Source: Chloroflexota bacterium (lineage in GTDB: Bacteria; Chloroflexota; Anaerolineae; Anaerolineales; Villigracilaceae). From it: 64,000 bases of DNA. Position numbers and translations under genes: made by a program. The stretch lies in NCBI GenBank assembly GCA_013388855.1, contig JACAEM010000010.1, positions 1 to 64,000 on the forward strand, written 5' to 3'. The stretch's first letter is position 1. The number at the start of each line of letters is the position of its first letter. Under the pieces are notes generated by a model, which ran no database searches, was not told the origin of the DNA, and was given only the letters and a program-made list of their open reading frames with translations. Shown here piece after piece: positions 1 through 64,000 of the stretch.

Positions 1-204
1 ACAACGATATCTTTGCGAACCTGCATTTGTTGTTCCCGCTTTGTTCTGGCGGGTTGTCTCTTGGCAATATGGACATCTGTTCATTTCTCTATTTTAGCCC
101 ATCCATTTGGACACTCCCTTTAATGACATCGCAAGCGCGCCGGATGGCATGAGTTATACTTGACGCACATCCGACCCTTATCAGTCCACGCGAAGGAATG
201 CAGA

Positions 205-855
205 ATGATGCAGACCGAGATGTCCCCGAAAAGGAAATTGAGGGCGCTCATCGCCGATGACGTTCAGGAAACGCGCCGCAACACTCGCCTGATGCTGGCG
301 ACCATCGATGATGTGGAAGTCGTTGCTATCGCGTCGAACGGGATACAGGCCGTACAACTGGCGAAGGAACATCATCCCGACATCCTGCTGCTGGACATCA
401 ACATGCCCGACATGGATGGTCTGACAGCCTACCGCGAGATCACGAAGTCCCTGCCGGGAATAGGCTGCATCATCATCTCCGCAGAGAAGGACCCTGCCAC
501 ATTTCGCAACGCCATTTCGGCAGGCGTGCAGGAATACCTTGTCAAGCCGTTCACCGTGGACGAACTGGAGACTGCCATCGGTCGGATGCGCGAGCGCGTA
601 GAACAACAACGCGTCAAACGAATGCAGGATACACAGCTTCGCAAACAGCGCGAAGCCTATCTTCTGCAACTGGCAACGGAATACGCCCGGACACGCCGCA
701 CCGATGATCAAGCCATGCAGGTCTTCGAGCAATTGGCTGAAAATCCGAACTGTGAACCGCGCTGGCTTCAAACTCTTGCCATGATCTACGTGGTACGCCA
801 AAAATGGGACAGGCTCAAGGTCCTTGCCGAAAAGATCGAGCAGAGAAGTAAATAA
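205..855 (+). CDS. Response regulator with receiver domain and helical C-terminal region
   Basis: The 216-residue protein starts with a CheY-like receiver: acidic pair Asp18/Asp19, phosphoacceptor Asp64 in LLLDINMPDMDG, Ser92 and Lys114 in YLVKPF, so all key residues are present. After about residue 125 there is a charged coiled-coil stretch and a helical, TPR-like tail rather than a recognisable DNA-binding domain, so output is probably by protein contact. A TTG start at 160 is possible, but ATG 205 is preferred because AAGGAA lies about 8 bases upstream. A TATACT box at 155-160 could be its -10 element. No histidine kinase is adjacent, so its partner is unknown. Confidence 0.85.
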   Translation: MMQTEMSPKRKLRALIADDVQETRRNTRLMLATIDDVEVVAIASNGIQAVQLAKEHHPDILLLDINMPDMDGLTAYREITKSLPGIGCIIISAEKDPATFRNAISAGVQEYLVKPFTVDELETAIGRMRERVEQQRVKRMQDTQLRKQREAYLLQLATEYARTRRTDDQAMQVFEQLAENPNCEPRWLQTLAMIYVVRQKWDRLKVLAEKIEQRSK

Positions 856-860
856 CAACC

Positions 861-944
861 CCGTCATTGCGAGCCGATAGGCGAAGCAATCCCCGACTCG
901 CGAGGAGATTGCTTCGTCGCCCTTCGAGCTCCTCGCACTGACGG
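861..944. repeat. Interspersed palindromic repeat, GTCATTGCGAG family
   Basis: CCGTCATTGCGAG at 861-873 is mirrored by CTCGCACTGACGG at 932-944, and inside these GAAGCAATC pairs with GATTGCTTC. It fills the gap between the response regulator and the next gene. Elements with this core are common between genes in many environmental bacteria. As RNA it would form a long hairpin and may end or stabilise the upstream transcript. Confidence 0.75.
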
Positions 945-963
945 AATAATTTTTGGAGTATCA

Positions 964-2262
964 ATGAAAATTGCAATTATCGGCGCGGGGTTCGGCGGCA
1001 TGGCGGCCGCCTATGACCTGCGCAAAGCCGGGCACAAAGTTGTCATTTTTGAATCCGCCGATTATGTTGGCGGGCTGGCGGCGGGGTTCAAGGAGCCTCA
1101 CTGGGATTGGACGGTCGAGAAGTTCTATCACCACTGGTTCCAGTCGGATTCGTCCATGCTGGGATTGATCGATGAACTCGGCTGGTCGAACAAGGTGTTG
1201 TTCCCCCGTCCGTTGACGGTGATGTATCATGACGGGAAATTTTATCCCTTCGACTCGATCCTCAAAGCGCTTCTCTTTCCGGGACTTGGGTTTGGTCTCG
1301 ATAAAATCAGATTCGGCTTCGTTGGACTTTTCCTCCGTTTAACGAATGATTGGCGTTCGCTCGAAAAAGTCACTGCCGATGAATGGATGATGAAATGGGC
1401 GGGCAAGCGCGTCTACGAGCAGATGTGGAAACCGCTGCTGGTCGGGAAGTTCGGTCCGTTCTACCGGGATGTCAACATGGCGTGGATGTGGGCGCGCATC
1501 AAGGCACGCACCACGCGTCTTGGCACGTTCGAAGGCGGCTTCCAGAATTTTGCGGACAAGTTCGCGGAAAAACTGCGCGGGATGAGAGTCGAGATCAGGC
1601 TGGGAGCGCAGGTCAAGTTCATTAAACGGAATCAGACCTCGGGCTTGTCCATCGACGCGAATGGCGTCGTTGAACCGTTCGATCAGGTGCTGGTCACTGT
1701 ATCCCCGAATCTGATGGCGAAGATGTGTCCTGATCTTCCTGAAGAATATTTGAAAGGGCTGCTCGAGTTAAAGTCGATGGGGGCGGTGGTGATGGTTCTG
1801 TCGCTGAAGCGTCAATTGTCGAAGGATGGTTATTACTGGTTCAACCTGCCAAAGGATACCGGCTTCCCGATGCTGGCGCTGGTGGAGCACACGAATTTTG
1901 TTTCAAAGGAACATTTTGGCGGCGACCACATTGTGTATGCAGGCGATTATTTGGAATTAGGTCACGAGTATTTTTCGCTGAACGACGAGCAATTGCTGGA
2001 ACGGTTTTTGCCCGCCTTCGAACGGATCAACCCCGAATTTACGCGCGACTGGGTGAAGAAGGTTTGGGTGACGAAGACGAATTACGCCCAGCCTGTGCCG
2101 TTGTTGAACCACTCGAAGAACATCCCTGCCATTCAAACACCTGTGGAGGGATTGTATTTCGCCTCGATGAGCCAGGTTTACCCGTGGGACCGCGGCACGA
2201 ATTTCGCCGTGGAGATCGGCAGACGGGCGGCGAGGATCATGTTGGAGAAGTCGAAGGTTTAA
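964..2262 (+). CDS. FAD-dependent amine oxidase / protoporphyrinogen-oxidase-like protein
   Basis: The 432-residue protein opens with a Rossmann dinucleotide-binding motif, GAGFGGMAAAYDLRKAGH, followed by an acidic residue (FESADYVGG) typical of the FAD-binding NAD(P)/amine oxidase superfamily. The C-terminal part contains YPWDRGTNFAVEIGRRAA, matching the second FAD contact region of that family. Substrate cannot be read from sequence; relatives include protoporphyrinogen oxidases, phytoene desaturases and UDP-galactopyranose mutase-like proteins. GGAG lies just upstream of the ATG. It is probably cytoplasmic or membrane-associated, as no signal peptide is seen. Confidence 0.85.
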   Translation: MKIAIIGAGFGGMAAAYDLRKAGHKVVIFESADYVGGLAAGFKEPHWDWTVEKFYHHWFQSDSSMLGLIDELGWSNKVLFPRPLTVMYHDGKFYPFDSILKALLFPGLGFGLDKIRFGFVGLFLRLTNDWRSLEKVTADEWMMKWAGKRVYEQMWKPLLVGKFGPFYRDVNMAWMWARIKARTTRLGTFEGGFQNFADKFAEKLRGMRVEIRLGAQVKFIKRNQTSGLSIDANGVVEPFDQVLVTVSPNLMAKMCPDLPEEYLKGLLELKSMGAVVMVLSLKRQLSKDGYYWFNLPKDTGFPMLALVEHTNFVSKEHFGGDHIVYAGDYLELGHEYFSLNDEQLLERFLPAFERINPEFTRDWVKKVWVTKTNYAQPVPLLNHSKNIPAIQTPVEGLYFASMSQVYPWDRGTNFAVEIGRRAARIMLEKSKV

Positions 2263-2311
2263 AGTTTACTGCCCTTTCCGAGATGGAGAGGGCAGCATGA
2301 TTTGTATAAAT

Positions 2312-2375
2312 TTGCCACGAAGCCGCAGAGAACACAGAGAGAGAAGCTCAGTGATCCCTGTGTCTCAGTGGCAAG
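2312..2375. repeat. Interspersed palindromic repeat, TTGCCACGAAG family
   Basis: TTGCCAC at 2312-2318 is inverted as GTGGCAA at 2368-2374, with internal AACACAGAG and CTGTGTCTC arms. It lies between convergent genes (the flavoprotein and OsmC). The sequence matches a type of intergenic repeat often seen in environmental genomes, reading 'tctgtgtctcagtggc'. No coding role is apparent. Confidence 0.65.
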
Positions 2376-2397
2376 AGATCTTTTTTCTCTTGATGTA

Positions 2398-2820
2398 TTA
2401 TCCCACCAGCTTCGCCACCAATTTGATTTCCGGTACAGCCGCCAGCGCCTTGGACACAGGACAGCCCTGCTTGGCGGACTCGGCGTGCTTTTGCAGGTCT
2501 TCGTCACTCAGCCCGGGGACCTCCACTTCGGTGTTGAGTTCGATCAGCGAAATGGTGGGACCGTCCGTGAGATGCACGGTGGCGGTCGTGGAAATGCGCG
2601 TGGGGGTGAATCCCGCCTTGGTAAGCAATGCGGAAAGGAACATCGAATAACAACCGGCGTGCGCCGCGCCGATCAATTCTTCGGGGTTGGTACCGGGTCC
2701 TGTATCGAAGCGTGATGCCCAGGTATACGGACCGTCATACGCGCCGCTTCCCACCCGCATCGTGCCAGCGCCTTCCTTCAATGTGCCTTTCCATTCTGCA
2801 GAAGATATTCGAACAGCCAT
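2398..2820 (-). CDS. OsmC/Ohr-family peroxiredoxin-like protein
   Basis: Reading from ATG 2820, where GAGGAG sits upstream, gives 140 residues, the usual OsmC length. The two conserved thiols are visible in HAGCYSMFLSALL and GCPVSKALA. OsmC proteins reduce organic hydroperoxides with this cysteine pair and act as cytoplasmic homodimers. The frame continues upstream for 58 codons, but that extension overlaps the divergent promoter region and lacks family similarity. It is transcribed away from the phosphodiesterase gene. Confidence 0.9.
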   Translation of the reverse strand: MAVRISSAEWKGTLKEGAGTMRVGSGAYDGPYTWASRFDTGPGTNPEELIGAAHAGCYSMFLSALLTKAGFTPTRISTTATVHLTDGPTISLIELNTEVEVPGLSDEDLQKHAESAKQGCPVSKALAAVPEIKLVAKLVG

Positions 2821-2905
2821 ACTCTCCTCACTTCCTAAAATTGGGTTGATGTTTGATTGTACTTCTGAAACAGGGTGCAAACAAGCCATTATTCCAAGGG
2901 AAAAG

Positions 2906-2911
2906 TATAAT
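2906..2911 (+). promoter_or_regulatory. TATAAT -10 box of a leaderless gene
   Basis: A perfect TATAAT ends six bases before the ATG at 2918, so transcription is expected to begin at or next to the start codon. No Shine-Dalgarno sequence precedes that ATG. The same layout recurs at four other genes in the window. Confidence 0.6.
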
Positions 2912-2917
2912 CGCATA

Positions 2918-4111
2918 ATGGAAAAGATCAATTCGACTTTCATCAAACCACGGTATGACTCGGGAGGATATGCCGGGATCCCGAACCGCATCATAGAAGC
3001 ATTTGCCTCGAAGAGTTACGATGCTGTCATTTTGTTTCTGGTGGATGGCTTTGGCTGGCGCTTTTATGAGCGTTTTCAGGATGCGCCGTTTATCAAACGG
3101 ATCGCCAAACATGGCACAATCAAAAAACTGACATCCCAATTTCCATCCACGACCGCCGCGCATGTGACGACGATCCATACCGGGCTGCCCGTCGGTGAGA
3201 GCGGCGTGTACGAGTGGTACTACTATGAGCCGCAGGTGGATGCCGTCATCGCGCCGCTGCTGTTCTCCCATGCTGGCACGATGGAGCGCGACTCGCTTAA
3301 GTCCACAAAGATCGAGCCGTCAGCGTTGTATCCGCGTGGTGTTTTTTATCCCGAATTGAAAAGGATGGGCGTGGAGTCGTATGTGTTTGGCATCCGCGAT
3401 TACACTCCTTCTACGTATTCGAAGATCGTCATGGCAGGGGCAGAGCAGGTCGCATTCAAAACGTTGTCAGAGGCACTGGTCAATGTGGGATTATTGCTTG
3501 AAAAGCAGGACCAACCCACCTACCTGCATCTCTATTTTGACAGGATCGATGCACTCGGACACGAGTACGGTCCCTCCGCGCCGCAGACAGAAGCCGAGAT
3601 TGAGACTTTCCTGCTTATGATGGAGCATTACTTCGAGCGCACCTTCAAAGCAAAGAAACGAATCCTTTTCCTGATGACCGCCGACCACGGACAAGCGGAA
3701 GTGGATCCGAAGACAACGATCTACCTGAACCGGGATGTGCGTTTTGCCGGTGTCGAACGATTTCTCAAAACCAACAGTCAGGAAAGGCTGATCGTCCCTG
3801 CGGGTTCGGCGCGGGATATGTTCCTCCACATCAGGGAGGAAATGCTCAGTGAAGCACAGGCGTTCCTTGCGCCGCGTCTCGAAGGGAAAGCCGATGTGGT
3901 GAAAACGGAAACTCTCAGCAAAGAGGGTTATTTCGGTGCGGAGGTTTCAACACGATTTCGGGAACGTGTGGGCAATCTGGTCATCCTGCCGTATCGCTAC
4001 GAGTCCGTGTGGTGGTACGAGAAGGACAAGTTCGAGATGAAGTTCTACGGTCACCATGGCGGGTTGACGCCGCAGGAGATGGAGACGGTTCTATACTCAC
4101 TTGAGGTTTGA
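2918..4111 (+). CDS. Alkaline-phosphatase-superfamily phosphodiesterase/nucleotide pyrophosphatase-like protein
   Basis: The 397-residue protein has the metal-binding and nucleophile motifs of the type I phosphodiesterase family: Asp in LVDGFGW, the nucleophile Thr region STTAAHVTTIHTG, FDRIDALGHEYGP, TADHGQ and a final GHHGGLTP. Such enzymes hydrolyse phosphodiesters or pyrophosphates with two zinc ions. The open frame extends upstream, but ATG 2918 is chosen because homologous sequence begins there and TATAAT lies six bases before it. No signal peptide is evident, which is unusual for a family often exported. The natural substrate is unknown. Confidence 0.85.
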   Translation: MEKINSTFIKPRYDSGGYAGIPNRIIEAFASKSYDAVILFLVDGFGWRFYERFQDAPFIKRIAKHGTIKKLTSQFPSTTAAHVTTIHTGLPVGESGVYEWYYYEPQVDAVIAPLLFSHAGTMERDSLKSTKIEPSALYPRGVFYPELKRMGVESYVFGIRDYTPSTYSKIVMAGAEQVAFKTLSEALVNVGLLLEKQDQPTYLHLYFDRIDALGHEYGPSAPQTEAEIETFLLMMEHYFERTFKAKKRILFLMTADHGQAEVDPKTTIYLNRDVRFAGVERFLKTNSQERLIVPAGSARDMFLHIREEMLSEAQAFLAPRLEGKADVVKTETLSKEGYFGAEVSTRFRERVGNLVILPYRYESVWWYEKDKFEMKFYGHHGGLTPQEMETVLYSLEV

Positions 4112-4125
4112 TTCCGTTATCAGGA

Positions 4126-4161
4126 ATCAAAAGAGCGACCCAATCGGATCGCTCTTTTGAT
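4126..4161. terminator. Bidirectional intrinsic terminator
   Basis: ATCAAAAGAGCGA (4126-4138) pairs perfectly with TCGCTCTTTTGAT (4149-4161). The A/T-rich outer arms provide a U-run on either strand. It lies between two convergent genes, and its right arm touches the stop codon of the NBR1-like gene. Confidence 0.85.
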
Positions 4162-5114
4162 TAATCTTCACGACTGTGAGGATTGGGACTCCAATCCGTG
4201 ATATTGATGCCTGTGGTGGTTTGCCCGCCTTTGACCACGAATTTCTTCATGATCAGGCTGTCGTTGACATAGGCACCCTGCAGGTTGTAGTTGGGGACCG
4301 ACGCATAAGCATAGTAGGTTCCAGTGGGAAGTAGGACGCTGTAGCTCGGGTTCCTCTCTGGGATGGAGAACTGGATGATTTCTCCCGTAACTGCGTTCTC
4401 GAAGTACAGGGTCAGCGGCGGGTTGAATTCGCTCGGGTACGAGAAGTTGCCCATGACCGTTCCATGCGGCAGGTCTTCCATACGGATGTCCACAAAGAAT
4501 GCCTTGTTGGCATTGTCGCCATACCCGAACATCACTCCGGAAGGATTCCGCAACATCCAGTAGCCTGTGTAGTGGCCGCGCTTCGCCGGGGCTGTCAATG
4601 TGACCGACACATCCACGGTCTGACCGGGGGAAACGTTGCCGGGCAAACGAACCGCTGTGGTGCCGCCCATCGGATCACCGCTGACGAAAACCAGCATGTA
4701 ATCGGGAGTCCATGTGCAGGTGCCGCGGTTCTTCAAACGCCAGGTTTTGGTAAAGGTCTCGCCTGCTGTGAGTTTGGTCCCATCGGGGATGGACACATCC
4801 TTGATGAAGGAAACCCAATCGCAATAGGAAACAGCCGTCGCCGTGGGGAGAGGCGTATTGGTCGGCAGGGGAGTATTTGTCGGCGGGATCGAGGTCGCCG
4901 TTGCGGGAGGAAGAGGCGTCTGCGTGGGCGCGTTCTGGGTCATCGCGACGATGGTCTGTGTGACCATGGCTTGAACGGTCGCAACGTTATCCACCGATAC
5001 AGGCTGCTCATACTGAAGGAGCGGCGCGGCGAATACGGCGATAGGCAGACAAGCCACCATCACAAGGGCGATCAAGCCGAATACTATAAGAATTGAATTG
5101 GTTGTAATTTTCAT
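4161..5114 (-). CDS. Secreted NBR1-Ig-like domain protein with Pro/Thr linker
   Basis: The 317-residue protein has a signal sequence or membrane anchor (ILIVFGLIALVMVACLPIAV), a low-complexity Pro/Thr linker at about residues 60-92, and then an NBR1 Ig-like domain (about 93-205). Diagnostic segments are DGTKLTAGETFTKTWRLKNR and GTCTWTPDYMLVFVSGD. The last ~110 residues form a separate beta-rich region. Members of this group are cell-surface proteins common in Anaerolineae, of unproven role. A strong GGAGGTG precedes the ATG. The leader upstream may be structured. Confidence 0.85.
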   Translation of the reverse strand: MKITTNSILIVFGLIALVMVACLPIAVFAAPLLQYEQPVSVDNVATVQAMVTQTIVAMTQNAPTQTPLPPATATSIPPTNTPLPTNTPLPTATAVSYCDWVSFIKDVSIPDGTKLTAGETFTKTWRLKNRGTCTWTPDYMLVFVSGDPMGGTTAVRLPGNVSPGQTVDVSVTLTAPAKRGHYTGYWMLRNPSGVMFGYGDNANKAFFVDIRMEDLPHGTVMGNFSYPSEFNPPLTLYFENAVTGEIIQFSIPERNPSYSVLLPTGTYYAYASVPNYNLQGAYVNDSLIMKKFVVKGGQTTTGINITDWSPNPHSRED

Positions 5115-5149
5115 CGTGCACCTCCAGTATCGTGCTGAAAATGGACGAT

Positions 5150-5210
5150 GCTCCCCTCAGAAAGGTTCCCGGCTTCAAGTCTCCCACTTGGGTACTACCT
5201 GTCAGAAGAA
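5150..5210 (-). other. Candidate structured 5' leader of the NBR1-Ig gene
   Basis: Nested complementarity is visible: an outer AGGT/ACCT pair (5163-5166 with 5197-5200) enclosing CAAGT/ACTTG (5176-5180 with 5186-5190) around a CTCCC/GGGAG loop. It lies 40-100 bases upstream of the start codon on the - strand. I could not match it to a riboswitch class I know. It may be ordinary leader sequence. Confidence 0.3.
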
Positions 5211-5246
5211 TAAAAAGACTTCCGAAGAGTTGCATCTTCGGAAGTC
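5211..5246 (-). terminator. Intrinsic terminator of the cytochrome b561 gene
   Basis: GACTTCCGAAGA (5217-5228) pairs perfectly with TCTTCGGAAGTC (5235-5246). On the - strand the hairpin is followed by a run of five U residues. It lies just after the stop codon of the cytochrome b561 gene. Confidence 0.85.
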
Positions 5247-5257
5247 CATGCGAACAG

Positions 5258-5797
5258 TTATTCCTTTCCAAACCACATTCTGGAGAGCAGGTTGTCCCTG
5301 CGGATGAACTGGTGGTACATTGCCGCGCCGATGTGCAGGACAACCAACGCCAGCAGGAGCGAGGACGACAAACCATGTCCCATACGCGGCAGGTACTGGA
5401 AGAAATCCTGCGGGTAGGGCGCCTGTCCGCCAAAGATGGCTGGCAGGTTCGCCATCTGAAAAAGACCAAACCCGCTCACTGCCATGCCGATGAGCAGTAG
5501 GTAAAGCAGGAAGTGAACAACCTTTGACAGGAAATTCAAAAAAGCATTCCCGGCATCTGCGGGGGCGGGGCGGTTTGTTGTAAAACGAAGCACCAGCCGG
5601 ATCGCCAGCAAAACCCCAATCGCCATGCCGGTATAAGCATGGATTTGCAACATAAACACCTTTTGCGGGTCATCGGGTGAAACGCCGGGCATTACAAACT
5701 TCCCAATACCAAGCATCATCAGTATGAGAAGAGCCATCAGCCAGTGCAAAATCACATGAACAGGATGATAACGGGCGGGAGCGGATTCCTTCGACAT
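5258..5797 (-). CDS. Cytochrome b561-family diheme membrane protein
   Basis: From ATG 5797, preceded by AAAGGAA, the protein has 179 residues with four predicted membrane helices. Heme-ligand histidines are visible in HPVHVILHWLMALL, HAYTGMAIG, VVHFLLYLL and LHIGAAMYHQF. This matches the bacterial cytochrome b561 (YodB/CybB) family, which moves electrons between the quinone pool and a partner such as superoxide or a periplasmic carrier. A longer frame upstream lacks a ribosome site and similarity. It is a single gene with its own terminator. Confidence 0.88.
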   Translation of the reverse strand: MSKESAPARYHPVHVILHWLMALLILMMLGIGKFVMPGVSPDDPQKVFMLQIHAYTGMAIGVLLAIRLVLRFTTNRPAPADAGNAFLNFLSKVVHFLLYLLLIGMAVSGFGLFQMANLPAIFGGQAPYPQDFFQYLPRMGHGLSSSLLLALVVLHIGAAMYHQFIRRDNLLSRMWFGKE

Positions 5798-6084
5798 GCT
5801 GTTTCCTTTCATATTGGAATTGACATGCAACTTTGACGATATCAGTCCATGCTTTTTTACATAACGCGGATTGGAATATTGTCCTCGCATCCGTCGAAGC
5901 CGAAGGTTGGTTCCGTTGAATGTTTCCTCGGTATTTGCCTGGACATTGTAACAAAATGGAAATGCTAAAACACGAATCGCTCCCATTCTCTATGTGAACA
6001 AAGGATGATGGAGTAAAATACATTTCATCTTGTTCCACCCGCCGTGGTTCGGCGGGTACCTCAAACCCAAAGGAGACTTTCCCC

Positions 6085-6510
6085 ATGTATCACACGATCA
6101 TCATCGCTGGCAACGTCGGTAAAGACCCTGAAATGCGCTATACACCCTCCGGACAGGCAGTAACCTCGTTCTCAGTCGCCACCAATCGCCAATACACCAC
6201 CGGCAACGGCGAACAGGTGAAGGAAACCATCTGGTTTCGTGTTTCCACCTGGGGCAAAACCGCCGAGATCTGCAACCAGTATATCAAGAAGGGCTCAAAA
6301 GTTTTGATCGAAGGACGCCTGACCCCCGACAAAGCCACAGGAGGTCCGCGTATCTGGACCAAACAGGACGGCACCCCCGGCGCATCCTTCGAGGTGACAG
6401 CCAGCACCGTCCGGTTTCTCTCCTCGCGCGGTGAAGGCGGTGGTGACATGCCCATGCACGGCGGCATGGAGGGAGCAGAGATTCCTCTGGAAGACGATAT
6501 CCCATTCTAG
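6085..6510 (+). CDS. ssb: Single-stranded DNA-binding protein
   Basis: The 141-residue protein has an N-terminal OB fold (MYHTIIIAGNVGKDPEMRYT through VLIEGRL) and a short Gly/Met-rich tail. It ends in the acidic tip EDDIPF, which recruits replication and repair partners in SSB proteins. AAAGGAGA precedes the ATG. It leads a co-directional group with a DUF3467 gene and a translin gene, suggesting a nucleic-acid context, though the link is positional only. Confidence 0.95.
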   Translation: MYHTIIIAGNVGKDPEMRYTPSGQAVTSFSVATNRQYTTGNGEQVKETIWFRVSTWGKTAEICNQYIKKGSKVLIEGRLTPDKATGGPRIWTKQDGTPGASFEVTASTVRFLSSRGEGGGDMPMHGGMEGAEIPLEDDIPF

Positions 6511-6587
6511 CCTTTTGCAACAGGTCTGATGAGTCGATCTTCCGGCTTCTTGGACCTGTTTGTTTCTATACCATTAGAAAGACGATC

Positions 6588-6920
6588 ATGACAACACCTC
6601 AACCTCCTCAACAATCGCCCGGTCCGCAAATGGAGATCCCACAGGGGCTCGAACCCGTATACACCAACCTGGCAAGGATTTCACACTCTCCGGCGGATAT
6701 CGTCATTGATTTTGCACAACTCCTGCCGGGTGAAGGCAAAGCCGGTGTCCGCGCCCGGGTCCTCATGACCCCACTAAGTGCAAAATTGCTCCTGCGCGCG
6801 TTGAAGGAAAACATCGCAAGGTATGAAGCCGCCTTTGGGGAGATCAACGTTCCCAATGCCAGCACATTGGCAGACAACCTATTTGGACGCATCCAGCCGC
6901 CCGAACCCCCGAAAGAATAG
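6588..6920 (+). CDS. DUF3467 family protein
   Basis: The 110-residue soluble protein begins with a Pro/Gln-rich stretch. It then shows the DUF3467 pattern: a strand-rich start (PVYTNLARISHSPADIVIDF) and a helix (LSAKLLLRALKENIARYEAAFG). Biochemical function is unknown for the family. It lies 78 bases after ssb and 24 bases before the translin gene, so the last two are probably co-transcribed. Confidence 0.75.
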   Translation: MTTPQPPQQSPGPQMEIPQGLEPVYTNLARISHSPADIVIDFAQLLPGEGKAGVRARVLMTPLSAKLLLRALKENIARYEAAFGEINVPNASTLADNLFGRIQPPEPPKE

Positions 6921-6943
6921 ATCGAAAGTACAGGACCGTCCTT

Positions 6944-7639
6944 ATGCACAAGCTCGAAAAGATCGCTGACCAAATCCGCCAGAAATTCGACACTCGCACC
7001 GCCATGCGCGACCAGGCGCTTGCTCAGGCAAGGCAACTAACGCGCGCCTGCTCTCTTGCCATACGCGCAGTCCACAGGGATGACAAGGACGCGATGGAGG
7101 CTCAACTGGTCGAGGCGGGTAAATTGGCAAGCGCCTTACGCGACGAATTGAAGTCGCATCCCGACCTGTACTACGCGGGATACACACAAGATGCCCTCAA
7201 GGAATATGTGGAGGCAAACGTCACCTGTGCTCTCATCCAGAATCACCCGCTTCAGACTCCCGAAGAGCTGATCGTCGAAGAATCGACCTACCTCAACGGG
7301 TTGGCGGAGGTCGTCGGCGAATTGCGCCGCCGCACGCTCGACATTCTTCGTTCCGGGTATTCGGAAGAAGCGGAACGTTTGCTCGGCTACATGGACGAGA
7401 TTTACTCGGTGCTTGTGACCATGGACTATCCCGATGCCATCACCAACGGATTGCGCCGTCAAACCGACCTTGCGCGCGGAATCATCGAAAAGACGCGCGG
7501 CGACGTGACCTTCAGCTTGCGCGGCGAACATCTGGCACAGGCGATCCGAAAGTTGAGCGGACAATTGAATGGCGGGTCGCATGGTGACAATAGCGATGAA
7601 GGGAGCAGGCTGCCGATTCAACGGGATGAGGATGATTAA
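6944..7639 (+). CDS. Translin-family protein
   Basis: The 231-residue protein is almost wholly helical. It carries the translin signature in its second half: YLNGLAEVVGELRRRTLDIL, then MDEIYSVLVTMDYPDAITNG, then LRRQTDLARGIIEKTRGDVT. Translin proteins form octameric rings that bind RNA or single-stranded DNA. In eukaryotes the TRAX partner supplies ribonuclease acidic residues; whether this bacterial form is catalytic cannot be decided here. The C-terminal 25 residues are hydrophilic and probably disordered. It is followed after three bases by a membrane protein gene. Confidence 0.85.
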   Translation: MHKLEKIADQIRQKFDTRTAMRDQALAQARQLTRACSLAIRAVHRDDKDAMEAQLVEAGKLASALRDELKSHPDLYYAGYTQDALKEYVEANVTCALIQNHPLQTPEELIVEESTYLNGLAEVVGELRRRTLDILRSGYSEEAERLLGYMDEIYSVLVTMDYPDAITNGLRRQTDLARGIIEKTRGDVTFSLRGEHLAQAIRKLSGQLNGGSHGDNSDEGSRLPIQRDEDD

Positions 7640-7642
7640 ACA

Positions 7643-8266
7643 ATGGCGCGAGGCGGAACGAAATTTCCGTTGATCGTGTATCGACATTTGCTCGGACGCT
7701 GGTGGACCGGACTCGTAGCCATTGGGTTGGCAATGTTTGGGCTGGCTTACACCGAGTACATCCAGCCGCTGGGCAAATTAATGCCCTGGCGCTGGCAACT
7801 TTTTGCAGCCATTGGTGGGTTGGGCGTTTTTATCGGGCTGTTTGTTTTGCTCATCCGGCAGTTTGCCTATGTCCAGGCATTCCCGAATTACTTGAAACTG
7901 GTTACACCGTTCCTGCGTATTAACATTTCATACAAGCGTATTCAAAAGGTCACACCTACGGAAATGCATTACCTGTTCCCGCGCAAAAGCATGTCCGGTT
8001 GGGTATGGGATATTTTCGAGCCGCTGGCTGGCAGGACAGCGGTGGTGGTCGAATTGAAAGCGTACCCTATTTCGCCTGTGATATTGCGCCTTTTCCTTTC
8101 GAGGTTCTTTTTCAAGGACAAGACGCCTCACTTTGTGATCCTCGTGAACGATTGGATGCGTTTCAGTTCGGAACTGGATAGTTTTCGAACAGGCGGCGCT
8201 CCCAACCCGAGACCCCCTCAGAAAAAGTCGAAGGATTCCATCCTCTCCCGGTTGCCTCAAAAATGA
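7643..8266 (+). CDS. Membrane protein with two N-terminal helices, unknown function
   Basis: I do not recognise a named family with certainty. The 207-residue protein has two membrane helices (about residues 20-36 and 48-70). A soluble basic region follows that may be a PH-like beta domain (FPNYLKLVTPFLRINISYKR, then TEMHYLFP). The tail is Pro/Lys/Ser-rich. It starts three bases after the translin stop and overlaps the next gene by four bases, so it sits in an operon. Confidence 0.65.
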   Translation: MARGGTKFPLIVYRHLLGRWWTGLVAIGLAMFGLAYTEYIQPLGKLMPWRWQLFAAIGGLGVFIGLFVLLIRQFAYVQAFPNYLKLVTPFLRINISYKRIQKVTPTEMHYLFPRKSMSGWVWDIFEPLAGRTAVVVELKAYPISPVILRLFLSRFFFKDKTPHFVILVNDWMRFSSELDSFRTGGAPNPRPPQKKSKDSILSRLPQK

Positions 8267-8691
8267 ATATTTACTTTGCCTGTTCGATCACCGGAGGACG
8301 TGAATTCGAGTCCGTGTACCAGATGATTGTCAGTGCGTTGACAGAGGCAGGTCATGAGGTGCCTACCGCCCATTTGGCGGAATCAGGCGTCGCTGGGGTG
8401 GAGGCGGTCATTGATCCACGCGAGGTGTACAGGCGGGATGTTGCATGGATTCGGGAGTGTGATGTCCTCATCGCCGAGGTCAGCGTTCCCTCTCATGGAG
8501 TGGGGTATGAAATTGGTTACGCACTTGGACTGGGAAAGCCGGTGCTGGCTTTATACCAGGATGATCGAAGGATTTCCAAGATGATCAGCGGAAATCCCGC
8601 TCCCAATTTGACAGTAATGGCGTATCGATCTTCAGAAAATGCAATCCAACAAATCGGAGATTTCCTATCGAAACGTCTTTACGGCTTGTGA
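8263..8691 (+). CDS. DNPH1-like 2'-deoxynucleoside 5'-phosphate N-hydrolase / nucleoside deoxyribosyltransferase family
   Basis: The 142-residue protein has the Rossmann-like NDT fold. It begins IYFACSITGGREFE, equivalent to the phosphate-binding YxxGSIRGGR loop of DNPH1/Rcl, and has RRDVAWIRECDVLIAEVSVPSHGVGYEIG, containing the catalytic Glu (VGYEIG) and the Asp/Ser substrate contacts. DNPH1 enzymes split the glycosidic bond of deoxynucleoside monophosphates, cleaning the nucleotide pool. Its ATG overlaps the preceding stop (ATGA), and a terminator follows. Confidence 0.8.
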   Translation: MNIYFACSITGGREFESVYQMIVSALTEAGHEVPTAHLAESGVAGVEAVIDPREVYRRDVAWIRECDVLIAEVSVPSHGVGYEIGYALGLGKPVLALYQDDRRISKMISGNPAPNLTVMAYRSSENAIQQIGDFLSKRLYGL

Positions 8692-8817
8692 AAAAAGTCA
8701 CCAGTTATCGGTTACATTCTACGATGGCACAAAACCCGGTGATGGGATATTATGACAATGGAGACGGCACAAAGACACCTCCAATAATGCTCCTCACTGT
8801 CTCCTCCTTTGGCGAAA

Positions 8818-8852
8818 GCTTCCGCTGAGTAAAACTCGGCGGAAGCGTTTTT
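8818..8852 (+). terminator. Intrinsic terminator after the DNPH1-like gene
   Basis: GCTTCCGCTGAGT (8818-8830) pairs with ACTCGGCGGAAGC (8834-8846) with one G-U pair, followed by TTTTT at 8848-8852. It probably ends the translin-membrane protein-DNPH1 operon. Confidence 0.85.
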
Positions 8853-8888
8853 AAAACCCACATGTGTTCGGCTTGGTCGATCAGGGGG

Positions 8889-10361
8889 CTATTTTTTAGG
8901 GGCTGTAATGGGTTCTGAAAGGACAGGCAGGACGATGAAGAATGAACTACCTTTCCCCACTGTGGATTCAACCCAAATGCGCCCCTGATGACTTTCTACG
9001 ATTGTTTTCACGATGGCAAGTCCGAGCCCGGACCCTTCGGTGTTCGAACTGATATTGCTGCCGCGGTAGAACTTGTCGAAGATGTGCGGCACGTCGGCAG
9101 ATGGAATGCCGGGTCCCTCATCCGTCACTTGTAAAATGACTTGATCGTCCTCGGATTTGATCGAGATGTGGACATCACCGTTCACGTGCGAGTATTTAAT
9201 GGCGTTGCCAACTACATTATCCAGTACCTGCCGGAGGCGAATGGGATTTGCCCGCAGGGCAGGGATGGACGGCGCAATATCTGTGTGGACTTTGACGCGT
9301 TTGGATTTGATCTGTCCCTGCAACATGTCGAGAGTGTAACGGAGGATGCCCTCCAGTTGAACGAACTCCCGGCGCGTATCAAAACCTGCCTCGATACTAC
9401 CCAGGTCGAGCAGGTCGTTGATGAGCGCCGTGATGTGTTGGACGCTGTCCTGGATGCGGTTCACGAAATCGCGCTGGTTTTCGTTGAGCGGACCGGCGCG
9501 TTCGACAAGTTCCGCATAGCCGATCACGGAGGTGAGAGGCGAACGTAAGTCGTGAGAAACCGTATGAACGAATTCGCTCCTCAACCGGTCGACTTCCTTC
9601 AGATAGGTGATGTCTTGCATTGTGAGGGCATACCCCACTTCATGGATCTGCGTGATCTGCGCATTGCCGACCCTGCCATCCGGGAAGCTGACCTCATGGT
9701 ATTGGAGCGGGTCGTTATTGTCTGCGCGCATGATCAGCGAACGCAAGTCGGGATGGGAGATCACTTCCAGCACAGGTTTTCCGATGGCGGTCTTCTCGTT
9801 GAGTCCAAAGGAGCGGCACATGGCGAGGTTGATCAGCATGATCTTGTTCTCATGATCCAGGATCATGACACCATCATGGATGTTGTTGAATACCGTTTCC
9901 AGACGGGAGCGTTCCGCTTCGGAGATTTCAGCACGCTTTTTCAGGGATGCCGTGGTGCGCTTGATCTCCTTGCGGAGCCAGTCTCCCACGCGATGCGCAT
10001 GCCTGAGACTCCCTTCCACAGTATCGACGATCTCATTTGTTTTTAGCGGGGGGGCGAGGTACCCATTTAGCCCCAGACGGAAGATGCCCTTCACTAGGTC
10101 GGGTTTAGCGTTGTCGGTGTAGATCAGGAAAGGCAGGGTGGGGAAACGTTGAAGGAGTTCCTCCGCCACTTTGAGTCCCTGATGACCATCGAACACCTCG
10201 CCGACCAGCAACAGGGAAGGATTGGTCTCCTGCAACAATTGCCCCAGTACCTTTGTGTCTTTTGCGATGGCGGTCACATAGTTTGCGCTCAACGCGCGTT
10301 CCATCAGTTTCAAAACGGGGGATTCGTCCAGCGCAAGCAGGATGAGATCGGATTTCGGCAT
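8889..10361 (-). CDS. Sensor histidine kinase with N-terminal pseudo-receiver and PAS domain
   Basis: The 490-residue soluble protein has a receiver-like fold (about 1-115), a coiled coil, a PAS domain (about 150-255), HisKA and an HATPase domain. The phosphorylatable His is in FVHTVSHDLRSPLTSV. N, G1 and G2 boxes are DNVVGNAIKYS, VTDEGPGIP and GSGLGLAIVK, so the kinase core looks intact. In the receiver-like part the phosphoacceptor position reads LLLVGEVFDG, without the usual Asp, so it probably senses or docks rather than being phosphorylated. It lies 14 bases after the GAF-receiver gene. Confidence 0.88.
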   Translation of the reverse strand: MPKSDLILLALDESPVLKLMERALSANYVTAIAKDTKVLGQLLQETNPSLLLVGEVFDGHQGLKVAEELLQRFPTLPFLIYTDNAKPDLVKGIFRLGLNGYLAPPLKTNEIVDTVEGSLRHAHRVGDWLRKEIKRTTASLKKRAEISEAERSRLETVFNNIHDGVMILDHENKIMLINLAMCRSFGLNEKTAIGKPVLEVISHPDLRSLIMRADNNDPLQYHEVSFPDGRVGNAQITQIHEVGYALTMQDITYLKEVDRLRSEFVHTVSHDLRSPLTSVIGYAELVERAGPLNENQRDFVNRIQDSVQHITALINDLLDLGSIEAGFDTRREFVQLEGILRYTLDMLQGQIKSKRVKVHTDIAPSIPALRANPIRLRQVLDNVVGNAIKYSHVNGDVHISIKSEDDQVILQVTDEGPGIPSADVPHIFDKFYRGSNISSNTEGSGLGLAIVKTIVESHQGRIWVESTVGKGSSFFIVLPVLSEPITAPKK

Positions 10362-10375
10362 AATGTGGTGAAATT

Positions 10376-11548
10376 TTACTGCTTTTTTAGTTTAATCGGT
10401 ACGGGTGGCACGGTCTTCTCTGCGGCGCGGGCGATGCGCTGTAATGCGGCGCGGGAGGTCTGCAATGCCTGCCGTTGTTCATCGGTCAGCTGCCCCGGCT
10501 TGCCGGTAAGCAAAAGGTCGATGGGGTAGACGGCGGCTTGCAACTCCTCCGCGATGGAACTGCGGATCGATTCAAGCAATGCATTCTGTTGTTTCTCCCG
10601 CTGTTTTGACGCGTTCACGGAATCATTCAAAGCGCGGAATAACCTGGCGTTCACCAATGAAATGGATGCGTAATCCGCCACCGCATCCAGCAATGTCTGC
10701 TCGGTCCGATCGAATGGGCGTTCCTCCTTGCGGACGACGACCAGCATGCCGATGACCTCGTTCTGGACCTTGATTGGCACAGCACAGGCGGCTTTGCCCA
10801 GATTGGCAACGCGGAATTTAAGCAAAGGGTCGCCGGAGATCGAAAGGGTTTCGCCCGAAAGCCCCACCAACCCGCTGATGCCGTCCTCGAGGGGCAGGTT
10901 CATTTTCTTCGACCACACCTCCGGGAGCCCGCGATGGGCGGTGAGCAGGAAGGCTTTGCTCTCCTGGTCGCGGACGAGGAGCCAGCCTGTATTCGCGCTC
11001 GATATCTGCACCGCGCCATCCACGATCTTTTGAAAGAGAAAACGCTGGTCCGTGATGGAAATGACCGCCTTGCCGATATTGATGATGGCTGACATCTCCC
11101 GGATCTTGCGCTGGAGTTCCTGGTTTGTCTCGCTCAGTTTCATATCCAGCCGCTGACGGTCGCGGGTTTCATGAATTCTCTTGATCACGCGCTCCACCGC
11201 AGAGACCACCTCGGCGTCGCGTGCGGGCCACAGAATGTAATCTGCCGCGCCAAGCCGGAAGGCCTGGATGATGTCGTGTTCCTGCCCCTTGTTGGCAACG
11301 ACCAGCAGCGGGGTATTGACACCCTGCGCCGAGAGGGCGACGAGCAGATCCTTGGTGCTCAAGCCGGGGAGATTTAAGTCGGCGATGATCAGGTCGGGGG
11401 GAGTCTGAAGCGAGAGTTTGATGGCGGAGGAAGAGTCGGCAACCACATCCACCTGATAGCCCACGGATCGGAGCGCCTGGCGGGCGATCAAGTCGCTGAT
11501 TTCCGGATCGTTTTCAACGAGGAGGATGCGGTCTCCCGAATAGGGCAT
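10376..11548 (-). CDS. Receiver-GAF signalling protein
   Basis: The 390-residue protein has a receiver domain (phosphoacceptor in LIIADLNLPG), a coiled coil, a GAF domain (about 165-310) and a helical C-terminal region resembling a HisKA dimerisation helix without a clear phosphorylatable His. The conserved receiver Lys is replaced: the usual KP reads WP in YILWPARD. It is the first gene of a two-gene unit with the sensor kinase and is likely its partner or regulator. A TACAAT box preceded by TG lies about 40 bases upstream on the - strand (11588-11593). Confidence 0.82.
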   Translation of the reverse strand: MPYSGDRILLVENDPEISDLIARQALRSVGYQVDVVADSSSAIKLSLQTPPDLIIADLNLPGLSTKDLLVALSAQGVNTPLLVVANKGQEHDIIQAFRLGAADYILWPARDAEVVSAVERVIKRIHETRDRQRLDMKLSETNQELQRKIREMSAIINIGKAVISITDQRFLFQKIVDGAVQISSANTGWLLVRDQESKAFLLTAHRGLPEVWSKKMNLPLEDGISGLVGLSGETLSISGDPLLKFRVANLGKAACAVPIKVQNEVIGMLVVVRKEERPFDRTEQTLLDAVADYASISLVNARLFRALNDSVNASKQREKQQNALLESIRSSIAEELQAAVYPIDLLLTGKPGQLTDEQRQALQTSRAALQRIARAAEKTVPPVPIKLKKQ

Positions 11549-11708
11549 GATTCACTCTCTGGATGGGTGCAAGTCCCACCCGTGCGCATTGTATCACCCT
11601 TTATCGCAAAGTGTGGCGGTGACGGGCATTATCATGCCGTGCTTACGCAAATTTTTGTGAATCCTTTCAATTTTATAAAGCGGCTTTGCGTATGCGGGAG
11701 GAATCAAC

Positions 11709-12767
11709 CTATAACTTGAATACCGGGCGTGATTGACCTGTGACGAGTCCCCGGTGATTCTGGACGGGTTTCACGGGTCCGAACCCCGCCAGCGCCTGCA
11801 TCTGCTCTGGGGAGAGCGCGCCCAACTGACGGAGGATTTCCAGCGTCACCGCCGGGCGGACGCGGCTGCTCACTTCCAGGTCCATCGAGGCGCGCGAGGC
11901 ATCCCCGTCGGAGACCTTGACCGCGATGCCGATGCCGGGCGAATCAGGGGACAGCGCGCCGGGCATCAACCCGACAATTTGATATCCCTCCGCGCCGCGT
12001 TTGCAAACGATCCTGCCATCCCCGACTCTCATTAATTGTTCGTCGAAATCTCCGTAACCGCTGACCATTTCAGGGTACGCCATCATTGCCGAAGTGATTT
12101 TACCGCACGCCGCAGCGCGCGCCTCGGGGAGGGCGTGTGGGTCGCACAGGCGCGCCATGCCGAGCGCGGCATGGTACAACGGAACGGCGAAGTTCGGCGC
12201 GGAACAACCGTCGGTGCCGATTTGCACCTCATTTAGCGGAACCAGGCACATCTCCGCGAACGAGGCGAGAATGTCCTGCTGGATGGGATGGTCGATATCG
12301 AGGTAGGTGTCGAGCGGGAGTCTGCGCATCTTGGCGTGAGCGAGCATGGCGGAGTGCTTGCCGGAGCAGTTGTTTCGGTTTTGAGTGGGGAGTTCGCCGT
12401 TCTTGATGAGCGAACGGAACGCCTCCGAATCGGATGGCATGTGAATCCCGCATTGAAGATGGCGTTCCTCCACTCCGATCTTCTTCTGCAACTCCTCCAC
12501 GGCTCGCACGTGCATATCGCTGCCTTCGTGCGAGGCGCATGAAAGCGACAGTTCGCGCGGGGTGAGACCAAAATACTCCACACCGCCGCGCTCGACGAAC
12601 GGTAGCGCCTGAAAGGGCTTGGCGCTGGAACGCAAAAAGGCGACCGCCTGCGGGTCGCCGTGGGATGCGATCATGGTACCGTTCGAGTCCACGATGGCGA
12701 TGGAACCGTAATGCACGGACTCGACGATCTGTCCGCGAGTGACTTCAAAGAGGGGCGCGGCGGGCAT
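11709..12767 (-). CDS. Class 3 (Rhizobium etli type) L-asparaginase
   Basis: The 352-residue protein belongs to the asparaginase II family typified by R. etli ReAV. Visible family positions are the SxxK pair in RSSAKPFQA, the Ser in SCASHEGSD, the metal-site Cys and Lys in NNCSGKHSAM, the Cys in GTDGCSAPNF and the Lys in CKRGAEGY. It should hydrolyse asparagine to aspartate and ammonia in the cytoplasm. Its ATG overlaps the stop of the upstream gene by one base (TAATG), implying translational coupling with the MBL-fold protein. Confidence 0.88.
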   Translation of the reverse strand: MPAAPLFEVTRGQIVESVHYGSIAIVDSNGTMIASHGDPQAVAFLRSSAKPFQALPFVERGGVEYFGLTPRELSLSCASHEGSDMHVRAVEELQKKIGVEERHLQCGIHMPSDSEAFRSLIKNGELPTQNRNNCSGKHSAMLAHAKMRRLPLDTYLDIDHPIQQDILASFAEMCLVPLNEVQIGTDGCSAPNFAVPLYHAALGMARLCDPHALPEARAAACGKITSAMMAYPEMVSGYGDFDEQLMRVGDGRIVCKRGAEGYQIVGLMPGALSPDSPGIGIAVKVSDGDASRASMDLEVSSRVRPAVTLEILRQLGALSPEQMQALAGFGPVKPVQNHRGLVTGQSRPVFKL

Positions 12768-13627
12768 TATTCCTCGAGGGTATGACGCGAAGCCGGGTGG
12801 TAATGGCGGGTGTAATAATGTCCCAGACCATACCGCAGACGATGCAAGTATTGCTTCTGGCGTGCGGCAGGCGCCTTGAACTCCTTGAGCAGGGTGTCGG
12901 CAAGTTTATCGGTGGCGCCGGAGGCGGCTTTCTTGCCGCCCAGTTTTTCCATTTTCTCGAGCGCCTTCTTGAGAAAATCCGCCTGTGTTTTGACAACCTG
13001 TTGTGTGACCACTCCGCCGCGCCCGCTGACGACGATGAAACCTTTGAAATCGGGACCTTGCAGGACGTTAAGTGCTTCGATCCATGCCGGGAGGTCGGCA
13101 TGAGCAAGGAAGGGAGGCTGTCCCTTCAGCACCGCGTCGCCGACGAAGACCACTTTTGCCTCCGGCAAAACGACCCAGATCGCCCCGGGAGTGGGTCCCG
13201 TGCGGCTCTGTAAAATGATCGGCTCGCCGCCCCAATGCAGAGTCATTGTATCGAGGAAGGAAATCTCCGGCGGCGCCCAGCGGACGCTGCCCAAGCCGGG
13301 GATGGCTTCCCAGTTCGAGCCGGTCTCGTCGCCCTGTGCCTTGAAGGTGTTGGGGCGGTTGCGGAACGCGACCGCGGTCTTTTCATGCGCGATGACCGTG
13401 CAATCCATGGCGCGGACGCCCAGCGTGCGGTCGGGGTGGGCATCGAGGTTGATGAGCACGCGTTCAGGTCCGCTGCCCATGCCCATCAGGGAGGCGCGCC
13501 ATGAACGTCCGTCCTCCGGGGCAGGCGGCGCGTCAATCTGCACCAGTCCACGCGGCTGGGCGATGACTCCCAGCGTCACGCCGAGATAGCGGTCTTCGAT
13601 ATACACGTTCTTTGCAATGGCATCCAT
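12767..13627 (-). CDS. Metallo-beta-lactamase-fold protein with degenerate metal site
   Basis: The 286-residue protein keeps the MBL fold landmarks: an N-terminal strand region, GPTPGAIWVVLPEAKVVFVG, and the Asp of VFVGDAV. The hallmark HxHxDH reads LDAHPDR, and the usual His before TPG is Pro. It may therefore bind one metal, a different metal, or none. The last ~80 residues are a basic helical tail with several His. It precedes and overlaps the asparaginase gene, so the two probably act together. A TATAAT box on the - strand lies at 13674-13679. Confidence 0.7.
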   Translation of the reverse strand: MDAIAKNVYIEDRYLGVTLGVIAQPRGLVQIDAPPAPEDGRSWRASLMGMGSGPERVLINLDAHPDRTLGVRAMDCTVIAHEKTAVAFRNRPNTFKAQGDETGSNWEAIPGLGSVRWAPPEISFLDTMTLHWGGEPIILQSRTGPTPGAIWVVLPEAKVVFVGDAVLKGQPPFLAHADLPAWIEALNVLQGPDFKGFIVVSGRGGVVTQQVVKTQADFLKKALEKMEKLGGKKAASGATDKLADTLLKEFKAPAARQKQYLHRLRYGLGHYYTRHYHPASRHTLEE

Positions 13628-13678
13628 GAAGGAACTGCTCCTGAGGGTTTGGTAGGTCTATCTTACCACCGAAATTAT

Positions 13679-13706
13679 AACGCCCATGCAAGGGAGCATG
13701 GGCGTT
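13679..13706. terminator. Perfect hairpin between the Crp/Fnr gene and the MBL-asparaginase operon
   Basis: AACGCCCATGC (13679-13689) pairs perfectly with GCATGGGCGTT (13696-13706). It lies downstream of the Crp/Fnr gene on the - strand and is followed by TATAATTT, a weak U-run that also contains the -10 box of the next operon. It probably ends the regulator transcript. Confidence 0.6.
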
Positions 13707-13777
13707 GTTCGGAGCCTGAAAATGGAAGATTTCTTTTCGACGACCTTCGACTGGATACCTGACGCCCCAATGACCAG

Positions 13778-14473
13778 CTATCTACAATATTTTGCCAATC
13801 CATCACTATTTTTGATTGCAATTCTCCCATCCACATCATCGATCAAGCCCTGTTCCTTGAACATCACCATCGCCTGATTGACTCTCTTCCGCGACGCTCC
13901 GACCAGGTCGGCAATATCGCCCTGCGTCAACGTGATGCGGATCTGGGTTACGCCGTCTTTTTCCCGACCGTACTTCTCCGCGAATGCCAGCAGTTGACGC
14001 GCCACGCGTCCATTCACATCGAGGGTCGCCAGCGCCTGAATGAGCTGGTCAGAGAGACGCACACGGGCTGAGAGTATCTTTACCAGATTGCGCGCCACCG
14101 GCGGGAAGTTGTCGAGCATGTACGTGAACGTGGTCTTGTCCATCCACAACATCAGCGACGTTTCGAGCGTCACCGCACTGGCAGAGCGACCGATGCTGTC
14201 GATCAGGCTCATCTCACCGAGCAGGTCGCCCGCTCCGAGAATCGCCAGAATGACATCGCGTTCACCCTGCTCAACGTGAATTTTCACCGACCCATGCAGG
14301 ATGATGTACACCGCTTCACCGGGCTGTTCGATGGTCATCACGTTGCGTCCCGCCTCAAAGTTGCGGCGATGCGCACGCTGCGCCACCCAGTCCAATTGTG
14401 CGGGCGTCATTCCCTCGAACAGTTGAATATACGAGAGCAGGTTACGGGTATCGTCTGACCTCACATTAGCCAT
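13778..14473 (-). CDS. Crp/Fnr-family transcriptional regulator
   Basis: A cyclic-nucleotide-binding beta-barrel (about 1-120, with GDLLGEMSLID and GRSASAVTLE) is followed by a dimerisation helix and a C-terminal winged helix with the recognition helix in LTQGDIADLVGASRKRVNQA. The cAMP-type pocket motif GEMSLIDSIGRSASAV is present and no Fnr-type N-terminal cysteines are seen, so a small-molecule ligand is likelier than an Fe-S cluster. ATG 14482 is possible. ATG 14473 is preferred because a TACAAT box (14483-14488, - strand) abuts 14482. The first codons overlap the end of the upstream MBL gene. Confidence 0.85.
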   Translation of the reverse strand: MANVRSDDTRNLLSYIQLFEGMTPAQLDWVAQRAHRRNFEAGRNVMTIEQPGEAVYIILHGSVKIHVEQGERDVILAILGAGDLLGEMSLIDSIGRSASAVTLETSLMLWMDKTTFTYMLDNFPPVARNLVKILSARVRLSDQLIQALATLDVNGRVARQLLAFAEKYGREKDGVTQIRITLTQGDIADLVGASRKRVNQAMVMFKEQGLIDDVDGRIAIKNSDGLAKYCR

Positions 14474-15422
14474 TCTGAGCATATTGTACTTCCTTCCACT
14501 CCCCTCTCCTTATAGGAGAGGGGTAAGGGGTGAGGTTAAACTCCAACCCCTCATACGCCGCGACTGAATCCGCAAACATACTCTTCGCGCTGCGCTCCAT
14601 TCCCGCAATCATCTCGTCAGAGTAAGCCGGGTCATGATGGAACAGGACCAACTGTCCCGCCGAAGCGGAAGCGGCGACCTCGCACGCCATCGTCACGGTC
14701 GAGTGCCCGTATCCCTGTGTTGATGGGAGCCCCTCCAGCCCTCCCCAATAATGTTCATCCAGATACTGCGCGTCGTGGATCAGCACATCCGCATCCTTGG
14801 CAAACTTCACCAGACGTTTATCCGTGCCGACATAGCCCTCGGTATCAGTCGCGTAAACGATTGATTTGCCATGCCACGTGATGCGATAGACGAAGACTCC
14901 GCCCGGATGGGCATACGATTTGTGAATGCGGATGAGGACCGCCTCCTCGCTCACGCCGGAAACTGACTCCGCCACACGGACCCCATCACCGTCCCAAACG
15001 ATGACCTGCGACTCGCGCACCGATTGAATATCCTTCGATGAAGACATATCCCGCAAACTGACCGGGAACGTCTCCGATGACTGGTTGTGTTCCAATACAT
15101 TCTTCAACGACTCGTGCGTTCCATCCGGACCATAGATATGTAACTTCGCGTTCGGCATGTACGCCGGAACGAAGAACGGAAAGCCCTGAGTGTGGTCATG
15201 ATGCAGATGGCTGAACAGGATCAGTAATTCACCTGCACGTTTTGTCCGCGCCAACTCGCGTCCCAACGGGATGATGCCCGTGCCAGCATCGAGAACGATC
15301 GTGCGGTGTCCGGCCTGCACTTCAACGCTCGCCGTATTCCCGCCATATTTCACCGTCCCCGCACCCGGCGTGGGATAACTTCCCCGTACACCCCAGAACC
15401 TGATCTTCATTTCGTTCGGCAT
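14466..15422 (-). CDS. MBL-fold phosphodiesterase-like metal hydrolase
   Basis: The 318-residue protein has an intact metallo-beta-lactamase site: HxHxDH as SHLHHDHTQGF, with further ligands in TDTEGY, DAQY and LVLFHHDP. The opening IRFWGVRGSYPTPG is typical of the PhnP/RNase Z-like cyclic phosphodiesterase branch common in signalling loci. The substrate is not known. The C-terminal 22 residues are encoded partly by a palindromic repeat and run into the start of the Crp/Fnr gene, so the ancestral stop was probably earlier. Confidence 0.85.
   Translation of the reverse strand: MPNEMKIRFWGVRGSYPTPGAGTVKYGGNTASVEVQAGHRTIVLDAGTGIIPLGRELARTKRAGELLILFSHLHHDHTQGFPFFVPAYMPNAKLHIYGPDGTHESLKNVLEHNQSSETFPVSLRDMSSSKDIQSVRESQVIVWDGDGVRVAESVSGVSEEAVLIRIHKSYAHPGGVFVYRITWHGKSIVYATDTEGYVGTDKRLVKFAKDADVLIHDAQYLDEHYWGGLEGLPSTQGYGHSTVTMACEVAASASAGQLVLFHHDPAYSDEMIAGMERSAKSMFADSVAAYEGLEFNLTPYPSPIRRGEWKEVQYAQNG
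14499..14536. repeat. Palindromic CCCCTCTCC repeat inside the 3' end of the MBL gene
   Basis: CCCCTCTCCT (14501-14510) pairs with AGGAGAGGGG (14514-14523), followed by AAGGGGTGAGG. It is the same family as the elements at 41491-41540 and 59715-59759. Here it is translated as the LTPYPSPIRRGE tail of the hydrolase. Confidence 0.8.
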
Positions 15423-15570
15423 CCTGCACCTCCATTTTTATTCTCTACTACTTTGTTCGATGTACACTTGTATTATCCTCACGGCAGAATAATTCTCAAG
15501 GAAAATTGTCGCAGGGCAGGTGGGAAATATTTCACAAGGCAGGGAGGATGTAAAATTAGAAAATTTGTGC

Positions 15571-15576
15571 TATACT
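15571..15576 (+). promoter_or_regulatory. TATACT -10 box of a leaderless gene
   Basis: TATACT ends six bases before the ATG at 15583, giving an expected transcription start at the initiation codon. No Shine-Dalgarno motif is present in the intervening bases. Confidence 0.55.
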
Positions 15577-15582
15577 TTTCCC

Positions 15583-15819
15583 ATGTCCGTTATCCGCGCC
15601 TCCGATATTGGAACTTATCTCTATTGTCGCCGCGCTTGGTGGTACAGAAAACAAGGCATCCAGTCCTCGAATCAGACCGAACTTGCTGCCGGCACCCAAC
15701 TCCATGTCCGGCATGGACGGCAGGTCCTCGCCTCCTCGATTACCCGGAATATCGGGCTGCTCCTGCTGATGGTCGCACTGGTGCTTCTCGTGGCGTATTG
15801 CACCTACCGAATTATCTAA
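15583..15819 (+). CDS. Membrane-anchored N-terminal half of a Cas4-like Fe-S nuclease
   Basis: The 78-residue protein begins with the N-terminal module of Cas4/Dna2-type nucleases. TYLYCRRAWWYRKQG contains Cys15, the position of the single N-terminal cluster cysteine, and AAGTQLHVRHG contains His41, the motif I histidine. It then ends in one membrane helix (about 56-76, IGLLLLMVALVLLVAYCTY) with basic residues before it, placing the nuclease module in the cytoplasm. The rest of the nuclease is encoded by the next gene, 26 bases downstream and in another frame. It is likely leaderless. A frameshifted single gene is the alternative, but both pieces have their own start and a plausible membrane helix. 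Confidence 0.7.
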   Translation: MSVIRASDIGTYLYCRRAWWYRKQGIQSSNQTELAAGTQLHVRHGRQVLASSITRNIGLLLLMVALVLLVAYCTYRII

Positions 15820-15845
15820 TTCTCCAATTACCATTTGTCGGTTAC

Positions 15846-16358
15846 ATGCTTTACTTCGCCCTTGCCCTGCTCTTCCTTGCATTCCTCTTCTTCTGGCAGT
15901 CCAACCGTCAGCGGCAGGCCGCGGGACTTCCGGGAGGGCGCATCATCTACACCGACACACGCGGCTGGGGCAAATTGGAGAAACCGCTCTACTATGCCGC
16001 CCTCGACCTGACCGGCAAACCCGATTACCTCATTCAAAAGGATGGGCAGATTGTCCCTGTCGAAGTGAAGTCAGGGAAGGCACCCGATGCGCCCTATGAC
16101 TCACACATTTACCAACTGGCTGCCTATTGTCTGTTGGTGGAGAAAACCTACGCCAAGCGCCCGCCCTACGGTATCATCCACTACGAGGGACGCGATTTTG
16201 CCGTAGATTACACGCCCGCGCTGGAACAGTCCCTGCTGGAATTGCTGACCGAGATGAAGCGAGACGAATTCAAGAAGGAAGTTGCCCGGTCGCATGAGCA
16301 GGCAGCCCGTTGTAAACGATGCGGGTTCCGGGAGGTTTGTGATCAAAAGGTGGCCTAG
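15846..16358 (+). CDS. Membrane-anchored C-terminal half of a Cas4-like PD-(D/E)XK nuclease
   Basis: The 170-residue protein starts with a membrane helix (about 2-17) followed by a basic stop (WQSNRQRQ), so the rest faces the cytoplasm. The nuclease core has GKPDYL (Asp60), VPVEVKSGK (Glu73, Lys75) and the QLAAY motif (Gln90, Tyr94). Cysteines 156, 159 and 165 in RCKRCGFREVCDQ match the three C-terminal cluster cysteines of Cas4. The fourth cysteine and the motif I His are on the preceding small protein, so the two chains probably assemble. No CRISPR array or other cas gene is nearby. Confidence 0.8.
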   Translation: MLYFALALLFLAFLFFWQSNRQRQAAGLPGGRIIYTDTRGWGKLEKPLYYAALDLTGKPDYLIQKDGQIVPVEVKSGKAPDAPYDSHIYQLAAYCLLVEKTYAKRPPYGIIHYEGRDFAVDYTPALEQSLLELLTEMKRDEFKKEVARSHEQAARCKRCGFREVCDQKVA

Positions 16359-16384
16359 GGATAACTTCCTTCGCGGTCAAAAGG

Positions 16385-16390
16385 TATAAT
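16385..16390 (+). promoter_or_regulatory. TATAAT -10 box of leaderless NAD kinase gene
   Basis: A perfect TATAAT ends six bases before the ATG at 16397, with no ribosome-binding motif between them. Confidence 0.6.
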
Positions 16391-16396
16391 CGCCTC

Positions 16397-17260
16397 ATGT
16401 CCGAAGTATTCCTCCCGAAGCGACCGGTTGTGATTGCCTATCCCCGTATGCCTGAGGCGTTTGTGGAAGCCGAGGCGATGTCGATCTACTTAAAAGAGAA
16501 AGGGATTGATGCTCCATTCGGTTCTCTATATGATGAAGAACTGCGAAACCGTGTCAAAAAGCATGAATTCGACCTGCTCATCATGGCAGGTGGAGACGGG
16601 AGCGTCCTGCGGGCGGGACATCTGTGTGCCCCGTTGGGATTACCCATTCTTGGCGTCAACCTGGGCAGGCTGGGATTCCTGATCCAGATCGAACGAAGCG
16701 AATGGCGCGAGTACTTTGACAAATTGCTGAACGGCGAAGCCTGGATCGAGAATCGCATGATGCTTCACGCGGAACATGTCCGTGCCGGAGACTCACTGGG
16801 TGAGTGGAATGCCTTGAACGAGGTTGTAGTTGGGCGCGGACAAACCCTGCGCCCGGTGCGGCTCTCCGCTTCGGTGGATGGGCGTCACCTCACGAGTTAT
16901 GTTGCCGACGGGTTGATTGCCTCTACCGCCACCGGCTCGACCGCCTACGCCCTCGCGGCAGGCGGACCGATCCTGCCGCCCGAACTGCGCAACATCCTGC
17001 TCATGCCGATTGCCCCGCATCTCTCCGTGGATCGAGGCGTTGTCCTAGCGGAAGGTTCGACAGTGAGCATCCTCGTAAGAAGCGAGAACACGGTTCTGAG
17101 CGTCGATGGTCAACCGTCCATCACCTTGATGGACGAGGATCGCGTGGATGTGCGCGCCGCTGATGTGACGACGCAATTCGTCCGCTTTGGCGACCCGGGC
17201 TATTTCTACCGAAACCTGACCGCGCACATGAATGAGAACTCTTTAGGATTGCCGAGATGA
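16397..17260 (+). CDS. nadK: NAD kinase
   Basis: The 287-residue cytoplasmic enzyme phosphorylates NAD to NADP using ATP. The diagnostic GGDG motif is in LLIMAGGDGSVLRAG. The NAD-binding region follows as LGRLGFL, NEVVVGRG, and DGLIASTATGSTAYALAAGGPI. Length is normal for bacterial NadK. The start codon lies six bases after a TATAAT box, implying a leaderless message. Its end overlaps the start of the zinc-finger membrane protein gene by four bases, and recN follows, so the three are likely one transcript. Confidence 0.95.
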   Translation: MSEVFLPKRPVVIAYPRMPEAFVEAEAMSIYLKEKGIDAPFGSLYDEELRNRVKKHEFDLLIMAGGDGSVLRAGHLCAPLGLPILGVNLGRLGFLIQIERSEWREYFDKLLNGEAWIENRMMLHAEHVRAGDSLGEWNALNEVVVGRGQTLRPVRLSASVDGRHLTSYVADGLIASTATGSTAYALAAGGPILPPELRNILLMPIAPHLSVDRGVVLAEGSTVSILVRSENTVLSVDGQPSITLMDEDRVDVRAADVTTQFVRFGDPGYFYRNLTAHMNENSLGLPR

Positions 17261-17784
17261 CCGAACAAACTACTGGAATACTTTACTGCTATAACCACCC
17301 CAACCGCGAAACAGCCCTGCGCTGCAACAACTGCAATCGTCCCATCTGTGCGTCCTGTGCCGTCCGCACACCGACGGGGTATCGCTGCAGGGAGTGTGTG
17401 CGCGAGCGGCAGAAAAGTTTCGACACTTCCGAATGGTATGACTATCTCCTCGGTTTTCTTGTGGCGGCAGTTCTTTCGGGGGCGGCATCCTTCCTGGTCA
17501 CGTTGATCGGCGGCATTGGTTTCTTTGGCTGGTTCCTCATCGCGGCAGGCGCTCCCACGGCGGCGGTACTCATTGCGGAAGGAGTCCGCGCAGTAACGCG
17601 TAAACGCCGGTCGCGCGCGTTGTTCATCACGGTCGCTGTGGCTGTTGTGCTGGGCGCTGTGCCTGTCATTTTGCTCCAGGCGCTCACGTTTCAGCTATTT
17701 GGCATCCTCTTTCAAGTGATCTATCTTGTCATTGCCGTCCCTACTGTGTATGCACGCCTGTCTGGAATCCAGCTTTTTCGATAA
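17257..17784 (+). CDS. B-box-like zinc-finger membrane protein
   Basis: The 175-residue protein begins with a zinc-binding module of the B-box type: CYNHPNRETALRCNNCNRPIC, then CAVRTPTGYRCREC. At least four hydrophobic helices follow (about 63-175). The combination is found in uncharacterised bacterial membrane proteins, and no catalytic residues are evident. It overlaps nadK by four bases and precedes recN by 11, so it may be co-expressed with both, though no functional link is known. Confidence 0.75.
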   Translation: MTEQTTGILYCYNHPNRETALRCNNCNRPICASCAVRTPTGYRCRECVRERQKSFDTSEWYDYLLGFLVAAVLSGAASFLVTLIGGIGFFGWFLIAAGAPTAAVLIAEGVRAVTRKRRSRALFITVAVAVVLGAVPVILLQALTFQLFGILFQVIYLVIAVPTVYARLSGIQLFR

Positions 17785-17795
17785 AGTTTCATGCC

Positions 17796-19526
17796 ATGCT
17801 GACTGAACTCCGTATCCACAACTTTGCGATCATCGACAAGCTCGACCTGCGCTTTGGTCCCGGACTCATCATCCTCACGGGCGAGACCGGCGCGGGCAAA
17901 TCCATCATCCTCGATGCCGTGGTCATGCTCATCGGGGGCAAAGCCGACGCGACCTTCGTCCGCACCGATTCAGACGCCGCGTTCGTCGAAGGGGTGTTTC
18001 AACTCAAAGGTCCAGAAAGAGAGGCGGTGCACGAAGTCCTCAAGCGCGAGGACCTGATGGACGATCCCGATTACGTGGTGCTGATGCGCGAAGTCCGCAA
18101 GGAGGGACGCAGTGTGGCGCGCGTCAACGGGCGGACGGTCAATGTCGGGTTGTTGAAGGAACTGGGTGGAATCTTGGTGGATATCCACGGGCAAGCAGAA
18201 CATCTCTCACTGCTCGATTCTCGCGCCCATTTGGGCCTGCTGGACCGTTATGCAGAAGTGACTCAACCCCTCAGCGATTACCGTCAAACCTACCACACGT
18301 TGTTGAATCTACGACATGAATTGAGCGACCTGCGCAAAGCGCAAGCCGATGCCGACCGCAAGATCGACATGCTCACCTATCAGGCGGAGGAGATCGAGGC
18401 GGCTCGCTTGAAACCCGGCGAAGACGAAGAATTACGCAAGGAACGCGACCGGCTGGCAAATGCCGAGTCGCTGGCGCAGAACGCGCAGGAAGCGCTGGCG
18501 GTGCTGGAGGAAGGTTCGCCCGAGATGCCCGCCGCCAGTGACCTCGTTGGGCAAGCCGCGCAGGCGCTTGCCGCGCTGGCAAAGATCGACTCGGCGCAAA
18601 GCGAACTGGCAAATCAAGCTGAAGTGTTGCTCGAAACGATGTCTGATATCGTGCACAGCCTGCGCGATTATTTGGAAGAGATCGAATTCAATCCGAAGCG
18701 TCTCGATGAAGTGGAAGAGCGGCTAGACCTGATCCACTCGCTCAAACGCAAATATGGCGGAAGCATCCAGTCCGTGCTGGCGTATGGACAGGATGCGCGA
18801 AAGCAACTGGAAACCATTACAGGCGCGGCGGAACGAATCACCGAACTGGAGATGCAGGAAGCGCGCCTGCTGGACAAGCTTGCCAAACAGGGAAGCCTGT
18901 TGAGCGAGAAACGCAAGTCCGCGGCGCTGACGATGAGCAAGGGTATCGAAACCGAACTCGGTGATCTGAAAATGGCCTCTGCGCGCTTCACTGTGGATTT
19001 CCAGACCAAGCCCGACCCAAACGGCGTGCCGTTGCCGGATGGGACACGCATCGCCTTCGACCAGAACGGTTTTGATAAAGTGGAATTCCTCATCGCGCCG
19101 AACCCCGGCGAGGGACTCAAGCCGTTGGTGAAAATCGCCTCCGGCGGTGAGACGTCCCGTTTGATGCTGGGACTCAAGAACGTACTGGCACGCGCCGATG
19201 AAATTCCCTCTCTGATTTTCGATGAAATTGATCAAGGTATCGGCGGGCGTGTGGGAATGATTGTAGGTCAAAAACTCTGGAATCTTTCACGTATGCATCA
19301 GGTCTTTTGCGTGACACACCTGCCCCAACTGGCGGCGTTCGGCGACGAACATTATCAGGTACAAAAACTGATTCAGGGTAACCGCACATTGACCCGCGTC
19401 GAGCGGCTGGACGGCGAACCACGCCTGCTCGAACTCTCGCAGATGCTCGGCGAAGTGGGCGAAGGGACTCTGCGGTCTGCGCATGAGTTGATGCAGGTAG
19501 CGCGGCAGATGATCAAAGGGAAGTGA
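17796..19526 (+). CDS. recN: DNA repair ATPase RecN
   Basis: The 576-residue SMC-like protein has Walker A (TGETGAGKSIILDA) at the N-terminus and a long coiled coil (about 165-385). The C-terminal ABC signature is KIASGGETSRLMLGLK, with Walker B in LIFDEIDQGIGG and the H-loop region in CVTHLPQLAAF. RecN binds DNA ends and assists recombinational repair of double-strand breaks. Length is usual for the family. It is followed by an intrinsic terminator. Confidence 0.96.
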   Translation: MLTELRIHNFAIIDKLDLRFGPGLIILTGETGAGKSIILDAVVMLIGGKADATFVRTDSDAAFVEGVFQLKGPEREAVHEVLKREDLMDDPDYVVLMREVRKEGRSVARVNGRTVNVGLLKELGGILVDIHGQAEHLSLLDSRAHLGLLDRYAEVTQPLSDYRQTYHTLLNLRHELSDLRKAQADADRKIDMLTYQAEEIEAARLKPGEDEELRKERDRLANAESLAQNAQEALAVLEEGSPEMPAASDLVGQAAQALAALAKIDSAQSELANQAEVLLETMSDIVHSLRDYLEEIEFNPKRLDEVEERLDLIHSLKRKYGGSIQSVLAYGQDARKQLETITGAAERITELEMQEARLLDKLAKQGSLLSEKRKSAALTMSKGIETELGDLKMASARFTVDFQTKPDPNGVPLPDGTRIAFDQNGFDKVEFLIAPNPGEGLKPLVKIASGGETSRLMLGLKNVLARADEIPSLIFDEIDQGIGGRVGMIVGQKLWNLSRMHQVFCVTHLPQLAAFGDEHYQVQKLIQGNRTLTRVERLDGEPRLLELSQMLGEVGEGTLRSAHELMQVARQMIKGK

Positions 19527-19541
19527 AATCATTTGAGGAAC

Positions 19542-19574
19542 AAAAAAGCACAGGCAGAGGTCCTGTGCTTTTTC
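19542..19574. terminator. Bidirectional terminator between recN and bacterioferritin
   Basis: AAAAAAGCACAGG pairs with CCTGTGCTTTTTC around a 7-base loop. A/T arms give U-runs on both strands, suiting the convergent genes on either side. Confidence 0.85.
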
Positions 19575-19595
19575 TTTGGCACGCTGTCTTACCGC

Positions 19596-20093
19596 TTATT
19601 CCCTGGCGGCTTCCTCAGGAGCGGATTTGCTACCCTCGATGGATTGCAAGACCAGGTATTGTTCACCGAATTTTTCGACCTTTTGCATTTCAAGGTCATA
19701 CTGGCTGAAGTGGCGTTCTTCATCGTCCACCAGCCCCTCAAACACCTTTTTCGAGCCGGCGTCTGCGTTGGCGGAACACTCGTTCGCCCATTTGTTGTAA
19801 TCGCGGATGCTGGATTGCTCCATGGCGCGTGCCCGTTCCAGCATGGCTTTGGCGTCCTGGATTTTCTGCACGCTCTCGGAGGCCGCCATTTCCACATCAC
19901 CGCCCAGGAATAAGATGCGTTCGGCGCAGCGTTCGACGTGTCCCATTTCCTCGATGGCGGTCTTCATGAACAGGCGGGAGAGTAGTTCATACCCCTGATC
20001 TTCACAGTGGAAGTGGAAATACATATATTGATGCACTGCCGACATTTCGTCAGCGACGGCTTTGTTGAGCAACTCGATACTTTTCTCGTTCAT
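19596..20093 (-). CDS. bfr: Bacterioferritin / ferritin-like iron storage protein
   Basis: The 165-residue four-helix protein shows the diiron pattern: a Glu in NKAVADEMSAVHQYMYFHFH, EEMGHVERC (ExxH) and DDEERHFSQY (ExxH-like). Ferritin-like cages oxidise Fe(II) and store Fe(III). AAAGGATA precedes the ATG. Its promoter (extended -10, TGCTATAAT) lies in the short gap after feoC, so it is transcribed on its own as well as possibly from the feo operon. It sits next to iron uptake genes, as expected for an iron regulon. Confidence 0.88.
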   Translation of the reverse strand: MNEKSIELLNKAVADEMSAVHQYMYFHFHCEDQGYELLSRLFMKTAIEEMGHVERCAERILFLGGDVEMAASESVQKIQDAKAMLERARAMEQSSIRDYNKWANECSANADAGSKKVFEGLVDDEERHFSQYDLEMQKVEKFGEQYLVLQSIEGSKSAPEEAARE

Positions 20094-20131
20094 GGCTGGT
20101 ATCCTTTTGTTGTGAAATTTTTCTCAAATTG

Positions 20132-20137
20132 ATTATA
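20132..20137 (-). promoter_or_regulatory. Extended -10 promoter of the bacterioferritin gene
   Basis: On the - strand the sequence reads TTTGCTATAATC, an extended -10 (TGn plus TATAAT) about 40 bases before the start codon. A palindrome ACCCGGGT (20148-20155) lies at the -35 position and could be a regulator site. Confidence 0.55.
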
Positions 20138-20154
20138 GCAAACTTTGACCCGGG

Positions 20155-20412
20155 TTATTGCGCCGCCTTCAATGACCTTGGGGCAACCATATATCTCTTC
20201 CCTCGCGCGGCGAGCAGGTTGCATTGAGCTTGGACTCCACAAGTGTTACAGCATTTTCCATCGGGTCCAATCTCGACCAGTTTCCCCTTTTGGACGAGCA
20301 AATCGATCATGCACAGGACCGCCGTTGGTTGTGCTTTCATCTCGCGGCTGATCTCCGAAAGGCTGAGACCATTTTCCTTGTTCTCGAGCAGGTTGACCAG
20401 TTGAGCCAGCAT
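20155..20412 (-). CDS. feoC: FeoC-like winged-helix protein
   Basis: From ATG 20412 the protein has 85 residues: a winged-helix fold (LSLSEISREMKAQPTAVLCMIDLLVQKGKL) and a Cys cluster (KCCNTCGVQAQC) typical of FeoC, which binds an Fe-S cluster and stabilises or regulates FeoB. It starts two bases after the stop of the FeoB membrane gene, at the expected end of a feoABC operon. A longer frame upstream overlaps feoB and is not needed. Confidence 0.82.
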   Translation of the reverse strand: MLAQLVNLLENKENGLSLSEISREMKAQPTAVLCMIDLLVQKGKLVEIGPDGKCCNTCGVQAQCNLLAARGKRYMVAPRSLKAAQ

Positions 20413-20414
20413 GA

Positions 20415-22100
20415 TTACCCCAATCCCAGCAACTTCCCGCCTTGGTACACGAGAAAGGCGGCAAGCCAGGCTACGACTGTTTGATAGATGGCGGATGTCC
20501 ATGCCCAGGAAGTTCCAAATTCCTGTTTGATCGCTCCAAGTGTAGCAACACATGGCACGTAAAGAAGGACAAAGACCAGCAACGCGACTGCGCTCAACGG
20601 GGTGAAATGGTCACGTAACGCAAGGCTCAAAACCGTATCTTCGCCCTCGGCTTCTTCACCCACCAGGTTCACGCCGGGGATGATGCTCAAAAGGATCTTT
20701 CCCGAACTGACCGCGGCTTCGACAAATCCCTGACCGATGCGGATCAAGTCCTCACCGAGAGTTGTTTCCTCGACGATCTGCGTCTCCTCCCCCCCGAGAT
20801 AAATCTGGCTCATGGTGCTGACGACGATTTCCTTTGCCATGAAGCCGGTGACCAGAGCACCGCCTGTTTCCCAGTTGCCAAACCCGAGTGGGGTGAAGAC
20901 CGGCGAGATTGCACTGCTAAACCTGCCGAAATACGAGTCACGTTGGTTGGTCACACCCCACGGGAGGTTAAGCAGCAGCCACATGATGATGGATGCGTAC
21001 AGAATGACCGTCCCAGCCTTGCGGACGAACTCACGCGTATTCTCCCACATATGGATCAAAACACTCTTAAGAGCAGGCTGGCGGTAGGGAGGCAGCTCCA
21101 GCACGAACGCGGATGAGACATCCGGCTTAAGGATGATGCGGGTGAAGACCATCCCCGCGAGCATGGCGACGACAATGCCCAGCGCGTACATTGCCCAGAT
21201 GATCGTTCCGGCACGCGCGCCGAAGAATGCCAGGCCAAAGACCACATAGACGGGTAATCTCGCTGAACATGACATGAGTGGCACGAGCAGCGCCGTGAGA
21301 ACACGATCGCGGCGGCTGGCAATGGTGCGGGTGGCGTAGATTGCCGGGACGGCACAACCGAATCCCAGGATCATCGGAATAAATGATTTGCCATGCAAGC
21401 CGACCACGCGCATGAAACGGTCCATCACAAAGGCGGCGCGCGACATGTAACCCGAGTCTTCGAGCAGGGCAAGGAAGAAGTACAGGATCAACAGTCCAGG
21501 CACAAAGACCAACACACCGCCGACGCCAGCGAGAATCCCGTCGATGGCGAGGGAACGCAGCCAAACGGGGGCAGATACAAGGTCCAGAAGAGAGCGCAGC
21601 CAGTGAGCGACAGAATTGTTGATAACGGAGTCGGTCCAGTCCAGAAAGGGGGAGGAAACGTCGATTACAAGCCGGAAGATGATGTACATGACCGCAAAGA
21701 AGACCGGGAGGCCGAGCCACTTATGTGTGACGATATCGTCGATGCGGTCGGTGAGCGTGATGCGATCCACGAGGGGGCGATGCAGCGATTGGCGCACAAT
21801 GCCGTTGATGAAGCCGTAGCGGCGGTCGGCGGTGAGCAGGTCCACGTCGTCGCCGAGCATGTCTTTCAGATGATTTGCGCTTTGTTGTGCACGCGCAATG
21901 ATTGCCTGTCCATTCGGCATGGCTTGCACCCGCGCGAGGATATCCGCATCGGCTTCGAGCAGCTTGATTGCCAGCCAGCGCGGCGGATATTTCCCGGTGT
22001 CGAATTTGGTTTCCTCGAATGCCGCAATGAGCTTGGCGATCTCACGTTCGAGTTTGCCGCCGTAATCGAGTTGGAAGAGGGGACTTGTTGTCAGCGCCAT
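20415..22100 (-). CDS. feoB: FeoB membrane domain, ferrous iron permease (split FeoB)
   Basis: The 561-residue protein has no G domain. It begins with the helical spacer that follows the G domain in normal FeoB (LEREIAKLIAAFEETKFDTGKYPPRWL). It then contains the two Gate regions (GYMSRAAFVMDRFMRVVGLHGKS and EFVRKAGTVIL), with the gating Cys in GFGCAVPA and about ten membrane helices. GGAGGA precedes ATG 22100, which overlaps the G-domain stop by one base (TGATG). The two parts are therefore translated in a coupled way and probably reassemble into one Fe(II) transporter. Confidence 0.92.
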   Translation of the reverse strand: MALTTSPLFQLDYGGKLEREIAKLIAAFEETKFDTGKYPPRWLAIKLLEADADILARVQAMPNGQAIIARAQQSANHLKDMLGDDVDLLTADRRYGFINGIVRQSLHRPLVDRITLTDRIDDIVTHKWLGLPVFFAVMYIIFRLVIDVSSPFLDWTDSVINNSVAHWLRSLLDLVSAPVWLRSLAIDGILAGVGGVLVFVPGLLILYFFLALLEDSGYMSRAAFVMDRFMRVVGLHGKSFIPMILGFGCAVPAIYATRTIASRRDRVLTALLVPLMSCSARLPVYVVFGLAFFGARAGTIIWAMYALGIVVAMLAGMVFTRIILKPDVSSAFVLELPPYRQPALKSVLIHMWENTREFVRKAGTVILYASIIMWLLLNLPWGVTNQRDSYFGRFSSAISPVFTPLGFGNWETGGALVTGFMAKEIVVSTMSQIYLGGEETQIVEETTLGEDLIRIGQGFVEAAVSSGKILLSIIPGVNLVGEEAEGEDTVLSLALRDHFTPLSAVALLVFVLLYVPCVATLGAIKQEFGTSWAWTSAIYQTVVAWLAAFLVYQGGKLLGLG

Positions 22101-22603
22101 CAATTCCTCCTCGCTGCGCGAACTGCTTTGGTGATCAATTCAAAAATGCCCTTACCTTGATTTGCTGTCGTGGGTATGATCGGGATGTTCCCAAGCAGCT
22201 GCGATAATTGGTCGACGTTGATCTTTGCCCCGTCTTTGTGCAAATCGTCGGTCATGTTGAGCGCGAGGACGACAGGCACATCCAATTCAAGGAGTTGCAC
22301 GGTGAGATACAGATTGCGTTCGAGATTGGTCGCATCCACCACATTGATGACCACGTCCGGGCGTTCTTCGATGATGAAGTCGCGGGCGATGATCTCTTCG
22401 GGGGAATAGGCGGTGAGGCTGTACGTGCCGGGAAGGTCCACGATATTGATGGTCAGGTCGTCGCGTTCAATCTCACCTTCTTTTTTTTCGACTGTCTTGC
22501 CGGGCCAGTTACCCGTGTGTTGACGCAGTCCCGTCAGCGCATTGAAAATGGTGGTCTTGCCGGCGTTGGGATTCCCCGCCAGCGCGATGGTGAGATCAGG
22601 CAT
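22100..22603 (-). CDS. feoB: FeoB G domain, GTPase subunit of split FeoB
   Basis: The 167-residue protein is a complete FeoB-type GTPase: G1 GNPNAGKTT, the switch I region NWPGKTVEKKEG, G3 DLPGTYSL and G4 ALNMTDD. It stops where the G domain of ordinary FeoB joins its helical linker. The usual feoB is one gene of about 700-800 codons; here the break is a clean stop with an overlapping start, not a frameshift scar. Its start overlaps the end of feoA by eight bases. Confidence 0.92.
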   Translation of the reverse strand: MPDLTIALAGNPNAGKTTIFNALTGLRQHTGNWPGKTVEKKEGEIERDDLTINIVDLPGTYSLTAYSPEEIIARDFIIEERPDVVINVVDATNLERNLYLTVQLLELDVPVVLALNMTDDLHKDGAKINVDQLSQLLGNIPIIPTTANQGKGIFELITKAVRAARRN

Positions 22604-22847
22604 TCGTTTCTCCGTGCAGGGTCACTTCGATGTGCGCGGCTTCCTCTTTGCGCAAAGCGAGGTGATAGCCTTTGATGAAATATTCGATGGGGTCGCCGAG
22701 GGGGGCGTGACGTTCGATCAGAATGGTCTCGCCTTTGACGATTCCCATTTCCACAAAGCGGCGGCGTAGCGCACCCGCACCGTTGATCTTTGTGATGGTT
22801 GCCCGCTGACCGGGGCGAAGGAGGTGAAGTTGGATTGATTCAGTCAT
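22596..22847 (-). CDS. feoA: FeoA, ferrous iron transport SH3-like protein
   Basis: The 83-residue protein has the FeoA pattern: LRPGQRATITKI, RRRFVEMGIVKGETI, ending LALRKEEAAHIEV. FeoA is a small cytoplasmic partner of FeoB. It is the first feo gene, 49 bases after the DtxR-family regulator gene and overlapping the G-domain gene. No strong promoter is visible in that gap, so it may be transcribed from the regulator promoter. Confidence 0.92.
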   Translation of the reverse strand: MTESIQLHLLRPGQRATITKINGAGALRRRFVEMGIVKGETILIERHAPLGDPIEYFIKGYHLALRKEEAAHIEVTLHGETNA

Positions 22848-22896
22848 GATATTCCTGTTGATATTGTTTTATGAAGGCGATGTCTATCCGCCCGAT

Positions 22897-23553
22897 TTAT
22901 TCCACGATCACAAACTCAGCCATCGACAACCCCAGCGCGGCCTCTTTCGCTCCATCCACCCGCAGCGTGAGCGGACCTTTGAGCGGCGCGGCCTCGATAA
23001 CTTTCAATTCATGCCCCGGCAGGATGTCTCGTTCCTGCAAATACCTGAGCACATCCGTCGAAGTGGCATTCACCGCCAGCACTTTCACGGCCCTGCCAAT
23101 TTCCACCTCGCTAAGCAAAATTCCGTTCAGTGGGGTAAACGCTCCATTCTCATCCGGGATTGGATTCCCGCGTGGGCAAACCTTCGGGTTTCCGAGAAAG
23201 CCAGCCAGCGCCTCGGTCACTTCCGGAGCGGTGGCATGTTCCAGTGAACAAGCCAGTTCATAGATCTTCGCCCATTCGATCTTCAAATGCTCGTACAAAA
23301 AAACCTCCCACAAACGCTGACGGCGCAGTACACTGCATGCCGCCTCTTTTCCCTTGCTGGTCAGGTTCACGCCCTTGTATGGAGCATGGGATACCAACCC
23401 CTGCTCGCCCAGCCTCTTGATCATTTCATTGGCGGAGACATGAGTCACATTCAACCGTTCGGCAATGCGGGAGATCGCCACATCGCGATTCCCCAATTCG
23501 ACCATTGCCTTCAGGTACATTTCCGTGCTTTCGCTCAATTGTGGGAGGGTCAT
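22897..23553 (-). CDS. DtxR/MntR-family metal-dependent regulator upstream of feo
   Basis: The 218-residue protein has an N-terminal winged helix (VAISRIAERLNVTHVSANEMIKRL), a metal-binding and dimerisation domain (WEVFLYEHLKIEWAKIYELACSLEHA) and a C-terminal FeoA/SH3-like domain (about 145-218). DtxR-family proteins bind DNA when loaded with Fe(II) or Mn(II). It is the first gene before feoABC and has a DtxR-box-like palindrome directly upstream, consistent with self-control and control of feo. It is a paralogue of the next regulator gene. Confidence 0.9.
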   Translation of the reverse strand: MTLPQLSESTEMYLKAMVELGNRDVAISRIAERLNVTHVSANEMIKRLGEQGLVSHAPYKGVNLTSKGKEAACSVLRRQRLWEVFLYEHLKIEWAKIYELACSLEHATAPEVTEALAGFLGNPKVCPRGNPIPDENGAFTPLNGILLSEVEIGRAVKVLAVNATSTDVLRYLQERDILPGHELKVIEAAPLKGPLTLRVDGAKEAALGLSMAEFVIVE

Positions 23554-23570
23554 AAGGCAAGCCTTCCTTA

Positions 23571-23591
23571 AATGTTATGGCTAACCTTATT
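23571..23591. promoter_or_regulatory. Candidate DtxR-type operator
   Basis: AATGTTATGGCTAACCTT is an imperfect inverted repeat: AAGGTTA on the - strand against AATGTTA on the + strand. It resembles the known DtxR box core AGGTTAGSCTAACCT and lies 18 bases upstream of the regulator start codon. Confidence 0.5.
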
Positions 23592-23680
23592 ATTTCATTC
23601 CACCCTCTTTTTCGGCAGGGACTTTTGTCACATTTTTAGGCGGAAGGAAATACCTCCGCCTCTCTGCCTCGATAACTTCA

Positions 23681-23716
23681 AAACGTCCCGAAGGTTGGAG
23701 AACCTTCGGGACGTTT
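23681..23716 (-). terminator. Hairpin between the two DtxR-family genes
   Basis: AAACGTCCCGAAGGTT (23681-23696) pairs perfectly with AACCTTCGGGACGTTT (23701-23716). It follows the upstream regulator gene on the - strand, with a short TTTTG run, and separates the two regulator transcripts. Confidence 0.75.
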
Positions 23717-24420
23717 CACCTGGCTGGCGTTTTCAACGGCGGAAGTTTATTCCCCGCTCCCCGTTTCCTCACCTCCACCCAAATGGACTGTGACAATTCA
23801 TAGCCGATGATGTGATCGTGTGGTTTCATTTCCAGCCGCAGTGGGCCTTTGAACGGCGCGCAACTCAGCAAATGGAATGGTGTCCCCGGCACGAGACCGA
23901 TCTCGGCGATGTAGTGTAGTTTGTCCATGTTGTGGGTGCGGACACGGCTGACGATGCAATCCGACCCTGACGGGACATCCACCAACGGTTCGTCCCGGAC
24001 CTCAGGCATGACTCCGTCTTTGGATGGGATTGGCTCTCCGTGCGGGCAGCGCGTGGGATACCCCGCCAACTCATCCATGCGGTCTTCGAGTTCGTCGTTG
24101 ATGCCTTTTTCGAAGGTATCTGATAACACGTGGGCGGACGCCCAATCGTATTTCATTACTTTGACGAGGAACACCTCTGTCAGGCGGTGACGGCGCAAGG
24201 CGGGCATGGCGATCTTTTCGCCGGTCTTCGTCAGCCGCACCCCGCGATAGGGTTCGTGGACCAAATATCCGCTTTGATTGAGGCGTTTCACCATCGTGGA
24301 GATTGCCTGAGCGGAGGTGTCCACATGCTCGCTGAGCAGTGAAAGAGGTACCTGCTCATGATCCTGTTGCAGGCGGTAGATTTCTGCGGCATAGCGTTGC
24401 ATTGTGGGGCTGACGGTCAT
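23716..24420 (-). CDS. Second DtxR/MntR-family metal-dependent regulator
   Basis: The 234-residue protein has the same three parts as its neighbour: winged helix (VPLSLLSEHVDTSAQAISTMVKRL), metal-binding domain (LTEVFLVKVMKYDWASAHVLSD, CPHGEPIP) and SH3-like domain. The tail is short and basic. Differences in the recognition helix suggest a different operator. A perfect 9+1+9 palindrome lies 16 bases upstream, in the gap shared with the divergent HutX-like gene, so it may control itself and heme genes. Confidence 0.88.
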   Translation of the reverse strand: MTVSPTMQRYAAEIYRLQQDHEQVPLSLLSEHVDTSAQAISTMVKRLNQSGYLVHEPYRGVRLTKTGEKIAMPALRRHRLTEVFLVKVMKYDWASAHVLSDTFEKGINDELEDRMDELAGYPTRCPHGEPIPSKDGVMPEVRDEPLVDVPSGSDCIVSRVRTHNMDKLHYIAEIGLVPGTPFHLLSCAPFKGPLRLEMKPHDHIIGYELSQSIWVEVRKRGAGNKLPPLKTPAR

Positions 24421-24435
24421 AAAGGTTCTTCCAAA

Positions 24436-24454
24436 TTTTCAACCCGGTTGAAAA
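24436..24454. promoter_or_regulatory. Perfect palindromic operator candidate
   Basis: TTTTCAACCCGGTTGAAAA consists of two perfect 9-base arms around one central base. It is centred in the divergent promoter region between the second DtxR-family gene and the HutX-like gene, a place and size typical for a dimeric DtxR-family regulator. Confidence 0.6.
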
Positions 24455-24582
24455 CGGATTGTAGAGAGATATAACAAAAATTTAATACAAATATCTAGAA
24501 TATTACCGATGACAAAATTATACTACGCACCATTCTAAATAAGATAAAACTAATCATATTATTAATACAGGAAAATGCCGAT

Positions 24583-25122
24583 ATGTTCCAAACCATCACT
24601 CCCCTCAGCCCCGACCTCACGCAGGAAGAACGCCTCGCCGCCATCCGCGAAGCCTACAACGCCGACCGTTCGCAGATGACCCTCATGCTTGCCCATCAAC
24701 TGGGTGTTCCCGAAGTGGACATCCTGCGCGCCCTCGACGGCGACACCGCCCGCAAACTCGATGCCTCGCGCTGGGAGGAACTCGTCCGCGCGTTCGAGCC
24801 GCTCGGTGATGTGACCGTCATCGTCTCGAACGGAGCCGCCACCATCGAGGTCTTCGGCCGGTTTGGCAAATTCTGGGTCAAAGACGGCTTCCTCAACATC
24901 CGCACCGGGTCGCTGGACATGCACATCCGCGGCTGGGAACTGGCTTCGGTCTTTGCCTTCCGCAAACCCAGCCACCTCGACAAGCATGAAGCGCTCTCCT
25001 TCCAATTCTTCGACCGAAGGGGCACGGCGGCGTTCAAGGTTTTCCTCAACTTCGGCGGCGTCCCCTCCCCCGAAGTGACAGAACAATACGACAGGCTGGT
25101 CGAAATGTTCGCGGTGAAGTAA
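24583..25122 (+). CDS. HutX/ChuX-like heme utilisation protein
   Basis: The 179-residue protein resembles cytosolic heme carriers of the HutX/ChuX family. GFLNIRTGSLDMHIRGWELASVFA aligns with the GYFNLRGKHGMSGHI region of ChuX, followed by ALSFQFFDRRGTAAFKVFL. It is divergently oriented from the metal regulator and shares its palindrome. A TATACT box at 24519-24524 may be its -10. It should handle heme in the cytoplasm; whether it also degrades it is unknown. Confidence 0.75.
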   Translation: MFQTITPLSPDLTQEERLAAIREAYNADRSQMTLMLAHQLGVPEVDILRALDGDTARKLDASRWEELVRAFEPLGDVTVIVSNGAATIEVFGRFGKFWVKDGFLNIRTGSLDMHIRGWELASVFAFRKPSHLDKHEALSFQFFDRRGTAAFKVFLNFGGVPSPEVTEQYDRLVEMFAVK

Positions 25123-25220
25123 TCCACCCTACCGGCGCAAATGCTCACAAAACTCTAGTAGAATTCTGCATAAATCTACATTGCCTGATGAAAAATTCTG
25201 CCTAAAATTACCAAAAACGA

Positions 25221-25247
25221 GGCGAGGGCGCACATTCCGCCCTTGCC
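25221..25247 (+). terminator. GC-rich hairpin after the HutX-like gene
   Basis: GGCGAGGGCG pairs with CGCCCTTGCC (one G-U pair), followed by CTGTTTAA. The poor U-run makes termination less certain. The rest of the gap before the transporter gene holds an ATTACCAAT-type repeat (about 25264-25297). Confidence 0.5.
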
Positions 25248-25297
25248 CTGTTTAACCTCGTTCCCTCAATTACCAATCTACCAATTACTAACCTCTC

Positions 25298-26638
25298 ATG
25301 CTCCTCAAACGCCTCCAACTTGCCCTCATCCACACCGCCGTCGCCATGACGCTCGTCCCCATCAACAGCACCCTCAACCGCGTCATGATCTTCGACCTCG
25401 GCATCTCCAAGACCCTCTTCACCCTGCTTGCCATCTTACCCTACCTGCTTTCGCCCATCCAGGTTGCCATCGGCTCCTTCTCGGACCGTCACCCCATCTT
25501 CGGCTACCGCCGCACGCCCTACATCCTTGCGGGGCTTCTGCTGTGCGTGATCGGCGTCGCTGTCTCCCCGCAGGTTGCCCTGCTCATCAGCCAAAACTTC
25601 ACGCTTGGCATCATCGCGGGCGTGCTTGCCTTTGGCGCGTGGGGGATGGGCTACAACCTCTCCGCCGTCTCCTACCTCTCCCTCGCCTCCGAACTCTCCG
25701 GCGAAAAGGGACGCGGCAAAACCATCGCGACCATGTTCACGCTCATGGTCATCGGCTTGATTGCGACGGGCATCAGCCTCAGCCGCCTCGTCCCGACTTT
25801 TGACCCTGTCACCCTCGAACGCGCCTTCCTCATCGTCGCCGCCTCCGCCCTGACCTTGGGACTGCTCGGTCTCTTCAAACTGGAACCACGCTTCAGCCTT
25901 TCCTCCTCTCCTCAAGCCGAAGGCGCGGTGGGTGGACAAAGGGGGGCTCCCAAAGCGGATACTTACACCGTCCGCGAAATGACCGCCGCCATCACCGAAA
26001 ATCGCGTGGCGAAAATCTTCTTCCTTTACCTGCTCCTGCTCCTTGCCGCCATCCTTGGGCAGGACGTTTTGCTCGAACCCTTCGCCGCCCAAGCCTTCGG
26101 CATGACCCTCGAACAGACCTCGCGCATCGTGTCCATCACCAACACCTTCACCCTTATCGCTTTTATTGTGACGGGCATCCTCGACGGGCGCGTCAAAAAG
26201 AAATACGTCGCTCAAGCGGGCAACCTCGGCGCGCTGCTCGGCTTCCTCACCATCGTCCTCAGCGGACTGACCGCCAGCACAACCGCTTTCTACATCGGCA
26301 TCACCCTGCTGGGATTTGGCACCGGTGTCTCCACCATCGCCAACCTCTCGCTCATGTTCGATCTGACTGTTCCCGAAAAAGTCGGTCTCTACATCGGTGC
26401 GTGGGGCTTCTCAAACGGACTCTCGCGCCTCGTGGGTCTGCTCATGGCGGGTGTGGTGGCAGACGTGGCAACGGTGCTCACCGGCGACGCTTTGCACGGA
26501 TACCTTGTCGTCTTCGGCATCGAGGCATTGATGTTGTTCGCGGCGGCAATCATGCTCTACCGCATTGACGTTGCCGCCTTCCAGAAACAAGCCCACGAAC
26601 CCTCCTTTACCGACCGGGTTGCCGTGGTGGCAGATTAA
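25298..26638 (+). CDS. PucC/BCD-family major facilitator transporter
   Basis: The 446-residue protein has about 12 membrane helices. It carries segments typical of the PucC (bacteriochlorophyll delivery) branch of MFS proteins: RLQLALIHTAVAMTLVPINSTLNRVMI, PIQVAIGSFSDRHPIFGYRRTPYI and AWGFSNGLSRLVG. PucC-type proteins are known from phototrophs, where they assist light-harvesting assembly. This window shows no photosynthesis genes. Next to a HutX-like protein, transport or handling of a tetrapyrrole is a reasonable but unproven guess. Confidence 0.82.
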   Translation: MLLKRLQLALIHTAVAMTLVPINSTLNRVMIFDLGISKTLFTLLAILPYLLSPIQVAIGSFSDRHPIFGYRRTPYILAGLLLCVIGVAVSPQVALLISQNFTLGIIAGVLAFGAWGMGYNLSAVSYLSLASELSGEKGRGKTIATMFTLMVIGLIATGISLSRLVPTFDPVTLERAFLIVAASALTLGLLGLFKLEPRFSLSSSPQAEGAVGGQRGAPKADTYTVREMTAAITENRVAKIFFLYLLLLLAAILGQDVLLEPFAAQAFGMTLEQTSRIVSITNTFTLIAFIVTGILDGRVKKKYVAQAGNLGALLGFLTIVLSGLTASTTAFYIGITLLGFGTGVSTIANLSLMFDLTVPEKVGLYIGAWGFSNGLSRLVGLLMAGVVADVATVLTGDALHGYLVVFGIEALMLFAAAIMLYRIDVAAFQKQAHEPSFTDRVAVVAD

Positions 26639-26717
26639 GCGTAACGGACGCTCTCTAAAGTCTGAAACCGGTGCAAGCCTGCCCTGAGACTTGTCGAAGG
26701 GAGAGCGCCTTGTACGC
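26638..26717. repeat. Palindromic intergenic repeat with CCCTGAGACTTGTCGAAGGG core
   Basis: The core at 26682-26701 is a variant of a repeat unit common in environmental genomes. It is framed by CGCTCTC (26649-26655) and GAGAGCG (26701-26707), and more loosely by GCGTA and TACGC at the ends, giving a MITE-like inverted structure. Confidence 0.6.
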
Positions 26718-26739
26718 GGTACACAATAAAAGGATGAAC

Positions 26740-27366
26740 ATGACTGACGAATGGCTTTCCCTCAGCGACGCGGCAAAATTGCTTGGCGTGCATCCCAGCA
26801 CCGTGCGGCTTTGGTCCGACAAGGGCGCAATCCCCGTCCACAAAACACAGGGCGGACACCGCCGCTACAAGCGCAGTGAAATCCTGCTTTGGGCAGAGAC
26901 CAACTCAAAGTCCCAGACAGAGGCACTGGCTCCCGAAGGCATGATGAACGAGGTCGTGAAGAACGTCCGTATGCAGATTTCGGAAGGACGTCTTCAAGCC
27001 GAGTCCTGGTATCAAAAGTTGGACGAGGATGCGCGCGCCCAGTATCGCATGAGCGCCCGTTCCCTGTTCCAGGGTATGATGACTTATGTAGCTACGAACG
27101 GGGAGGAAGCTGCCACCGAAGCCTATGCCATTGGGTATGAATATGCATCCCGGGCGCGACGGTATCAACTCAGTTACGTCGACGCGGCACGGGCATTCCT
27201 GTTCTTTCGCGATACGCTGGTCGAGTCGGTCGTCAAAGTGTATAGCGAAGCGAACGTCCCGCCGAAGCGGGCAACGGAGATGTATACGAAGATTCATACA
27301 TTTACCGACGACATCCTGATCAGCCTTCTGGAAACCTACCGAAAACTGGAACATGCGAATCACTGA
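26740..27366 (+). CDS. MerR-type helix-turn-helix regulator with helical C-terminal domain
   Basis: The 208-residue protein begins with an excisionase/MerR-like HTH: WLSLSDAAKLLGVHPSTVRLW, then GAIPVHKTQGGHRRYKRSEI. The C-terminal ~140 residues form an all-helical domain reminiscent of RsbR-type sensor domains (EEAATEAYAIGYEYASRARRYQLSYVDAARAF). Ligand and targets are unknown. ATG 26740 is chosen because AAAAGG lies six bases upstream; ATG 26734 is an alternative. A palindromic repeat lies directly upstream. Confidence 0.78.
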   Translation: MTDEWLSLSDAAKLLGVHPSTVRLWSDKGAIPVHKTQGGHRRYKRSEILLWAETNSKSQTEALAPEGMMNEVVKNVRMQISEGRLQAESWYQKLDEDARAQYRMSARSLFQGMMTYVATNGEEAATEAYAIGYEYASRARRYQLSYVDAARAFLFFRDTLVESVVKVYSEANVPPKRATEMYTKIHTFTDDILISLLETYRKLEHANH

Positions 27367-27371
27367 GGCGG

Positions 27372-27377
27372 TATAAT
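27372..27377 (+). promoter_or_regulatory. TATAAT -10 box of a leaderless gene
   Basis: A perfect TATAAT ends six bases before the ATG at 27384 and begins just after the stop codon of the preceding regulator gene. Confidence 0.6.
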
Positions 27378-27383
27378 CGTCGC

Positions 27384-27869
27384 ATGATTCTCGACCTTCC
27401 CCTCATTCTCGAAACCAGAAGAAACCATGCGCTCGAACATGCCACCCTGCACATCCTTGCGCGAAAATATCGCACCTCGATGGCCGGACATTCCAACCCG
27501 ACGGGCTTTTTCCTGCTGGGCGATGTGACCAGCGAGGATGTTTCCTCCGCTGCGACGGAGGCGATGGCGCGATTGCTCGCAGGTGAAAGCGAACTTGCCG
27601 TCCATCCCGGTTGTGGGACGAATCTCGCCGCCACTGCGCTTCTCGCGGGGACCTTTGCCTGGGCGCCGCTTCGAGGAGCAAAATCCAACTTTTGGCGGGT
27701 GTGGCTGATTCCACTGGCGGTTCTCTTTGCCGCCCTCGGCTATTTCCTCAGCAAGCCGCTCGGACCGTGGCTCCAAAAATACATCACCACCGAAGCGGAC
27801 CTGGGCGACATGCAGATTGTCGAGATTGTCTCCATCCGCAAAGGCGTTCACCGTATCGTCACGAAATAA
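27384..27869 (+). CDS. Conserved membrane protein, DUF6391-like
   Basis: The 161-residue protein has an N-terminal ETRRNHALEHATLHILARK motif, a VHPGCGTNLAATALLAG segment and one or two membrane helices (about 83-98 and 108-126). The pattern RNHALEHAT plus GCGTN fits the DUF6391 family of unknown function. Conserved His and Cys residues suggest a metal or catalytic site. Its message is probably leaderless. Confidence 0.6.
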   Translation: MILDLPLILETRRNHALEHATLHILARKYRTSMAGHSNPTGFFLLGDVTSEDVSSAATEAMARLLAGESELAVHPGCGTNLAATALLAGTFAWAPLRGAKSNFWRVWLIPLAVLFAALGYFLSKPLGPWLQKYITTEADLGDMQIVEIVSIRKGVHRIVTK

Positions 27870-27902
27870 TTCATGGGTACGCATGTTGTGCCCCGCCATA
27901 CT

Positions 27903-28871
27903 ATGCCCAACCTTTTTTTCCTCTTTGGCAACGATGAATTCGCCATCGCGCGTAAACTCAAGGATTTTGAGTCCGATTTCACCGATCCCACCAGCGCGGA
28001 CATGAACACCGCACGCCTTGATGCGCGCTCGATGAATGAAAACGACCTGAATAACGCCGTCAATGCCATGCCATTCCTTGCCAAGAAGCGGCTGGTTTTG
28101 CTGGCAAATCCCTCCGCCAAATACAACAATCCTTCCGCCCGCAAGAAATTCCTCGAATTCATCGAAAACGCGCCCGACACCACGCGGCTGGTGATGTATG
28201 AAACGGTCGAGCCGCGCGACGCCGACAAACACTGGCTGGTGAAATGGGCGGAGAAGAACAGCGCAAAAATCCAGACCAAAGCCTTCATGCTCCCCAAATT
28301 GAGGGACATGACCGGCTGGATTATCAATGAGACGAAAAATCAGGGCGGGCAAATCGAACCGCGCGCGGCGGAAATGCTGAGAGATATGGTCGGCGTGGAC
28401 ACGCGTCAGGCGGGGATGGAGATCGCCAAACTGCTGGCATACGTCAATTGGGCGCGGCAGGTCAAGGTCGCGGATGTCGAAGCGGTTTGCATCGTCACTT
28501 CACAGCAATCGGTATTCGATTTTGTCGATGCGCTCTCGAACGGTAACGGCAAACAGGCACAGCGTCTCCTGCACCGTCTGCTTGAGTCGGAAGATCCGTT
28601 TTCGTTGTGGGGGATGGTTGTGCGGCAGTTCCGCCTGCTGATCCAGGCGCGCGAGATTCTGGATGGACGCGGGGACAAGGATGATGTGGCGCGTACGCTG
28701 GGTGTGCATCCGTTTGTGGCGGAGAAGACCGCGCAACAGGCTGTGCGTTTCTCGATGGAATCGCTTGAGAGTATTTATCGAAAATTATTGAGAATTGACG
28801 AAGGGGTAAAAACGAGTCAGCTTACGCTGGAATTGGCGATGGATACACTGGTCGTGGAATTGGCAGGATAA
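27903..28871 (+). CDS. holA: DNA polymerase III subunit delta
   Basis: The protein (322 residues from ATG 27903) has the HolA clamp-loader architecture. It begins NLFFLFGNDEFAIARKL and has the central AAA+-like region without a strict Walker A. The C-terminal collar domain includes SVFDFVDALSNGNGKQAQRLLHRLLE and MVVRQFRLLIQAREI. It helps load the sliding clamp. An upstream ATG at 27873 is in frame, but family similarity begins at 27903. Confidence 0.88.
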   Translation: MPNLFFLFGNDEFAIARKLKDFESDFTDPTSADMNTARLDARSMNENDLNNAVNAMPFLAKKRLVLLANPSAKYNNPSARKKFLEFIENAPDTTRLVMYETVEPRDADKHWLVKWAEKNSAKIQTKAFMLPKLRDMTGWIINETKNQGGQIEPRAAEMLRDMVGVDTRQAGMEIAKLLAYVNWARQVKVADVEAVCIVTSQQSVFDFVDALSNGNGKQAQRLLHRLLESEDPFSLWGMVVRQFRLLIQAREILDGRGDKDDVARTLGVHPFVAEKTAQQAVRFSMESLESIYRKLLRIDEGVKTSQLTLELAMDTLVVELAG

Positions 28872-28903
28872 CGTCAGTGCAGACGAAGTGAAGCAATTTC
28901 CTG
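28871..28903. repeat. Degraded copy of the GTCATTGCGAG repeat
   Basis: CGTCAGTGCAGACGAAGTGAAGCAATTTC lies between convergent genes and matches one arm of the element at 861-944 with substitutions. The second arm is missing. Confidence 0.45.
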
Positions 28904-28906
28904 ATT

Positions 28907-29284
28907 TCAAAACAGACTTTCCTGCCTCACCTCGTCACCCGGACCTCTCCACCCGTATTTCTTCATATACACTTTGTCGTTCACGAAAACGATTCCCTCC
29001 TCCTCCAGCAACTGACGCTGACGCTCCGCCCCCGGCCGGTCGCTGATTTTTCCCTGCGCGTTGATGACCCTCTGCCACGGCACGTCGTCGGGGCAGGCTG
29101 CCATCGCACCGCCCACCCAGCGCGGACCAAAGGCTTTGTATGACTCGAAATCCACGCCATTGGGCGGCGGGAGCATCAGCGCGATCTGCCCGTACGCGGC
29201 GACCTTTCCGCGCGGGATCTGGCGCACGAGGTTCCAGACCTGTTCGTAATAGGCTTGCGGGTTGGGAGGGGAGGTGAATCTCAT
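28907..29284 (-). CDS. Alkyltransferase-like (ATL) DNA repair protein
   Basis: The 125-residue protein has the DNA-binding domain of O6-alkylguanine-DNA alkyltransferases (VWNLVRQIPRGKVAAYGQIA, GGAMAACPDDVPWQRVIN). The active-site Cys of the PCHR motif is Trp here (PWQR), so it cannot accept alkyl groups. ATL proteins bind alkylated guanine and hand the lesion to nucleotide excision repair. It ends a run of four - strand genes and faces holA. Confidence 0.85.
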   Translation of the reverse strand: MRFTSPPNPQAYYEQVWNLVRQIPRGKVAAYGQIALMLPPPNGVDFESYKAFGPRWVGGAMAACPDDVPWQRVINAQGKISDRPGAERQRQLLEEEGIVFVNDKVYMKKYGWRGPGDEVRQESLF

Positions 29285-29311
29285 GGTAAGTGGTAGAGGG
29301 TAAGTGGAGAA

Positions 29312-29593
29312 TTATGAATTGACGAACTCTCCGCCAGTGATGGACTTCTCCAGCAATTGACGCGAGGCGTCGAACTTCAACTCCACTTCGATCTGCTGGA
29401 AACAGCGATTGCTGCCCACGAGTCCCTTGCGGACAAGGTAACCGTTTCCTTCGTCGTTCAGGCTGAGGTCGTTATCCAGGTCAATGCGCCCCTCGATGAT
29501 CTCGCCACAGCGTTTGCATTTCACCTGAAAGGTGTGGTAATGCTTTTTGGGTTTGGCGGGTTCACTGCTGAAGAGTTTTTTGAGGAAGCCCAT
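29312..29593 (-). CDS. Small zinc-ribbon-like protein, unknown function
   Basis: I do not recognise a named family. The 93-residue protein has a basic N-terminus (MGFLKKLFSSEPAKPKKHYH), a CKRCG pair and a further Cys (GSNRCFQQIEVELKFD), suggesting a metal-binding ribbon. Similar short proteins are widespread in Chloroflexota. Its ribosome site lies at the edge of the upstream palindromic repeat. Confidence 0.6.
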   Translation of the reverse strand: MGFLKKLFSSEPAKPKKHYHTFQVKCKRCGEIIEGRIDLDNDLSLNDEGNGYLVRKGLVGSNRCFQQIEVELKFDASRQLLEKSITGGEFVNS

Positions 29594-29605
29594 GAATTGT
29601 CTCCC

Positions 29606-29669
29606 GTCATCCTGAGCGAAGCGAAGGATCTCTTATTCGATGGGAAAGAGACTCTTCGCTCAGAGTGAC
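29606..29669. repeat. Palindromic repeat, GTCATCCTGAGCGAAG family
   Basis: GTCATCCTGAGCGAAG is mirrored by CTTCGCTCAGAGTGAC, with GGATCTC and GAGACT inner arms. It occupies nearly all of the gap between the aldo/keto reductase and the zinc-ribbon gene, and may affect the read-through between them. Confidence 0.75.
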
Positions 29670-29675
29670 ATTGTT

Positions 29676-30668
29676 CTAGCCTTTTAGCATCTCTTCGATT
29701 CTACCCAACTCCTCCTCGCTGAACTTCAAATTGTTCAACGCGGTGAGGTTGTCTTCGAGCTGTTTTACACTGCTCGCGCCGATCAGGGAGGATGTCACGG
29801 CGGGCTTGCGAAGTGTCCAGGCGATTGCCATTTGCGCGAGGGATTGTCCGCGTTGTTTGGCGAGTTCGTTGAGTTGTTGCACTTTGGGCAGGTTGGCTTT
29901 TACTTGATCGGGCGTGAGCCAGACGCGCTCGGTTTTGGAGGCGCGGGCGTCAGCGGGGATTCCGCCCAGGTAACGGTCGGTCAGCTGTCCCTGCGCGAGA
30001 GGCGAGAAGACGATGCAGCCGATCCCCTCTTCGACGAGCACATCCAGCAGTCCGTGTTCGATCCAGCGGTCGAACATGTTGTAAGACGGTTGGTGGATGA
30101 GGCAGGGAGTCCCCATCCCGCGCAGGATTTGCGCGGCGCGCCGCGTCATTTCAGGACTGTAGCTGGAGATGCCGACATACAAAGCCTTTCCCTGTCTGAC
30201 GGTGGAGTCGAGCGCGCCCATGGTCTCTTCGAGCGGCGTGTCGGGATCGGGGCGGTGACTGTAGAAGATGTCCACGTAGTCGAGCCCCATGCGCTTGAGG
30301 GACTGGTCGAGGCTGGCGAGCAGGTATTTGCGCGAGCCCCATTCGCCATACGGACCGGGCCACATATCGTAGCCTGCCTTGGTGGAGATGATGAGTTCGT
30401 CGCGGTAGGGGTGGAAATCCTGTTTATAGAGCAGCCCGAAATTCGTTTCGGCGGAACCGGGCGGCGGCCCATAGTTGTTGGCGAGGTCGAAGTGCGTGAT
30501 GCCGAGGTCAAAGGCGCGGCGGGCGATGGCGCGCATGTTCTCGAAGCGGTCCACGCCGCCGAAGTTGTACCACCAGCCGAGCGAGATGGCGGGCAGTTTG
30601 AGCCCGCTTCTGCCGACGCGGTTATAGGTCATGGAGTTGTAACGGGTATCTGAGGCGAGGTAGGGCAT
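29676..30668 (-). CDS. Aldo/keto reductase, YghZ / glyceraldehyde-3-phosphate reductase type
   Basis: The 330-residue TIM-barrel enzyme is closest in pattern to E. coli YghZ: GRSGLKLPAISLGWWYNFG, then FDLANNYGPPPGSAE with the catalytic Tyr, STKAGYDMWPGPYGEWGSRK with the Lys, and the His in DIFYSHRPDPDTP. NADPH-dependent reduction of small aldehydes such as L-glyceraldehyde 3-phosphate or methylglyoxal is expected. ATG 30668 has AAGGAT upstream; the longer frame before it is not homologous. It lies 47 bases after surE and probably shares its transcript. Confidence 0.88.
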   Translation of the reverse strand: MPYLASDTRYNSMTYNRVGRSGLKLPAISLGWWYNFGGVDRFENMRAIARRAFDLGITHFDLANNYGPPPGSAETNFGLLYKQDFHPYRDELIISTKAGYDMWPGPYGEWGSRKYLLASLDQSLKRMGLDYVDIFYSHRPDPDTPLEETMGALDSTVRQGKALYVGISSYSPEMTRRAAQILRGMGTPCLIHQPSYNMFDRWIEHGLLDVLVEEGIGCIVFSPLAQGQLTDRYLGGIPADARASKTERVWLTPDQVKANLPKVQQLNELAKQRGQSLAQMAIAWTLRKPAVTSSLIGASSVKQLEDNLTALNNLKFSEEELGRIEEMLKG

Positions 30669-30715
30669 AGGCGTATCCTTATATTTGGCAAGGGCGATAC
30701 TGCGTCCGCTGTAAA

Positions 30716-31480
30716 TTAAAACTCCCACTTCTTCAACGTATCCATTGCCTTGTAATGGGTCAGGTCCAATTCCAGCGGCGTGATGGAGACGTAGCCTTCC
30801 TTGAGCGCGCCGAAGTCGGTGCCGGGTTCCATCACTCCGGTGGGATGCTCCCCGCCGATCCAATAGTAGGGTTTACCGCGCGGGTCAATGCGTTCGTCCA
30901 GGGCGTCGCGGTAGACGCGCAATCCCTGACGGGTGATCATGTAGCCCTTGAGTTCATTCTCCTTGAGGTACGGCACGTTGACGTTCAACACCACGCCCTC
31001 CGGCAGACCGTCCACAAGGACTTTTTCCGCCACGCGGCGTCCCACAATGGCGGCGGTGGAATAATCCAACGCGCCTTTGAATCCTTCGGGCGAGTCAAGC
31101 GAAACGGCAATTCCCTTTACGCCCGCAATGACCGCCTCCATCGCGGCGGTGACGGTTCCCGAATAGGTCACATCATGCCCGATGTTGGCGTTGGGATTGA
31201 TGCCCGAGATGACCAGGTCCACTTCCTCTTCGAGATAGCCGAGCAAGGGGATGGCGACACAATCCGAGGGCGCGCCGTCGGATGTGAAAGCGGATGTGCC
31301 GTCGGCAAGCGTCGTCTCGCGCACCCGCAACGGACGATCCATCGTCTTGACATGCCCCGAAGCCGACCAGTTGCGGTCCGGGGCAAAGACGGTCACTTTG
31401 CCGAGTTTGCGCATTTCCTGCGCGAGGGCAAGCAGTCCCGGCGCTTGCACGCCGTCGTCATTGGTTACGAGGATATGCAT
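30716..31480 (-). CDS. surE: 5'/3'-nucleotidase SurE
   Basis: The 254-residue enzyme has the SurE metal site: ILVTNDDGVQAPGL with the acidic pair, the Ser of NWSASGH, and SGINPNANIGHDVTYSGTVTAAMEA with the Asn ligand. SurE removes phosphate from nucleoside monophosphates and some polyphosphates. A TATAAT promoter lies about 40 bases upstream. Length is typical for the family. Confidence 0.95.
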   Translation of the reverse strand: MHILVTNDDGVQAPGLLALAQEMRKLGKVTVFAPDRNWSASGHVKTMDRPLRVRETTLADGTSAFTSDGAPSDCVAIPLLGYLEEEVDLVISGINPNANIGHDVTYSGTVTAAMEAVIAGVKGIAVSLDSPEGFKGALDYSTAAIVGRRVAEKVLVDGLPEGVVLNVNVPYLKENELKGYMITRQGLRVYRDALDERIDPRGKPYYWIGGEHPTGVMEPGTDFGALKEGYVSITPLELDLTHYKAMDTLKKWEF

Positions 31481-31519
31481 GAGTTGATTCCCGGTTTCAG
31501 AGTTTGGAATTGTGATTGG

Positions 31520-31525
31520 ATTATA
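31520..31525 (-). promoter_or_regulatory. TATAAT -10 box of surE
   Basis: On the - strand, GGTTATAATCC lies about 40 bases before the surE ATG, giving an ordinary leader about 33 bases long, unlike the leaderless genes elsewhere in the window. Confidence 0.5.
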
Positions 31526-31541
31526 ACCCCACCCTGGTCAT

Positions 31542-31576
31542 GAAAAAATCCGGGCGGAGCGTGCTCGACCCGGATT
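31542..31576 (-). terminator. Intrinsic terminator after the asparagine-synthetase-like gene
   Basis: AATCCGGG (31547-31554) pairs with CCCGGATT (31569-31576). On the - strand the hairpin is followed by TTTTTT. It ends the operon that starts with the enolase-like gene. Confidence 0.8.
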
Positions 31577-31599
31577 GAAGATTTTGTGAAAGCGAAAGA

Positions 31600-33387
31600 T
31601 TACGAGCGGCTGTTTTGCGGGAGCGTAAACAGCGACGCGAACGTTTGGACGGCTTGCAATCTTCTAAGCGCCCGCACATCCTCACCGGACTGCATGACCG
31701 CCTGAAAGTCCTGCTCTACCTGACGCATATCCAGCCATTCCGAAACCCGGTCCCAAACCTCGAAGATGGGCCACAACGAGGCCTTTCCGTAGGTGTGGAT
31801 GGGCTCGACATCGACGCCGATGTGGATGTTATCGGTGCCTTTCATAAACCGGTTGCGAAGGGAGGCAGGCAACATTTGCCCAATTCGTTTTTTGATCAGA
31901 TACTTGCCGGTCAGGATGTACGGTTCACTGGCGTAGGACCCCGGGATGACCGCCAGCCGCCCGTAGTGTCGTTTGAAAACATCGCCCAGTAACCGGCGGT
32001 GGTCGAACGCCACTCGCGGAAGCGACAGGCAAAACCGAACGTAGGCGCGGTCAAGGTACGGCGTCGCGACGCCCCGCCAATATCCCATCAGGGTGGATAG
32101 GAAACCGATAAAGAGACGCTGACGGTTCCACAACGGCAGATACAGCATTTTCTGAAAGTTGGCGCCGGGGAAGGATTCGATCTGTGCTCTGATATTGGCG
32201 GCATTGGCTTCGAGCGCCTCCTCCACGGGAAATTTGGCGACAGCCCGGAGTTGATCGGGTTGCCAGTCGGAATACCATTCGTATCCGATCTGGTAACTTT
32301 TTCGGGAATGGATCTTCACCGCTTCGTACAACCCGTCGCCTGCCAGCACATCCCCGATGAAGCCGTTCAGCATCGGCGCGGCAGGCTCCCCCTGTAACTG
32401 ATCCAGGAAACTCATCAGGTACATCCCCTGGAAGTGCATGGCTCGCCCGAACCAATCGGACCATTGCGGCGTGTATTTGACCAGAAAATCCCTGGGCAGA
32501 GGCACATGTTTCCACGGGAAGCCCAGTGTCTTTGCGATTTCCTGCGAGAAGATGACATCGTTGTTGTTCGCGTCGCCCCAGGAGTAGGTGTATACGTTCG
32601 CACCGATATCCGCGACCACTCCGGCAATCAGGCGGGAATCCAAGCCGGATGATAGTGGCAGGATCCACGTGGATTGGGTCTTCAATATGTCGGCAATGAC
32701 CTGGCGCGTGATGGCGTACATCTCATCGACGAGGTCATCCCAGCTTGTTTCCCAGCGTTCCTGGCTGGGCAATACGGTCCAGAGTTTTTTTGTGCGGAAT
32801 CCTTCTTCATCCCAGGCGGTCAGGCTGTCGGGCGGGATGGTCTTCACGTTTTTGTACAGAGTCCAGTCGGTCTGGAAGTAGCCATTGACCAGCAGGGAAA
32901 CCAGCCCCGGCAGGAAGAAATCGTCGGTGGTGCATCCTGCCGCGGCAACGGGGACAGGTTCGAGGGTGGATGCGATGCGTCCGTTGGGGATGTCGGCGTA
33001 GTAGGTGGTGATGCTTCCCAGCCAGTCGTTCCAGATTGTCCAGCGTTTGCCGTCCGCGCTGACGCGCAGGAGGATGACTCGTCCCTCCCACGGCAGGATG
33101 AAGTCTTCGGGACGGTCCAGCTTTAACAGTTTTTCCTGAACATCGTGCCACGGGACATCATGGTGCGGAGAGCCGATCAATGCCAGGGTCGAGCCGTCTG
33201 GCATGGCGTGGATGCAGTCGGCGAGGGAGGAATGTCCCCATAAATGTAATGTAGCGGGGCCAATGGCTAGGGATGTTTTCTCAAGGTGTGTGAAACGCGA
33301 CAGGGCGCGGTCTTCCGCTATATTTGCCCTTGTGACCGCACCCGGGGGTACGTCAATAAAAATTGTGAAGCCAACGATGGATCCCAT
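31600..33387 (-). CDS. Asparagine-synthetase-like ATP-dependent ligase lacking the glutaminase cysteine
   Basis: The 595-residue protein has an N-terminal domain shaped like that of AsnB but starting MGSIVGF, without the catalytic Cys2, so it cannot use glutamine in the usual way. The synthetase domain keeps the ATP-pyrophosphatase loop PLSSGLDS (244-251). Such proteins occur in asparagine, beta-lactam, lasso-peptide and glycan pathways, where they adenylate a carboxylate. AGGAG precedes the ATG. It lies 127 bases downstream of the phosphatase gene on the same strand and is followed by a terminator. Confidence 0.82.
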   Translation of the reverse strand: MGSIVGFTIFIDVPPGAVTRANIAEDRALSRFTHLEKTSLAIGPATLHLWGHSSLADCIHAMPDGSTLALIGSPHHDVPWHDVQEKLLKLDRPEDFILPWEGRVILLRVSADGKRWTIWNDWLGSITTYYADIPNGRIASTLEPVPVAAAGCTTDDFFLPGLVSLLVNGYFQTDWTLYKNVKTIPPDSLTAWDEEGFRTKKLWTVLPSQERWETSWDDLVDEMYAITRQVIADILKTQSTWILPLSSGLDSRLIAGVVADIGANVYTYSWGDANNNDVIFSQEIAKTLGFPWKHVPLPRDFLVKYTPQWSDWFGRAMHFQGMYLMSFLDQLQGEPAAPMLNGFIGDVLAGDGLYEAVKIHSRKSYQIGYEWYSDWQPDQLRAVAKFPVEEALEANAANIRAQIESFPGANFQKMLYLPLWNRQRLFIGFLSTLMGYWRGVATPYLDRAYVRFCLSLPRVAFDHRRLLGDVFKRHYGRLAVIPGSYASEPYILTGKYLIKKRIGQMLPASLRNRFMKGTDNIHIGVDVEPIHTYGKASLWPIFEVWDRVSEWLDMRQVEQDFQAVMQSGEDVRALRRLQAVQTFASLFTLPQNSRS

Positions 33388-33514
33388 GTACTCCTCTTTT
33401 GATCACCCACCTTGTCGGCGGCAGTTTTGCTCCGAGTTGTTTTCCTGATACACGAAGTGGGGAAATTTTATCACTGAGCCTTGAGATAAAAAGAGTAGAT
33501 TGGTTACACCAGCA

Positions 33515-34141
33515 TTACCATTTAAGCGGTTCGGAGCCGAGCAGCCTTGTGACTTTTTCTGAGACCAGTTGTTCGCCGTCGAACTGGAATTTCGCCAATT
33601 CCAGGTTGGATGGATACGAACCCAGCGACTCGATGCAGTTCAGCCCGCGCAAGAGTCCGTGGAACATTTGGAGGAAGACGCCGTGCGACACCACCAGGAT
33701 GTTGGCTCCGGCATATGCCTGAAAGATCAGCTGCCGGAATCGTTTCGCCCGCTCCCACACATCTTCGAAGGGTTCGCCTCCCTTCGGGTTGACCGTGTGA
33801 AGATCGTTGCCGACGTTGATCATCAGGACGGGCGGTTGCAGGGTCTGAACGTCCTCCCAGGTTAGCCCTTCCATGATGCCGAAGTTGCGCTCGTTGCACA
33901 GTTCATTTTGAATGATGGGGGTGGAATTGCCGATCAGGAGCTGCGCGGTCTGGATCGCCCGTTTCAATTTCGAGGTGATGACCATGTCGAATTTGACATC
34001 CGCAAGTTTCGCGGCCGCCTGGCGTGCATCGTTGACACCGGATTCGCTCAGCGGGATGTCGATGGAACCGGCATAGCGTCTCTCGGCATTGTATTGTGTG
34101 TGAGCATGGCGCAGGGTGCTGATGGAAGTGGTGACTGTCAT
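33515..34141 (-). CDS. Histidine phosphatase (phosphoglycerate-mutase-like)
   Basis: The 208-residue protein shows the branch-1 histidine phosphatase fold: LRHAHTQYN (RHG variant RHA) with the catalytic His, SKLKRAIQTAQ with the second Arg, ELCNERNFGIMEG with the acid Glu, and VVSHGVFLQ with the second His. It removes a phosphate from a small molecule, substrate unknown. Its ATG overlaps the stop of the enolase-like gene by four bases, so the two are translated together. Confidence 0.85.
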   Translation of the reverse strand: MTVTTSISTLRHAHTQYNAERRYAGSIDIPLSESGVNDARQAAAKLADVKFDMVITSKLKRAIQTAQLLIGNSTPIIQNELCNERNFGIMEGLTWEDVQTLQPPVLMINVGNDLHTVNPKGGEPFEDVWERAKRFRQLIFQAYAGANILVVSHGVFLQMFHGLLRGLNCIESLGSYPSNLELAKFQFDGEQLVSEKVTRLLGSEPLKW

Positions 34142-35316
34142 AGCGGCTCCGTCAATCGAATGATTTCATTCAGCCGCACCACGGAGGAGTAATCCGTCTC
34201 GAGTGGACCAATCTTGATGTACTGCGCTCCGACCATGCAGGTGAGCAGGGAGATAAACGTCTCCTCGGTGCTGATGGAACGGTGGGAGGTGATCACGATC
34301 TGCCCTGTGTGCTGGGCGGCTTCCACGGCGCGGCGGGTTGCGGTGATCGTACCTGCCTGATTGGGTTTGATGATCGCGGCATGGGTGTGATGCCCCGCCG
34401 CGCCGATCTCGATCCGTTCGGCGCTGGACGAATAATAGTTATCGCCGATGACGATGACATCTTCCTGGGATGTGGTCAGGGCGCGCCAGGTTTCGGCGTC
34501 CTGTTCGCGGAACGGGTCTTCCAGGAAACGCAGGTGATATTCCCGGATCAGACCCTTCCAATATTCCATGAATTGTTCGCTGGAATACGTCGAATTATCG
34601 GTGATGGCGAGGCGATATCCCTCCGGTGTCCAAAGATCGCCTGCCGAGGCGTCGATCATGAGGTCGTACTTGCCGGATAATCCCAAACTTTCCACAGTGT
34701 CAAGCAGGAATTCGATGGGCGCCCGGTTGTCCTTCTTTGAAAAGATATTCACGGGGTTGCCGGAGACGACAGTCTTTGTCTGGGTGTTGAGCCTGGCTTT
34801 GACCGCTTTTTGAATCTTGTTGTGTTCACCGATCACTTCCTGGATATCGTCACTTTTCGCCACCAGCATGAACTCGGAGAAATCGCTCAACACCGGGTTG
34901 GTGTAGGCATGCCAGCCGCCGTTGAGGATGTTCAAACACAGACGCGGTGGGCGGAGTTGGGATGGCTGCCTGTCGAACAACTCGAATGCGGAACGGGTCT
35001 GTCTCTCCGCATTGAAGAACGCCAGCGAGAGACTGTAGGCATTATTCCGCCCAAAAGTGGAGATGTTCTGTTGCAGGTATTGATCGAACTCCACCTGACT
35101 GATTGATTTCCCCATTATGCCATCGTTTTGAATTGCCTGGATGATCGTTTCCGGGGTGATGGAAACCTTCCGGTCCTCGTAGATGCTGATCGTTTCCCCT
35201 TGGGGCGCGGCGCCCGTTCCTGTACTTCCATCCTCCAACCGGAGGATGAACTCGGTGGTGAACCGAACATGAGAATTTAGAATGGTCCTGTATTGGATGG
35301 TTCGGACTTTGGGCAT
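34138..35316 (-). CDS. Divergent enolase-superfamily protein (not the glycolytic enolase)
   Basis: From ATG 35316 (GGAGGG upstream) the 392-residue protein aligns with enolase throughout. It keeps His136 (NGGWHAYTN), Glu148 (SEFM), metal ligands Asp222 (MIDASA), Glu266 (FLEDPF) and Asp292 (VIGDNYY), Lys317 (IIKPNQAGT), the SHRS loop (344-347) and Lys368 (IKIG). The GDEGG loop holding enolase's general-acid Glu is replaced by SGNPVNIFSKKDN (185-197), and APSGAST of the Ser loop reads APQGETI. It probably acts on a different phosphorylated acid. It heads an operon with the phosphatase and the ligase. Confidence 0.8.
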   Translation of the reverse strand: MPKVRTIQYRTILNSHVRFTTEFILRLEDGSTGTGAAPQGETISIYEDRKVSITPETIIQAIQNDGIMGKSISQVEFDQYLQQNISTFGRNNAYSLSLAFFNAERQTRSAFELFDRQPSQLRPPRLCLNILNGGWHAYTNPVLSDFSEFMLVAKSDDIQEVIGEHNKIQKAVKARLNTQTKTVVSGNPVNIFSKKDNRAPIEFLLDTVESLGLSGKYDLMIDASAGDLWTPEGYRLAITDNSTYSSEQFMEYWKGLIREYHLRFLEDPFREQDAETWRALTTSQEDVIVIGDNYYSSSAERIEIGAAGHHTHAAIIKPNQAGTITATRRAVEAAQHTGQIVITSHRSISTEETFISLLTCMVGAQYIKIGPLETDYSSVVRLNEIIRLTEPL

Positions 35317-35370
35317 ATCACCCTCCTGCATGGTTGTATAGCATACTCCTTGACTATTATAATCCCGTCT

Positions 35371-35376
35371 TATAAT
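35371..35376 (+). promoter_or_regulatory. TATAAT -10 box of a leaderless lipoprotein gene
   Basis: TATAAT ends seven bases before the ATG at 35384. On the opposite strand a TATACA-like box for the enolase-like gene lies within 40 bases, so the two divergent promoters share one short region. Confidence 0.5.
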
Positions 35377-35383
35377 GTTCCCA

Positions 35384-36457
35384 ATGCGTTATAACCCAGG
35401 TATCGCCCATTCTTTCCTGACTGTTTCCTTCTTTCTGCTTCTTTCCTCCTGCACTCCCACTCCGCCAGCGCCTCTCGCTACATCGCTCTTTATCTACCGC
35501 TTTGACCCTCCCTCTTTCATTGAATTTTCTGTGGATTTTCGACCGATCCGGGAAATTCCATTTTCCATCCCTCCCGATTGCGGGCTGGACGATGCCTATT
35601 CCGCGCCGATTGGAAAGTTTCTGGCGGTCGAATTGCACTGTCCCGGCGGACAGACGGTTCTTTTTCTGGACGTCGAAACTGGTTCCGTCACCCAGCCTGT
35701 CACCGACACGGACAGTCACTTCCTGGCGTGGACCAGCGACGGTGAAGCCGCCTACCTCAAAGTCGATTCACTGGGCAGCCCCGAAATTCTCCGCGTGTTG
35801 ACCGACGGCGCCCGGGACCCGCTGGCGGTCCATGAATTTACGTATGACCTTTCGGCGCAACCCGCCTCACGTGACTTCACCTTTACCTTCTCGCGCGGGC
35901 TTGGCTATGGAAGCGAGATGTATCTTGCCAGACACGACGGCCGCCTCACACAATTACTGTATGCCGATCCATACAACTATCTATCCTTTGCGCGTTTTTC
36001 TCCCGATGGAAGCCGGATTGCCTTCATCAAAACGCCCGATTCGCAGACTCCCTTCACAGTGGGGGAGTTATGGGTCATCCATGCAGACGGCTCGAATGCA
36101 CGCAACCTTGCGGATGCGGATGCCGGTCACGGATTCGCGGAAAACTGGTCGCCAGATGGGACTCATATTGCTTTTGTGAAACGGGAAAACCCCGAAGACG
36201 AAAGTGCCGATCAAAACAGCGAGGCGTTGATCAGCAACATTTACGTCGTCGATGCCGAAAGTGGAAAGTGGACACAGGTCACCCATTTCACAACCGGACG
36301 CGCAGAGACTCCGCACTGGTCACCGGATGGGAACACTTTGACTTTTGCCGTGGTCATAAATGGTAGAATGGAAGTGCAGATCGCAGACATGGCGACAGGG
36401 GAGATTCGATCTCTTTTAACGGAATCAGCCTGCTGTCCCGCGTGGATGCGAAAGTAA
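35384..36457 (+). CDS. TolB-like beta-propeller lipoprotein
   Basis: The 357-residue protein has a lipoprotein signal (FLTVSFFLLLSSC) and PD40/TolB-type repeats with the motif SPDG: FARFSPDGSRIAF, ENWSPDGTHIAF, PHWSPDGNTLTF. A beta-propeller on the outside of the membrane is expected. Partners are unknown. ATG 35384 lies seven bases after TATAAT; ATG 35375 overlaps that box and is unlikely. It leads a run of surface-protein genes. Confidence 0.82.
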   Translation: MRYNPGIAHSFLTVSFFLLLSSCTPTPPAPLATSLFIYRFDPPSFIEFSVDFRPIREIPFSIPPDCGLDDAYSAPIGKFLAVELHCPGGQTVLFLDVETGSVTQPVTDTDSHFLAWTSDGEAAYLKVDSLGSPEILRVLTDGARDPLAVHEFTYDLSAQPASRDFTFTFSRGLGYGSEMYLARHDGRLTQLLYADPYNYLSFARFSPDGSRIAFIKTPDSQTPFTVGELWVIHADGSNARNLADADAGHGFAENWSPDGTHIAFVKRENPEDESADQNSEALISNIYVVDAESGKWTQVTHFTTGRAETPHWSPDGNTLTFAVVINGRMEVQIADMATGEIRSLLTESACCPAWMRK

Positions 36458-36503
36458 GAGTCTGTCACCGTGTTTTGTGGCAGGCCGCGAAAGTGAGTCC
36501 CAC

Positions 36504-37199
36504 ATGATTCGGCGAATCATATTCATCCTCATCCTGGCTTTGGTGCTGAACTCCTGCGGCGGCGCGCCTGCGCCCGCAGCAACGGAAGCTCCTGCTGAGG
36601 CCGAAGAACCCGCCGCGACAGCGCCTCCCATACAGCCGTTCGCCGCGGATACCCAACCTTTGGAAACCCCAACCGCTGTTTCGACCCCCACCCCCGCGCC
36701 GACTCTCCCCCCATCCATCACGCCGACGGAAACACCCCTGCCTCCACTCGAACTGCCGACCGAGGCGGTGAACGCGCCCGCGCAGATGGTGTGGGATGGC
36801 ACGCCCACCTACCTCGGCGACTCAACCCCGGGCTATTCCTTCCGTGTCACGTACAACCCCGACATCTGGGCGTTGACAACCGATCAGTTTGGCTATCCCG
36901 CCATCGGACATCGGAACATTCCGTATTGTGTCATCTCTGTTACATCGGGGCGCGGCATGCCGGGCAATGTCACGGTCGAGCATGATGTTCTCTATACCGA
37001 CACGGTCACCTTCGATGTCGGCACCGCGTATGAAAACGGGGTCATGAAGTTCGTGACCTATACAGGAGGAGACGGAACGATCATTACCGCTTTTGAAGTG
37101 TCTTTTCAAGAGCAAAGCGAAACCTGCCTTGCAGATGCTGTGACGGTTCTTTCCACGCTCCGGTCTGTTCCCAGTTCCCAAGCCACCCCTCAGCCTTGA
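36504..37199 (+). CDS. Lipoprotein with Pro/Thr linker, unknown C-terminal domain
   Basis: I do not recognise the C-terminal domain. The 231-residue protein has a lipoprotein signal (IIFILILALVLNSCGGAP), an Ala/Pro/Thr linker (about 20-90) and a folded domain of about 130 residues with three Cys, beginning VWDGTPTYLGDSTPGYSFRV. The layout matches surface lipoproteins of this phylum. It starts 46 bases after the TolB-like gene and may share its transcript. Confidence 0.7.
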   Translation: MIRRIIFILILALVLNSCGGAPAPAATEAPAEAEEPAATAPPIQPFAADTQPLETPTAVSTPTPAPTLPPSITPTETPLPPLELPTEAVNAPAQMVWDGTPTYLGDSTPGYSFRVTYNPDIWALTTDQFGYPAIGHRNIPYCVISVTSGRGMPGNVTVEHDVLYTDTVTFDVGTAYENGVMKFVTYTGGDGTIITAFEVSFQEQSETCLADAVTVLSTLRSVPSSQATPQP

Positions 37200-37207
37200 T
37201 GTAAAAT

Positions 37208-37240
37208 AGATGACAGTCACTTCAAAAGTGACTGTCATCT
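37208..37240. terminator. Perfect 15-bp hairpin directly before the M23 gene
   Basis: AGATGACAGTCACTT pairs perfectly with AAGTGACTGTCATCT around CAA. It ends three bases before the GTG start of the M23 gene. It could end the lipoprotein transcript, but there is no long U-run, so a role as operator or leader structure is also possible. Confidence 0.5.
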
Positions 37241-37243
37241 TAA

Positions 37244-39697
37244 GTGAACACTGTGACCCGTTCCCTCAAGCACGCCCTCACGCTCCTCATCCTCAGCTTC
37301 ATCATGCTGGGCGTGCGCGGCGCGTCCGCCGAAAAAGCGGACCAGCCTCCGCAGGCGGTTGCCCCGTTTTTGTATCCGCCCTATCCGGGGAGCGCCTCGC
37401 AGGAATCCATCTTCGACCATTCCAAGCCCAACTACACCTACGATAATCGCGTCACCGCGTACACGGGCGATATCGCACGCAAAAATTGCCCATCCCCTGC
37501 GCCGGCTGGGACGCCTCCGCCCCAGGCTGGAATCTGCAACGCCGGTGCAGGCGGATACTGGTCTTACAGCCTCGGCGACTGGATGTACTATGACGGTCAC
37601 GACGGCGTGGATTACGGCATTTCCTACCGCCCTGTCTACGCCGCGGCAGATGCCGACCGCGTGGTCTACGCCGGTTGGAACGACCCGCAAAACCACCAAA
37701 GCGGACTCGGCATCTACGTCAAGTTACATCACTCGAATGGATATTTCACCGCCTACGGTCACATGAGCGCCATCGCGGTACAAGCCTGTTCCCCGAACGG
37801 ATGTACATTCATCCCCCACGGCGAAGTCCTCGGCATCAGCGGCACCACGGGCAATTCGTCGGGACCGCACCTGCATTTCCTCGTCAAGAATCCATCCGAT
37901 GTGGCGGTTGATCCGTACGGGTACGCGGGAAGCGGAGCCAGTCCGTGGGCGCCAACGCAGCAAAAAGAATCCTTGTGGATCGCCTATCCATCGCTTGTAT
38001 ATTATGGCGCGCAGGTCTATCCCTCGGGCGACCCGCTCGATTACCCCTCCAGACCCGCGGGCGGAATTATCGTTGACGATGGCGCGCCTGGCTTCGACGA
38101 ACGCCCCGACGATTGCTGGCGGACGACCTCCACCGGCAGCGCGCAAAACGGCAGGATGCGCTACGTCCAGCCGCGCAACGATTCCTCCAATTGCTCCGCG
38201 CAATGGTATCTGCCGCAGGGCTCAGCCTCCGGCATGTATTCGGTCTATGTGAGAATCCCCGCGGTCCGCGCCACTTCCGAGGGCGCCATCTACACCATCC
38301 GCCACGCGGGCAGGAGCGACCAGGTCGTCCTCAACCAGGCGGTCTTCCCGAACATCTACTACGTCACCGATGGCTGGGTGTACGTGGGCAAATACAACTT
38401 CAACGGCGCAGGGAACGAATACGTCGAATTGACCAACCGCACCCAGGACCAGAACTCGAACATCTCCGACCTGTTTCTCGGTGCGGACGCGATCCGCTTC
38501 GTGTTCCTGGGAGCGACGACTCTCACTCCGCCCGGTCCTGTCACCGTCACCCCGACCACCACCCCCACCGTGACGCGGACCCCCACCAGCACCTTCACCC
38601 CGACCGCCTCTCGCACCCCGACAATCACGCCGACCCCCACCGTCACGCGCACTCCAACGGTAACCCGCACACCGACCAACACCCGTACCCCCACGGTCAC
38701 GCGTACCCCGACCCGCACGCCGACCGGCACACTCTCGCGGACACCGACGCGCACACCGCTCCCGACCGCCACACCCTTGTACAGGCTCATCGACGTGTAT
38801 TTTGTGAACGGCGCACGCTACACCGCAAACACCCCTCCCTTTGAAGTGACCGGGGTCCGGTGGGCCCGCACGAACGCGCTGGCAAAGACCGCCCTCGATG
38901 AATACTTCAAAGGCCCCGGCGCCACGGAAAGATACTCCTACGGTTACATCGGTGTTTACAATGGCTTCACCGGCTACAGCAAACTTGAGGTCATCGATGG
39001 TGTGGCGCATGTCTACCTCAAAGGTGTCTGTGTCTCCGAGGGCCGTACCTATAACATTGCCGACCTTCTCAATTTGAACCTCAAACAATTCCCCGGGATC
39101 CAATTTGTGAAGATCTACGACGCATCCGGTCAAACGCAGTCCCCGACCGGCTTGAGCGATTCGGAACCGCTTTGCCTCTCGCCGTCCTACACTCCGCCAC
39201 CCACTGCCACCCTCACCCCATCACCCACGCGTACCCCCACGCGGACTCCCATCCCGACCAATACACGCCCGCCCACCGCCACACCGCTGTGGGTAAAGGT
39301 CAATGTGTACTTCGTGAACAGGAGTCTCTATGAAGCCAACACGCCGCCGTTTGAGGTGGCAGGCGTTCGCTGGGCGCGCACGAACAACATTGTCCCAACA
39401 GTCTTGACTGAATATTTCAAGGGACCCGGCGCGACGGAAAAATACACCTACCGCTGGATCGCCCTCTACAACGGTTTCACCGGCTACAGCAAATTCGAGT
39501 TTGCAGATGGTGTCGCGCACATTTACCTCAAAGGTACCTGCGACCGCGCCGGCGCGGACTACACCATTGCCGACCTGTTGACCTACAACCTCAAACAATT
39601 CTCCGAAATCAAGTTCGTCAAAATCTATGACGAGAACGGTGCCACGCAGGACCCCACCGGCTTAAGCGACTCCATCCCCGCCTGTTTGCAGCCCTGA
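37244..39697 (+). CDS. Secreted M23 peptidase with golvesin-like domain and two GerMN-like domains
   Basis: The 817-residue protein has a signal peptide (ALTLLILSFIMLGVRGASA) and an M23/LytM metallopeptidase (about 95-235) with GHDGVDYG, AYGHMS and GPHLHFLV supplying the zinc and catalytic His. A golvesin/xanthan-lyase-type beta domain follows (about 270-420). Then come a long Pro/Thr linker (425-513), a GerMN-like domain (514-642), a second linker (646-681) and a second GerMN-like domain (682-816). The two GerMN domains are close duplicates (EYFKGPGATE, YNGFTGYSK in both). It is expected to bind or cut cell-wall peptides. It starts with GTG; a second GTG at 37253 is possible. Confidence 0.85.
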   Translation: MNTVTRSLKHALTLLILSFIMLGVRGASAEKADQPPQAVAPFLYPPYPGSASQESIFDHSKPNYTYDNRVTAYTGDIARKNCPSPAPAGTPPPQAGICNAGAGGYWSYSLGDWMYYDGHDGVDYGISYRPVYAAADADRVVYAGWNDPQNHQSGLGIYVKLHHSNGYFTAYGHMSAIAVQACSPNGCTFIPHGEVLGISGTTGNSSGPHLHFLVKNPSDVAVDPYGYAGSGASPWAPTQQKESLWIAYPSLVYYGAQVYPSGDPLDYPSRPAGGIIVDDGAPGFDERPDDCWRTTSTGSAQNGRMRYVQPRNDSSNCSAQWYLPQGSASGMYSVYVRIPAVRATSEGAIYTIRHAGRSDQVVLNQAVFPNIYYVTDGWVYVGKYNFNGAGNEYVELTNRTQDQNSNISDLFLGADAIRFVFLGATTLTPPGPVTVTPTTTPTVTRTPTSTFTPTASRTPTITPTPTVTRTPTVTRTPTNTRTPTVTRTPTRTPTGTLSRTPTRTPLPTATPLYRLIDVYFVNGARYTANTPPFEVTGVRWARTNALAKTALDEYFKGPGATERYSYGYIGVYNGFTGYSKLEVIDGVAHVYLKGVCVSEGRTYNIADLLNLNLKQFPGIQFVKIYDASGQTQSPTGLSDSEPLCLSPSYTPPPTATLTPSPTRTPTRTPIPTNTRPPTATPLWVKVNVYFVNRSLYEANTPPFEVAGVRWARTNNIVPTVLTEYFKGPGATEKYTYRWIALYNGFTGYSKFEFADGVAHIYLKGTCDRAGADYTIADLLTYNLKQFSEIKFVKIYDENGATQDPTGLSDSIPACLQP

Positions 39698-42303
39698 TGT
39701 CCCTCGCCTCCCTTTTGGATTTCTGGAAACGCGACCCCGACACCACCCCCAACATCGCCGCCTGGCGGACTCTCCCTCCGCGTCCCGCACAGACGCATCC
39801 TTTCCCAGACGACTTGCCGGCTCCCCTCTCCCAAGCCTTGATCGCCGCCGGGATTCACGCCCTCTACTCCCACCAACTCGAAGCCTGGACCCACACCCGC
39901 GCCGGCGAAAACGTCATCCTTTCCACCGGCACTGCCTCCGGCAAGACGCTTGCCTACAACCTGCCGGTCTTTGCCTCGCTGCTGGAGAATGAGAATGCCC
40001 GCGCGCTCTACATCTTCCCCACGAAGGCGCTGGCACAGGACCAGTTATCCGCGTTGAGCCATCATCTGTCCATCCTGCACCCCCTCGTGCCCGACAAACG
40101 ACCCCTCATCCCATCCATCTACGATGGCGACACGCCAGCGGCGAACCGCCCTGCCATCCGGGCAAAGTCCCGCATCGTTCTCACCAACCCCGACATGCTC
40201 CACACCGGCATCCTGCCGCATCACACACAATGGCTGGACTTCTTCTCGAACCTGAAGTTCGTCGTCATTGACGAAGCGCACACCTACCGCGGAGTCTTCG
40301 GCTCGCATGTCGCCAATGTGATTCGGAGATTGAAGCGCGTCGCACGCTTTTACGGCAGTGTGCCAAAATTCATTTTGGCATCTGCCACCATCGGCAACCC
40401 GCAGGAACTCGCCGAAAAACTCATCGAAGAACCCGTCCGCCTCATTGACCATGACGGCTCTGCCCGCGGACCCCGCCACTTCCTCCTCTACAACCCGCCC
40501 CTCGTGGATGAATCCCTCGGCTTGCGAAAATCGTCCCTGCTCGAAAGCGTGCGGCTCGCGCAGGACCTGCTCCGCAACGACGTGCAAACCGTCGTCTTTG
40601 CGCGCTCGCGCAGAAGCGTGGAAATTATTTTGACCTATCTTCACCCTCCCCCATTTTCTTGGAAAATGGGGGAGGGACAGGGAGGAGGCATTCGCGGCTA
40701 CCGCTCCGGTTACCTCCCCTCCCAACGCCGCGACATCGAAAGAGGACTGCGCGACGGCACGGTCAAGACCGTCGTCGCCACCAACGCCCTCGAACTCGGC
40801 ATAGATATCGGCGGGTTGGGCGCGGCAATCCTCGTCGGCTATCCGGGCAGCGTCGCTTCAGCGAGACAGCAGGCGGGTCGGGCGGGACGCGGGCTGGAAT
40901 CCGCCGTCAGCGTGCTGGTGGCATCGGCAAATCCCCTCGATCAGTTCCTCGCGCATCATCCCGAATACTTCTTCGAGCGCTCACCCGAACAGGCGCTCAT
41001 CAATCCCAACCATCTCCTCATCCTGCTCGAACATCTGCGCTGCGCCCTGTTCGAATTGCCGTTCCAAAAAGGCGAGGGGTTTGGAGCGTTATCCGCCGAG
41101 ACCATCGAAGACTATCTCAATTTTCTGCTTTCCAATCACGAAGCGCATCTCTCCAATGACAAATACTACTGGATGGCAGACCAATACCCCGCCGCGAACA
41201 TCTCCCTGCGCTCCGCCTCACCGCAAAGCGTTGTGCTTCAAACGGACAACTCGACTTCGCTCGTTGCAGGCTCCCGACCCGTAACCATCGGCACGGTGGA
41301 TGGCGAAAGCGCAACATGGATGGTGCATCCCGGCGCCATCTACCTGCACGAGGCGCAGCAATATCTGGTGGAAGAGTTGAACCTCGCAGACCGCATCGCC
41401 CGCCTCAAACCCGTCCAAAGCGATTATTACACCGAGCCGCTCCGCCAGACCGAAGTGAAACTGTTATCCATTGCAGAAGAAGCCCCCTTACCCTCACCCC
41501 TTCGCCCCTCTCCCGATGGGAGAGGGGTTGGGGGTGAGGGATGCATCAAAGCGTGGGGGGAGCTACAAATCACCACTTACGTTGCCGCCTTCCGCAAACT
41601 CCGCTGGTACACTCACGAAACCCTCGGACAGGAACCCCTCGACCTGCCTCCCGCCGAATTGCAGACCACCGGCTACTGGCTCTCCCTCTCCGAACAGACC
41701 GTGACGCGTCTGCGCGACGCCGGCGCCTGGTCCAACGACCCGAACGATTACGGACCCGACTGGGGCAAAATCCGCGAACGCGTCCGCGCGCGCGACGGCT
41801 ACAAATGTCAGGTGTGCGGCGCGCCCGAAACCTCACGCCAGCACGATGTGCATCACAAAGTTCCGTTCCGCGCCTTCGCCTCGCGCGAGGAGGCGAACCG
41901 CCTCGAAAACCTCATCACCCTCTGCCCCTCCTGCCACAAAAAAACGGAGGCGAACGTCCGCATGAGGAGCGGACTGGCGGGGCTGGCGTATGTGCTGGGC
42001 AACCTTGCGCCGCTCTTCCTCATGTGCGACCCCTCCGACCTCGGGACGCACATCGAACCCGTCGAAAACCCGACCTTCGGCGGACCGACCGTCATCCTCT
42101 ACGACGCGGTTCCCGCCGGCATTGGCTTCAGCGAGAAACTCTTCAAACTGCACGAAGAACTCATCGCCCGCGCCTTCGAACTCGTCAGCGCCTGCCCCTG
42201 CGCCGATGGTTGTCCCTCCTGCGTGGGACCGGGCGGCGAGAACGGCTACGGCGGCAAACAGGAAGCGCTGGCGATTTTGAACATCCTGACCGGGACACAG
42301 TGA
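39697..42303 (+). CDS. MrfA/YprA-like DEAD-box helicase with DUF1998 region and inserted HNH domain
   Basis: The 868-residue protein has an SF2 helicase core: Walker A STGTASGKTLAY, DEAH in VVIDEAHTYRG, motif III SATIG, and motif VI QQAGRAGRG. The C-terminal zinc region CPCADGCPSC is typical of MrfA, a 3'-5' helicase that repairs mitomycin-type lesions. An HNH nuclease module (about 688-755) is inserted before the end: YKCQVCG, DVHHKVPF, NLITLCPSCHKK. Two palindromic repeats have been absorbed in frame (about residues 316-327 and 598-615). It overlaps the M23 stop by one base (TGATG). Confidence 0.88.
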   Translation: MSLASLLDFWKRDPDTTPNIAAWRTLPPRPAQTHPFPDDLPAPLSQALIAAGIHALYSHQLEAWTHTRAGENVILSTGTASGKTLAYNLPVFASLLENENARALYIFPTKALAQDQLSALSHHLSILHPLVPDKRPLIPSIYDGDTPAANRPAIRAKSRIVLTNPDMLHTGILPHHTQWLDFFSNLKFVVIDEAHTYRGVFGSHVANVIRRLKRVARFYGSVPKFILASATIGNPQELAEKLIEEPVRLIDHDGSARGPRHFLLYNPPLVDESLGLRKSSLLESVRLAQDLLRNDVQTVVFARSRRSVEIILTYLHPPPFSWKMGEGQGGGIRGYRSGYLPSQRRDIERGLRDGTVKTVVATNALELGIDIGGLGAAILVGYPGSVASARQQAGRAGRGLESAVSVLVASANPLDQFLAHHPEYFFERSPEQALINPNHLLILLEHLRCALFELPFQKGEGFGALSAETIEDYLNFLLSNHEAHLSNDKYYWMADQYPAANISLRSASPQSVVLQTDNSTSLVAGSRPVTIGTVDGESATWMVHPGAIYLHEAQQYLVEELNLADRIARLKPVQSDYYTEPLRQTEVKLLSIAEEAPLPSPLRPSPDGRGVGGEGCIKAWGELQITTYVAAFRKLRWYTHETLGQEPLDLPPAELQTTGYWLSLSEQTVTRLRDAGAWSNDPNDYGPDWGKIRERVRARDGYKCQVCGAPETSRQHDVHHKVPFRAFASREEANRLENLITLCPSCHKKTEANVRMRSGLAGLAYVLGNLAPLFLMCDPSDLGTHIEPVENPTFGGPTVILYDAVPAGIGFSEKLFKLHEELIARAFELVSACPCADGCPSCVGPGGENGYGGKQEALAILNILTGTQ
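40644..40676. repeat. Perfect 15-bp inverted repeat inside the helicase gene
   Basis: CCCTCCCCCATTTTC pairs perfectly with GAAAATGGGGGAGGG around TTG. It is translated as a Pro/Gly-rich insert between the helicase segments TYL and RGYRSGYL. Confidence 0.8.
41491..41540. repeat. CCCTCACCCC palindromic repeat inside the helicase gene
   Basis: CCCTCACCCC (41491-41500) and CCCCTCTCCC pair with GGGAGAGGGG and GGGGTGAGGG (41531-41540). It is the same family as the elements at 14499 and 59715, and is translated as a Pro/Arg/Gly-rich insert. Confidence 0.85.
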
Positions 42304-42366
42304 AACAAAATGTCCCTCTTGTGCGTTATAGTTACTGAAAAATCCACCCATGTGAATAGGAATTTG

Positions 42367-43182
42367 ATGATTAAGACTTTTCAAAAGATGCCTTTTGTAT
42401 TCTTGAGTACAACTCTCCTGTTTGTGACCCTCGCCTGCAACGCCTCCTTTACCGTTCTCAACCCCACAACGACACCGAATCCACCAACAGCGGCGCCTCT
42501 ACCTGCTGCAACGGCTGTGCCATTGCTCAGCCAGCAGGTGACTTTGGTCCCCCAGCCGTTTGAAGAGGTCAGTCAAAGCCCGATCTACACCATCAAATCA
42601 CAGACGCCTCAACTGACTGGCAGCGACGATCCGCGCGTGTTGGCATTCAATCAGCGGCTTACCGCGCTCATCGAACAGGAGGTGGACCTCCACCGGCAGG
42701 GCTTTTTGCAAAACCCCGTCACGCCGCTTACGAATGGAAGTTTCCTCGAGGTGACCTATACTCTTATCTCACAACACAGCGACATTTGGAGCCTCAAATT
42801 GGATTTCTCATTCTATTCGGACGGCGCGGCGCATCCTGGTCATTACAGCGGCACGGTGAATTATGATCTCGGTCAGGGCAGGGAACTTGCGCTGGGCGAC
42901 CTCTTTCTGGCGGACACGAATTATCTCGAAACGATCTCCAGCTATTGCATCGCCGAACTGGAGAAACGTGATATCGGCTTCGAGTCCGGTTTCCAGCAGG
43001 GGGCAGCGCCCACGCCGGAGAATTACAGCAAATGGAACATCGCCCCCGAAGGATTGATCATCAGTTTTGATGAATATCAGGTCGCCTCATACGCGGCAGG
43101 ACCTCAAACGATCACTATACCGTATGCCGAACTGGCATCCGTGACCGACCTGCAGGGACCGCTGGCATCCTATTTGCCGTAA
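42367..43182 (+). CDS. Lipoprotein with DUF3298/RsiV-type domain
   Basis: The 271-residue protein has a lipoprotein signal (FVFLSTTLLFVTLAC), a short Pro/Thr linker and a C-terminal domain resembling the RsiV/DUF3298 fold (LKLDFSFYSDGAAHPGHYSGTVNYDLGQG, WNIAPEGLIISFDEYQVASYAAGPQTITIPY). That domain in RsiV binds lysozyme, but ligand binding here is unproven. ATG 42367 is chosen because the signal peptide begins there and AGGA is upstream; an earlier in-frame ATG (42310) gives an atypical extension. Confidence 0.75.
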   Translation: MIKTFQKMPFVFLSTTLLFVTLACNASFTVLNPTTTPNPPTAAPLPAATAVPLLSQQVTLVPQPFEEVSQSPIYTIKSQTPQLTGSDDPRVLAFNQRLTALIEQEVDLHRQGFLQNPVTPLTNGSFLEVTYTLISQHSDIWSLKLDFSFYSDGAAHPGHYSGTVNYDLGQGRELALGDLFLADTNYLETISSYCIAELEKRDIGFESGFQQGAAPTPENYSKWNIAPEGLIISFDEYQVASYAAGPQTITIPYAELASVTDLQGPLASYLP

Positions 43183-43194
43183 CGGCTGGCGGGT

Positions 43195-43866
43195 ATGCCG
43201 ATTGATAGGATGTCGGCAGTGGCGGGATTCATCATATTGGCCGTCGGTGTCTATGATTTGACGCGCGAGTTTTTGGAGTGGTCGCGTACGCGCCGGGAGA
43301 GCGAATTCCGAAAGCAATTGCATCGGCTTGAGAATGAAAATTCCGGCGAACAGACCCTGCGCAAGCACCTGCAAAAGGGACTTGATCTGCTGTGCGATGC
43401 GCTGGATTCGCCGGGTGGGTTCGTGGTAGTGTGTCGGGGAGAAAACTTTGTGGTAACGGCGAGCAGGTTCTCGGTCTCGGTTGGAAGCGAGTTTTCCGAA
43501 TCCCTGGTGGTGTGCGAGGATGTGTCTCATCCAAAAGACGCGCAACTCGCCTCTTTTGCGTGGATCGCCCCCTCGTTCGATGGACAGACACAGGTGGCTG
43601 TAGTAGCGCTCGAGAAACCGCGTTCCCGCACGGAGTATTCGACAGGCAACCTGGAATTGCTTGTGGAGGTCGCTGACCAGATCGGTACGATCGTTTCCCT
43701 GAGCAGGCTCCAGCCGAGGCAGATTAGTCAGTTGCGGGAATTGATTACTGAATCGCAGGCGAGTGTCACCGAATTATCTTTTATCCGCAGACATATTCCC
43801 CATAAAAAGGTTACAGGATTCGCCATTTCATTTCGTTTAGGAGATAACACGACTGATAGCCCTTAA
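43195..43866 (+). CDS. Membrane-anchored GAF-like protein, possibly a remnant
   Basis: The 223-residue protein has one N-terminal membrane helix (about 7-22), a coiled coil and a GAF-like domain (about 55-180), ending without a kinase or other output domain. The N-terminus looks like the last helix of a longer sensor membrane region, so it may be the surviving part of a larger signalling protein. It lies 12 bases after the DUF3298 lipoprotein gene. Function is unknown. Confidence 0.55.
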   Translation: MPIDRMSAVAGFIILAVGVYDLTREFLEWSRTRRESEFRKQLHRLENENSGEQTLRKHLQKGLDLLCDALDSPGGFVVVCRGENFVVTASRFSVSVGSEFSESLVVCEDVSHPKDAQLASFAWIAPSFDGQTQVAVVALEKPRSRTEYSTGNLELLVEVADQIGTIVSLSRLQPRQISQLRELITESQASVTELSFIRRHIPHKKVTGFAISFRLGDNTTDSP

Positions 43867-43937
43867 ACATTGCCAGCATGGGGTAACGCAATACAATTGG
43901 GCTCAGCAGGTAATTGTTCTTGAAGGAGATTGCGGAT

Positions 43938-44258
43938 ATGAGAAAAGCCTTTTTGTTGTTGATTATAATTGCCGCCATGACGGGAACTCTGTGGCTCAAT
44001 GTGGGCGCCACCGACGATGCCTCGGTCGAAACCACCGTATATTCCAGGCAATTCACGGACGCAAAGGTTGGTGAGCATGTCTCTGCCAAATTATTGACCG
44101 CTGACGGCGCTTTGCAGGAACTGCCTTGTAGCGGGACCGAAGAGCCAGGCTATATCGTATGCCGGTTCCCGGAGGAGTACGCGGGACAGCAACTCCCCAT
44201 CCAATTGACGAGGAACAATGTCATGTTTGTATCCGTCGTCGATGTGCCGATGAAGTGA
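43938..44258 (+). CDS. Small exported protein, unknown function
   Basis: I do not recognise the family. The 106-residue protein has a signal peptide (AFLLLIIIAAMTGTLWLNVGA) and a small folded domain with a Cys pair (ELPCSGTEEPGYIVCRFP). AAGGAG lies nine bases before ATG 43938, so the longer frame from 43914 is rejected. A terminator follows it. Confidence 0.65.
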   Translation: MRKAFLLLIIIAAMTGTLWLNVGATDDASVETTVYSRQFTDAKVGEHVSAKLLTADGALQELPCSGTEEPGYIVCRFPEEYAGQQLPIQLTRNNVMFVSVVDVPMK

Positions 44259-44276
44259 TCCGCAGTCAGCGCTGAA

Positions 44277-44305
44277 AATTGCCCCGATACACGGGGCGAT
44301 TTTTG
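44277..44305 (+). terminator. Intrinsic terminator before dnaG
   Basis: AATTGCCCC pairs with GGGGCGATT (one G-U pair), followed by TTTTGTTT. It separates the small exported protein from the dnaG-rpoD operon. Confidence 0.85.
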
Positions 44306-44345
44306 TTTAACACAGGCGCCGTGCGTTTGACTCTTGCAAGCGGGT

Positions 44346-44351
44346 TATAAT
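44346..44351 (+). promoter_or_regulatory. TATAAT -10 box of dnaG-rpoD
   Basis: A perfect TATAAT ends 12 bases before the dnaG ATG at 44364, which allows a leader of only about five bases and no Shine-Dalgarno contact. Confidence 0.55.
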
Positions 44352-44363
44352 GCCGTTACGATT

Positions 44364-46271
44364 ATGTCCACCATTGATGAAGTCAAGGCTCGAATAGACA
44401 TCGTGGACCTCGTTTCGGAGGCGGGAGTCAAACTGCGACACGCGGGCAAAAACTACACGGGATTCTGTCCGTTCCACGATAACAAACACACGCCCGCCTT
44501 TGTGGTCTGGCCTGAATCAGGAACCTGGCGTTGCTTCGGTCAATGTAACGAGGGCGGCGATATCTTCAAGTTTGTGATGAAAAAAGAGGGGATCGACTTC
44601 AAGGAGGCTTTACAAAAACTCGCTGCGCGCGCTGGCGTGGAGATCAAGGAATACCAACGTGAAACGCCTCAGCAGCGTGAAGTCTACGACACCCTCCGTA
44701 AATTACTGGAGGACGCGGTCGTCTTCTATCGCAGTCATCTTTTTGCCAACAGGGAGATCCTCGCCTACCTGCGCGAAAAACGCGGACTGACCGATGCAAC
44801 CATCGAGACCTTTGGATTGGGCTATGCCCCTCCGGGGTACGACAATGTCCTCAGGCATTTTATCCAGCGCGGAGTGAAAGAGCAGGAACTCCTGGACGCG
44901 GGACTGCTTTCAGAACGCGAGGATGGCAAACGTTTCGACCGCTTCCGCCACCGCATCATGATTCCCATCCGGGACGAGAACGGGAAAATGGCAGGTTTCG
45001 GCGCCCGCATCGTGGACCCGAACGACATCCCAAAATTCCTGAACTCGCCTGAAACGCCGATCTTCTCGAAGGGACGCCTGCTCTACGGGCTGGACCGCGC
45101 TCGCAAGCCCATCCGCGCCGCCGACCAGGCGGTGATCGTTGAAGGCTATCTGGATGTTATCGCTCTGCACCAGGCGGGCTACGAGAACGTCGTCTCGCCG
45201 ATGGGGACAGCGCTGACCGAGGAGCAGCTGCGCCTGCTCAAAAGGTTCACGCGCAAGATCGTGCTGGCTCTCGACCCGGACACCGCCGGTCAAAAGGCCG
45301 TTCTGCGCGGACTCGAAGCCGCCCGCTCCGCCATGGATCGCGAGGGCGAGCTCCGGTTCGATGCACGCGGTCTGCTCCGCAACGAAGCGAGACTGCAGGC
45401 AGACCTGCGCGTCGCCTCCATGCCGGACGATCTTGACCCCGATGAGATCGTGGCGCGTGACCGTGAGGAATGGAAGAAGTTGATCGAGAACGCCAAGCCC
45501 ATCGTTGAGCATGTGATGGTCTCGCTGGCGGAGGGGAAAAACCTGAATGACCGCAGAGTGGTCAATGAAATTGCCAACCAGGTTTTGCCGCTTATTAGCG
45601 ATCTTCCCACTCCTGCCGACAGGGAATTTTTCACGCAGCGGCTGGCGCGCTTCCTGAAGGTGGATGAACGCGCCTTTATCAGCGCGCAGGCTCAAGGTCC
45701 GCGGGTGAGGCGCCCGCGACAGCAAACGGAAAAACGACAGCCCGTCGAAAAATCCACCCTGGCGGTGGCGGTTTCATCGAGTAAACTGGTCGAGGAATAT
45801 GTCATCGGTGTGCTTTTCCGAAAGCCTGAACTGCTCTACCGCCTTGACCGGCAGTTGCAGGAGTATGGGCTACTCCCGTTGAACGTGCAGGATTTCGATT
45901 TCACCGACAATCAGATGTTGTTCGGGCTGATTCGCGAATCAGTCGAGCAGGATAAGACCGAACATCATACGTTTGTTGCCGAGGCGGTGCCCGAATCCCT
46001 GCTGGGACTTTCACGCGACCTGCTCGCGCAGACCGAAAAGCTTGAACGTGTGGAAGAAAAACTGCTGGAAGAGTTGTTGCGCAGCGTGATCAAAATGCGG
46101 CGCGTGACGGCGGGCGAAAACCTCAACCAGTTGCGTTTTTTGCAGGAGGAGGCGCACCAGGCGGGCGACCTGCGCGCGGCTCCCTATACCGAGTTGGTGT
46201 TGAGAAACACGAAATTGTTAAGAGACCTCGACCAGGCGTATCGAAAAATGTCTCAGAAGCGGTTGGAATAA
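44364..46271 (+). CDS. dnaG: DNA primase
   Basis: The 635-residue protein has the CHC2 zinc finger (YTGFCPFHDNKHTPAF and RCFGQCNEGGD). The TOPRIM catalytic core follows, with VIVEGYLDVIALHQAG, LALDPDTAGQKA and an SPMGTALTEEQ segment. A C-terminal helical region should bind the helicase. The zinc motif spacing is Cys-x3-Cys rather than the common Cys-x2-Cys. It makes RNA primers for replication. An in-frame ATG at 44334 lies upstream of the TATAAT box and is unlikely. rpoD follows after 52 bases. Confidence 0.95.
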   Translation: MSTIDEVKARIDIVDLVSEAGVKLRHAGKNYTGFCPFHDNKHTPAFVVWPESGTWRCFGQCNEGGDIFKFVMKKEGIDFKEALQKLAARAGVEIKEYQRETPQQREVYDTLRKLLEDAVVFYRSHLFANREILAYLREKRGLTDATIETFGLGYAPPGYDNVLRHFIQRGVKEQELLDAGLLSEREDGKRFDRFRHRIMIPIRDENGKMAGFGARIVDPNDIPKFLNSPETPIFSKGRLLYGLDRARKPIRAADQAVIVEGYLDVIALHQAGYENVVSPMGTALTEEQLRLLKRFTRKIVLALDPDTAGQKAVLRGLEAARSAMDREGELRFDARGLLRNEARLQADLRVASMPDDLDPDEIVARDREEWKKLIENAKPIVEHVMVSLAEGKNLNDRRVVNEIANQVLPLISDLPTPADREFFTQRLARFLKVDERAFISAQAQGPRVRRPRQQTEKRQPVEKSTLAVAVSSSKLVEEYVIGVLFRKPELLYRLDRQLQEYGLLPLNVQDFDFTDNQMLFGLIRESVEQDKTEHHTFVAEAVPESLLGLSRDLLAQTEKLERVEEKLLEELLRSVIKMRRVTAGENLNQLRFLQEEAHQAGDLRAAPYTELVLRNTKLLRDLDQAYRKMSQKRLE

Positions 46272-46323
46272 GTGAAGACCGTAACAATTTATTGGCAGTA
46301 TCGTCTTGGGTAAGAAAGGGCAT

Positions 46324-47940
46324 ATGGTCGTTAAGAAAAAGCGTTCCATCATCGCAAAGGAAAAGCGAAAGACCAAGGTCCAGCCGCGTCCGCCGCGCTT
46401 GAAGCGCGTTCGATTGGAAGGGGAGACGCTCGCAGAGGATGCGCAGGTCGAGGAGAACGGATTCCACGAACTGGCACTGATTGGCGACGAAGTGGGCGAC
46501 CCCGATGCAAGCGCCCTCGCTCAACAGGAAGAAGAACTGGATGACGATCTCAATCTGAAAAGCCCCGAGGTCGCCGCGGAATTAGCTGAGGATCCCGTGC
46601 GGTTATATCTGCGCGAGATCGGTCAGGTCAAACTGCTCGATTCAGACAGTGAGTTCCGGCTGGCAACGATGATCGAAGCGAACCGTTTCATTGTTTCCCT
46701 GCGACGCCGTCCGCTCCGCAAAGGGCTCACCACCGAGTGCGCCATCTACCATTCTGTGATCTCCGAAATGCTCACTTCATGGGAGCGGCTGGTCGAAGAC
46801 GCGGAGCGCCTGCACCACGACCTGCCCGACCTTGGCTTGATGCTCACCGAGGCGCAGGCGCTTCACGCAGGCTGGGAATCGGACGCGCCCTCCTACCTGC
46901 GGGCGTTTTTGGATAACGGGATGTGGGGGACCGACTCGCTCTGGGATAACCTTGCCCGCAAATCCTACTCGGTCTTTCTCAGCCTGTACCTGCTTCCGTT
47001 TAGTTATGCGGAGTGGATACTGAAACATCTCAACCATTACCACCGCCTGCCCAACCAGCGCACAATGTACAACAAGCTCTGCGATGATGATGAATTGTCC
47101 CGCGAAATGGAAGCGGTAAAAGCGCGTGCCGCCGAAGCCAACCAGGCGCTCATCCGCGCCAACCTGCGGCTCGTGGTCAGCGTTGCTAAGCGTTACCTTG
47201 GGCGCGGTATCTCGTTCCTCGACCTGATCCAGGAAGGCAATATGGGATTGCTGCGCGCGGTCGGTAAATTCGACCCGCGCCGCGGTTTCAAGTTCAGCAC
47301 CTATGCCACATGGTGGATCCGGCAGTCCATCAACCGCTCCATCGCCGAACAGGCGCGCACCATCCGTATCCCGGTGCATTTGTTCGAGTCCATCACCCGC
47401 ATCCTGCGCGCCCAGCGGCAGTTGACGCAGGAATTAGGGCGCGACCCGACCAACGAGGAACTCGCCATGGAGGTCGGATACCTGCCCGCGTCCGACGTGC
47501 AGGCCATTCTGCGCGCTCATGCCGAGGAGACGCCTCTCCCGCCCGACCTGCAAAGCAGACTCGATACCGCCATCCAAAAGATCGACCGTGTCCTGCGCAC
47601 CGCCGAGGAACCGGTCTCCATCGATGGACCTGTGGGGGATGAGGATTCCAGTTCGTTGGGCGATTTCATCGAAGACGAGGATGCCCCCTCGCCGATGGAT
47701 TCCGCCGCCCGCCAGATGCTGCGTGAACAAGTGCAAGCCGCGCTCACTTCCCTCTCCGACCGGGAGCGCGAAGTGCTCGAACTTCGTTTTGGTCTCGTCG
47801 ATGGAAAAGATCATACACTCGAAGAGGTGAGCCGCTATTTCGATGTCACGCGCGAACGCATCCGCCAGATCGAAGCGAAGGCGCTGCGGAAGTTGCGACA
47901 TCCCTCGCGGAGCAGGCAGTTGCGGGATTATTTGGGGTGA
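46324..47940 (+). CDS. rpoD: Primary sigma factor RpoD
   Basis: The ~538-residue protein has a very basic N-terminus and region 1.2 ([21 protein letters not shown]). A non-conserved insert of about 130 residues follows, then region 2 ([36 protein letters not shown]), region 3 and region 4 with the [23 protein letters not shown]. Core -10 and -35 recognition residues are present, so it is the housekeeping sigma factor. ATG 46324 follows GAAAGGG; a TTG at 46306 is the alternative. dnaG-rpoD order matches the macromolecular-synthesis operon without rpsU. Confidence 0.95.
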
Positions 47941-47944
47941 TTTG

Positions 47945-47975
47945 CGGGGCATGTCTCAGACGTGCCCCGTGTTTT
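47945..47975 (+). terminator. Intrinsic terminator of dnaG-rpoD
   Basis: CGGGGCATG pairs with CGTGCCCCG (one G-U pair), followed by TGTTTTTAA, five bases after the rpoD stop codon. Confidence 0.85.
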
Positions 47976-48034
47976 TAACGCATTTTCATCAATATGACAA
48001 TTATCACCATTTTTGTGAAAAGCGGCACTTTTAC

Positions 48035-48063
48035 TTGCCCGTGAAAGTCACTTCTGTTATACT
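48035..48063 (+). promoter_or_regulatory. Promoter of the nuo operon
   Basis: TTGCCC (48035-48040) and TATACT (48058-48063) are separated by 17 bases, and TGT precedes the -10 box as an extended element. The expected start near 48070 leaves a leader of about 100 bases before nuoA. It is the best sigma-70 promoter in the window. Confidence 0.75.
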
Positions 48064-48173
48064 TCGCCGAACGTGCCATAAAGCACAAATAACGCGTCTG
48101 CCAAGGACGCTTTCCCTGAAAATACGCCTGCACCCACCATAGGTACGGTGTCGGGCTTATGTGAGGTGTCTGC

Positions 48174-48527
48174 ATGATCGAATACGTTGCAATCGGCTTG
48201 TTGATCGTGCTATCGACGCTTGTCGCGTTGATCGCGATCGGTTTGGGGTACATGTTTGGACCAAAGAAAGAATCACCAGCAAAATCGATGCCCTATGAAT
48301 CGGGTATGACTCCATACGGGGAAGGGACACGGCGCATGCCTGTCCGTTTCTATTTGATTGCGGTGTTGTTCATCCTCTTCGACATTGAAGTGGTGTTCTT
48401 CCTGCCGTGGGCGATCACCTTCCGTCAGCTTGGCTTGTTTGGGTTGATCGAGATGGTCGTCTTTATCGGCATCTTACTGGTTGGATACGTGTATGCGTGG
48501 AAGAAAGGAGCCTTGGAATGGGAGTAG
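48174..48527 (+). CDS. nuoA: NADH-quinone oxidoreductase subunit A
   Basis: The 117-residue membrane protein has three helices, and the conserved acidic segment [15 protein letters not shown] is in the second. NuoA sits at the junction of the membrane and peripheral arms near the quinone tunnel. GAGGTG precedes the ATG. It is the first gene of the complete nuoA-N operon and overlaps nuoB by ten bases. Confidence 0.95.
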
Positions 48528-49012
48528 AGCAAAAACTCGGCAACATGGGTGTGGTGACCACCAAACTGGAGGAACTGGTCAATTGGTCGCGAACCAATGC
48601 CATGTGGCCCATGTTGTTTGGTCTGGCTTGCTGTGCCATCGAGATGATGGCGGCGCAGGCGTCACATTATGATATGAGCCGCTTTGGCATGGAATTGATG
48701 CGCGCCAGCCCCCGTCAATCGGATTTGATGATCGTGGCCGGGCGCGTTTCGCGCAAGATGGCACCCGTGCTGCGCCGTCTGTACGATCAGATGCCCGAAC
48801 CCAAGTGGGTGATTGCCATGGGTGATTGCGCTTCGTGCGGCGGTGTGTTCAACAATTACGCCATCGTGCAAGGTGTGGATGAGGTTGTGCCTGTGGATGT
48901 GTTTGTGGCGGGTTGCCCGCCGCGCCCTGAGGCATTGATCCACGGTGTCGTGACGCTGTACGAGAAGGTCAAGGGCGAGAAGTTCAAGGATTATGCGGTG
49001 GAACAAAAATAA
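48518..49012 (+). CDS. nuoB: NADH-quinone oxidoreductase subunit B
   Basis: The 164-residue protein carries the terminal N2 [4Fe-4S] cluster, with the tandem Cys in LACCAIEMM and further cysteines in GDCASCGG and VAGCPPRPE. This cluster hands electrons to quinone. ATG 48518, preceded by AAAGGAG, is chosen although an in-frame extension reaches back to 48407 through nuoA. Confidence 0.96.
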
Positions 49013-49060
49013 CGGACATGCTTCCAGCGCCGGAAACGGCGGCGGAAACATGGGTGAATT

Positions 49061-49573
49061 ATGGACAAAAAACTCGAAAAGATCGTTCAGGATTTGCAGG
49101 GAAGGTTTGGCTCGTCCATCGAAGAGTTTCGCGGCGAAGTGCATGTCTTCGTCAAGCCGGAACAGATTGTGGATGCGCTAACGTTCCTGCGTGACAAGCA
49201 TGAATTCGAATTGCTCTCGGCGCAGACCGCCTCCGATTACTGGCCCCAGATGGCGCCGCGTTTCCATGTCATTTATCAACTGACATCGCTGGCGAAAAAC
49301 CTGTCGGTGCAGTTGCGAGTCCCGGTCAACGGCGACCAGCCCAAGGTCCCGACCGCGACGCGTGTGTACGACGTCGCCAACTGGCGTGAGCGCGAGCTTA
49401 TGGATATGTTCGGTATCGAGTTCGAAGGACATCCCGATCCCCGTCGTATCCTTCTGCCGCCGGACATGGAGGGACATCCCCTCCGCAAAGATTTCCCGCT
49501 CGGCTACGAGGAACCGCAGTTCACCTTTAACTTTGAAGAGATCGACCTGCGCAAGCCGTACGCAAAGGAATAA
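49061..49573 (+). CDS. nuoC: NADH-quinone oxidoreductase subunit C
   Basis: The 170-residue hydrophilic subunit ends with the family signature VYDVANWRERELMDMFGIEFEGHPDPRRILLP. It packs against NuoD in the peripheral arm and holds no cofactor. It is a separate gene, not fused to nuoD as in E. coli. A 48-base gap precedes it and nuoD follows after two bases. Confidence 0.95.
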   Translation: MDKKLEKIVQDLQGRFGSSIEEFRGEVHVFVKPEQIVDALTFLRDKHEFELLSAQTASDYWPQMAPRFHVIYQLTSLAKNLSVQLRVPVNGDQPKVPTATRVYDVANWRERELMDMFGIEFEGHPDPRRILLPPDMEGHPLRKDFPLGYEEPQFTFNFEEIDLRKPYAKE

Positions 49574-49575
49574 GC

Positions 49576-50805
49576 ATGTCTCAAATCGAAGAAGTAAGTA
49601 TCGACCAATTCAAACATCTCGTGTCGGAGCGTGCTCTGACCGGTGAGACCATGTTATTGAACATGGGGCCTCAGCACCCCTCGACGCACGGTGTGTTACG
49701 CCTCTTATTGGAACTTGATGGCGAGACCATTGTCAATGCGGTACCCGACATTGGCTTTTTGCATACCGGCATCGAGAAGAACATGGAAGCCAAGACCTTT
49801 CTCAAAGCCGAAGTGATGACGGATCGCCTCGATTACATGAACACAACCGGCAATAACCTTGCCTACTGTCTGGCAGTGGAAAAGCTGGTGGACCTGGATG
49901 TGCCCGAACGAGCCCAGTCCATCCGCGTGATCCTGACCGAGTTGCAGCGCATCGCTTCGCATTTGGTTTGGATCGGTACGTTCGGTCTCGACCTGGCGGC
50001 GATGTCCATGTTCCTGTATGCGTTCCGTGAACGCGAGCAGATCCTCGACATCCTCGAGCTTTGCTCCGGTCAGCGCATGATGACGACCTTTATCCGCCCC
50101 GGAGGCTTGTGGCGTGACGTGCCCGTGGAGTTCGAGAAGGCGGTCCGCGACTTTATCAAAAGTTTTCCCAAACGCATCGATGAATATGAGGCGTTGTTGA
50201 CGAAGAACCCGCTCTTCCTGGACCGGTTGCTGGGCATCGGAAAACTCGACGCGAAGACCGCCCTTTCGCACGGCGTGACCGGACCGACTCTGCGCGCTTC
50301 CGGCGTAAACTGGGATCTACGGAAGGCGCGCCCGTACATGGGCTACGAACAATATGATTTCAACGTCCCGGTTGCGACCGAAGGCGATACGTACGCGCGA
50401 TATCTTGTCCGCGTGCAGGAACTGCGCGAATCGCTGAAGATCGTCGAGCAGGCGTTGAACAAACTCCCGATGGGACCCGTCCGCTCGGACAACCGCAAAT
50501 TCGTCCCGCCGCCGCGCTCAGAGATCGGCGTCAGCATGGAGGCGCTCATCCATCACTTCAAGCTGTGGACCGAGGGCTTCCCCGCGCCGAAGGCTTCCAT
50601 CTATAGCGCGGTCGAGTCGCCGCGCGGCGAGTTGGGCGTTTATCTCGAAGGCGACGGCGGACCCAAGCCGCACCGCGTTCACATGCGTACCCCATCCTTC
50701 GACAACCTTTCCGTGATCAACAAGATCACCCAGGGACACCTCGTGGCTGACCTGGTGGCGATCCTTGCGTCCATCGACATTGTGCTCGGAGATATTGACC
50801 GATGA
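49576..50805 (+). CDS. nuoD: NADH-quinone oxidoreductase subunit D
   Basis: The 409-residue subunit is related to [NiFe]-hydrogenase large subunits without the metal-binding cysteines. The quinone-site His is in NMGPQHPSTHGVLRLLLELDGE, and GYLHTG-like DIGFLHTGIEKNME is present. It ends in VLGDIDR as usual. With NuoB it forms the quinone-reducing site. Its stop overlaps the nuoE start by four bases. Confidence 0.96.
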   Translation: MSQIEEVSIDQFKHLVSERALTGETMLLNMGPQHPSTHGVLRLLLELDGETIVNAVPDIGFLHTGIEKNMEAKTFLKAEVMTDRLDYMNTTGNNLAYCLAVEKLVDLDVPERAQSIRVILTELQRIASHLVWIGTFGLDLAAMSMFLYAFREREQILDILELCSGQRMMTTFIRPGGLWRDVPVEFEKAVRDFIKSFPKRIDEYEALLTKNPLFLDRLLGIGKLDAKTALSHGVTGPTLRASGVNWDLRKARPYMGYEQYDFNVPVATEGDTYARYLVRVQELRESLKIVEQALNKLPMGPVRSDNRKFVPPPRSEIGVSMEALIHHFKLWTEGFPAPKASIYSAVESPRGELGVYLEGDGGPKPHRVHMRTPSFDNLSVINKITQGHLVADLVAILASIDIVLGDIDR

Positions 50806-51308
50806 GTCTTGCCAAAAAATATCCAAAGGAAGTCAAGCAGATCCTTTCCAAATATCCGCCTGAGCACAAACGCTCGGCGGTCATGCCGTTGTTGTATCTG
50901 GCCCAGCGCGAGGAAGGGTACATCAGCAAAGCCGCCATGCAGGATGTGGCAGGCATCGTGGACATCACCGAGACGGATGTCGCTGCCATTGTCGGTTTTT
51001 ACACGCTGTATCACGACAAAAAGGAAGGCAAGTATCGCATGCAGGTCTGCACCGATCTTCCTTGTGCCTTGCGCGGCGCGGAACAATTCATGGATAACTT
51101 GTGTGCCAACCTCGGCATCAAAGTCGGTGAGACGACGCCCGATGGCATGATCACCCTCGAAGCTGTGACCTGCCTCGCGGCGTGTGATAAAGCTCCCATG
51201 TTCCAGACGCAGGGACCGGACGGCATCAAGTACTACGAGAACATGACCGTGGACAAAACGATGGAACTGGTCGAAGCGCTCAAGAAATCCGGTACGGAGG
51301 TGAAGTAA
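50802..51308 (+). CDS. nuoE: NADH-quinone oxidoreductase subunit E
   Basis: The 168-residue thioredoxin-fold subunit carries the [2Fe-2S] cluster N1a: QVCTDLPCALRG and AVTCLAACDKAP provide four cysteines. It belongs to the NADH-input module with NuoF. It overlaps nuoD by four bases and nuoF by one base. Confidence 0.95.
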   Translation: MSLAKKYPKEVKQILSKYPPEHKRSAVMPLLYLAQREEGYISKAAMQDVAGIVDITETDVAAIVGFYTLYHDKKEGKYRMQVCTDLPCALRGAEQFMDNLCANLGIKVGETTPDGMITLEAVTCLAACDKAPMFQTQGPDGIKYYENMTVDKTMELVEALKKSGTEVK

Positions 51309-52558
51309 TGGAACATATCCTCCTCCGCCACCGTGACATCCCCGATATTAACACGATCAATGTTTACAAAAAGAGCGGCGGGTTTGCCGCCTTCAAGAAC
51401 GCGGTCACTAAAATGAAGCCTGGCGAAGTGACCGAGGTGGTCAAAAACTCCGGTCTGCGCGGACGCGGCGGCGCGGGGTTTCCGACCGGCATGAAGTGGG
51501 CGTTCATCGACAACAAGAACTGGCCTCATTACGTGGTGGCAAACGCGGATGAGTCCGAGCCGGGTACGTTCAAGGATCGCGAGATTATGGAGGGTAATCC
51601 CTTCCAGTTTTTGGAGGGCGTTGCCATTGCCTCGTACGCGGTCGGGGCAAACGTCGCCTACATATACCTGCGCGGCGAGTTCTGGCAGGTGGCTGCTTTT
51701 CTTGATGAGAAGATCTCGGAGATGGAAAAGGCGGGTTTCCTCGGCGAGAAACTCTTCGGCACGGATTATTCCTTAAAAATTTACACTCACCTCGGCGCAG
51801 GCGCCTACATCTGCGGCGAAGAGACCGCCCTGCTCGAATCCATCGAAGGCAAACGCGGACAACCGCGCGTGCGTCCGCCTTTCCCGCCTTCGTATGGTCT
51901 CTACGGCAAGCCGACTATCGTCAACAATGTCGAAACGCTGACCAATGTCCCCCTCATCCTTGCGAATGGCGCGGACTGGTACAAGTCCATGGGCACGGCG
52001 GACAGCGCGGGCGTGAAAATCTTTTCGCTCTCCGGTCGCGTGCGCAAACCCGGTAACTATGAACTGCCATTCGGCACCACTTTCCGCGACCTGATCTACA
52101 AATATGGCGGCGGGGTGCAAGACTCGCGTTCCGTCAAAGCCATCATGCCGGCGGGCGCCTCCTCCTCCTTGATCCTGGTGGATGACGACAAGGTTCTCGA
52201 CACGCCGATGGATTATGCCAGCGTCCGCACGATCGGCGGGGACCTCGGGTCTGCCTCCGTCATCGTGATCGACGACACCGTCTCCATTGATTGGGTTATC
52301 AACAAAACCATCCATTTCTTCCGGCATGAATCGTGCGGCAAATGTACCACCTGCCGCGAAGGCACCTACTGGATGTCGCACCTGACCGAGCGCATCCACG
52401 AAGGCAAAGGCTCGACCGCCGATGTTGATCTGCTCTTGAACGTGGCAAAACAAATGCAAGGCAAATGCCTGTGCGCGCTGGGCGAGTTCTCGACTATGGC
52501 GGTCGTCACAGGCATCGAGCGGTTTAGAAAAGACTTCGATAAAGCGGTAAAAGCATAA
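51308..52558 (+). CDS. nuoF: NADH-quinone oxidoreductase subunit F, NADH-binding
   Basis: The 416-residue subunit binds NADH and FMN (GLRGRGGAGFPTGMKW, then GAGAYICGEETALLESIEG) and the N3 [4Fe-4S] cluster (HESCGKCTTCREGT plus CLCALGEF). It takes hydride from NADH. Its presence, with E and G, shows a true NADH dehydrogenase rather than the 11-subunit ferredoxin- or F420-dependent form. Confidence 0.96.
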   Translation: MEHILLRHRDIPDINTINVYKKSGGFAAFKNAVTKMKPGEVTEVVKNSGLRGRGGAGFPTGMKWAFIDNKNWPHYVVANADESEPGTFKDREIMEGNPFQFLEGVAIASYAVGANVAYIYLRGEFWQVAAFLDEKISEMEKAGFLGEKLFGTDYSLKIYTHLGAGAYICGEETALLESIEGKRGQPRVRPPFPPSYGLYGKPTIVNNVETLTNVPLILANGADWYKSMGTADSAGVKIFSLSGRVRKPGNYELPFGTTFRDLIYKYGGGVQDSRSVKAIMPAGASSSLILVDDDKVLDTPMDYASVRTIGGDLGSASVIVIDDTVSIDWVINKTIHFFRHESCGKCTTCREGTYWMSHLTERIHEGKGSTADVDLLLNVAKQMQGKCLCALGEFSTMAVVTGIERFRKDFDKAVKA

Positions 52559-55005
52559 TGAGCAAACAAGTCACGCTTACCATTGACGGAAAACAAATCA
52601 CGGCTCCCGAGGGAATGTACGTTGCCGACGCCGCCAAACTGGCGGGCATCGATATTCCCGTCTTCTGTCATCACCCCAAACTCGAACCGGTCGGCATGTG
52701 CCGCATGTGTCTTGTGGAGATCGGTCGCCCTGTGCGTGACCGCGCCACCGGTCAATTCGTGATGGAGAACGGCGCGCCGAAAATCCAGTTCATGCCCAAA
52801 CTTGAGACCGCCTGCACGAACAAGGTCGAAGATGGCATGGTGGTCATGACGCAGTCCAACAAGGCGGTGGAGGGGCAGCGCGGCACGCTGGAATTCCTGC
52901 TGACGTCGCACCCGCTCGACTGCCCGATCTGCGACAAGGGCGGCGAATGCCCGCTCCAAAACCTGACCATGGCGCATGGTCCCGGCAAGAGCCGCTTCCT
53001 CTACGACGAGAAGATACATCTCGACAAGATGGTGCCGCTCGGCGAATTGATCTGGCTGGACCGCGAACGCTGCATCCAGTGTGCGCGCTGTATCCGTTTC
53101 CAATCGGATATCGCCGGGGACTCGGTCATTGGCTTCGATGAGCGCGGGCGCTCGACCCAGATCGTCTCTTTCTCGGACCCCGGGTTTGATTCCGTTTTCT
53201 CGGGCAACACTTCCGATATCTGCCCCGTCGGCGCGTTGACCACGGCGGACTTCCGCTTTGGCGCACGCCCGTGGGAATTGGATGCGCAGGCTTCGATCTG
53301 TACGCAATGCCCTGTGGGATGCAACACCACGTTGAACACACGCCGCGAAGCCAAGTCTGGCGGCGATATCGTTGTCAAACGCGTGATGCCGCGGCAGAAC
53401 GAGGAAGTGAACGAGATCTGGCTGTGCGATAAAGGTCGCTTTGCCTATCACTACGCTGAAAGCAGGAAGAGACTCGCCAAGCCGCAAATCCGCAAGGATG
53501 ACAAACTGGTGCGCGCTTCATGGGATGCTGCCACCAAACTTGCCGCGGAGAACTTCCAGAAGGCGAAGAAGAACTTCGTCATCCTGGCTTCGGGCAGGCT
53601 TTCCAATGAAGACTTGTTCAATTTGAAATCGCTTGCCGATCACTCGGATGGCAAAGCCTATCTATATTCCGATATGGCGGGCGGTGACCTGACCTCGCTG
53701 GTCGGCGTGAGCGAAGGCACGAATTTCGGCAAGATGGGTGCAGGCACGGCGATTGTCGTGATCGCCTCCGACCTGTATCAGGAAGCGCCGATCTGGTATC
53801 TGCGCATCAAGCAGGCGGCTGCCCGCGGCGCGACCTTGATTGTGTTGAATGCGCGCGAAACAAAACTCGATAAATATGCTTCGTTCGTTGTCCGCTACGC
53901 GTATGGCGATGAAGTGAAATCTGTGAACGACTTGAGCAAGAAGAGCAAGATCGGCGATGCTGTTATGAAAGCCGAGAATCTTGTTGTGCTCTTTGGAAGC
54001 GATGGGCTGGGTGTTTCCGGCACGGCTTCGGTGGCCTCTGCCTGCGCGAAGTTGTTGCAGGAAACCGAACACATCGGCAAGCCCAATAACGGTTTGATCG
54101 GTGTCTGGCAGCGCGCCAACGATCAGGGCGCGTTCGAGATGGGTTTCGAAGTGGAAGAAGATCTCTCGAAAGCTCTCAAAGGCAAAGCCGTATACATCGT
54201 CGGTGCAGACCCGGTGACGGATGACCCGAAACTGGCAAAGGCGCTGGAAGGAGCGGAGTTCGTCGCGGTGCAGGACGTGATCGAAACCGCCACGACAGAA
54301 ATTGCAGATGTCGTGCTTCCCGCGCAAGCCTTCACTGAACGCGAAGGTACTTTCACCTCCGGTGAACGCCGCGTCCAGCGGTTTTATCCTGCCGTGCCGG
54401 TGACCGGCGATGCGAAGCCCGATTTCTCCATTACCTCACAGATCGCCCGTCATATGGGCATTGTTCTCGAAGGGACTTCGATTTCGGCTGTGTTCGATAT
54501 TTTGTCTGTGTCGGTGAAGTCGTTCGAAGGGTTGAACTATGCCCGGCTTGCTGAAGTCAAGGAACAGTGGCCCATCGTGGGGCGCAGTGACCTGTATTAT
54601 GGCGGCACGACCTACGAGAACAAGCAGGGCATGGGCGCGCACCTCTCGACGGCGGCGACGCGCGGAGAAAAGGTGAGCATCCCCAAAGTCCAGAGAGAAG
54701 CGGCTCCCCGTCCGAAGGAAAATGAATTGCTGGCGATTCCCGTCACCAGATTGTATGACCGCGGCACGACCATCCTACCTGCCGAGTTGTTGCACGAGCG
54801 CATCGGCGAGGCGAGCATTTCCCTGCATCCCGATGCCGCGAAGGAAATGGGTGTCGAGGCCGGGCAGACGGTGAATGTCAGCTTCAATGGTGTGAGCGGT
54901 GAAGCGGTCGTGAAACTGGACGAAACAATTTCGGTGGGTGTGGCGTTGATTCCGCGCTCGATGGGGTTTGCCATCCATGAACCGATCCCTGCAAAGGTGA
55001 AATGA
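52558..55005 (+). CDS. nuoG: NADH-quinone oxidoreductase subunit G
   Basis: The 815-residue protein has an N-terminal ferredoxin domain (CHHPKLEPVGMCRMC), the His-ligated cluster (HPLDCPICDKGGECPLQ) and a further [4Fe-4S] site (ERCIQCARC with DICPVGAL). ICTQCPVGCN with a later Cys fits the extra N7 cluster known from E. coli and Thermus. The rest is a molybdopterin-oxidoreductase-like domain without cofactor. ATG overlaps nuoF by one base. Confidence 0.95.
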   Translation: MSKQVTLTIDGKQITAPEGMYVADAAKLAGIDIPVFCHHPKLEPVGMCRMCLVEIGRPVRDRATGQFVMENGAPKIQFMPKLETACTNKVEDGMVVMTQSNKAVEGQRGTLEFLLTSHPLDCPICDKGGECPLQNLTMAHGPGKSRFLYDEKIHLDKMVPLGELIWLDRERCIQCARCIRFQSDIAGDSVIGFDERGRSTQIVSFSDPGFDSVFSGNTSDICPVGALTTADFRFGARPWELDAQASICTQCPVGCNTTLNTRREAKSGGDIVVKRVMPRQNEEVNEIWLCDKGRFAYHYAESRKRLAKPQIRKDDKLVRASWDAATKLAAENFQKAKKNFVILASGRLSNEDLFNLKSLADHSDGKAYLYSDMAGGDLTSLVGVSEGTNFGKMGAGTAIVVIASDLYQEAPIWYLRIKQAAARGATLIVLNARETKLDKYASFVVRYAYGDEVKSVNDLSKKSKIGDAVMKAENLVVLFGSDGLGVSGTASVASACAKLLQETEHIGKPNNGLIGVWQRANDQGAFEMGFEVEEDLSKALKGKAVYIVGADPVTDDPKLAKALEGAEFVAVQDVIETATTEIADVVLPAQAFTEREGTFTSGERRVQRFYPAVPVTGDAKPDFSITSQIARHMGIVLEGTSISAVFDILSVSVKSFEGLNYARLAEVKEQWPIVGRSDLYYGGTTYENKQGMGAHLSTAATRGEKVSIPKVQREAAPRPKENELLAIPVTRLYDRGTTILPAELLHERIGEASISLHPDAAKEMGVEAGQTVNVSFNGVSGEAVVKLDETISVGVALIPRSMGFAIHEPIPAKVK

Positions 55006-56150
55006 TGTTATCAGATTGGACTCTCTGGCTCGAATGGTTTATCAAGTCGCTGTTTGTCATCTTCGCACTGTTGACGGGCTTTGCCTACCTGACGTGGTAT
55101 GAGCGCCGGGCGCTTGCCCGCATTCAGGTGCGCATCGGTCCGAATCGCGCTGGACCTTTTGGCCTGCTTCAGCCGATTGCGGACGCGGTGAAGTTGATTT
55201 TCAAGGAGGAATTGACTCCTGCCAAGGCGGACAAGATCCTATTCTTCTGGGCGCCGGTCATCACGATGGTTCCCTCCATCATCATTGCGGCGGTCATTCC
55301 ATTCGGTCCCACTACGAATTTGTTTGGACGTGAGATCTCGCTCTCGGTTGCGAGCCTTAATGTGGGTGTGCTTTATCTGGCGTCCATCGCCTCCATTGCG
55401 GTGTATGGCATTGTGCTGGCGGGCTGGTCGTCGAACAATAAGTATGCCATGCTCGGCGGTTTGCGCTCCTCGGCGCAGATGGTTTCGTATGAACTCTCGC
55501 TGGGACTGATGTTCGTGACTGCCATCATCCTGGCGGACTCGATGAATCTGCACGAGATCGTGAACAAACAGACCGACATGTGGTTTGCCGTGGCGCAGCC
55601 GGTCGGCGCGCTGGTCTTCCTGATTGTGACGCTGGCGGAGGTCAACCGCGCGCCGTTCGATATGCCGGAGGCGGAGCAGGAACTGACCGCAGGTTACCAC
55701 TCCGAATATTCGGGCATGAAGTTCGCCCTGTTCTTCATGGCGGAGTACCAGAAGATGATTGTGATCTCGATGATCGCGGCGACCTTGTTCTTCGGCGGCT
55801 ATCGTGAGTTCTGGTTCCTGAAGGATACCTTCTTCAGCGTGGACCGCTTCTGGTGGCTGGGACCGATCTATATGTTCCTGAAGGTGGTTGTGCTGTTGTT
55901 CTTCATGATCTGGATCCGCGCCACCTGGCCCCGCATCCGTTATGACCGCCTGATGGCGTTCGGTTGGAAAGTGTTGCTGCCGCTGTCACTGGTCATTGCC
56001 TTGATCACCGGCACGGGTATTTCGCTGGCGGAGATTTATGACAACCAATTGTATTTCTGGGCGATCCCGGTGATTTCCATTGTTGTTGGCTTGTTTACTG
56101 TTATATTCATCTATCGTGAATTGAGGAGAAAAGCGTATGAGCGTGCTTGA
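55002..56150 (+). CDS. nuoH: NADH-quinone oxidoreductase subunit H
   Basis: The 382-residue membrane subunit has eight or nine helices and the conserved loop segments [33 protein letters not shown] and [27 protein letters not shown]. It forms part of the quinone tunnel and the first proton channel. Two adjacent ATG codons (55002, 55005) are possible starts. Confidence 0.96.
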
Positions 56151-56655
56151 TCCTGTTATTGAACTTGTGCGCGGCCTGGGTACCACGCTCAAGATGATGA
56201 TCGAAGGTCCGGTGACCATTCAATACCCCGAAGAGAAGCGGGAGGTGCGTCCGCGCTTCCGCGGGCGCCACGTCTTGAAGCGCTACGACAACGGACTCGA
56301 AAAATGCATCGGATGTTCGCTATGCGCCGCCGCCTGTCCGGCGGACGCGATCTTCGTGGAAGCCTCCGAGAACACGGACGAAAAACGCTTCTCTCCCGGA
56401 GAGCGGTATGCCTCCACTTACGAGATTAATATGCTCCGCTGCATCTATTGCGGTTTCTGCGAGGATGCCTGTCCCACCGAGGCGATTGTACTGGGCGACA
56501 ACTATGAACTCTCGTTCTATGACCGCCGTTCGGCAATCTATACCAAGGAAAGCCTGCTGGAACCCGTCCCGACCGTGGATATGACCACGCCACGCAAAGT
56601 GGAAGCCGGGGTATTCACGCGGTCCGTCCCTGAGATGAAAGACCCGCAGGATTAG
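56137..56655 (+). CDS. nuoI: NADH-quinone oxidoreductase subunit I
   Basis: The 172-residue protein has two ferredoxin-type [4Fe-4S] motifs, [16 protein letters not shown] and [16 protein letters not shown], binding clusters N6a and N6b that pass electrons toward NuoB. A strong GAGGAGAA lies upstream of the ATG. It overlaps the end of nuoH by 14 bases. Confidence 0.96.
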
Positions 56656-56664
56656 TGAGTGGCC

Positions 56665-57189
56665 ATGTCTGGTGAATTGATCCTTTTTCTTGTTCTTGCC
56701 CTCGTTGCCATCGCCACGGCGCTTGGCATGTTGTTGAACCGCAACTCGGTCTATTCGGCGTTGTTTCTCGTCATGAACTTCATCGCGGTGGCGGTCTTCT
56801 ACCTGCTGCTGGGAGCGCCGTTCATCGCCATGGCGCAGATCACGGTCTATGCCGGTGCGATCATGGTGTTGTTCCTGTTTGTCATCATGCTGCTCGGCGC
56901 GGAGCGACTGCCCGATGCCAAGGTGCTGCCTCGGCAGAAATTGTTCGCATACGGACTGGCGGCTGTGCTTGCCGCAGAGACCATATACCTGCTTGTTACA
57001 CGCGCCCGACCCGAAGGCATTGTCCTGCCGCCTGACGAGGCGGCAAATGCTACCGGGACATTGGTGGCACTGGGCAAGACACTTTTCACATCCTACCTCC
57101 TGCCTTTTGAAGTCACATCCATTTTGTTGCTGGTCGCGATGATTGGCGTGATCGTGCTGGTCCACAGGGAGAAGGGAGTGCAGAAATAA
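56665..57189 (+). CDS. nuoJ: NADH-quinone oxidoreductase subunit J
   Basis: The 174-residue membrane subunit has five helices, with the third-helix segment [27 protein letters not shown] characteristic of NuoJ. ATG 56665 begins the first helix neatly; a GTG at 56659 is an in-frame alternative. Its stop overlaps the nuoK start (TAATG). Confidence 0.92.
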
Positions 57190-57491
57190 TGGTTCCTGTT
57201 GAATATTACATCATCCTTTCGGCGATCCTGTTCTCCATCGGTGTGGCAGGAGTGGTGTTTCGCCGGAATCCGCTTGTCATTTTCATGTCCATCGAGTTGA
57301 TGTTGAATGCGGCAAACCTTGCCATCGTGGCGTTCAGCAGCGTGCTCAACTCCTTCAGCGGGCAGATCTTTGTGTTCTTTGTCATTGCGGTCGCCGCGGC
57401 GGAAGTGGCGGTGGGGCTGGCGTTGATCGTCGAGATCTTCAAGACCAAACACACCATCGACGTGGATCAGTTGAACAGTATGAAGGGATAA
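57189..57491 (+). CDS. nuoK: NADH-quinone oxidoreductase subunit K
   Basis: The 100-residue membrane subunit has three helices and the conserved acidic residues in [13 protein letters not shown] and [11 protein letters not shown], which belong to the proton path. Length is standard for the family. Confidence 0.95.
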
Positions 57492-57493
57492 AG

Positions 57494-57531
57494 AGCAATT
57501 CGTAATTGGTAATTACTATCTGCCAATTACT
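57494..57531. repeat. ATTACCAAT-type short repeat between nuoK and nuoL
   Basis: TAATTGGTAATTAC and CCAATTACTGATT form an imperfect inverted arrangement. Similar ATTACCAAT units occur at about 25264-25297 and 15818-15845. It is the only sizeable gap besides that between nuoL and nuoM in the later part of the operon. Confidence 0.4.
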
Positions 57532-57546
57532 GATTTCGGAGATGCA

Positions 57547-59709
57547 ATGCACTTAAGCGAAACAGTAAATTCAGGGTTTTTCTTTCTCGCTCCATGGCTG
57601 GTCTTTGCGCCGGTCATCGGTTTGCTGATCAATATCATTTTCGGTGGCTGGTTCATGAAACGCTCGTGGGGCGAGAGGGCTGTTGGTGTGGTTGCGAGCC
57701 TGGCGTCGGGCGCGTCGTTCGTTGTCAGCGTGCTGCTGGCTTGGTCGCTGGCGGCAGGTCACGGCGAGGCGGTGATCGTCCCCTTCCTTGAGTGGATACA
57801 CATCGGCAGCCTTGAACTCGACTGGGCATTCCGTGTGGACTCTCTCTCCACTACGATGATGCTGGTCGTCTCGGGCGTTGGGACGCTCATCCACATCTAC
57901 GCCATCGGATACATGCACGAGGACGTGCGCTTCAAAGGGGATCCCGGACGGTTCCGCCGCTTCTTCGTCTTCCTCAACCTGTTCATCGCCATGATGATGA
58001 TCCTCGTCAGCGGCGACTCGTACCTGATGCTGTTCGTCGGCTGGGAGGGGGTGGGGCTGTGCTCCTTCCTGCTCATCGGCTTCTGGTACGACATGGACAC
58101 GCTGGGCAGACCTTCGTGGGCAAACTCGAACGCCGCCAAGAAAGCGTTCGTCACCAACCGCGTGGGCGACTTTGGTTTCCTCATCGCCGCTTTTATCATG
58201 TTCTGGGCGTTTGGCAGTTTTCAGTTCGATGAGGTCTTCGAAGCCGCACACAGCGTGGCGCCCGGCGTGATTGTGGCAATCACCCTGTTCATGCTTGTGG
58301 GGGTGGCGGGCAAATCGGCGCAGATTCCGCTCTATGTCTGGCTGCCCGACGCGATGGCAGGTCCGACGCCGGTTTCGGCGCTCATCCATGCTGCGACGAT
58401 GGTGACGGCGGGCGTCTATCTCATCACGCGCTCGGCGGAACTGTACACGCTTGTGCCGCAGGCGCAATACATCGTGGCAATGACCGGCGCCATCACTGCC
58501 CTGTTTGCCGCGACGATTGCCGTCGGTCAATACGACATCAAGAAGGTGCTGGCATATTCGACCATTTCGCAACTCGGCTTCATGGTTGCCGCGGTGGGCA
58601 TGGGCGCTTTCGTGGCGGGCATGTTCCATCTCGTAACACACGCCTTCTTCAAGGCTTTGTTGTTCCTCTCCGCCGGTTCGGTCATTTTGGGCTTGGAACG
58701 CGGACATCACCATGCGGAACATGGTCACCATGAGGAGCATGGAAAAGGCAAAACGAAATCCCCGAAGGGGGAGAAAGAAGGAAAGAGGAAAGAAGAACAT
58801 CACGAAGTTTTCGACCCCGGCGATATGCGCAACATGGGCGGGCTTCGCAAGACCATGCCGGTCACGTTCTGGTTGTACATGATTGGAACGCTGGCGCTGG
58901 CGGGCATTGTCCCGTTTGCGGGCTTCTGGTCGAAGGATGAGATTTTGCTCGATGCCAGCCGGCATTATCCCGCCGTGTACATTCTGTTGAGCATCGCCGC
59001 CTTCTTCACCGCCTTCTACATGGGGCGGCAAATCTGGATGGTCTTCTTTGGCGAGCCGCGTCATGAAGCCGCCGCTCATGCCGAGGAAAGCAAACCCATC
59101 ATCACCGCTCCGCTGATGGTGCTGGCGGCGCTTTCCCTGCTGGGCGGAGCGCTCAACCTGCCGTTCGAAGGCTTCCATCAACTCGGTCACTGGCTGGAAT
59201 ACACCCTGCACGAGGTGGAGGCGCTTCCGCTCGACCTGCAGGTGGCGGGCATTTCCACCCTGCTGGCGCTGGCTGCCATTTTCCTCTCCTGGCTGATTTA
59301 CGGGCGCAATCCGCTCAAGACTGGTCAACCCGACCCGTTGAAGAAACCGCTCGGCTTCATCTTCACCGGTATGGAGAACAAATGGTTTGTGGATGAAGGT
59401 TATTTTGCCGTCATCATCAATCCGTTCAAGAAGTTGTCCCAATTCCTGGCGGATGTGATCGACTGGCGCTTCTGGCACGACTGGTTCCATGATACGGTCA
59501 TTGCCGGGACGTACAACTGGGTGAGCAACATCGGTCTCAACCTCTACGCCGACCAGAAAGGTATTGATGCTTTTGCAAACTGGCTCGGCGCCGCGACACA
59601 ATCCATATCGGCGACCATGCGCAAGGTCCAGAACGGATTCGTGCGTTCGTATGCCCTGTCGGTTTTGCTGGGCGTTGTCCTTATCGTAGGGTACTTGATT
59701 TTGAAGTAA
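57547..59709 (+). CDS. nuoL: NADH-quinone oxidoreductase subunit L
   Basis: The 720-residue antiporter-like subunit has about 15-16 helices and ends in the long lateral helix region. Conserved signatures include LFVGWEGVGLCSFLLIGFWY, KSAQIPLYVWLPDAMAGPTPVSALIHAATMVTAG and VTHAFFKALLFLSAGSVI. A His/Lys/Glu-rich insert of about 40 residues (about 385-425, GHHHAEHGHHEEHGKGKTK) lies in a loop after the HAFFKALLF helix. It pumps protons. Confidence 0.96.
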   Translation: MHLSETVNSGFFFLAPWLVFAPVIGLLINIIFGGWFMKRSWGERAVGVVASLASGASFVVSVLLAWSLAAGHGEAVIVPFLEWIHIGSLELDWAFRVDSLSTTMMLVVSGVGTLIHIYAIGYMHEDVRFKGDPGRFRRFFVFLNLFIAMMMILVSGDSYLMLFVGWEGVGLCSFLLIGFWYDMDTLGRPSWANSNAAKKAFVTNRVGDFGFLIAAFIMFWAFGSFQFDEVFEAAHSVAPGVIVAITLFMLVGVAGKSAQIPLYVWLPDAMAGPTPVSALIHAATMVTAGVYLITRSAELYTLVPQAQYIVAMTGAITALFAATIAVGQYDIKKVLAYSTISQLGFMVAAVGMGAFVAGMFHLVTHAFFKALLFLSAGSVILGLERGHHHAEHGHHEEHGKGKTKSPKGEKEGKRKEEHHEVFDPGDMRNMGGLRKTMPVTFWLYMIGTLALAGIVPFAGFWSKDEILLDASRHYPAVYILLSIAAFFTAFYMGRQIWMVFFGEPRHEAAAHAEESKPIITAPLMVLAALSLLGGALNLPFEGFHQLGHWLEYTLHEVEALPLDLQVAGISTLLALAAIFLSWLIYGRNPLKTGQPDPLKKPLGFIFTGMENKWFVDEGYFAVIINPFKKLSQFLADVIDWRFWHDWFHDTVIAGTYNWVSNIGLNLYADQKGIDAFANWLGAATQSISATMRKVQNGFVRSYALSVLLGVVLIVGYLILK

Positions 59710-59714
59710 ATTCT

Positions 59715-59759
59715 CCCTCACCCCGTCCTCTCTCCATTGGGGAGAGGACGGGGTGAGGG
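59715..59759. repeat. Perfect 18-bp palindromic repeat between nuoL and nuoM
   Basis: CCCTCACCCCGTCCTCTC (59715-59732) pairs perfectly with GAGAGGACGGGGTGAGGG (59742-59759). It is the same family as the elements at 14499 and 41491. In RNA it gives a very stable hairpin inside the nuo transcript. Confidence 0.85.
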
Positions 59760-59774
59760 TAATGAGGATGGAAC

Positions 59775-61286
59775 ATGGAATTTCTTTTGCAACCTCTTAC
59801 TTTGCTGACCTTCTTCCCGCTGCTGGGTGTGCTGGTCCTGCTCTTCATCCCCAGCGACAATAAATCCGCGCTGCGCTGGACGGCGCTTGTCACGACGTTG
59901 GTCACGTTTGGTATTTCGATCTGGGTGTTGACCCAATTCGACGCTTCGAACGTGAACCTGCAACTGGCCGCCCAATACGACTGGATCACCGTGGCTGGAT
60001 GGAACATCCAATACTATCTCGGCATCGACGGTTTGAGCATTCTGTTGGTTTTGCTCACCGCGTTCCTCACGCCGATCTCCATCCTCTCCACATGGACTGC
60101 TGTGGAAGACCGCGTCAAGGTTTTCATGATCTTCTTCCTTCTGTTGGAAGTGGGCATGACCGGTGTCTTCCTGGCGCAGGATCTGTTCCTGTTCTATATC
60201 TTCTGGGAGTTCACACTCGTGCCGATGTATTTCCTCATCGGCATCTGGGGTGGACCGCGCCGCATCTACGCCGCCATTAAATTCTTCCTCTACACCATGG
60301 CGGGTTCCGTTTTGATGCTGCTTGCCATTCTCTGGCTCGGTATTTACGGCGGAACTTTTTCCGTGCCGGAATTGATCCAACAGGGTAATATCCCCGCCAA
60401 TATTCAGTGGTGGTTATTCTTTGCCTTCGCTGCCGCCTTTGCCATCAAGGTCCCGATGTGGCCCCTCCATTCGTGGTTGCCCGACGCCCACGTGGAAGCG
60501 CCGACTGCCGGTTCGGTCATCCTAGCGGGCGTCCTGCTGAAGATGGGTACCTACGGCTTCCTGCGCTTCAACCTGCCCCTGTTCCCCGAAGCGGCTGTCC
60601 GCGCCGCCCCGTGGATCGCGTTGCTCGCGACCATCGGCATCCTCTACGGCGCGATGGTCTCCTACGCCCAGTCGGACGTGAAGAAACTGGTCGCCTATTC
60701 CTCCGTCAGCCACCTGGGTTTCGTGATGCTCGGTTTGTTCGCCATGAATCCACAGGGTGTGGCAGGTGCCATTTTACAGATGATCAATCACGGTCTCAGC
60801 ACGGGCGCGTTGTTCCTCCTCGTCGGCATGATCTACGAACAGACCCACACCCGCGAAATCAAGGTCTATGGCGGCTTGTGGAAGATCACCCCGGTCTTCG
60901 GCTCGATCATGCTCATCGTCTCGCTTTCTTCAATGGGCTTGCCCGGACTCAATGGCTTTGTAGGCGAGTTCACGATTTTGCTCGGCGCGTTCGGTTCGCA
61001 AGCCATCGGTAATACAGCATACGCCATCCTCTCCGCCCTCGGTGTCATCATGGCGGCTGTCTATATCCTTTACATGTTCCAGAAGATGTTCCTCGGTCCG
61101 CAAGGCGAGATCGTGGACGAGGTCAAAAAGCACGGGCATGCCCTGCGCGACCTCAACTGGCGCGAGATCGTCACCGTCCTGCCGTTGCTGGTCTTCATCT
61201 TTTGGATCGGTCTGTATCCCAAACCCTTCTTCGCCCTCATGGCTCCCGCAGTCGAGAATCTGGTGAAGATGTTGCCGTTGCCCTAA
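59775..61286 (+). CDS. nuoM: NADH-quinone oxidoreductase subunit M
   Basis: The 503-residue antiporter-like subunit has about 14 helices and the signatures IFWEFTLVPMYFLIGIWGG, AIKVPMWPLHSWLPDAHVEAPTAGSVILAG and NHGLSTGALFLLVGMIYE. It forms one of the three proton channels. It follows the palindromic repeat by 15 bases. Confidence 0.96.
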   Translation: MEFLLQPLTLLTFFPLLGVLVLLFIPSDNKSALRWTALVTTLVTFGISIWVLTQFDASNVNLQLAAQYDWITVAGWNIQYYLGIDGLSILLVLLTAFLTPISILSTWTAVEDRVKVFMIFFLLLEVGMTGVFLAQDLFLFYIFWEFTLVPMYFLIGIWGGPRRIYAAIKFFLYTMAGSVLMLLAILWLGIYGGTFSVPELIQQGNIPANIQWWLFFAFAAAFAIKVPMWPLHSWLPDAHVEAPTAGSVILAGVLLKMGTYGFLRFNLPLFPEAAVRAAPWIALLATIGILYGAMVSYAQSDVKKLVAYSSVSHLGFVMLGLFAMNPQGVAGAILQMINHGLSTGALFLLVGMIYEQTHTREIKVYGGLWKITPVFGSIMLIVSLSSMGLPGLNGFVGEFTILLGAFGSQAIGNTAYAILSALGVIMAAVYILYMFQKMFLGPQGEIVDEVKKHGHALRDLNWREIVTVLPLLVFIFWIGLYPKPFFALMAPAVENLVKMLPLP

Positions 61287-61301
61287 AGCCACGGAGCGGT
61301 C

Positions 61302-62750
61302 ATGACGCTATCATACACAGAATTTGAAGTAATTGGACCCTATGCCCTGCTCACCATCTGGGCGTGTATTCTCCTGCTCATAGACCTCTTCATTCCACGG
61401 GGTCAAAAATGGGTTACCGCCCTCCTTTCAGCCGTTGGGCTGGCAGTCACGCTTGGCTTTACCCTTACCCAGGTTGGTCTCGAACGAGAAGGCTTCAACA
61501 AGATGGTGGTGGTCGATGGTTTCTCCACCTTCATCAACGCACTCCTCCTCGTCAGCGGTTTGCTCGGCGTGGCGCTTGCCTATGGGTACGTCAAACGCAT
61601 GGGGCTTGAACGCGGCGAGTATTACACACTCCTGCTGTTCAGCGTCACCGGCATGATGCTCATGGCGCAAGCCGCCGATCTGATCGTGGTCTTCCTCGCC
61701 CTGGAACTGCTTTCCATTCCGCTCTACGTACTTGCCGCATTCAACCGTCCCAAGACCGAATCAGAGGAGGCAGGACTCAAATACTTCCTGCTTGGCGCGT
61801 TCGCAACCGGATTTGTTGTCTACGGGACTGCCCTTGTCTTCGGCGCAACCGGTCATACCAACCTTTCCTCCATTGTTGCCTACGCCTCCACCGGGACCTC
61901 GGGCCTGCTCCTGACCATTGGCGCCGCCCTCATCCTCGTAGGGTTCGGCTTCAAAGTCGCGGCGGTCCCCTTCCACATGTGGACGCCCGATGTGTATCAG
62001 GGCGCTCCCTCCGCAGTGACGGCCTTCATGTCCTCCGGCGCAAAGATCGCCGGGTTCGCCGCGTTGTTGCGCGTCTTTTCGACCGCCTTCCCAACCCTCG
62101 CCGCCTACATGACCGATATCCTTTGGGCGCTCGCCGCGGTGACCATGATCCTCGGCAACTTCATCGCCATCTCGCAGACGAACATCAAGCGCCTGCTGGC
62201 GTATTCCAGTATCGCTCATGCAGGGTATATCCTCATGGCATTCGTGCCCTATGGAAATCCCGAAGTACGTAACGTTTCCATCGCCGCGGGACTCTTTTAC
62301 CTCGTCGCGTACGCAGTGACCAATTTTGGCGCGTGGGGCGTGGTCATTGCCCTCGAAAAAGCCGAAAACAAAGGGTTGGAAATCGCCGATTATGCCGGAC
62401 TCGGGCGGAAATATCCTGCTCTTGCCGCCGCCATGACAGTCTTCATGCTCTCGCTCATCGGCTTCCCGCCCACGCTGGGGATGGTCGGCAAGTTCTATCT
62501 CTTCCGCGCTGTGCTTACGGGCGGGTATGTCTGGCTTGCCATCATCGGCGTACTAACCTCCCTCGTTTCCGCGTACTACTATCTGCGGGTAGTCGTCACC
62601 ATGTACATGAAGGACGGTGAACCGGTCACCGAACGCGAGACCTGGCTTTCCATCACCACCGGCGCAACCGCCATCCTGACAGTGGTTGTCAGCCTCGCGC
62701 CGCAATCCCTGTTTTCATGGGCGAAGGATGCGCTGTTGAAATTGTTCTAG
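61302..62750 (+). CDS. nuoN: NADH-quinone oxidoreductase subunit N
   Basis: The 482-residue antiporter-like subunit completes the operon. Signatures are DLIVVFLALELLSIPLYVLAAF, GFGFKVAAVPFHMWTPDVYQGAPSAVTAFMS and KRLLAYSSIAHAGYILMA, giving about 14 helices and one proton channel. A terminator lies 24 bases after the stop. Confidence 0.96.
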   Translation: MTLSYTEFEVIGPYALLTIWACILLLIDLFIPRGQKWVTALLSAVGLAVTLGFTLTQVGLEREGFNKMVVVDGFSTFINALLLVSGLLGVALAYGYVKRMGLERGEYYTLLLFSVTGMMLMAQAADLIVVFLALELLSIPLYVLAAFNRPKTESEEAGLKYFLLGAFATGFVVYGTALVFGATGHTNLSSIVAYASTGTSGLLLTIGAALILVGFGFKVAAVPFHMWTPDVYQGAPSAVTAFMSSGAKIAGFAALLRVFSTAFPTLAAYMTDILWALAAVTMILGNFIAISQTNIKRLLAYSSIAHAGYILMAFVPYGNPEVRNVSIAAGLFYLVAYAVTNFGAWGVVIALEKAENKGLEIADYAGLGRKYPALAAAMTVFMLSLIGFPPTLGMVGKFYLFRAVLTGGYVWLAIIGVLTSLVSAYYYLRVVVTMYMKDGEPVTERETWLSITTGATAILTVVVSLAPQSLFSWAKDALLKLF

Positions 62751-62774
62751 TCGAGCGAAGACTTGATCGATAGC

Positions 62775-62803
62775 AGGGACGGGTTGAAACCCGTCCCTAT
62801 TTT
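62775..62803. terminator. Intrinsic terminator of the nuo operon
   Basis: AGGGACGGGT pairs perfectly with ACCCGTCCCT around TGAA, followed by ATTTTTATT. The next gene is convergent and ends at the same place. Confidence 0.85.
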
Positions 62804-64000
62804 TATTCCCGCCCTGAATAAAGATGGACCTGCCCCCTCCCCGCATTCTTTGCCGTGTATAGGGCCTTGTCTGCGTGGCTGAGAAGTTCGTTCAACGACC
62901 GGGGGGCGTCGGGGTCGTCCATCGTCATACAGCCGACACCGATGCTTGGCGTCAGTTCGATAATCCCCGCGTCACTGCTGATCGTGTACTCCTTGATTGT
63001 CTGGCTGATGCGTTTGGCGACCAGCACACCGTTCTCCGGTAGGGTTTCCGGAAGCAGGACAATGAATTCGTCTCCGCCATAGCGTCCCGAGATCTCGGTC
63101 GACCGAAGCGTGGAGCGGATCACGTTTGCAACCGTGGTCAACGCCTTATCCCCGGAGGCATGCCCGTGCTGGTCGTTGATCTGTTTGAAGTGGTCCACAT
63201 CCAGCATCAACGCGCAGAGCGGGTGCCTATAACGTATCGCCCGTTTCCATTCCTGTTCCGCGAGATTTAGGAAATGCCGCCGGTTGAACAGGTTGGTCAA
63301 CGGGTCGCGTGTAGCGAGTTCCTCCAAAATGGCATGGACGCGTTTATGCTCGTCGAGTTCGGTCTGTAGTTTTTCCTTTTGCAGACGCTGGATCTCCGCG
63401 TCGCGCTGGGCAGTCTCGACCTGATTGGAGACCCGCAAGGCGGCGAGTTGCCTGAGGGCGCCCTCCCCTGCGATTTCCTCTCTCAATGACTGGAATTTTT
63501 TGTAATGCTCCAGCGCCTTGTCGAACCGTTTGCGTTTCTCGAATATTTCGGACAAATAATGGTGACAGCGCGCCTGCTCGTTCCGCATTTTCATCTGCGC
63601 GGCTACCTCCAGCGCGTTGAGCAATTCCTTTTCCGCACGCTCGAGGTTGTTCTGTACAAGATATACCTGTCCCAGATCCACGAGAACGTAGGCGGAACTG
63701 ATATCGCGGCCGTATTGGTCGAAAAGCGACGCCGCATTGTGGAGGTTCAATTGAGCCTGCTCATATTTCCCCATGCCGGTGAATATTTCCCCGATGGTGG
63801 CGGTGATGTTGATCACGTCACCTTTCAAGCCGGCCTGTTTTGCCAGTTCCAGGCTTTTCTCCGCCATTTCGAGAGCGCTGGCGTATTCCCCGGATTTCAT
63901 CAGAATGGATGCCCAATTATTGAGAATGCGCGATTGCCCTTCGATGCTGTTCAATCCCATGAAAATATCGTGGGCATCCCTGTACATTTGGACGGCCTCC
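62803..64000 (-). CDS. TPR-GGDEF diguanylate cyclase, N-terminus beyond the window
   Basis: At least 399 residues are encoded and the frame is open to the window edge, so the start lies outside. The visible part has TPR-like helices (about five repeats, such as ILNNWASILMKSGEYASALEMAEKSLELA), a coiled coil and a C-terminal GGDEF domain with the intact motif SGRYGGDEFIVLLPE. An RxxD inhibition site is not evident just before it. It should make cyclic di-GMP in response to a protein or TPR-bound signal. It is a soluble protein as far as seen. Confidence 0.88.
   Translation of the reverse strand, partial: EAVQMYRDAHDIFMGLNSIEGQSRILNNWASILMKSGEYASALEMAEKSLELAKQAGLKGDVINITATIGEIFTGMGKYEQAQLNLHNAASLFDQYGRDISSAYVLVDLGQVYLVQNNLERAEKELLNALEVAAQMKMRNEQARCHHYLSEIFEKRKRFDKALEHYKKFQSLREEIAGEGALRQLAALRVSNQVETAQRDAEIQRLQKEKLQTELDEHKRVHAILEELATRDPLTNLFNRRHFLNLAEQEWKRAIRYRHPLCALMLDVDHFKQINDQHGHASGDKALTTVANVIRSTLRSTEISGRYGGDEFIVLLPETLPENGVLVAKRISQTIKEYTISSDAGIIELTPSIGVGCMTMDDPDAPRSLNELLSHADKALYTAKNAGRGQVHLYSGRE

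Follow-up and report, generated by a model that had tools for sequence, protein, structure and literature searches.

A cas4-like locus made of two genes

The window, by which we mean the whole 64,000-nucleotide stretch that was analysed, contains two short genes that are read in different frames and are separated by 26 bp (Table 1). In a profile search, the product of the second gene, the C-subunit, scores 74.9 bits against the TIGR00372 cas4 model, for which the curated cut-off is 65, and it also exceeds the gathering scores of PF01930 and PF12705. The product of the first gene, the N-subunit, matches only the first ~47 positions of TIGR00372 and stays under the cut-off. The PADLOC Cas4 models give the same pattern, the two halves matching consecutive parts. 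About 10 positions of TIGR00372 are covered by neither chain. They mark the site of both hydrophobic helices, since each chain carries one such helix at the break between the halves. RecB motifs I (His), II (Asp) and III (Glu-x-Lys), as well as QhXXY, are complete in the pair jointly and in neither chain alone. The same holds for the 1+3 set of four cysteines, with Cys15 in the N-subunit and Cys156, Cys159 and Cys165 in the C-subunit. The initial annotation of this DNA had described the two ORFs, these residues and one helix per chain at the break, and all of them lie where it placed them.

Table 1. Genes, motifs and conserved neighbours of the split cas4-like locus (positions in the window)
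Feature	Position	Strand	Evidence and conservation
N-subunit gene, 78 aa: N-terminal part of the Cas4 fold and C-terminal membrane anchor	15583..15819	+	TIGR00372 positions 2-47, E 5e-6; PADLOC Cas4, E 1e-6
Cys15 of N-subunit, presumed first Fe-S ligand	15625..15627	+	Kept in all N halves covering the position, including Bacillus and Planctomycetota plasmids
His41 of N-subunit, RecB motif I	15703..15705	+	Invariant except in the Ktedonobacteria-like family f76
N-subunit transmembrane helix, residues ~57-73	15751..15801	+	KD(17) >1.6 in all N halves read; corresponds to helix H49-78 in the AlphaFold model
C-subunit gene, 170 aa: N-terminal membrane anchor, nuclease core and Cys tail	15846..16358	+	TIGR00372 positions 58-178, E 7e-21
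C-subunit transmembrane helix, residues ~2-17	15849..15896	+	In 99-100% of C halves (family, class, other Chloroflexota; f76 excluded); ~3 K/R in the next 15 aa
Catalytic core Asp60 (16023), Glu73 (16062), Lys75 (16068)	16023..16070	+	Invariant in family, class and Chloroflexia-like; partly lost in f76
QxxxY motif, Gln90 and Tyr94	16113..16127	+	Invariant in family and class
Cys156, Cys159 and Cys165, presumed remaining three Fe-S ligands	16311..16340	+	In all complete C halves read, three phyla
NAD kinase gene, conserved downstream neighbour	16397..17260	+	PF20143/PF01513; 87/100 family loci
Zinc-finger/membrane protein, conserved neighbour	17257..17784	+	77/100 family loci
RecN-like gene (named from sequence), conserved neighbour	17796..19526	+	91/100 family loci, 4/21 other class loci

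Conservation of the split and spacing of the halves

Two halves lying close together in different frames are what a one-chain Cas4 gene would look like after a frameshift or an assembly error. This explanation can practically be dismissed, since most of the 150 family genomes searched show the same split (C half in 136, N half in 133) and it recurs across the class. Among 298 genomes sampled from the class, without correction for kinship, both halves are present in 196, the C half only in 7 (two of these C matches being weak), the N half only in 2 and neither in 93. A search of relatives for the pair, its split point and its helices had been proposed with the initial annotation, and all three prove to be conserved. 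An uninterrupted homologue devoid of helices, which would have meant a frameshift, is not found among close relatives; the three single-chain homologues that do exist (see below) carry both helices as a hairpin. The family and class names of some of the sampled relatives are our own reading.

The spacing of the halves also argues against a broken gene. At 75 family loci the two genes overlap by 4 or 1 bp in 10 cases, are 0-250 bp apart in 28, 439-780 bp apart in 35 and more than 1 kb apart in 2. In many of the wider-spaced loci an intact gene of ~210 aa, encoding a HEAT-like protein, lies between the halves; another gene takes this place in L012. The intervening HEAT-like gene lies at 841-1473 of L008, with equivalents in L010, L019, L020, L024, L025, L027 and L029, and shows weak similarity to PDS5/condensin-type repeats. 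Ten genomes, most of them having no N half beside their C locus, were searched for a distant one. It was found elsewhere in nine of them; none was found in the tenth (G375). On single contigs the N-C distance amounts to 434 kb (G366, a 4.67-Mb contig), 509 kb (G159, measured round the circle) and 887 kb (G687), while in the remaining genomes with a distant N half the two lie on separate contigs.

Comparison with the window gives pN values of 0.12-0.22 and pS values of 0.63-0.86 for the N half, and 0.09-0.13 and 0.59-0.76, respectively, for the C half. With pN far below pS, both halves are under purifying selection, even if the synonymous sites have almost reached saturation. Asp60, Glu73, Lys75, Gln90 and the three C-terminal cysteines of the C half, as well as Cys15 and His41 of the N half, do not change in any complete sequence read (101 C and 98 N halves from the family, 29 and 23 from the class, 5 and 4 from Chloroflexia-like families). 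The conserved two-gene split and the separation of the halves by up to 434-887 kb rule out a frameshift, and they show that the halves have to act in trans.

Membrane topology

All N halves have a transmembrane helix, and so do 99-100% of the C halves outside f76. About 2-3.5 K/R are found within 15 residues on the soluble side of the helices, and ~0.5 or fewer in the short tail that follows the N-half helix. Because K/R are thus concentrated on the soluble side of both helices, the two soluble parts should be cytoplasmic. The proposal that a single Cas4-like nuclease has been split into two membrane-anchored chains with their soluble parts in the cytoplasm finds support in this K/R distribution, in the homology with Cas4 and in the conservation of the pair. 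No such hydrophobic segment exists in the soluble Cas4 encoded by the same genome (see below). The pair does not follow the pattern of the characterised Cas4 proteins, one soluble polypeptide with all the motifs, being made of two chains with one membrane helix each. It must be noted that the single soluble chain is a description of characterised members and not a stated criterion of the family.

Predicted structure of the joined halves

A sequence search for solved relatives returned Cas4 8d3l alone for the C half and none for the N half. At two loci (L142 and L171) both genes lie in one frame with a single TAG between them, and this natural read-through was modelled with AlphaFold, the TAG being read as Gly. 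The two runs (pLDDT 76, pTM 0.68-0.69) predict an N-terminal helical part, a hairpin of two long helices and then a RecB-like core. The best solved matches of the read-through model in Foldseek are Cas4 8d3q/8d3l (E about 2e-6). The first model aligns with Cas4 7mi4 over 137 residues (Z 13.7, rmsd 5.4), and the second with 7mi5 over 151 residues (Z 14.7, rmsd 3.5), with 7mi4 over 169 (Z 14.6, rmsd 5.7) and with 8d3l over 164 (Z 13.2, rmsd 5.1). These alignments span residues of both halves, and MGME1, AdnAB, EXO5 and Dna2 rank below Cas4 as structural matches.

Modelling of the read-through joins the halves and so favours assembly, and the alignment rows were mostly unpaired. With this proviso, the joined halves are predicted to adopt the Cas4 fold with an inserted helical hairpin. 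The models do not show that the four cysteines converge, since the last ~20 residues, which include three of them, mostly fall below pLDDT 50.

Single-chain forms

Natural fusions of the two halves exist in three genomes of f76 (L115-L117), a family that we read as Ktedonobacteria or Ktedonobacteria-like. A single ORF of 330-379 aa encodes, in this order, the N half, a helix, a short loop, a helix and the C half. Other members of f76 (L105, L106, L107, L113 and L114) have kept two separate genes. In the fused proteins the catalytic Asp is replaced by Thr or Ala and, in two of them, Glu by Asp, while the cysteines are retained. When L105 is considered with the three fused forms, the replacements are Asp to Thr or Ala and Glu to Asp or Thr, together with the loss of the motif-I His; the four cysteines and the helices stay. 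Because some members have lost the catalytic Asp/Glu and the motif-I His, the f76 protein may not cut, and the family is a possible pseudo-nuclease lineage. In the tree, 22 of 49 inner branches are open and the order of events, fused first or split first, is undecided; the fused forms need one or two changes.

The f76 members with changed Asp/Glu and His, yet with intact cysteines and helices, would suit a membrane Fe-S protein that acts as a redox or DNA-charge sensor and has nuclease activity only as a secondary trait or no longer at all. As an account of the pair at large this seems quite improbable. The catalytic residues are invariant almost everywhere outside f76 and, for one Cas4, cysteine mutants lost the cluster yet still cut (PMC4176176).

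Gene neighbourhood

The downstream neighbours listed in Table 1 are conserved within the family. Among 21 loci belonging to other families of the class, 8 have a translin-like gene in the neighbourhood, usually directly upstream of the N half. The copy in L212 matches PF01997 with an E value of 6e-8 and that in L217 scores nothing against this profile, so that the translin-like group is diverse. In L226 and L228 the translin-like gene stays with the N half while the C half is on another contig. Several Anaerolineae families have the gene adjacent or close to the N half: it lies upstream of it in L203, L206, L210, L212, L213 and L217, and it occurs also in L226 (1721-2419) and L228 (1718-2413), overlapping the N half by 4 bp in L212 and by ~17 bp in L226 and L228. 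In L217 a DUF6909 gene (E 1e-222; 4014-5774) is intercalated between the translin-like gene and the N half. A small conserved protein of ~105 aa (PADLEAVYANLALITHSPSEVVIDFAR...) is encoded upstream of the translin-like gene at 2382-2705 of L226 and 2382-2690 of L228. In two f6 genomes the N half lies near an SMC-like gene, named from sequence. No neighbour is conserved across the whole range of loci compared. Much of the neighbourhood concerns DNA processing, and none of it names a pathway.

Relation to CRISPR and to known types of Cas4

The pair might be the prespacer-trimming Cas4 of a CRISPR adaptation module that has been displaced from its cas locus. Indeed, Cas1 is found in 59% of the genomes that have the C-subunit versus 34% of those that do not (Fisher p 6e-5, kinship uncorrected). 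However, Cas1 is absent from 83 of the 203 genomes with the C-subunit (41%), and membrane anchoring misfits a soluble Cas1-Cas2 partner. In the host genome cas1 is confined to contigs C13 and C23 and does not occur on C14, the contig of the window; the initial statement that no cas gene is near holds, therefore, as far as cas1 is concerned. Contig C23 encodes a separate, canonical one-chain Cas4 of 261 aa beside Cas1 in a cas operon. The presence of this protein makes an adaptation role of the pair unlikely and strengthens the earlier view that its role is probably not adaptation; we consider the displaced adaptation Cas4 very improbable, and for the host genome we reject it. The two cas1 loci of the host genome lie at C23:1-6801 and C13:3068-3952, and the former apparently holds a type I-C set that includes the one-chain Cas4.

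In terms of known Cas4 types, the pair does not meet the CAS-Cas4 criterion, a gene adjoining cas1/cas2. It does meet that of solo-Cas4, namely a Cas4 outside cas loci with apparently vertical inheritance, given its presence in the family and class and the nadK-recN synteny in the family. Solo-Cas4 (COG1468/DUF83) has been reported in "many Chloroflexi" (Hudaiberdiev et al. 2017, PMC5704561), and the proteins described there share with the pair the nuclease fold and motifs, the 1+3 cysteines, the lack of cas neighbours and the apparently vertical inheritance. However, all members in that paper have four cysteines, whereas no single chain of the pair does, and its text mentions neither a split nor membrane anchoring of Cas4. 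CAS-Cas4 structures (8d3l of type I-C, 7mi4/7mi5 of Cas4/Cas1, 4r5q of Pcal_0546 and 4ic1 of SSO0001) share the fold that is predicted for the joined halves and include its best structural matches. Unlike the pair, they each consist of one chain (joined to Cas1 in 7mi4/7mi5) and are not known to be membrane proteins, and the CRISPR members among them are tied to Cas1-Cas2. The nuclease domains of MGME1, EXO5, Dna2 and AddAB/AdnAB are structural matches as well (Z about 7-12) and process single-stranded DNA ends, but they are unsplit and unanchored, and several are fused to helicases. Split cox2 (COXIIA/COXIIB; PMC5374615) likewise consists of two complementary polypeptides encoded by separate genes, with a proposed heterodimer; it is an unrelated mitochondrial oxidase subunit and therefore only an evolutionary parallel. 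No account of a split or membrane Cas4, or of Cas4 with translin, was found in the open-access literature, subscription papers and supplements being outside the search. We file the pair as a form of solo-Cas4 that is not described in the literature searched and whose mechanism is unproven.

Proposed mechanism

The homology of the two halves to consecutive parts of Cas4, their conservation and co-occurrence, their separate genes, the helices at the break and the natural single-chain versions are all observed. In our interpretation, which we hold with good though not complete confidence, the two genes encode obligate subunits of one Cas4-like nuclease (RecB family, "iron staple") located at the inner face of the membrane. 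The N chain would provide the first cluster cysteine and the motif-I histidine, and the C chain the three remaining cysteines along with the Asp/Glu/Lys/QxxxY core. In the membrane the two anchors would lie antiparallel, like a helical hairpin inserted into Cas4 after its motif-I helix and before its first core strand. This would bring the soluble parts together at the cytoplasmic face, where they would form a single active site and a single Fe-S site. By analogy with studied Cas4 proteins, which are metal-dependent single-stranded DNA exo- and endonucleases (PMC4176176), the assembled pair would trim DNA ends. That the halves physically assemble, hold an Fe-S cluster and act as a nuclease on single-stranded DNA ends is inferred, there being no direct evidence of binding, cluster or activity. 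As to the type of cluster, a [4Fe-4S] had been assumed at the outset, and one Cas4 with a [2Fe-2S] cluster is known (PMC4176176).

The division of an active site and of metal-cluster ligands between two membrane proteins, with the split kept class-wide as the genes drifted apart, is unusual. We lean, if only slightly, towards a distinct and undescribed class of Cas4-like nucleases that are bound to the membrane and made of two subunits, a class that would be ancient in Chloroflexota and is also present on plasmids of other phyla. Activity would need the halves to meet in the membrane, an arrangement that might make DNA processing at the envelope safer or control where it happens. Solo-Cas4, a family of unknown role, would thereby be placed at the membrane and be given a mechanism open to testing, in which the subunits must assemble before there is any activity. 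Current annotation is misleading in this respect: the large half is named Cas4 or PD-(D/E)XK nuclease even though the first cysteine and the motif-I histidine are missing from it, and the name given to the small half is "hypothetical protein".

Plasmid-borne pairs and possible roles

Outside Chloroflexota, relatives were sought through plasmid records and not in the whole genomes of other phyla. The best matches there are on plasmids of Bacillus subtilis and of Planctomycetota. In Bacillus subtilis the gene of an 81-aa "hypothetical protein" precedes that of a 162-aa "Dna2/Cas4 domain-containing protein", and the two correspond to the split pair. On the Planctomycetota plasmids (Paludisphaera PALBO2 and Singulisphaera pSINAC03) the two genes overlap by 4 bp. 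In both groups the helices are at the same break as in the window. An alignment of ten C halves from three phyla, from which the fused f76 forms were left out, shows Asp60, Glu73, Lys75, Gln90 and the three cysteines to be invariant; the corresponding alignment of ten N halves, again without the fused forms, shows the same for Cys15, Trp19, Gly37 and His41. A phage origin of the pair was also considered and rejected, no relatives having been found in the phage records or viral contigs searched.

As to the role of the pair, we tentatively suggest DNA end processing at the membrane in housekeeping repair, recombination or DNA transfer, and not CRISPR adaptation; it is a possibility rather than a probability. 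Housekeeping repair, recombination or transfer is the best fit to the spread of the pair, while the DNA concerned (breaks, conjugating or transforming strands, or invaders) is undecided. DNA uptake and defence, the roles offered with the initial annotation, remain guesses.

A narrower version places the pair in a membrane DNA-transfer system, where it would process single-stranded DNA that enters or leaves the cell by natural transformation or conjugation. Its membrane placement and cytoplasmic topology are compatible with this. Moreover, the Planctomycetota plasmid pairs lie near MobF relaxase genes, pSINAC03 being typed as conjugative, and the Bacillus pair adjoins an SF2 helicase and a primase-like gene on plasmids that also carry a prepilin peptidase and a Flp-pilus gene. 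However, no transfer gene is present among the conserved chromosomal neighbours. Among 20 of the 35 ComEC-negative class genomes no association of ComEC with the pair is seen: the C-subunit is kept in 13 of these 20, which is about the base rate. We therefore hold a dedicated transfer role to be somewhat unlikely.

The Planctomycetota plasmid copies also adjoin DNA methylase genes, which can be read in terms of defence against phage or plasmid DNA at its site of entry, and in Synechococcus the plasmid RSF1010 is transferred or maintained less well because of a Cas4-like nuclease (PMC10653904). Against this, the pair is near-universal in the family, with conserved housekeeping synteny and apparently vertical spread, unlike a typical defence gene, and the absence of relatives from the phages and viral contigs searched does not favour it either. 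Defence is thus unlikely, and general end processing at the membrane remains the role that we prefer.

For finding out what the pair does, the copy on the Bacillus subtilis plasmid is a tractable starting point. The prepilin peptidase and Flp-pilus genes mentioned above are those of plasmid NRS6116_2 (L242, 13168-18414). Plasmid pPL62-2 of Planctomyces sp. SH-PL62 carries a decayed copy, with a frameshifted C half just downstream of an IS701 transposase gene (L244, 5700-6500).
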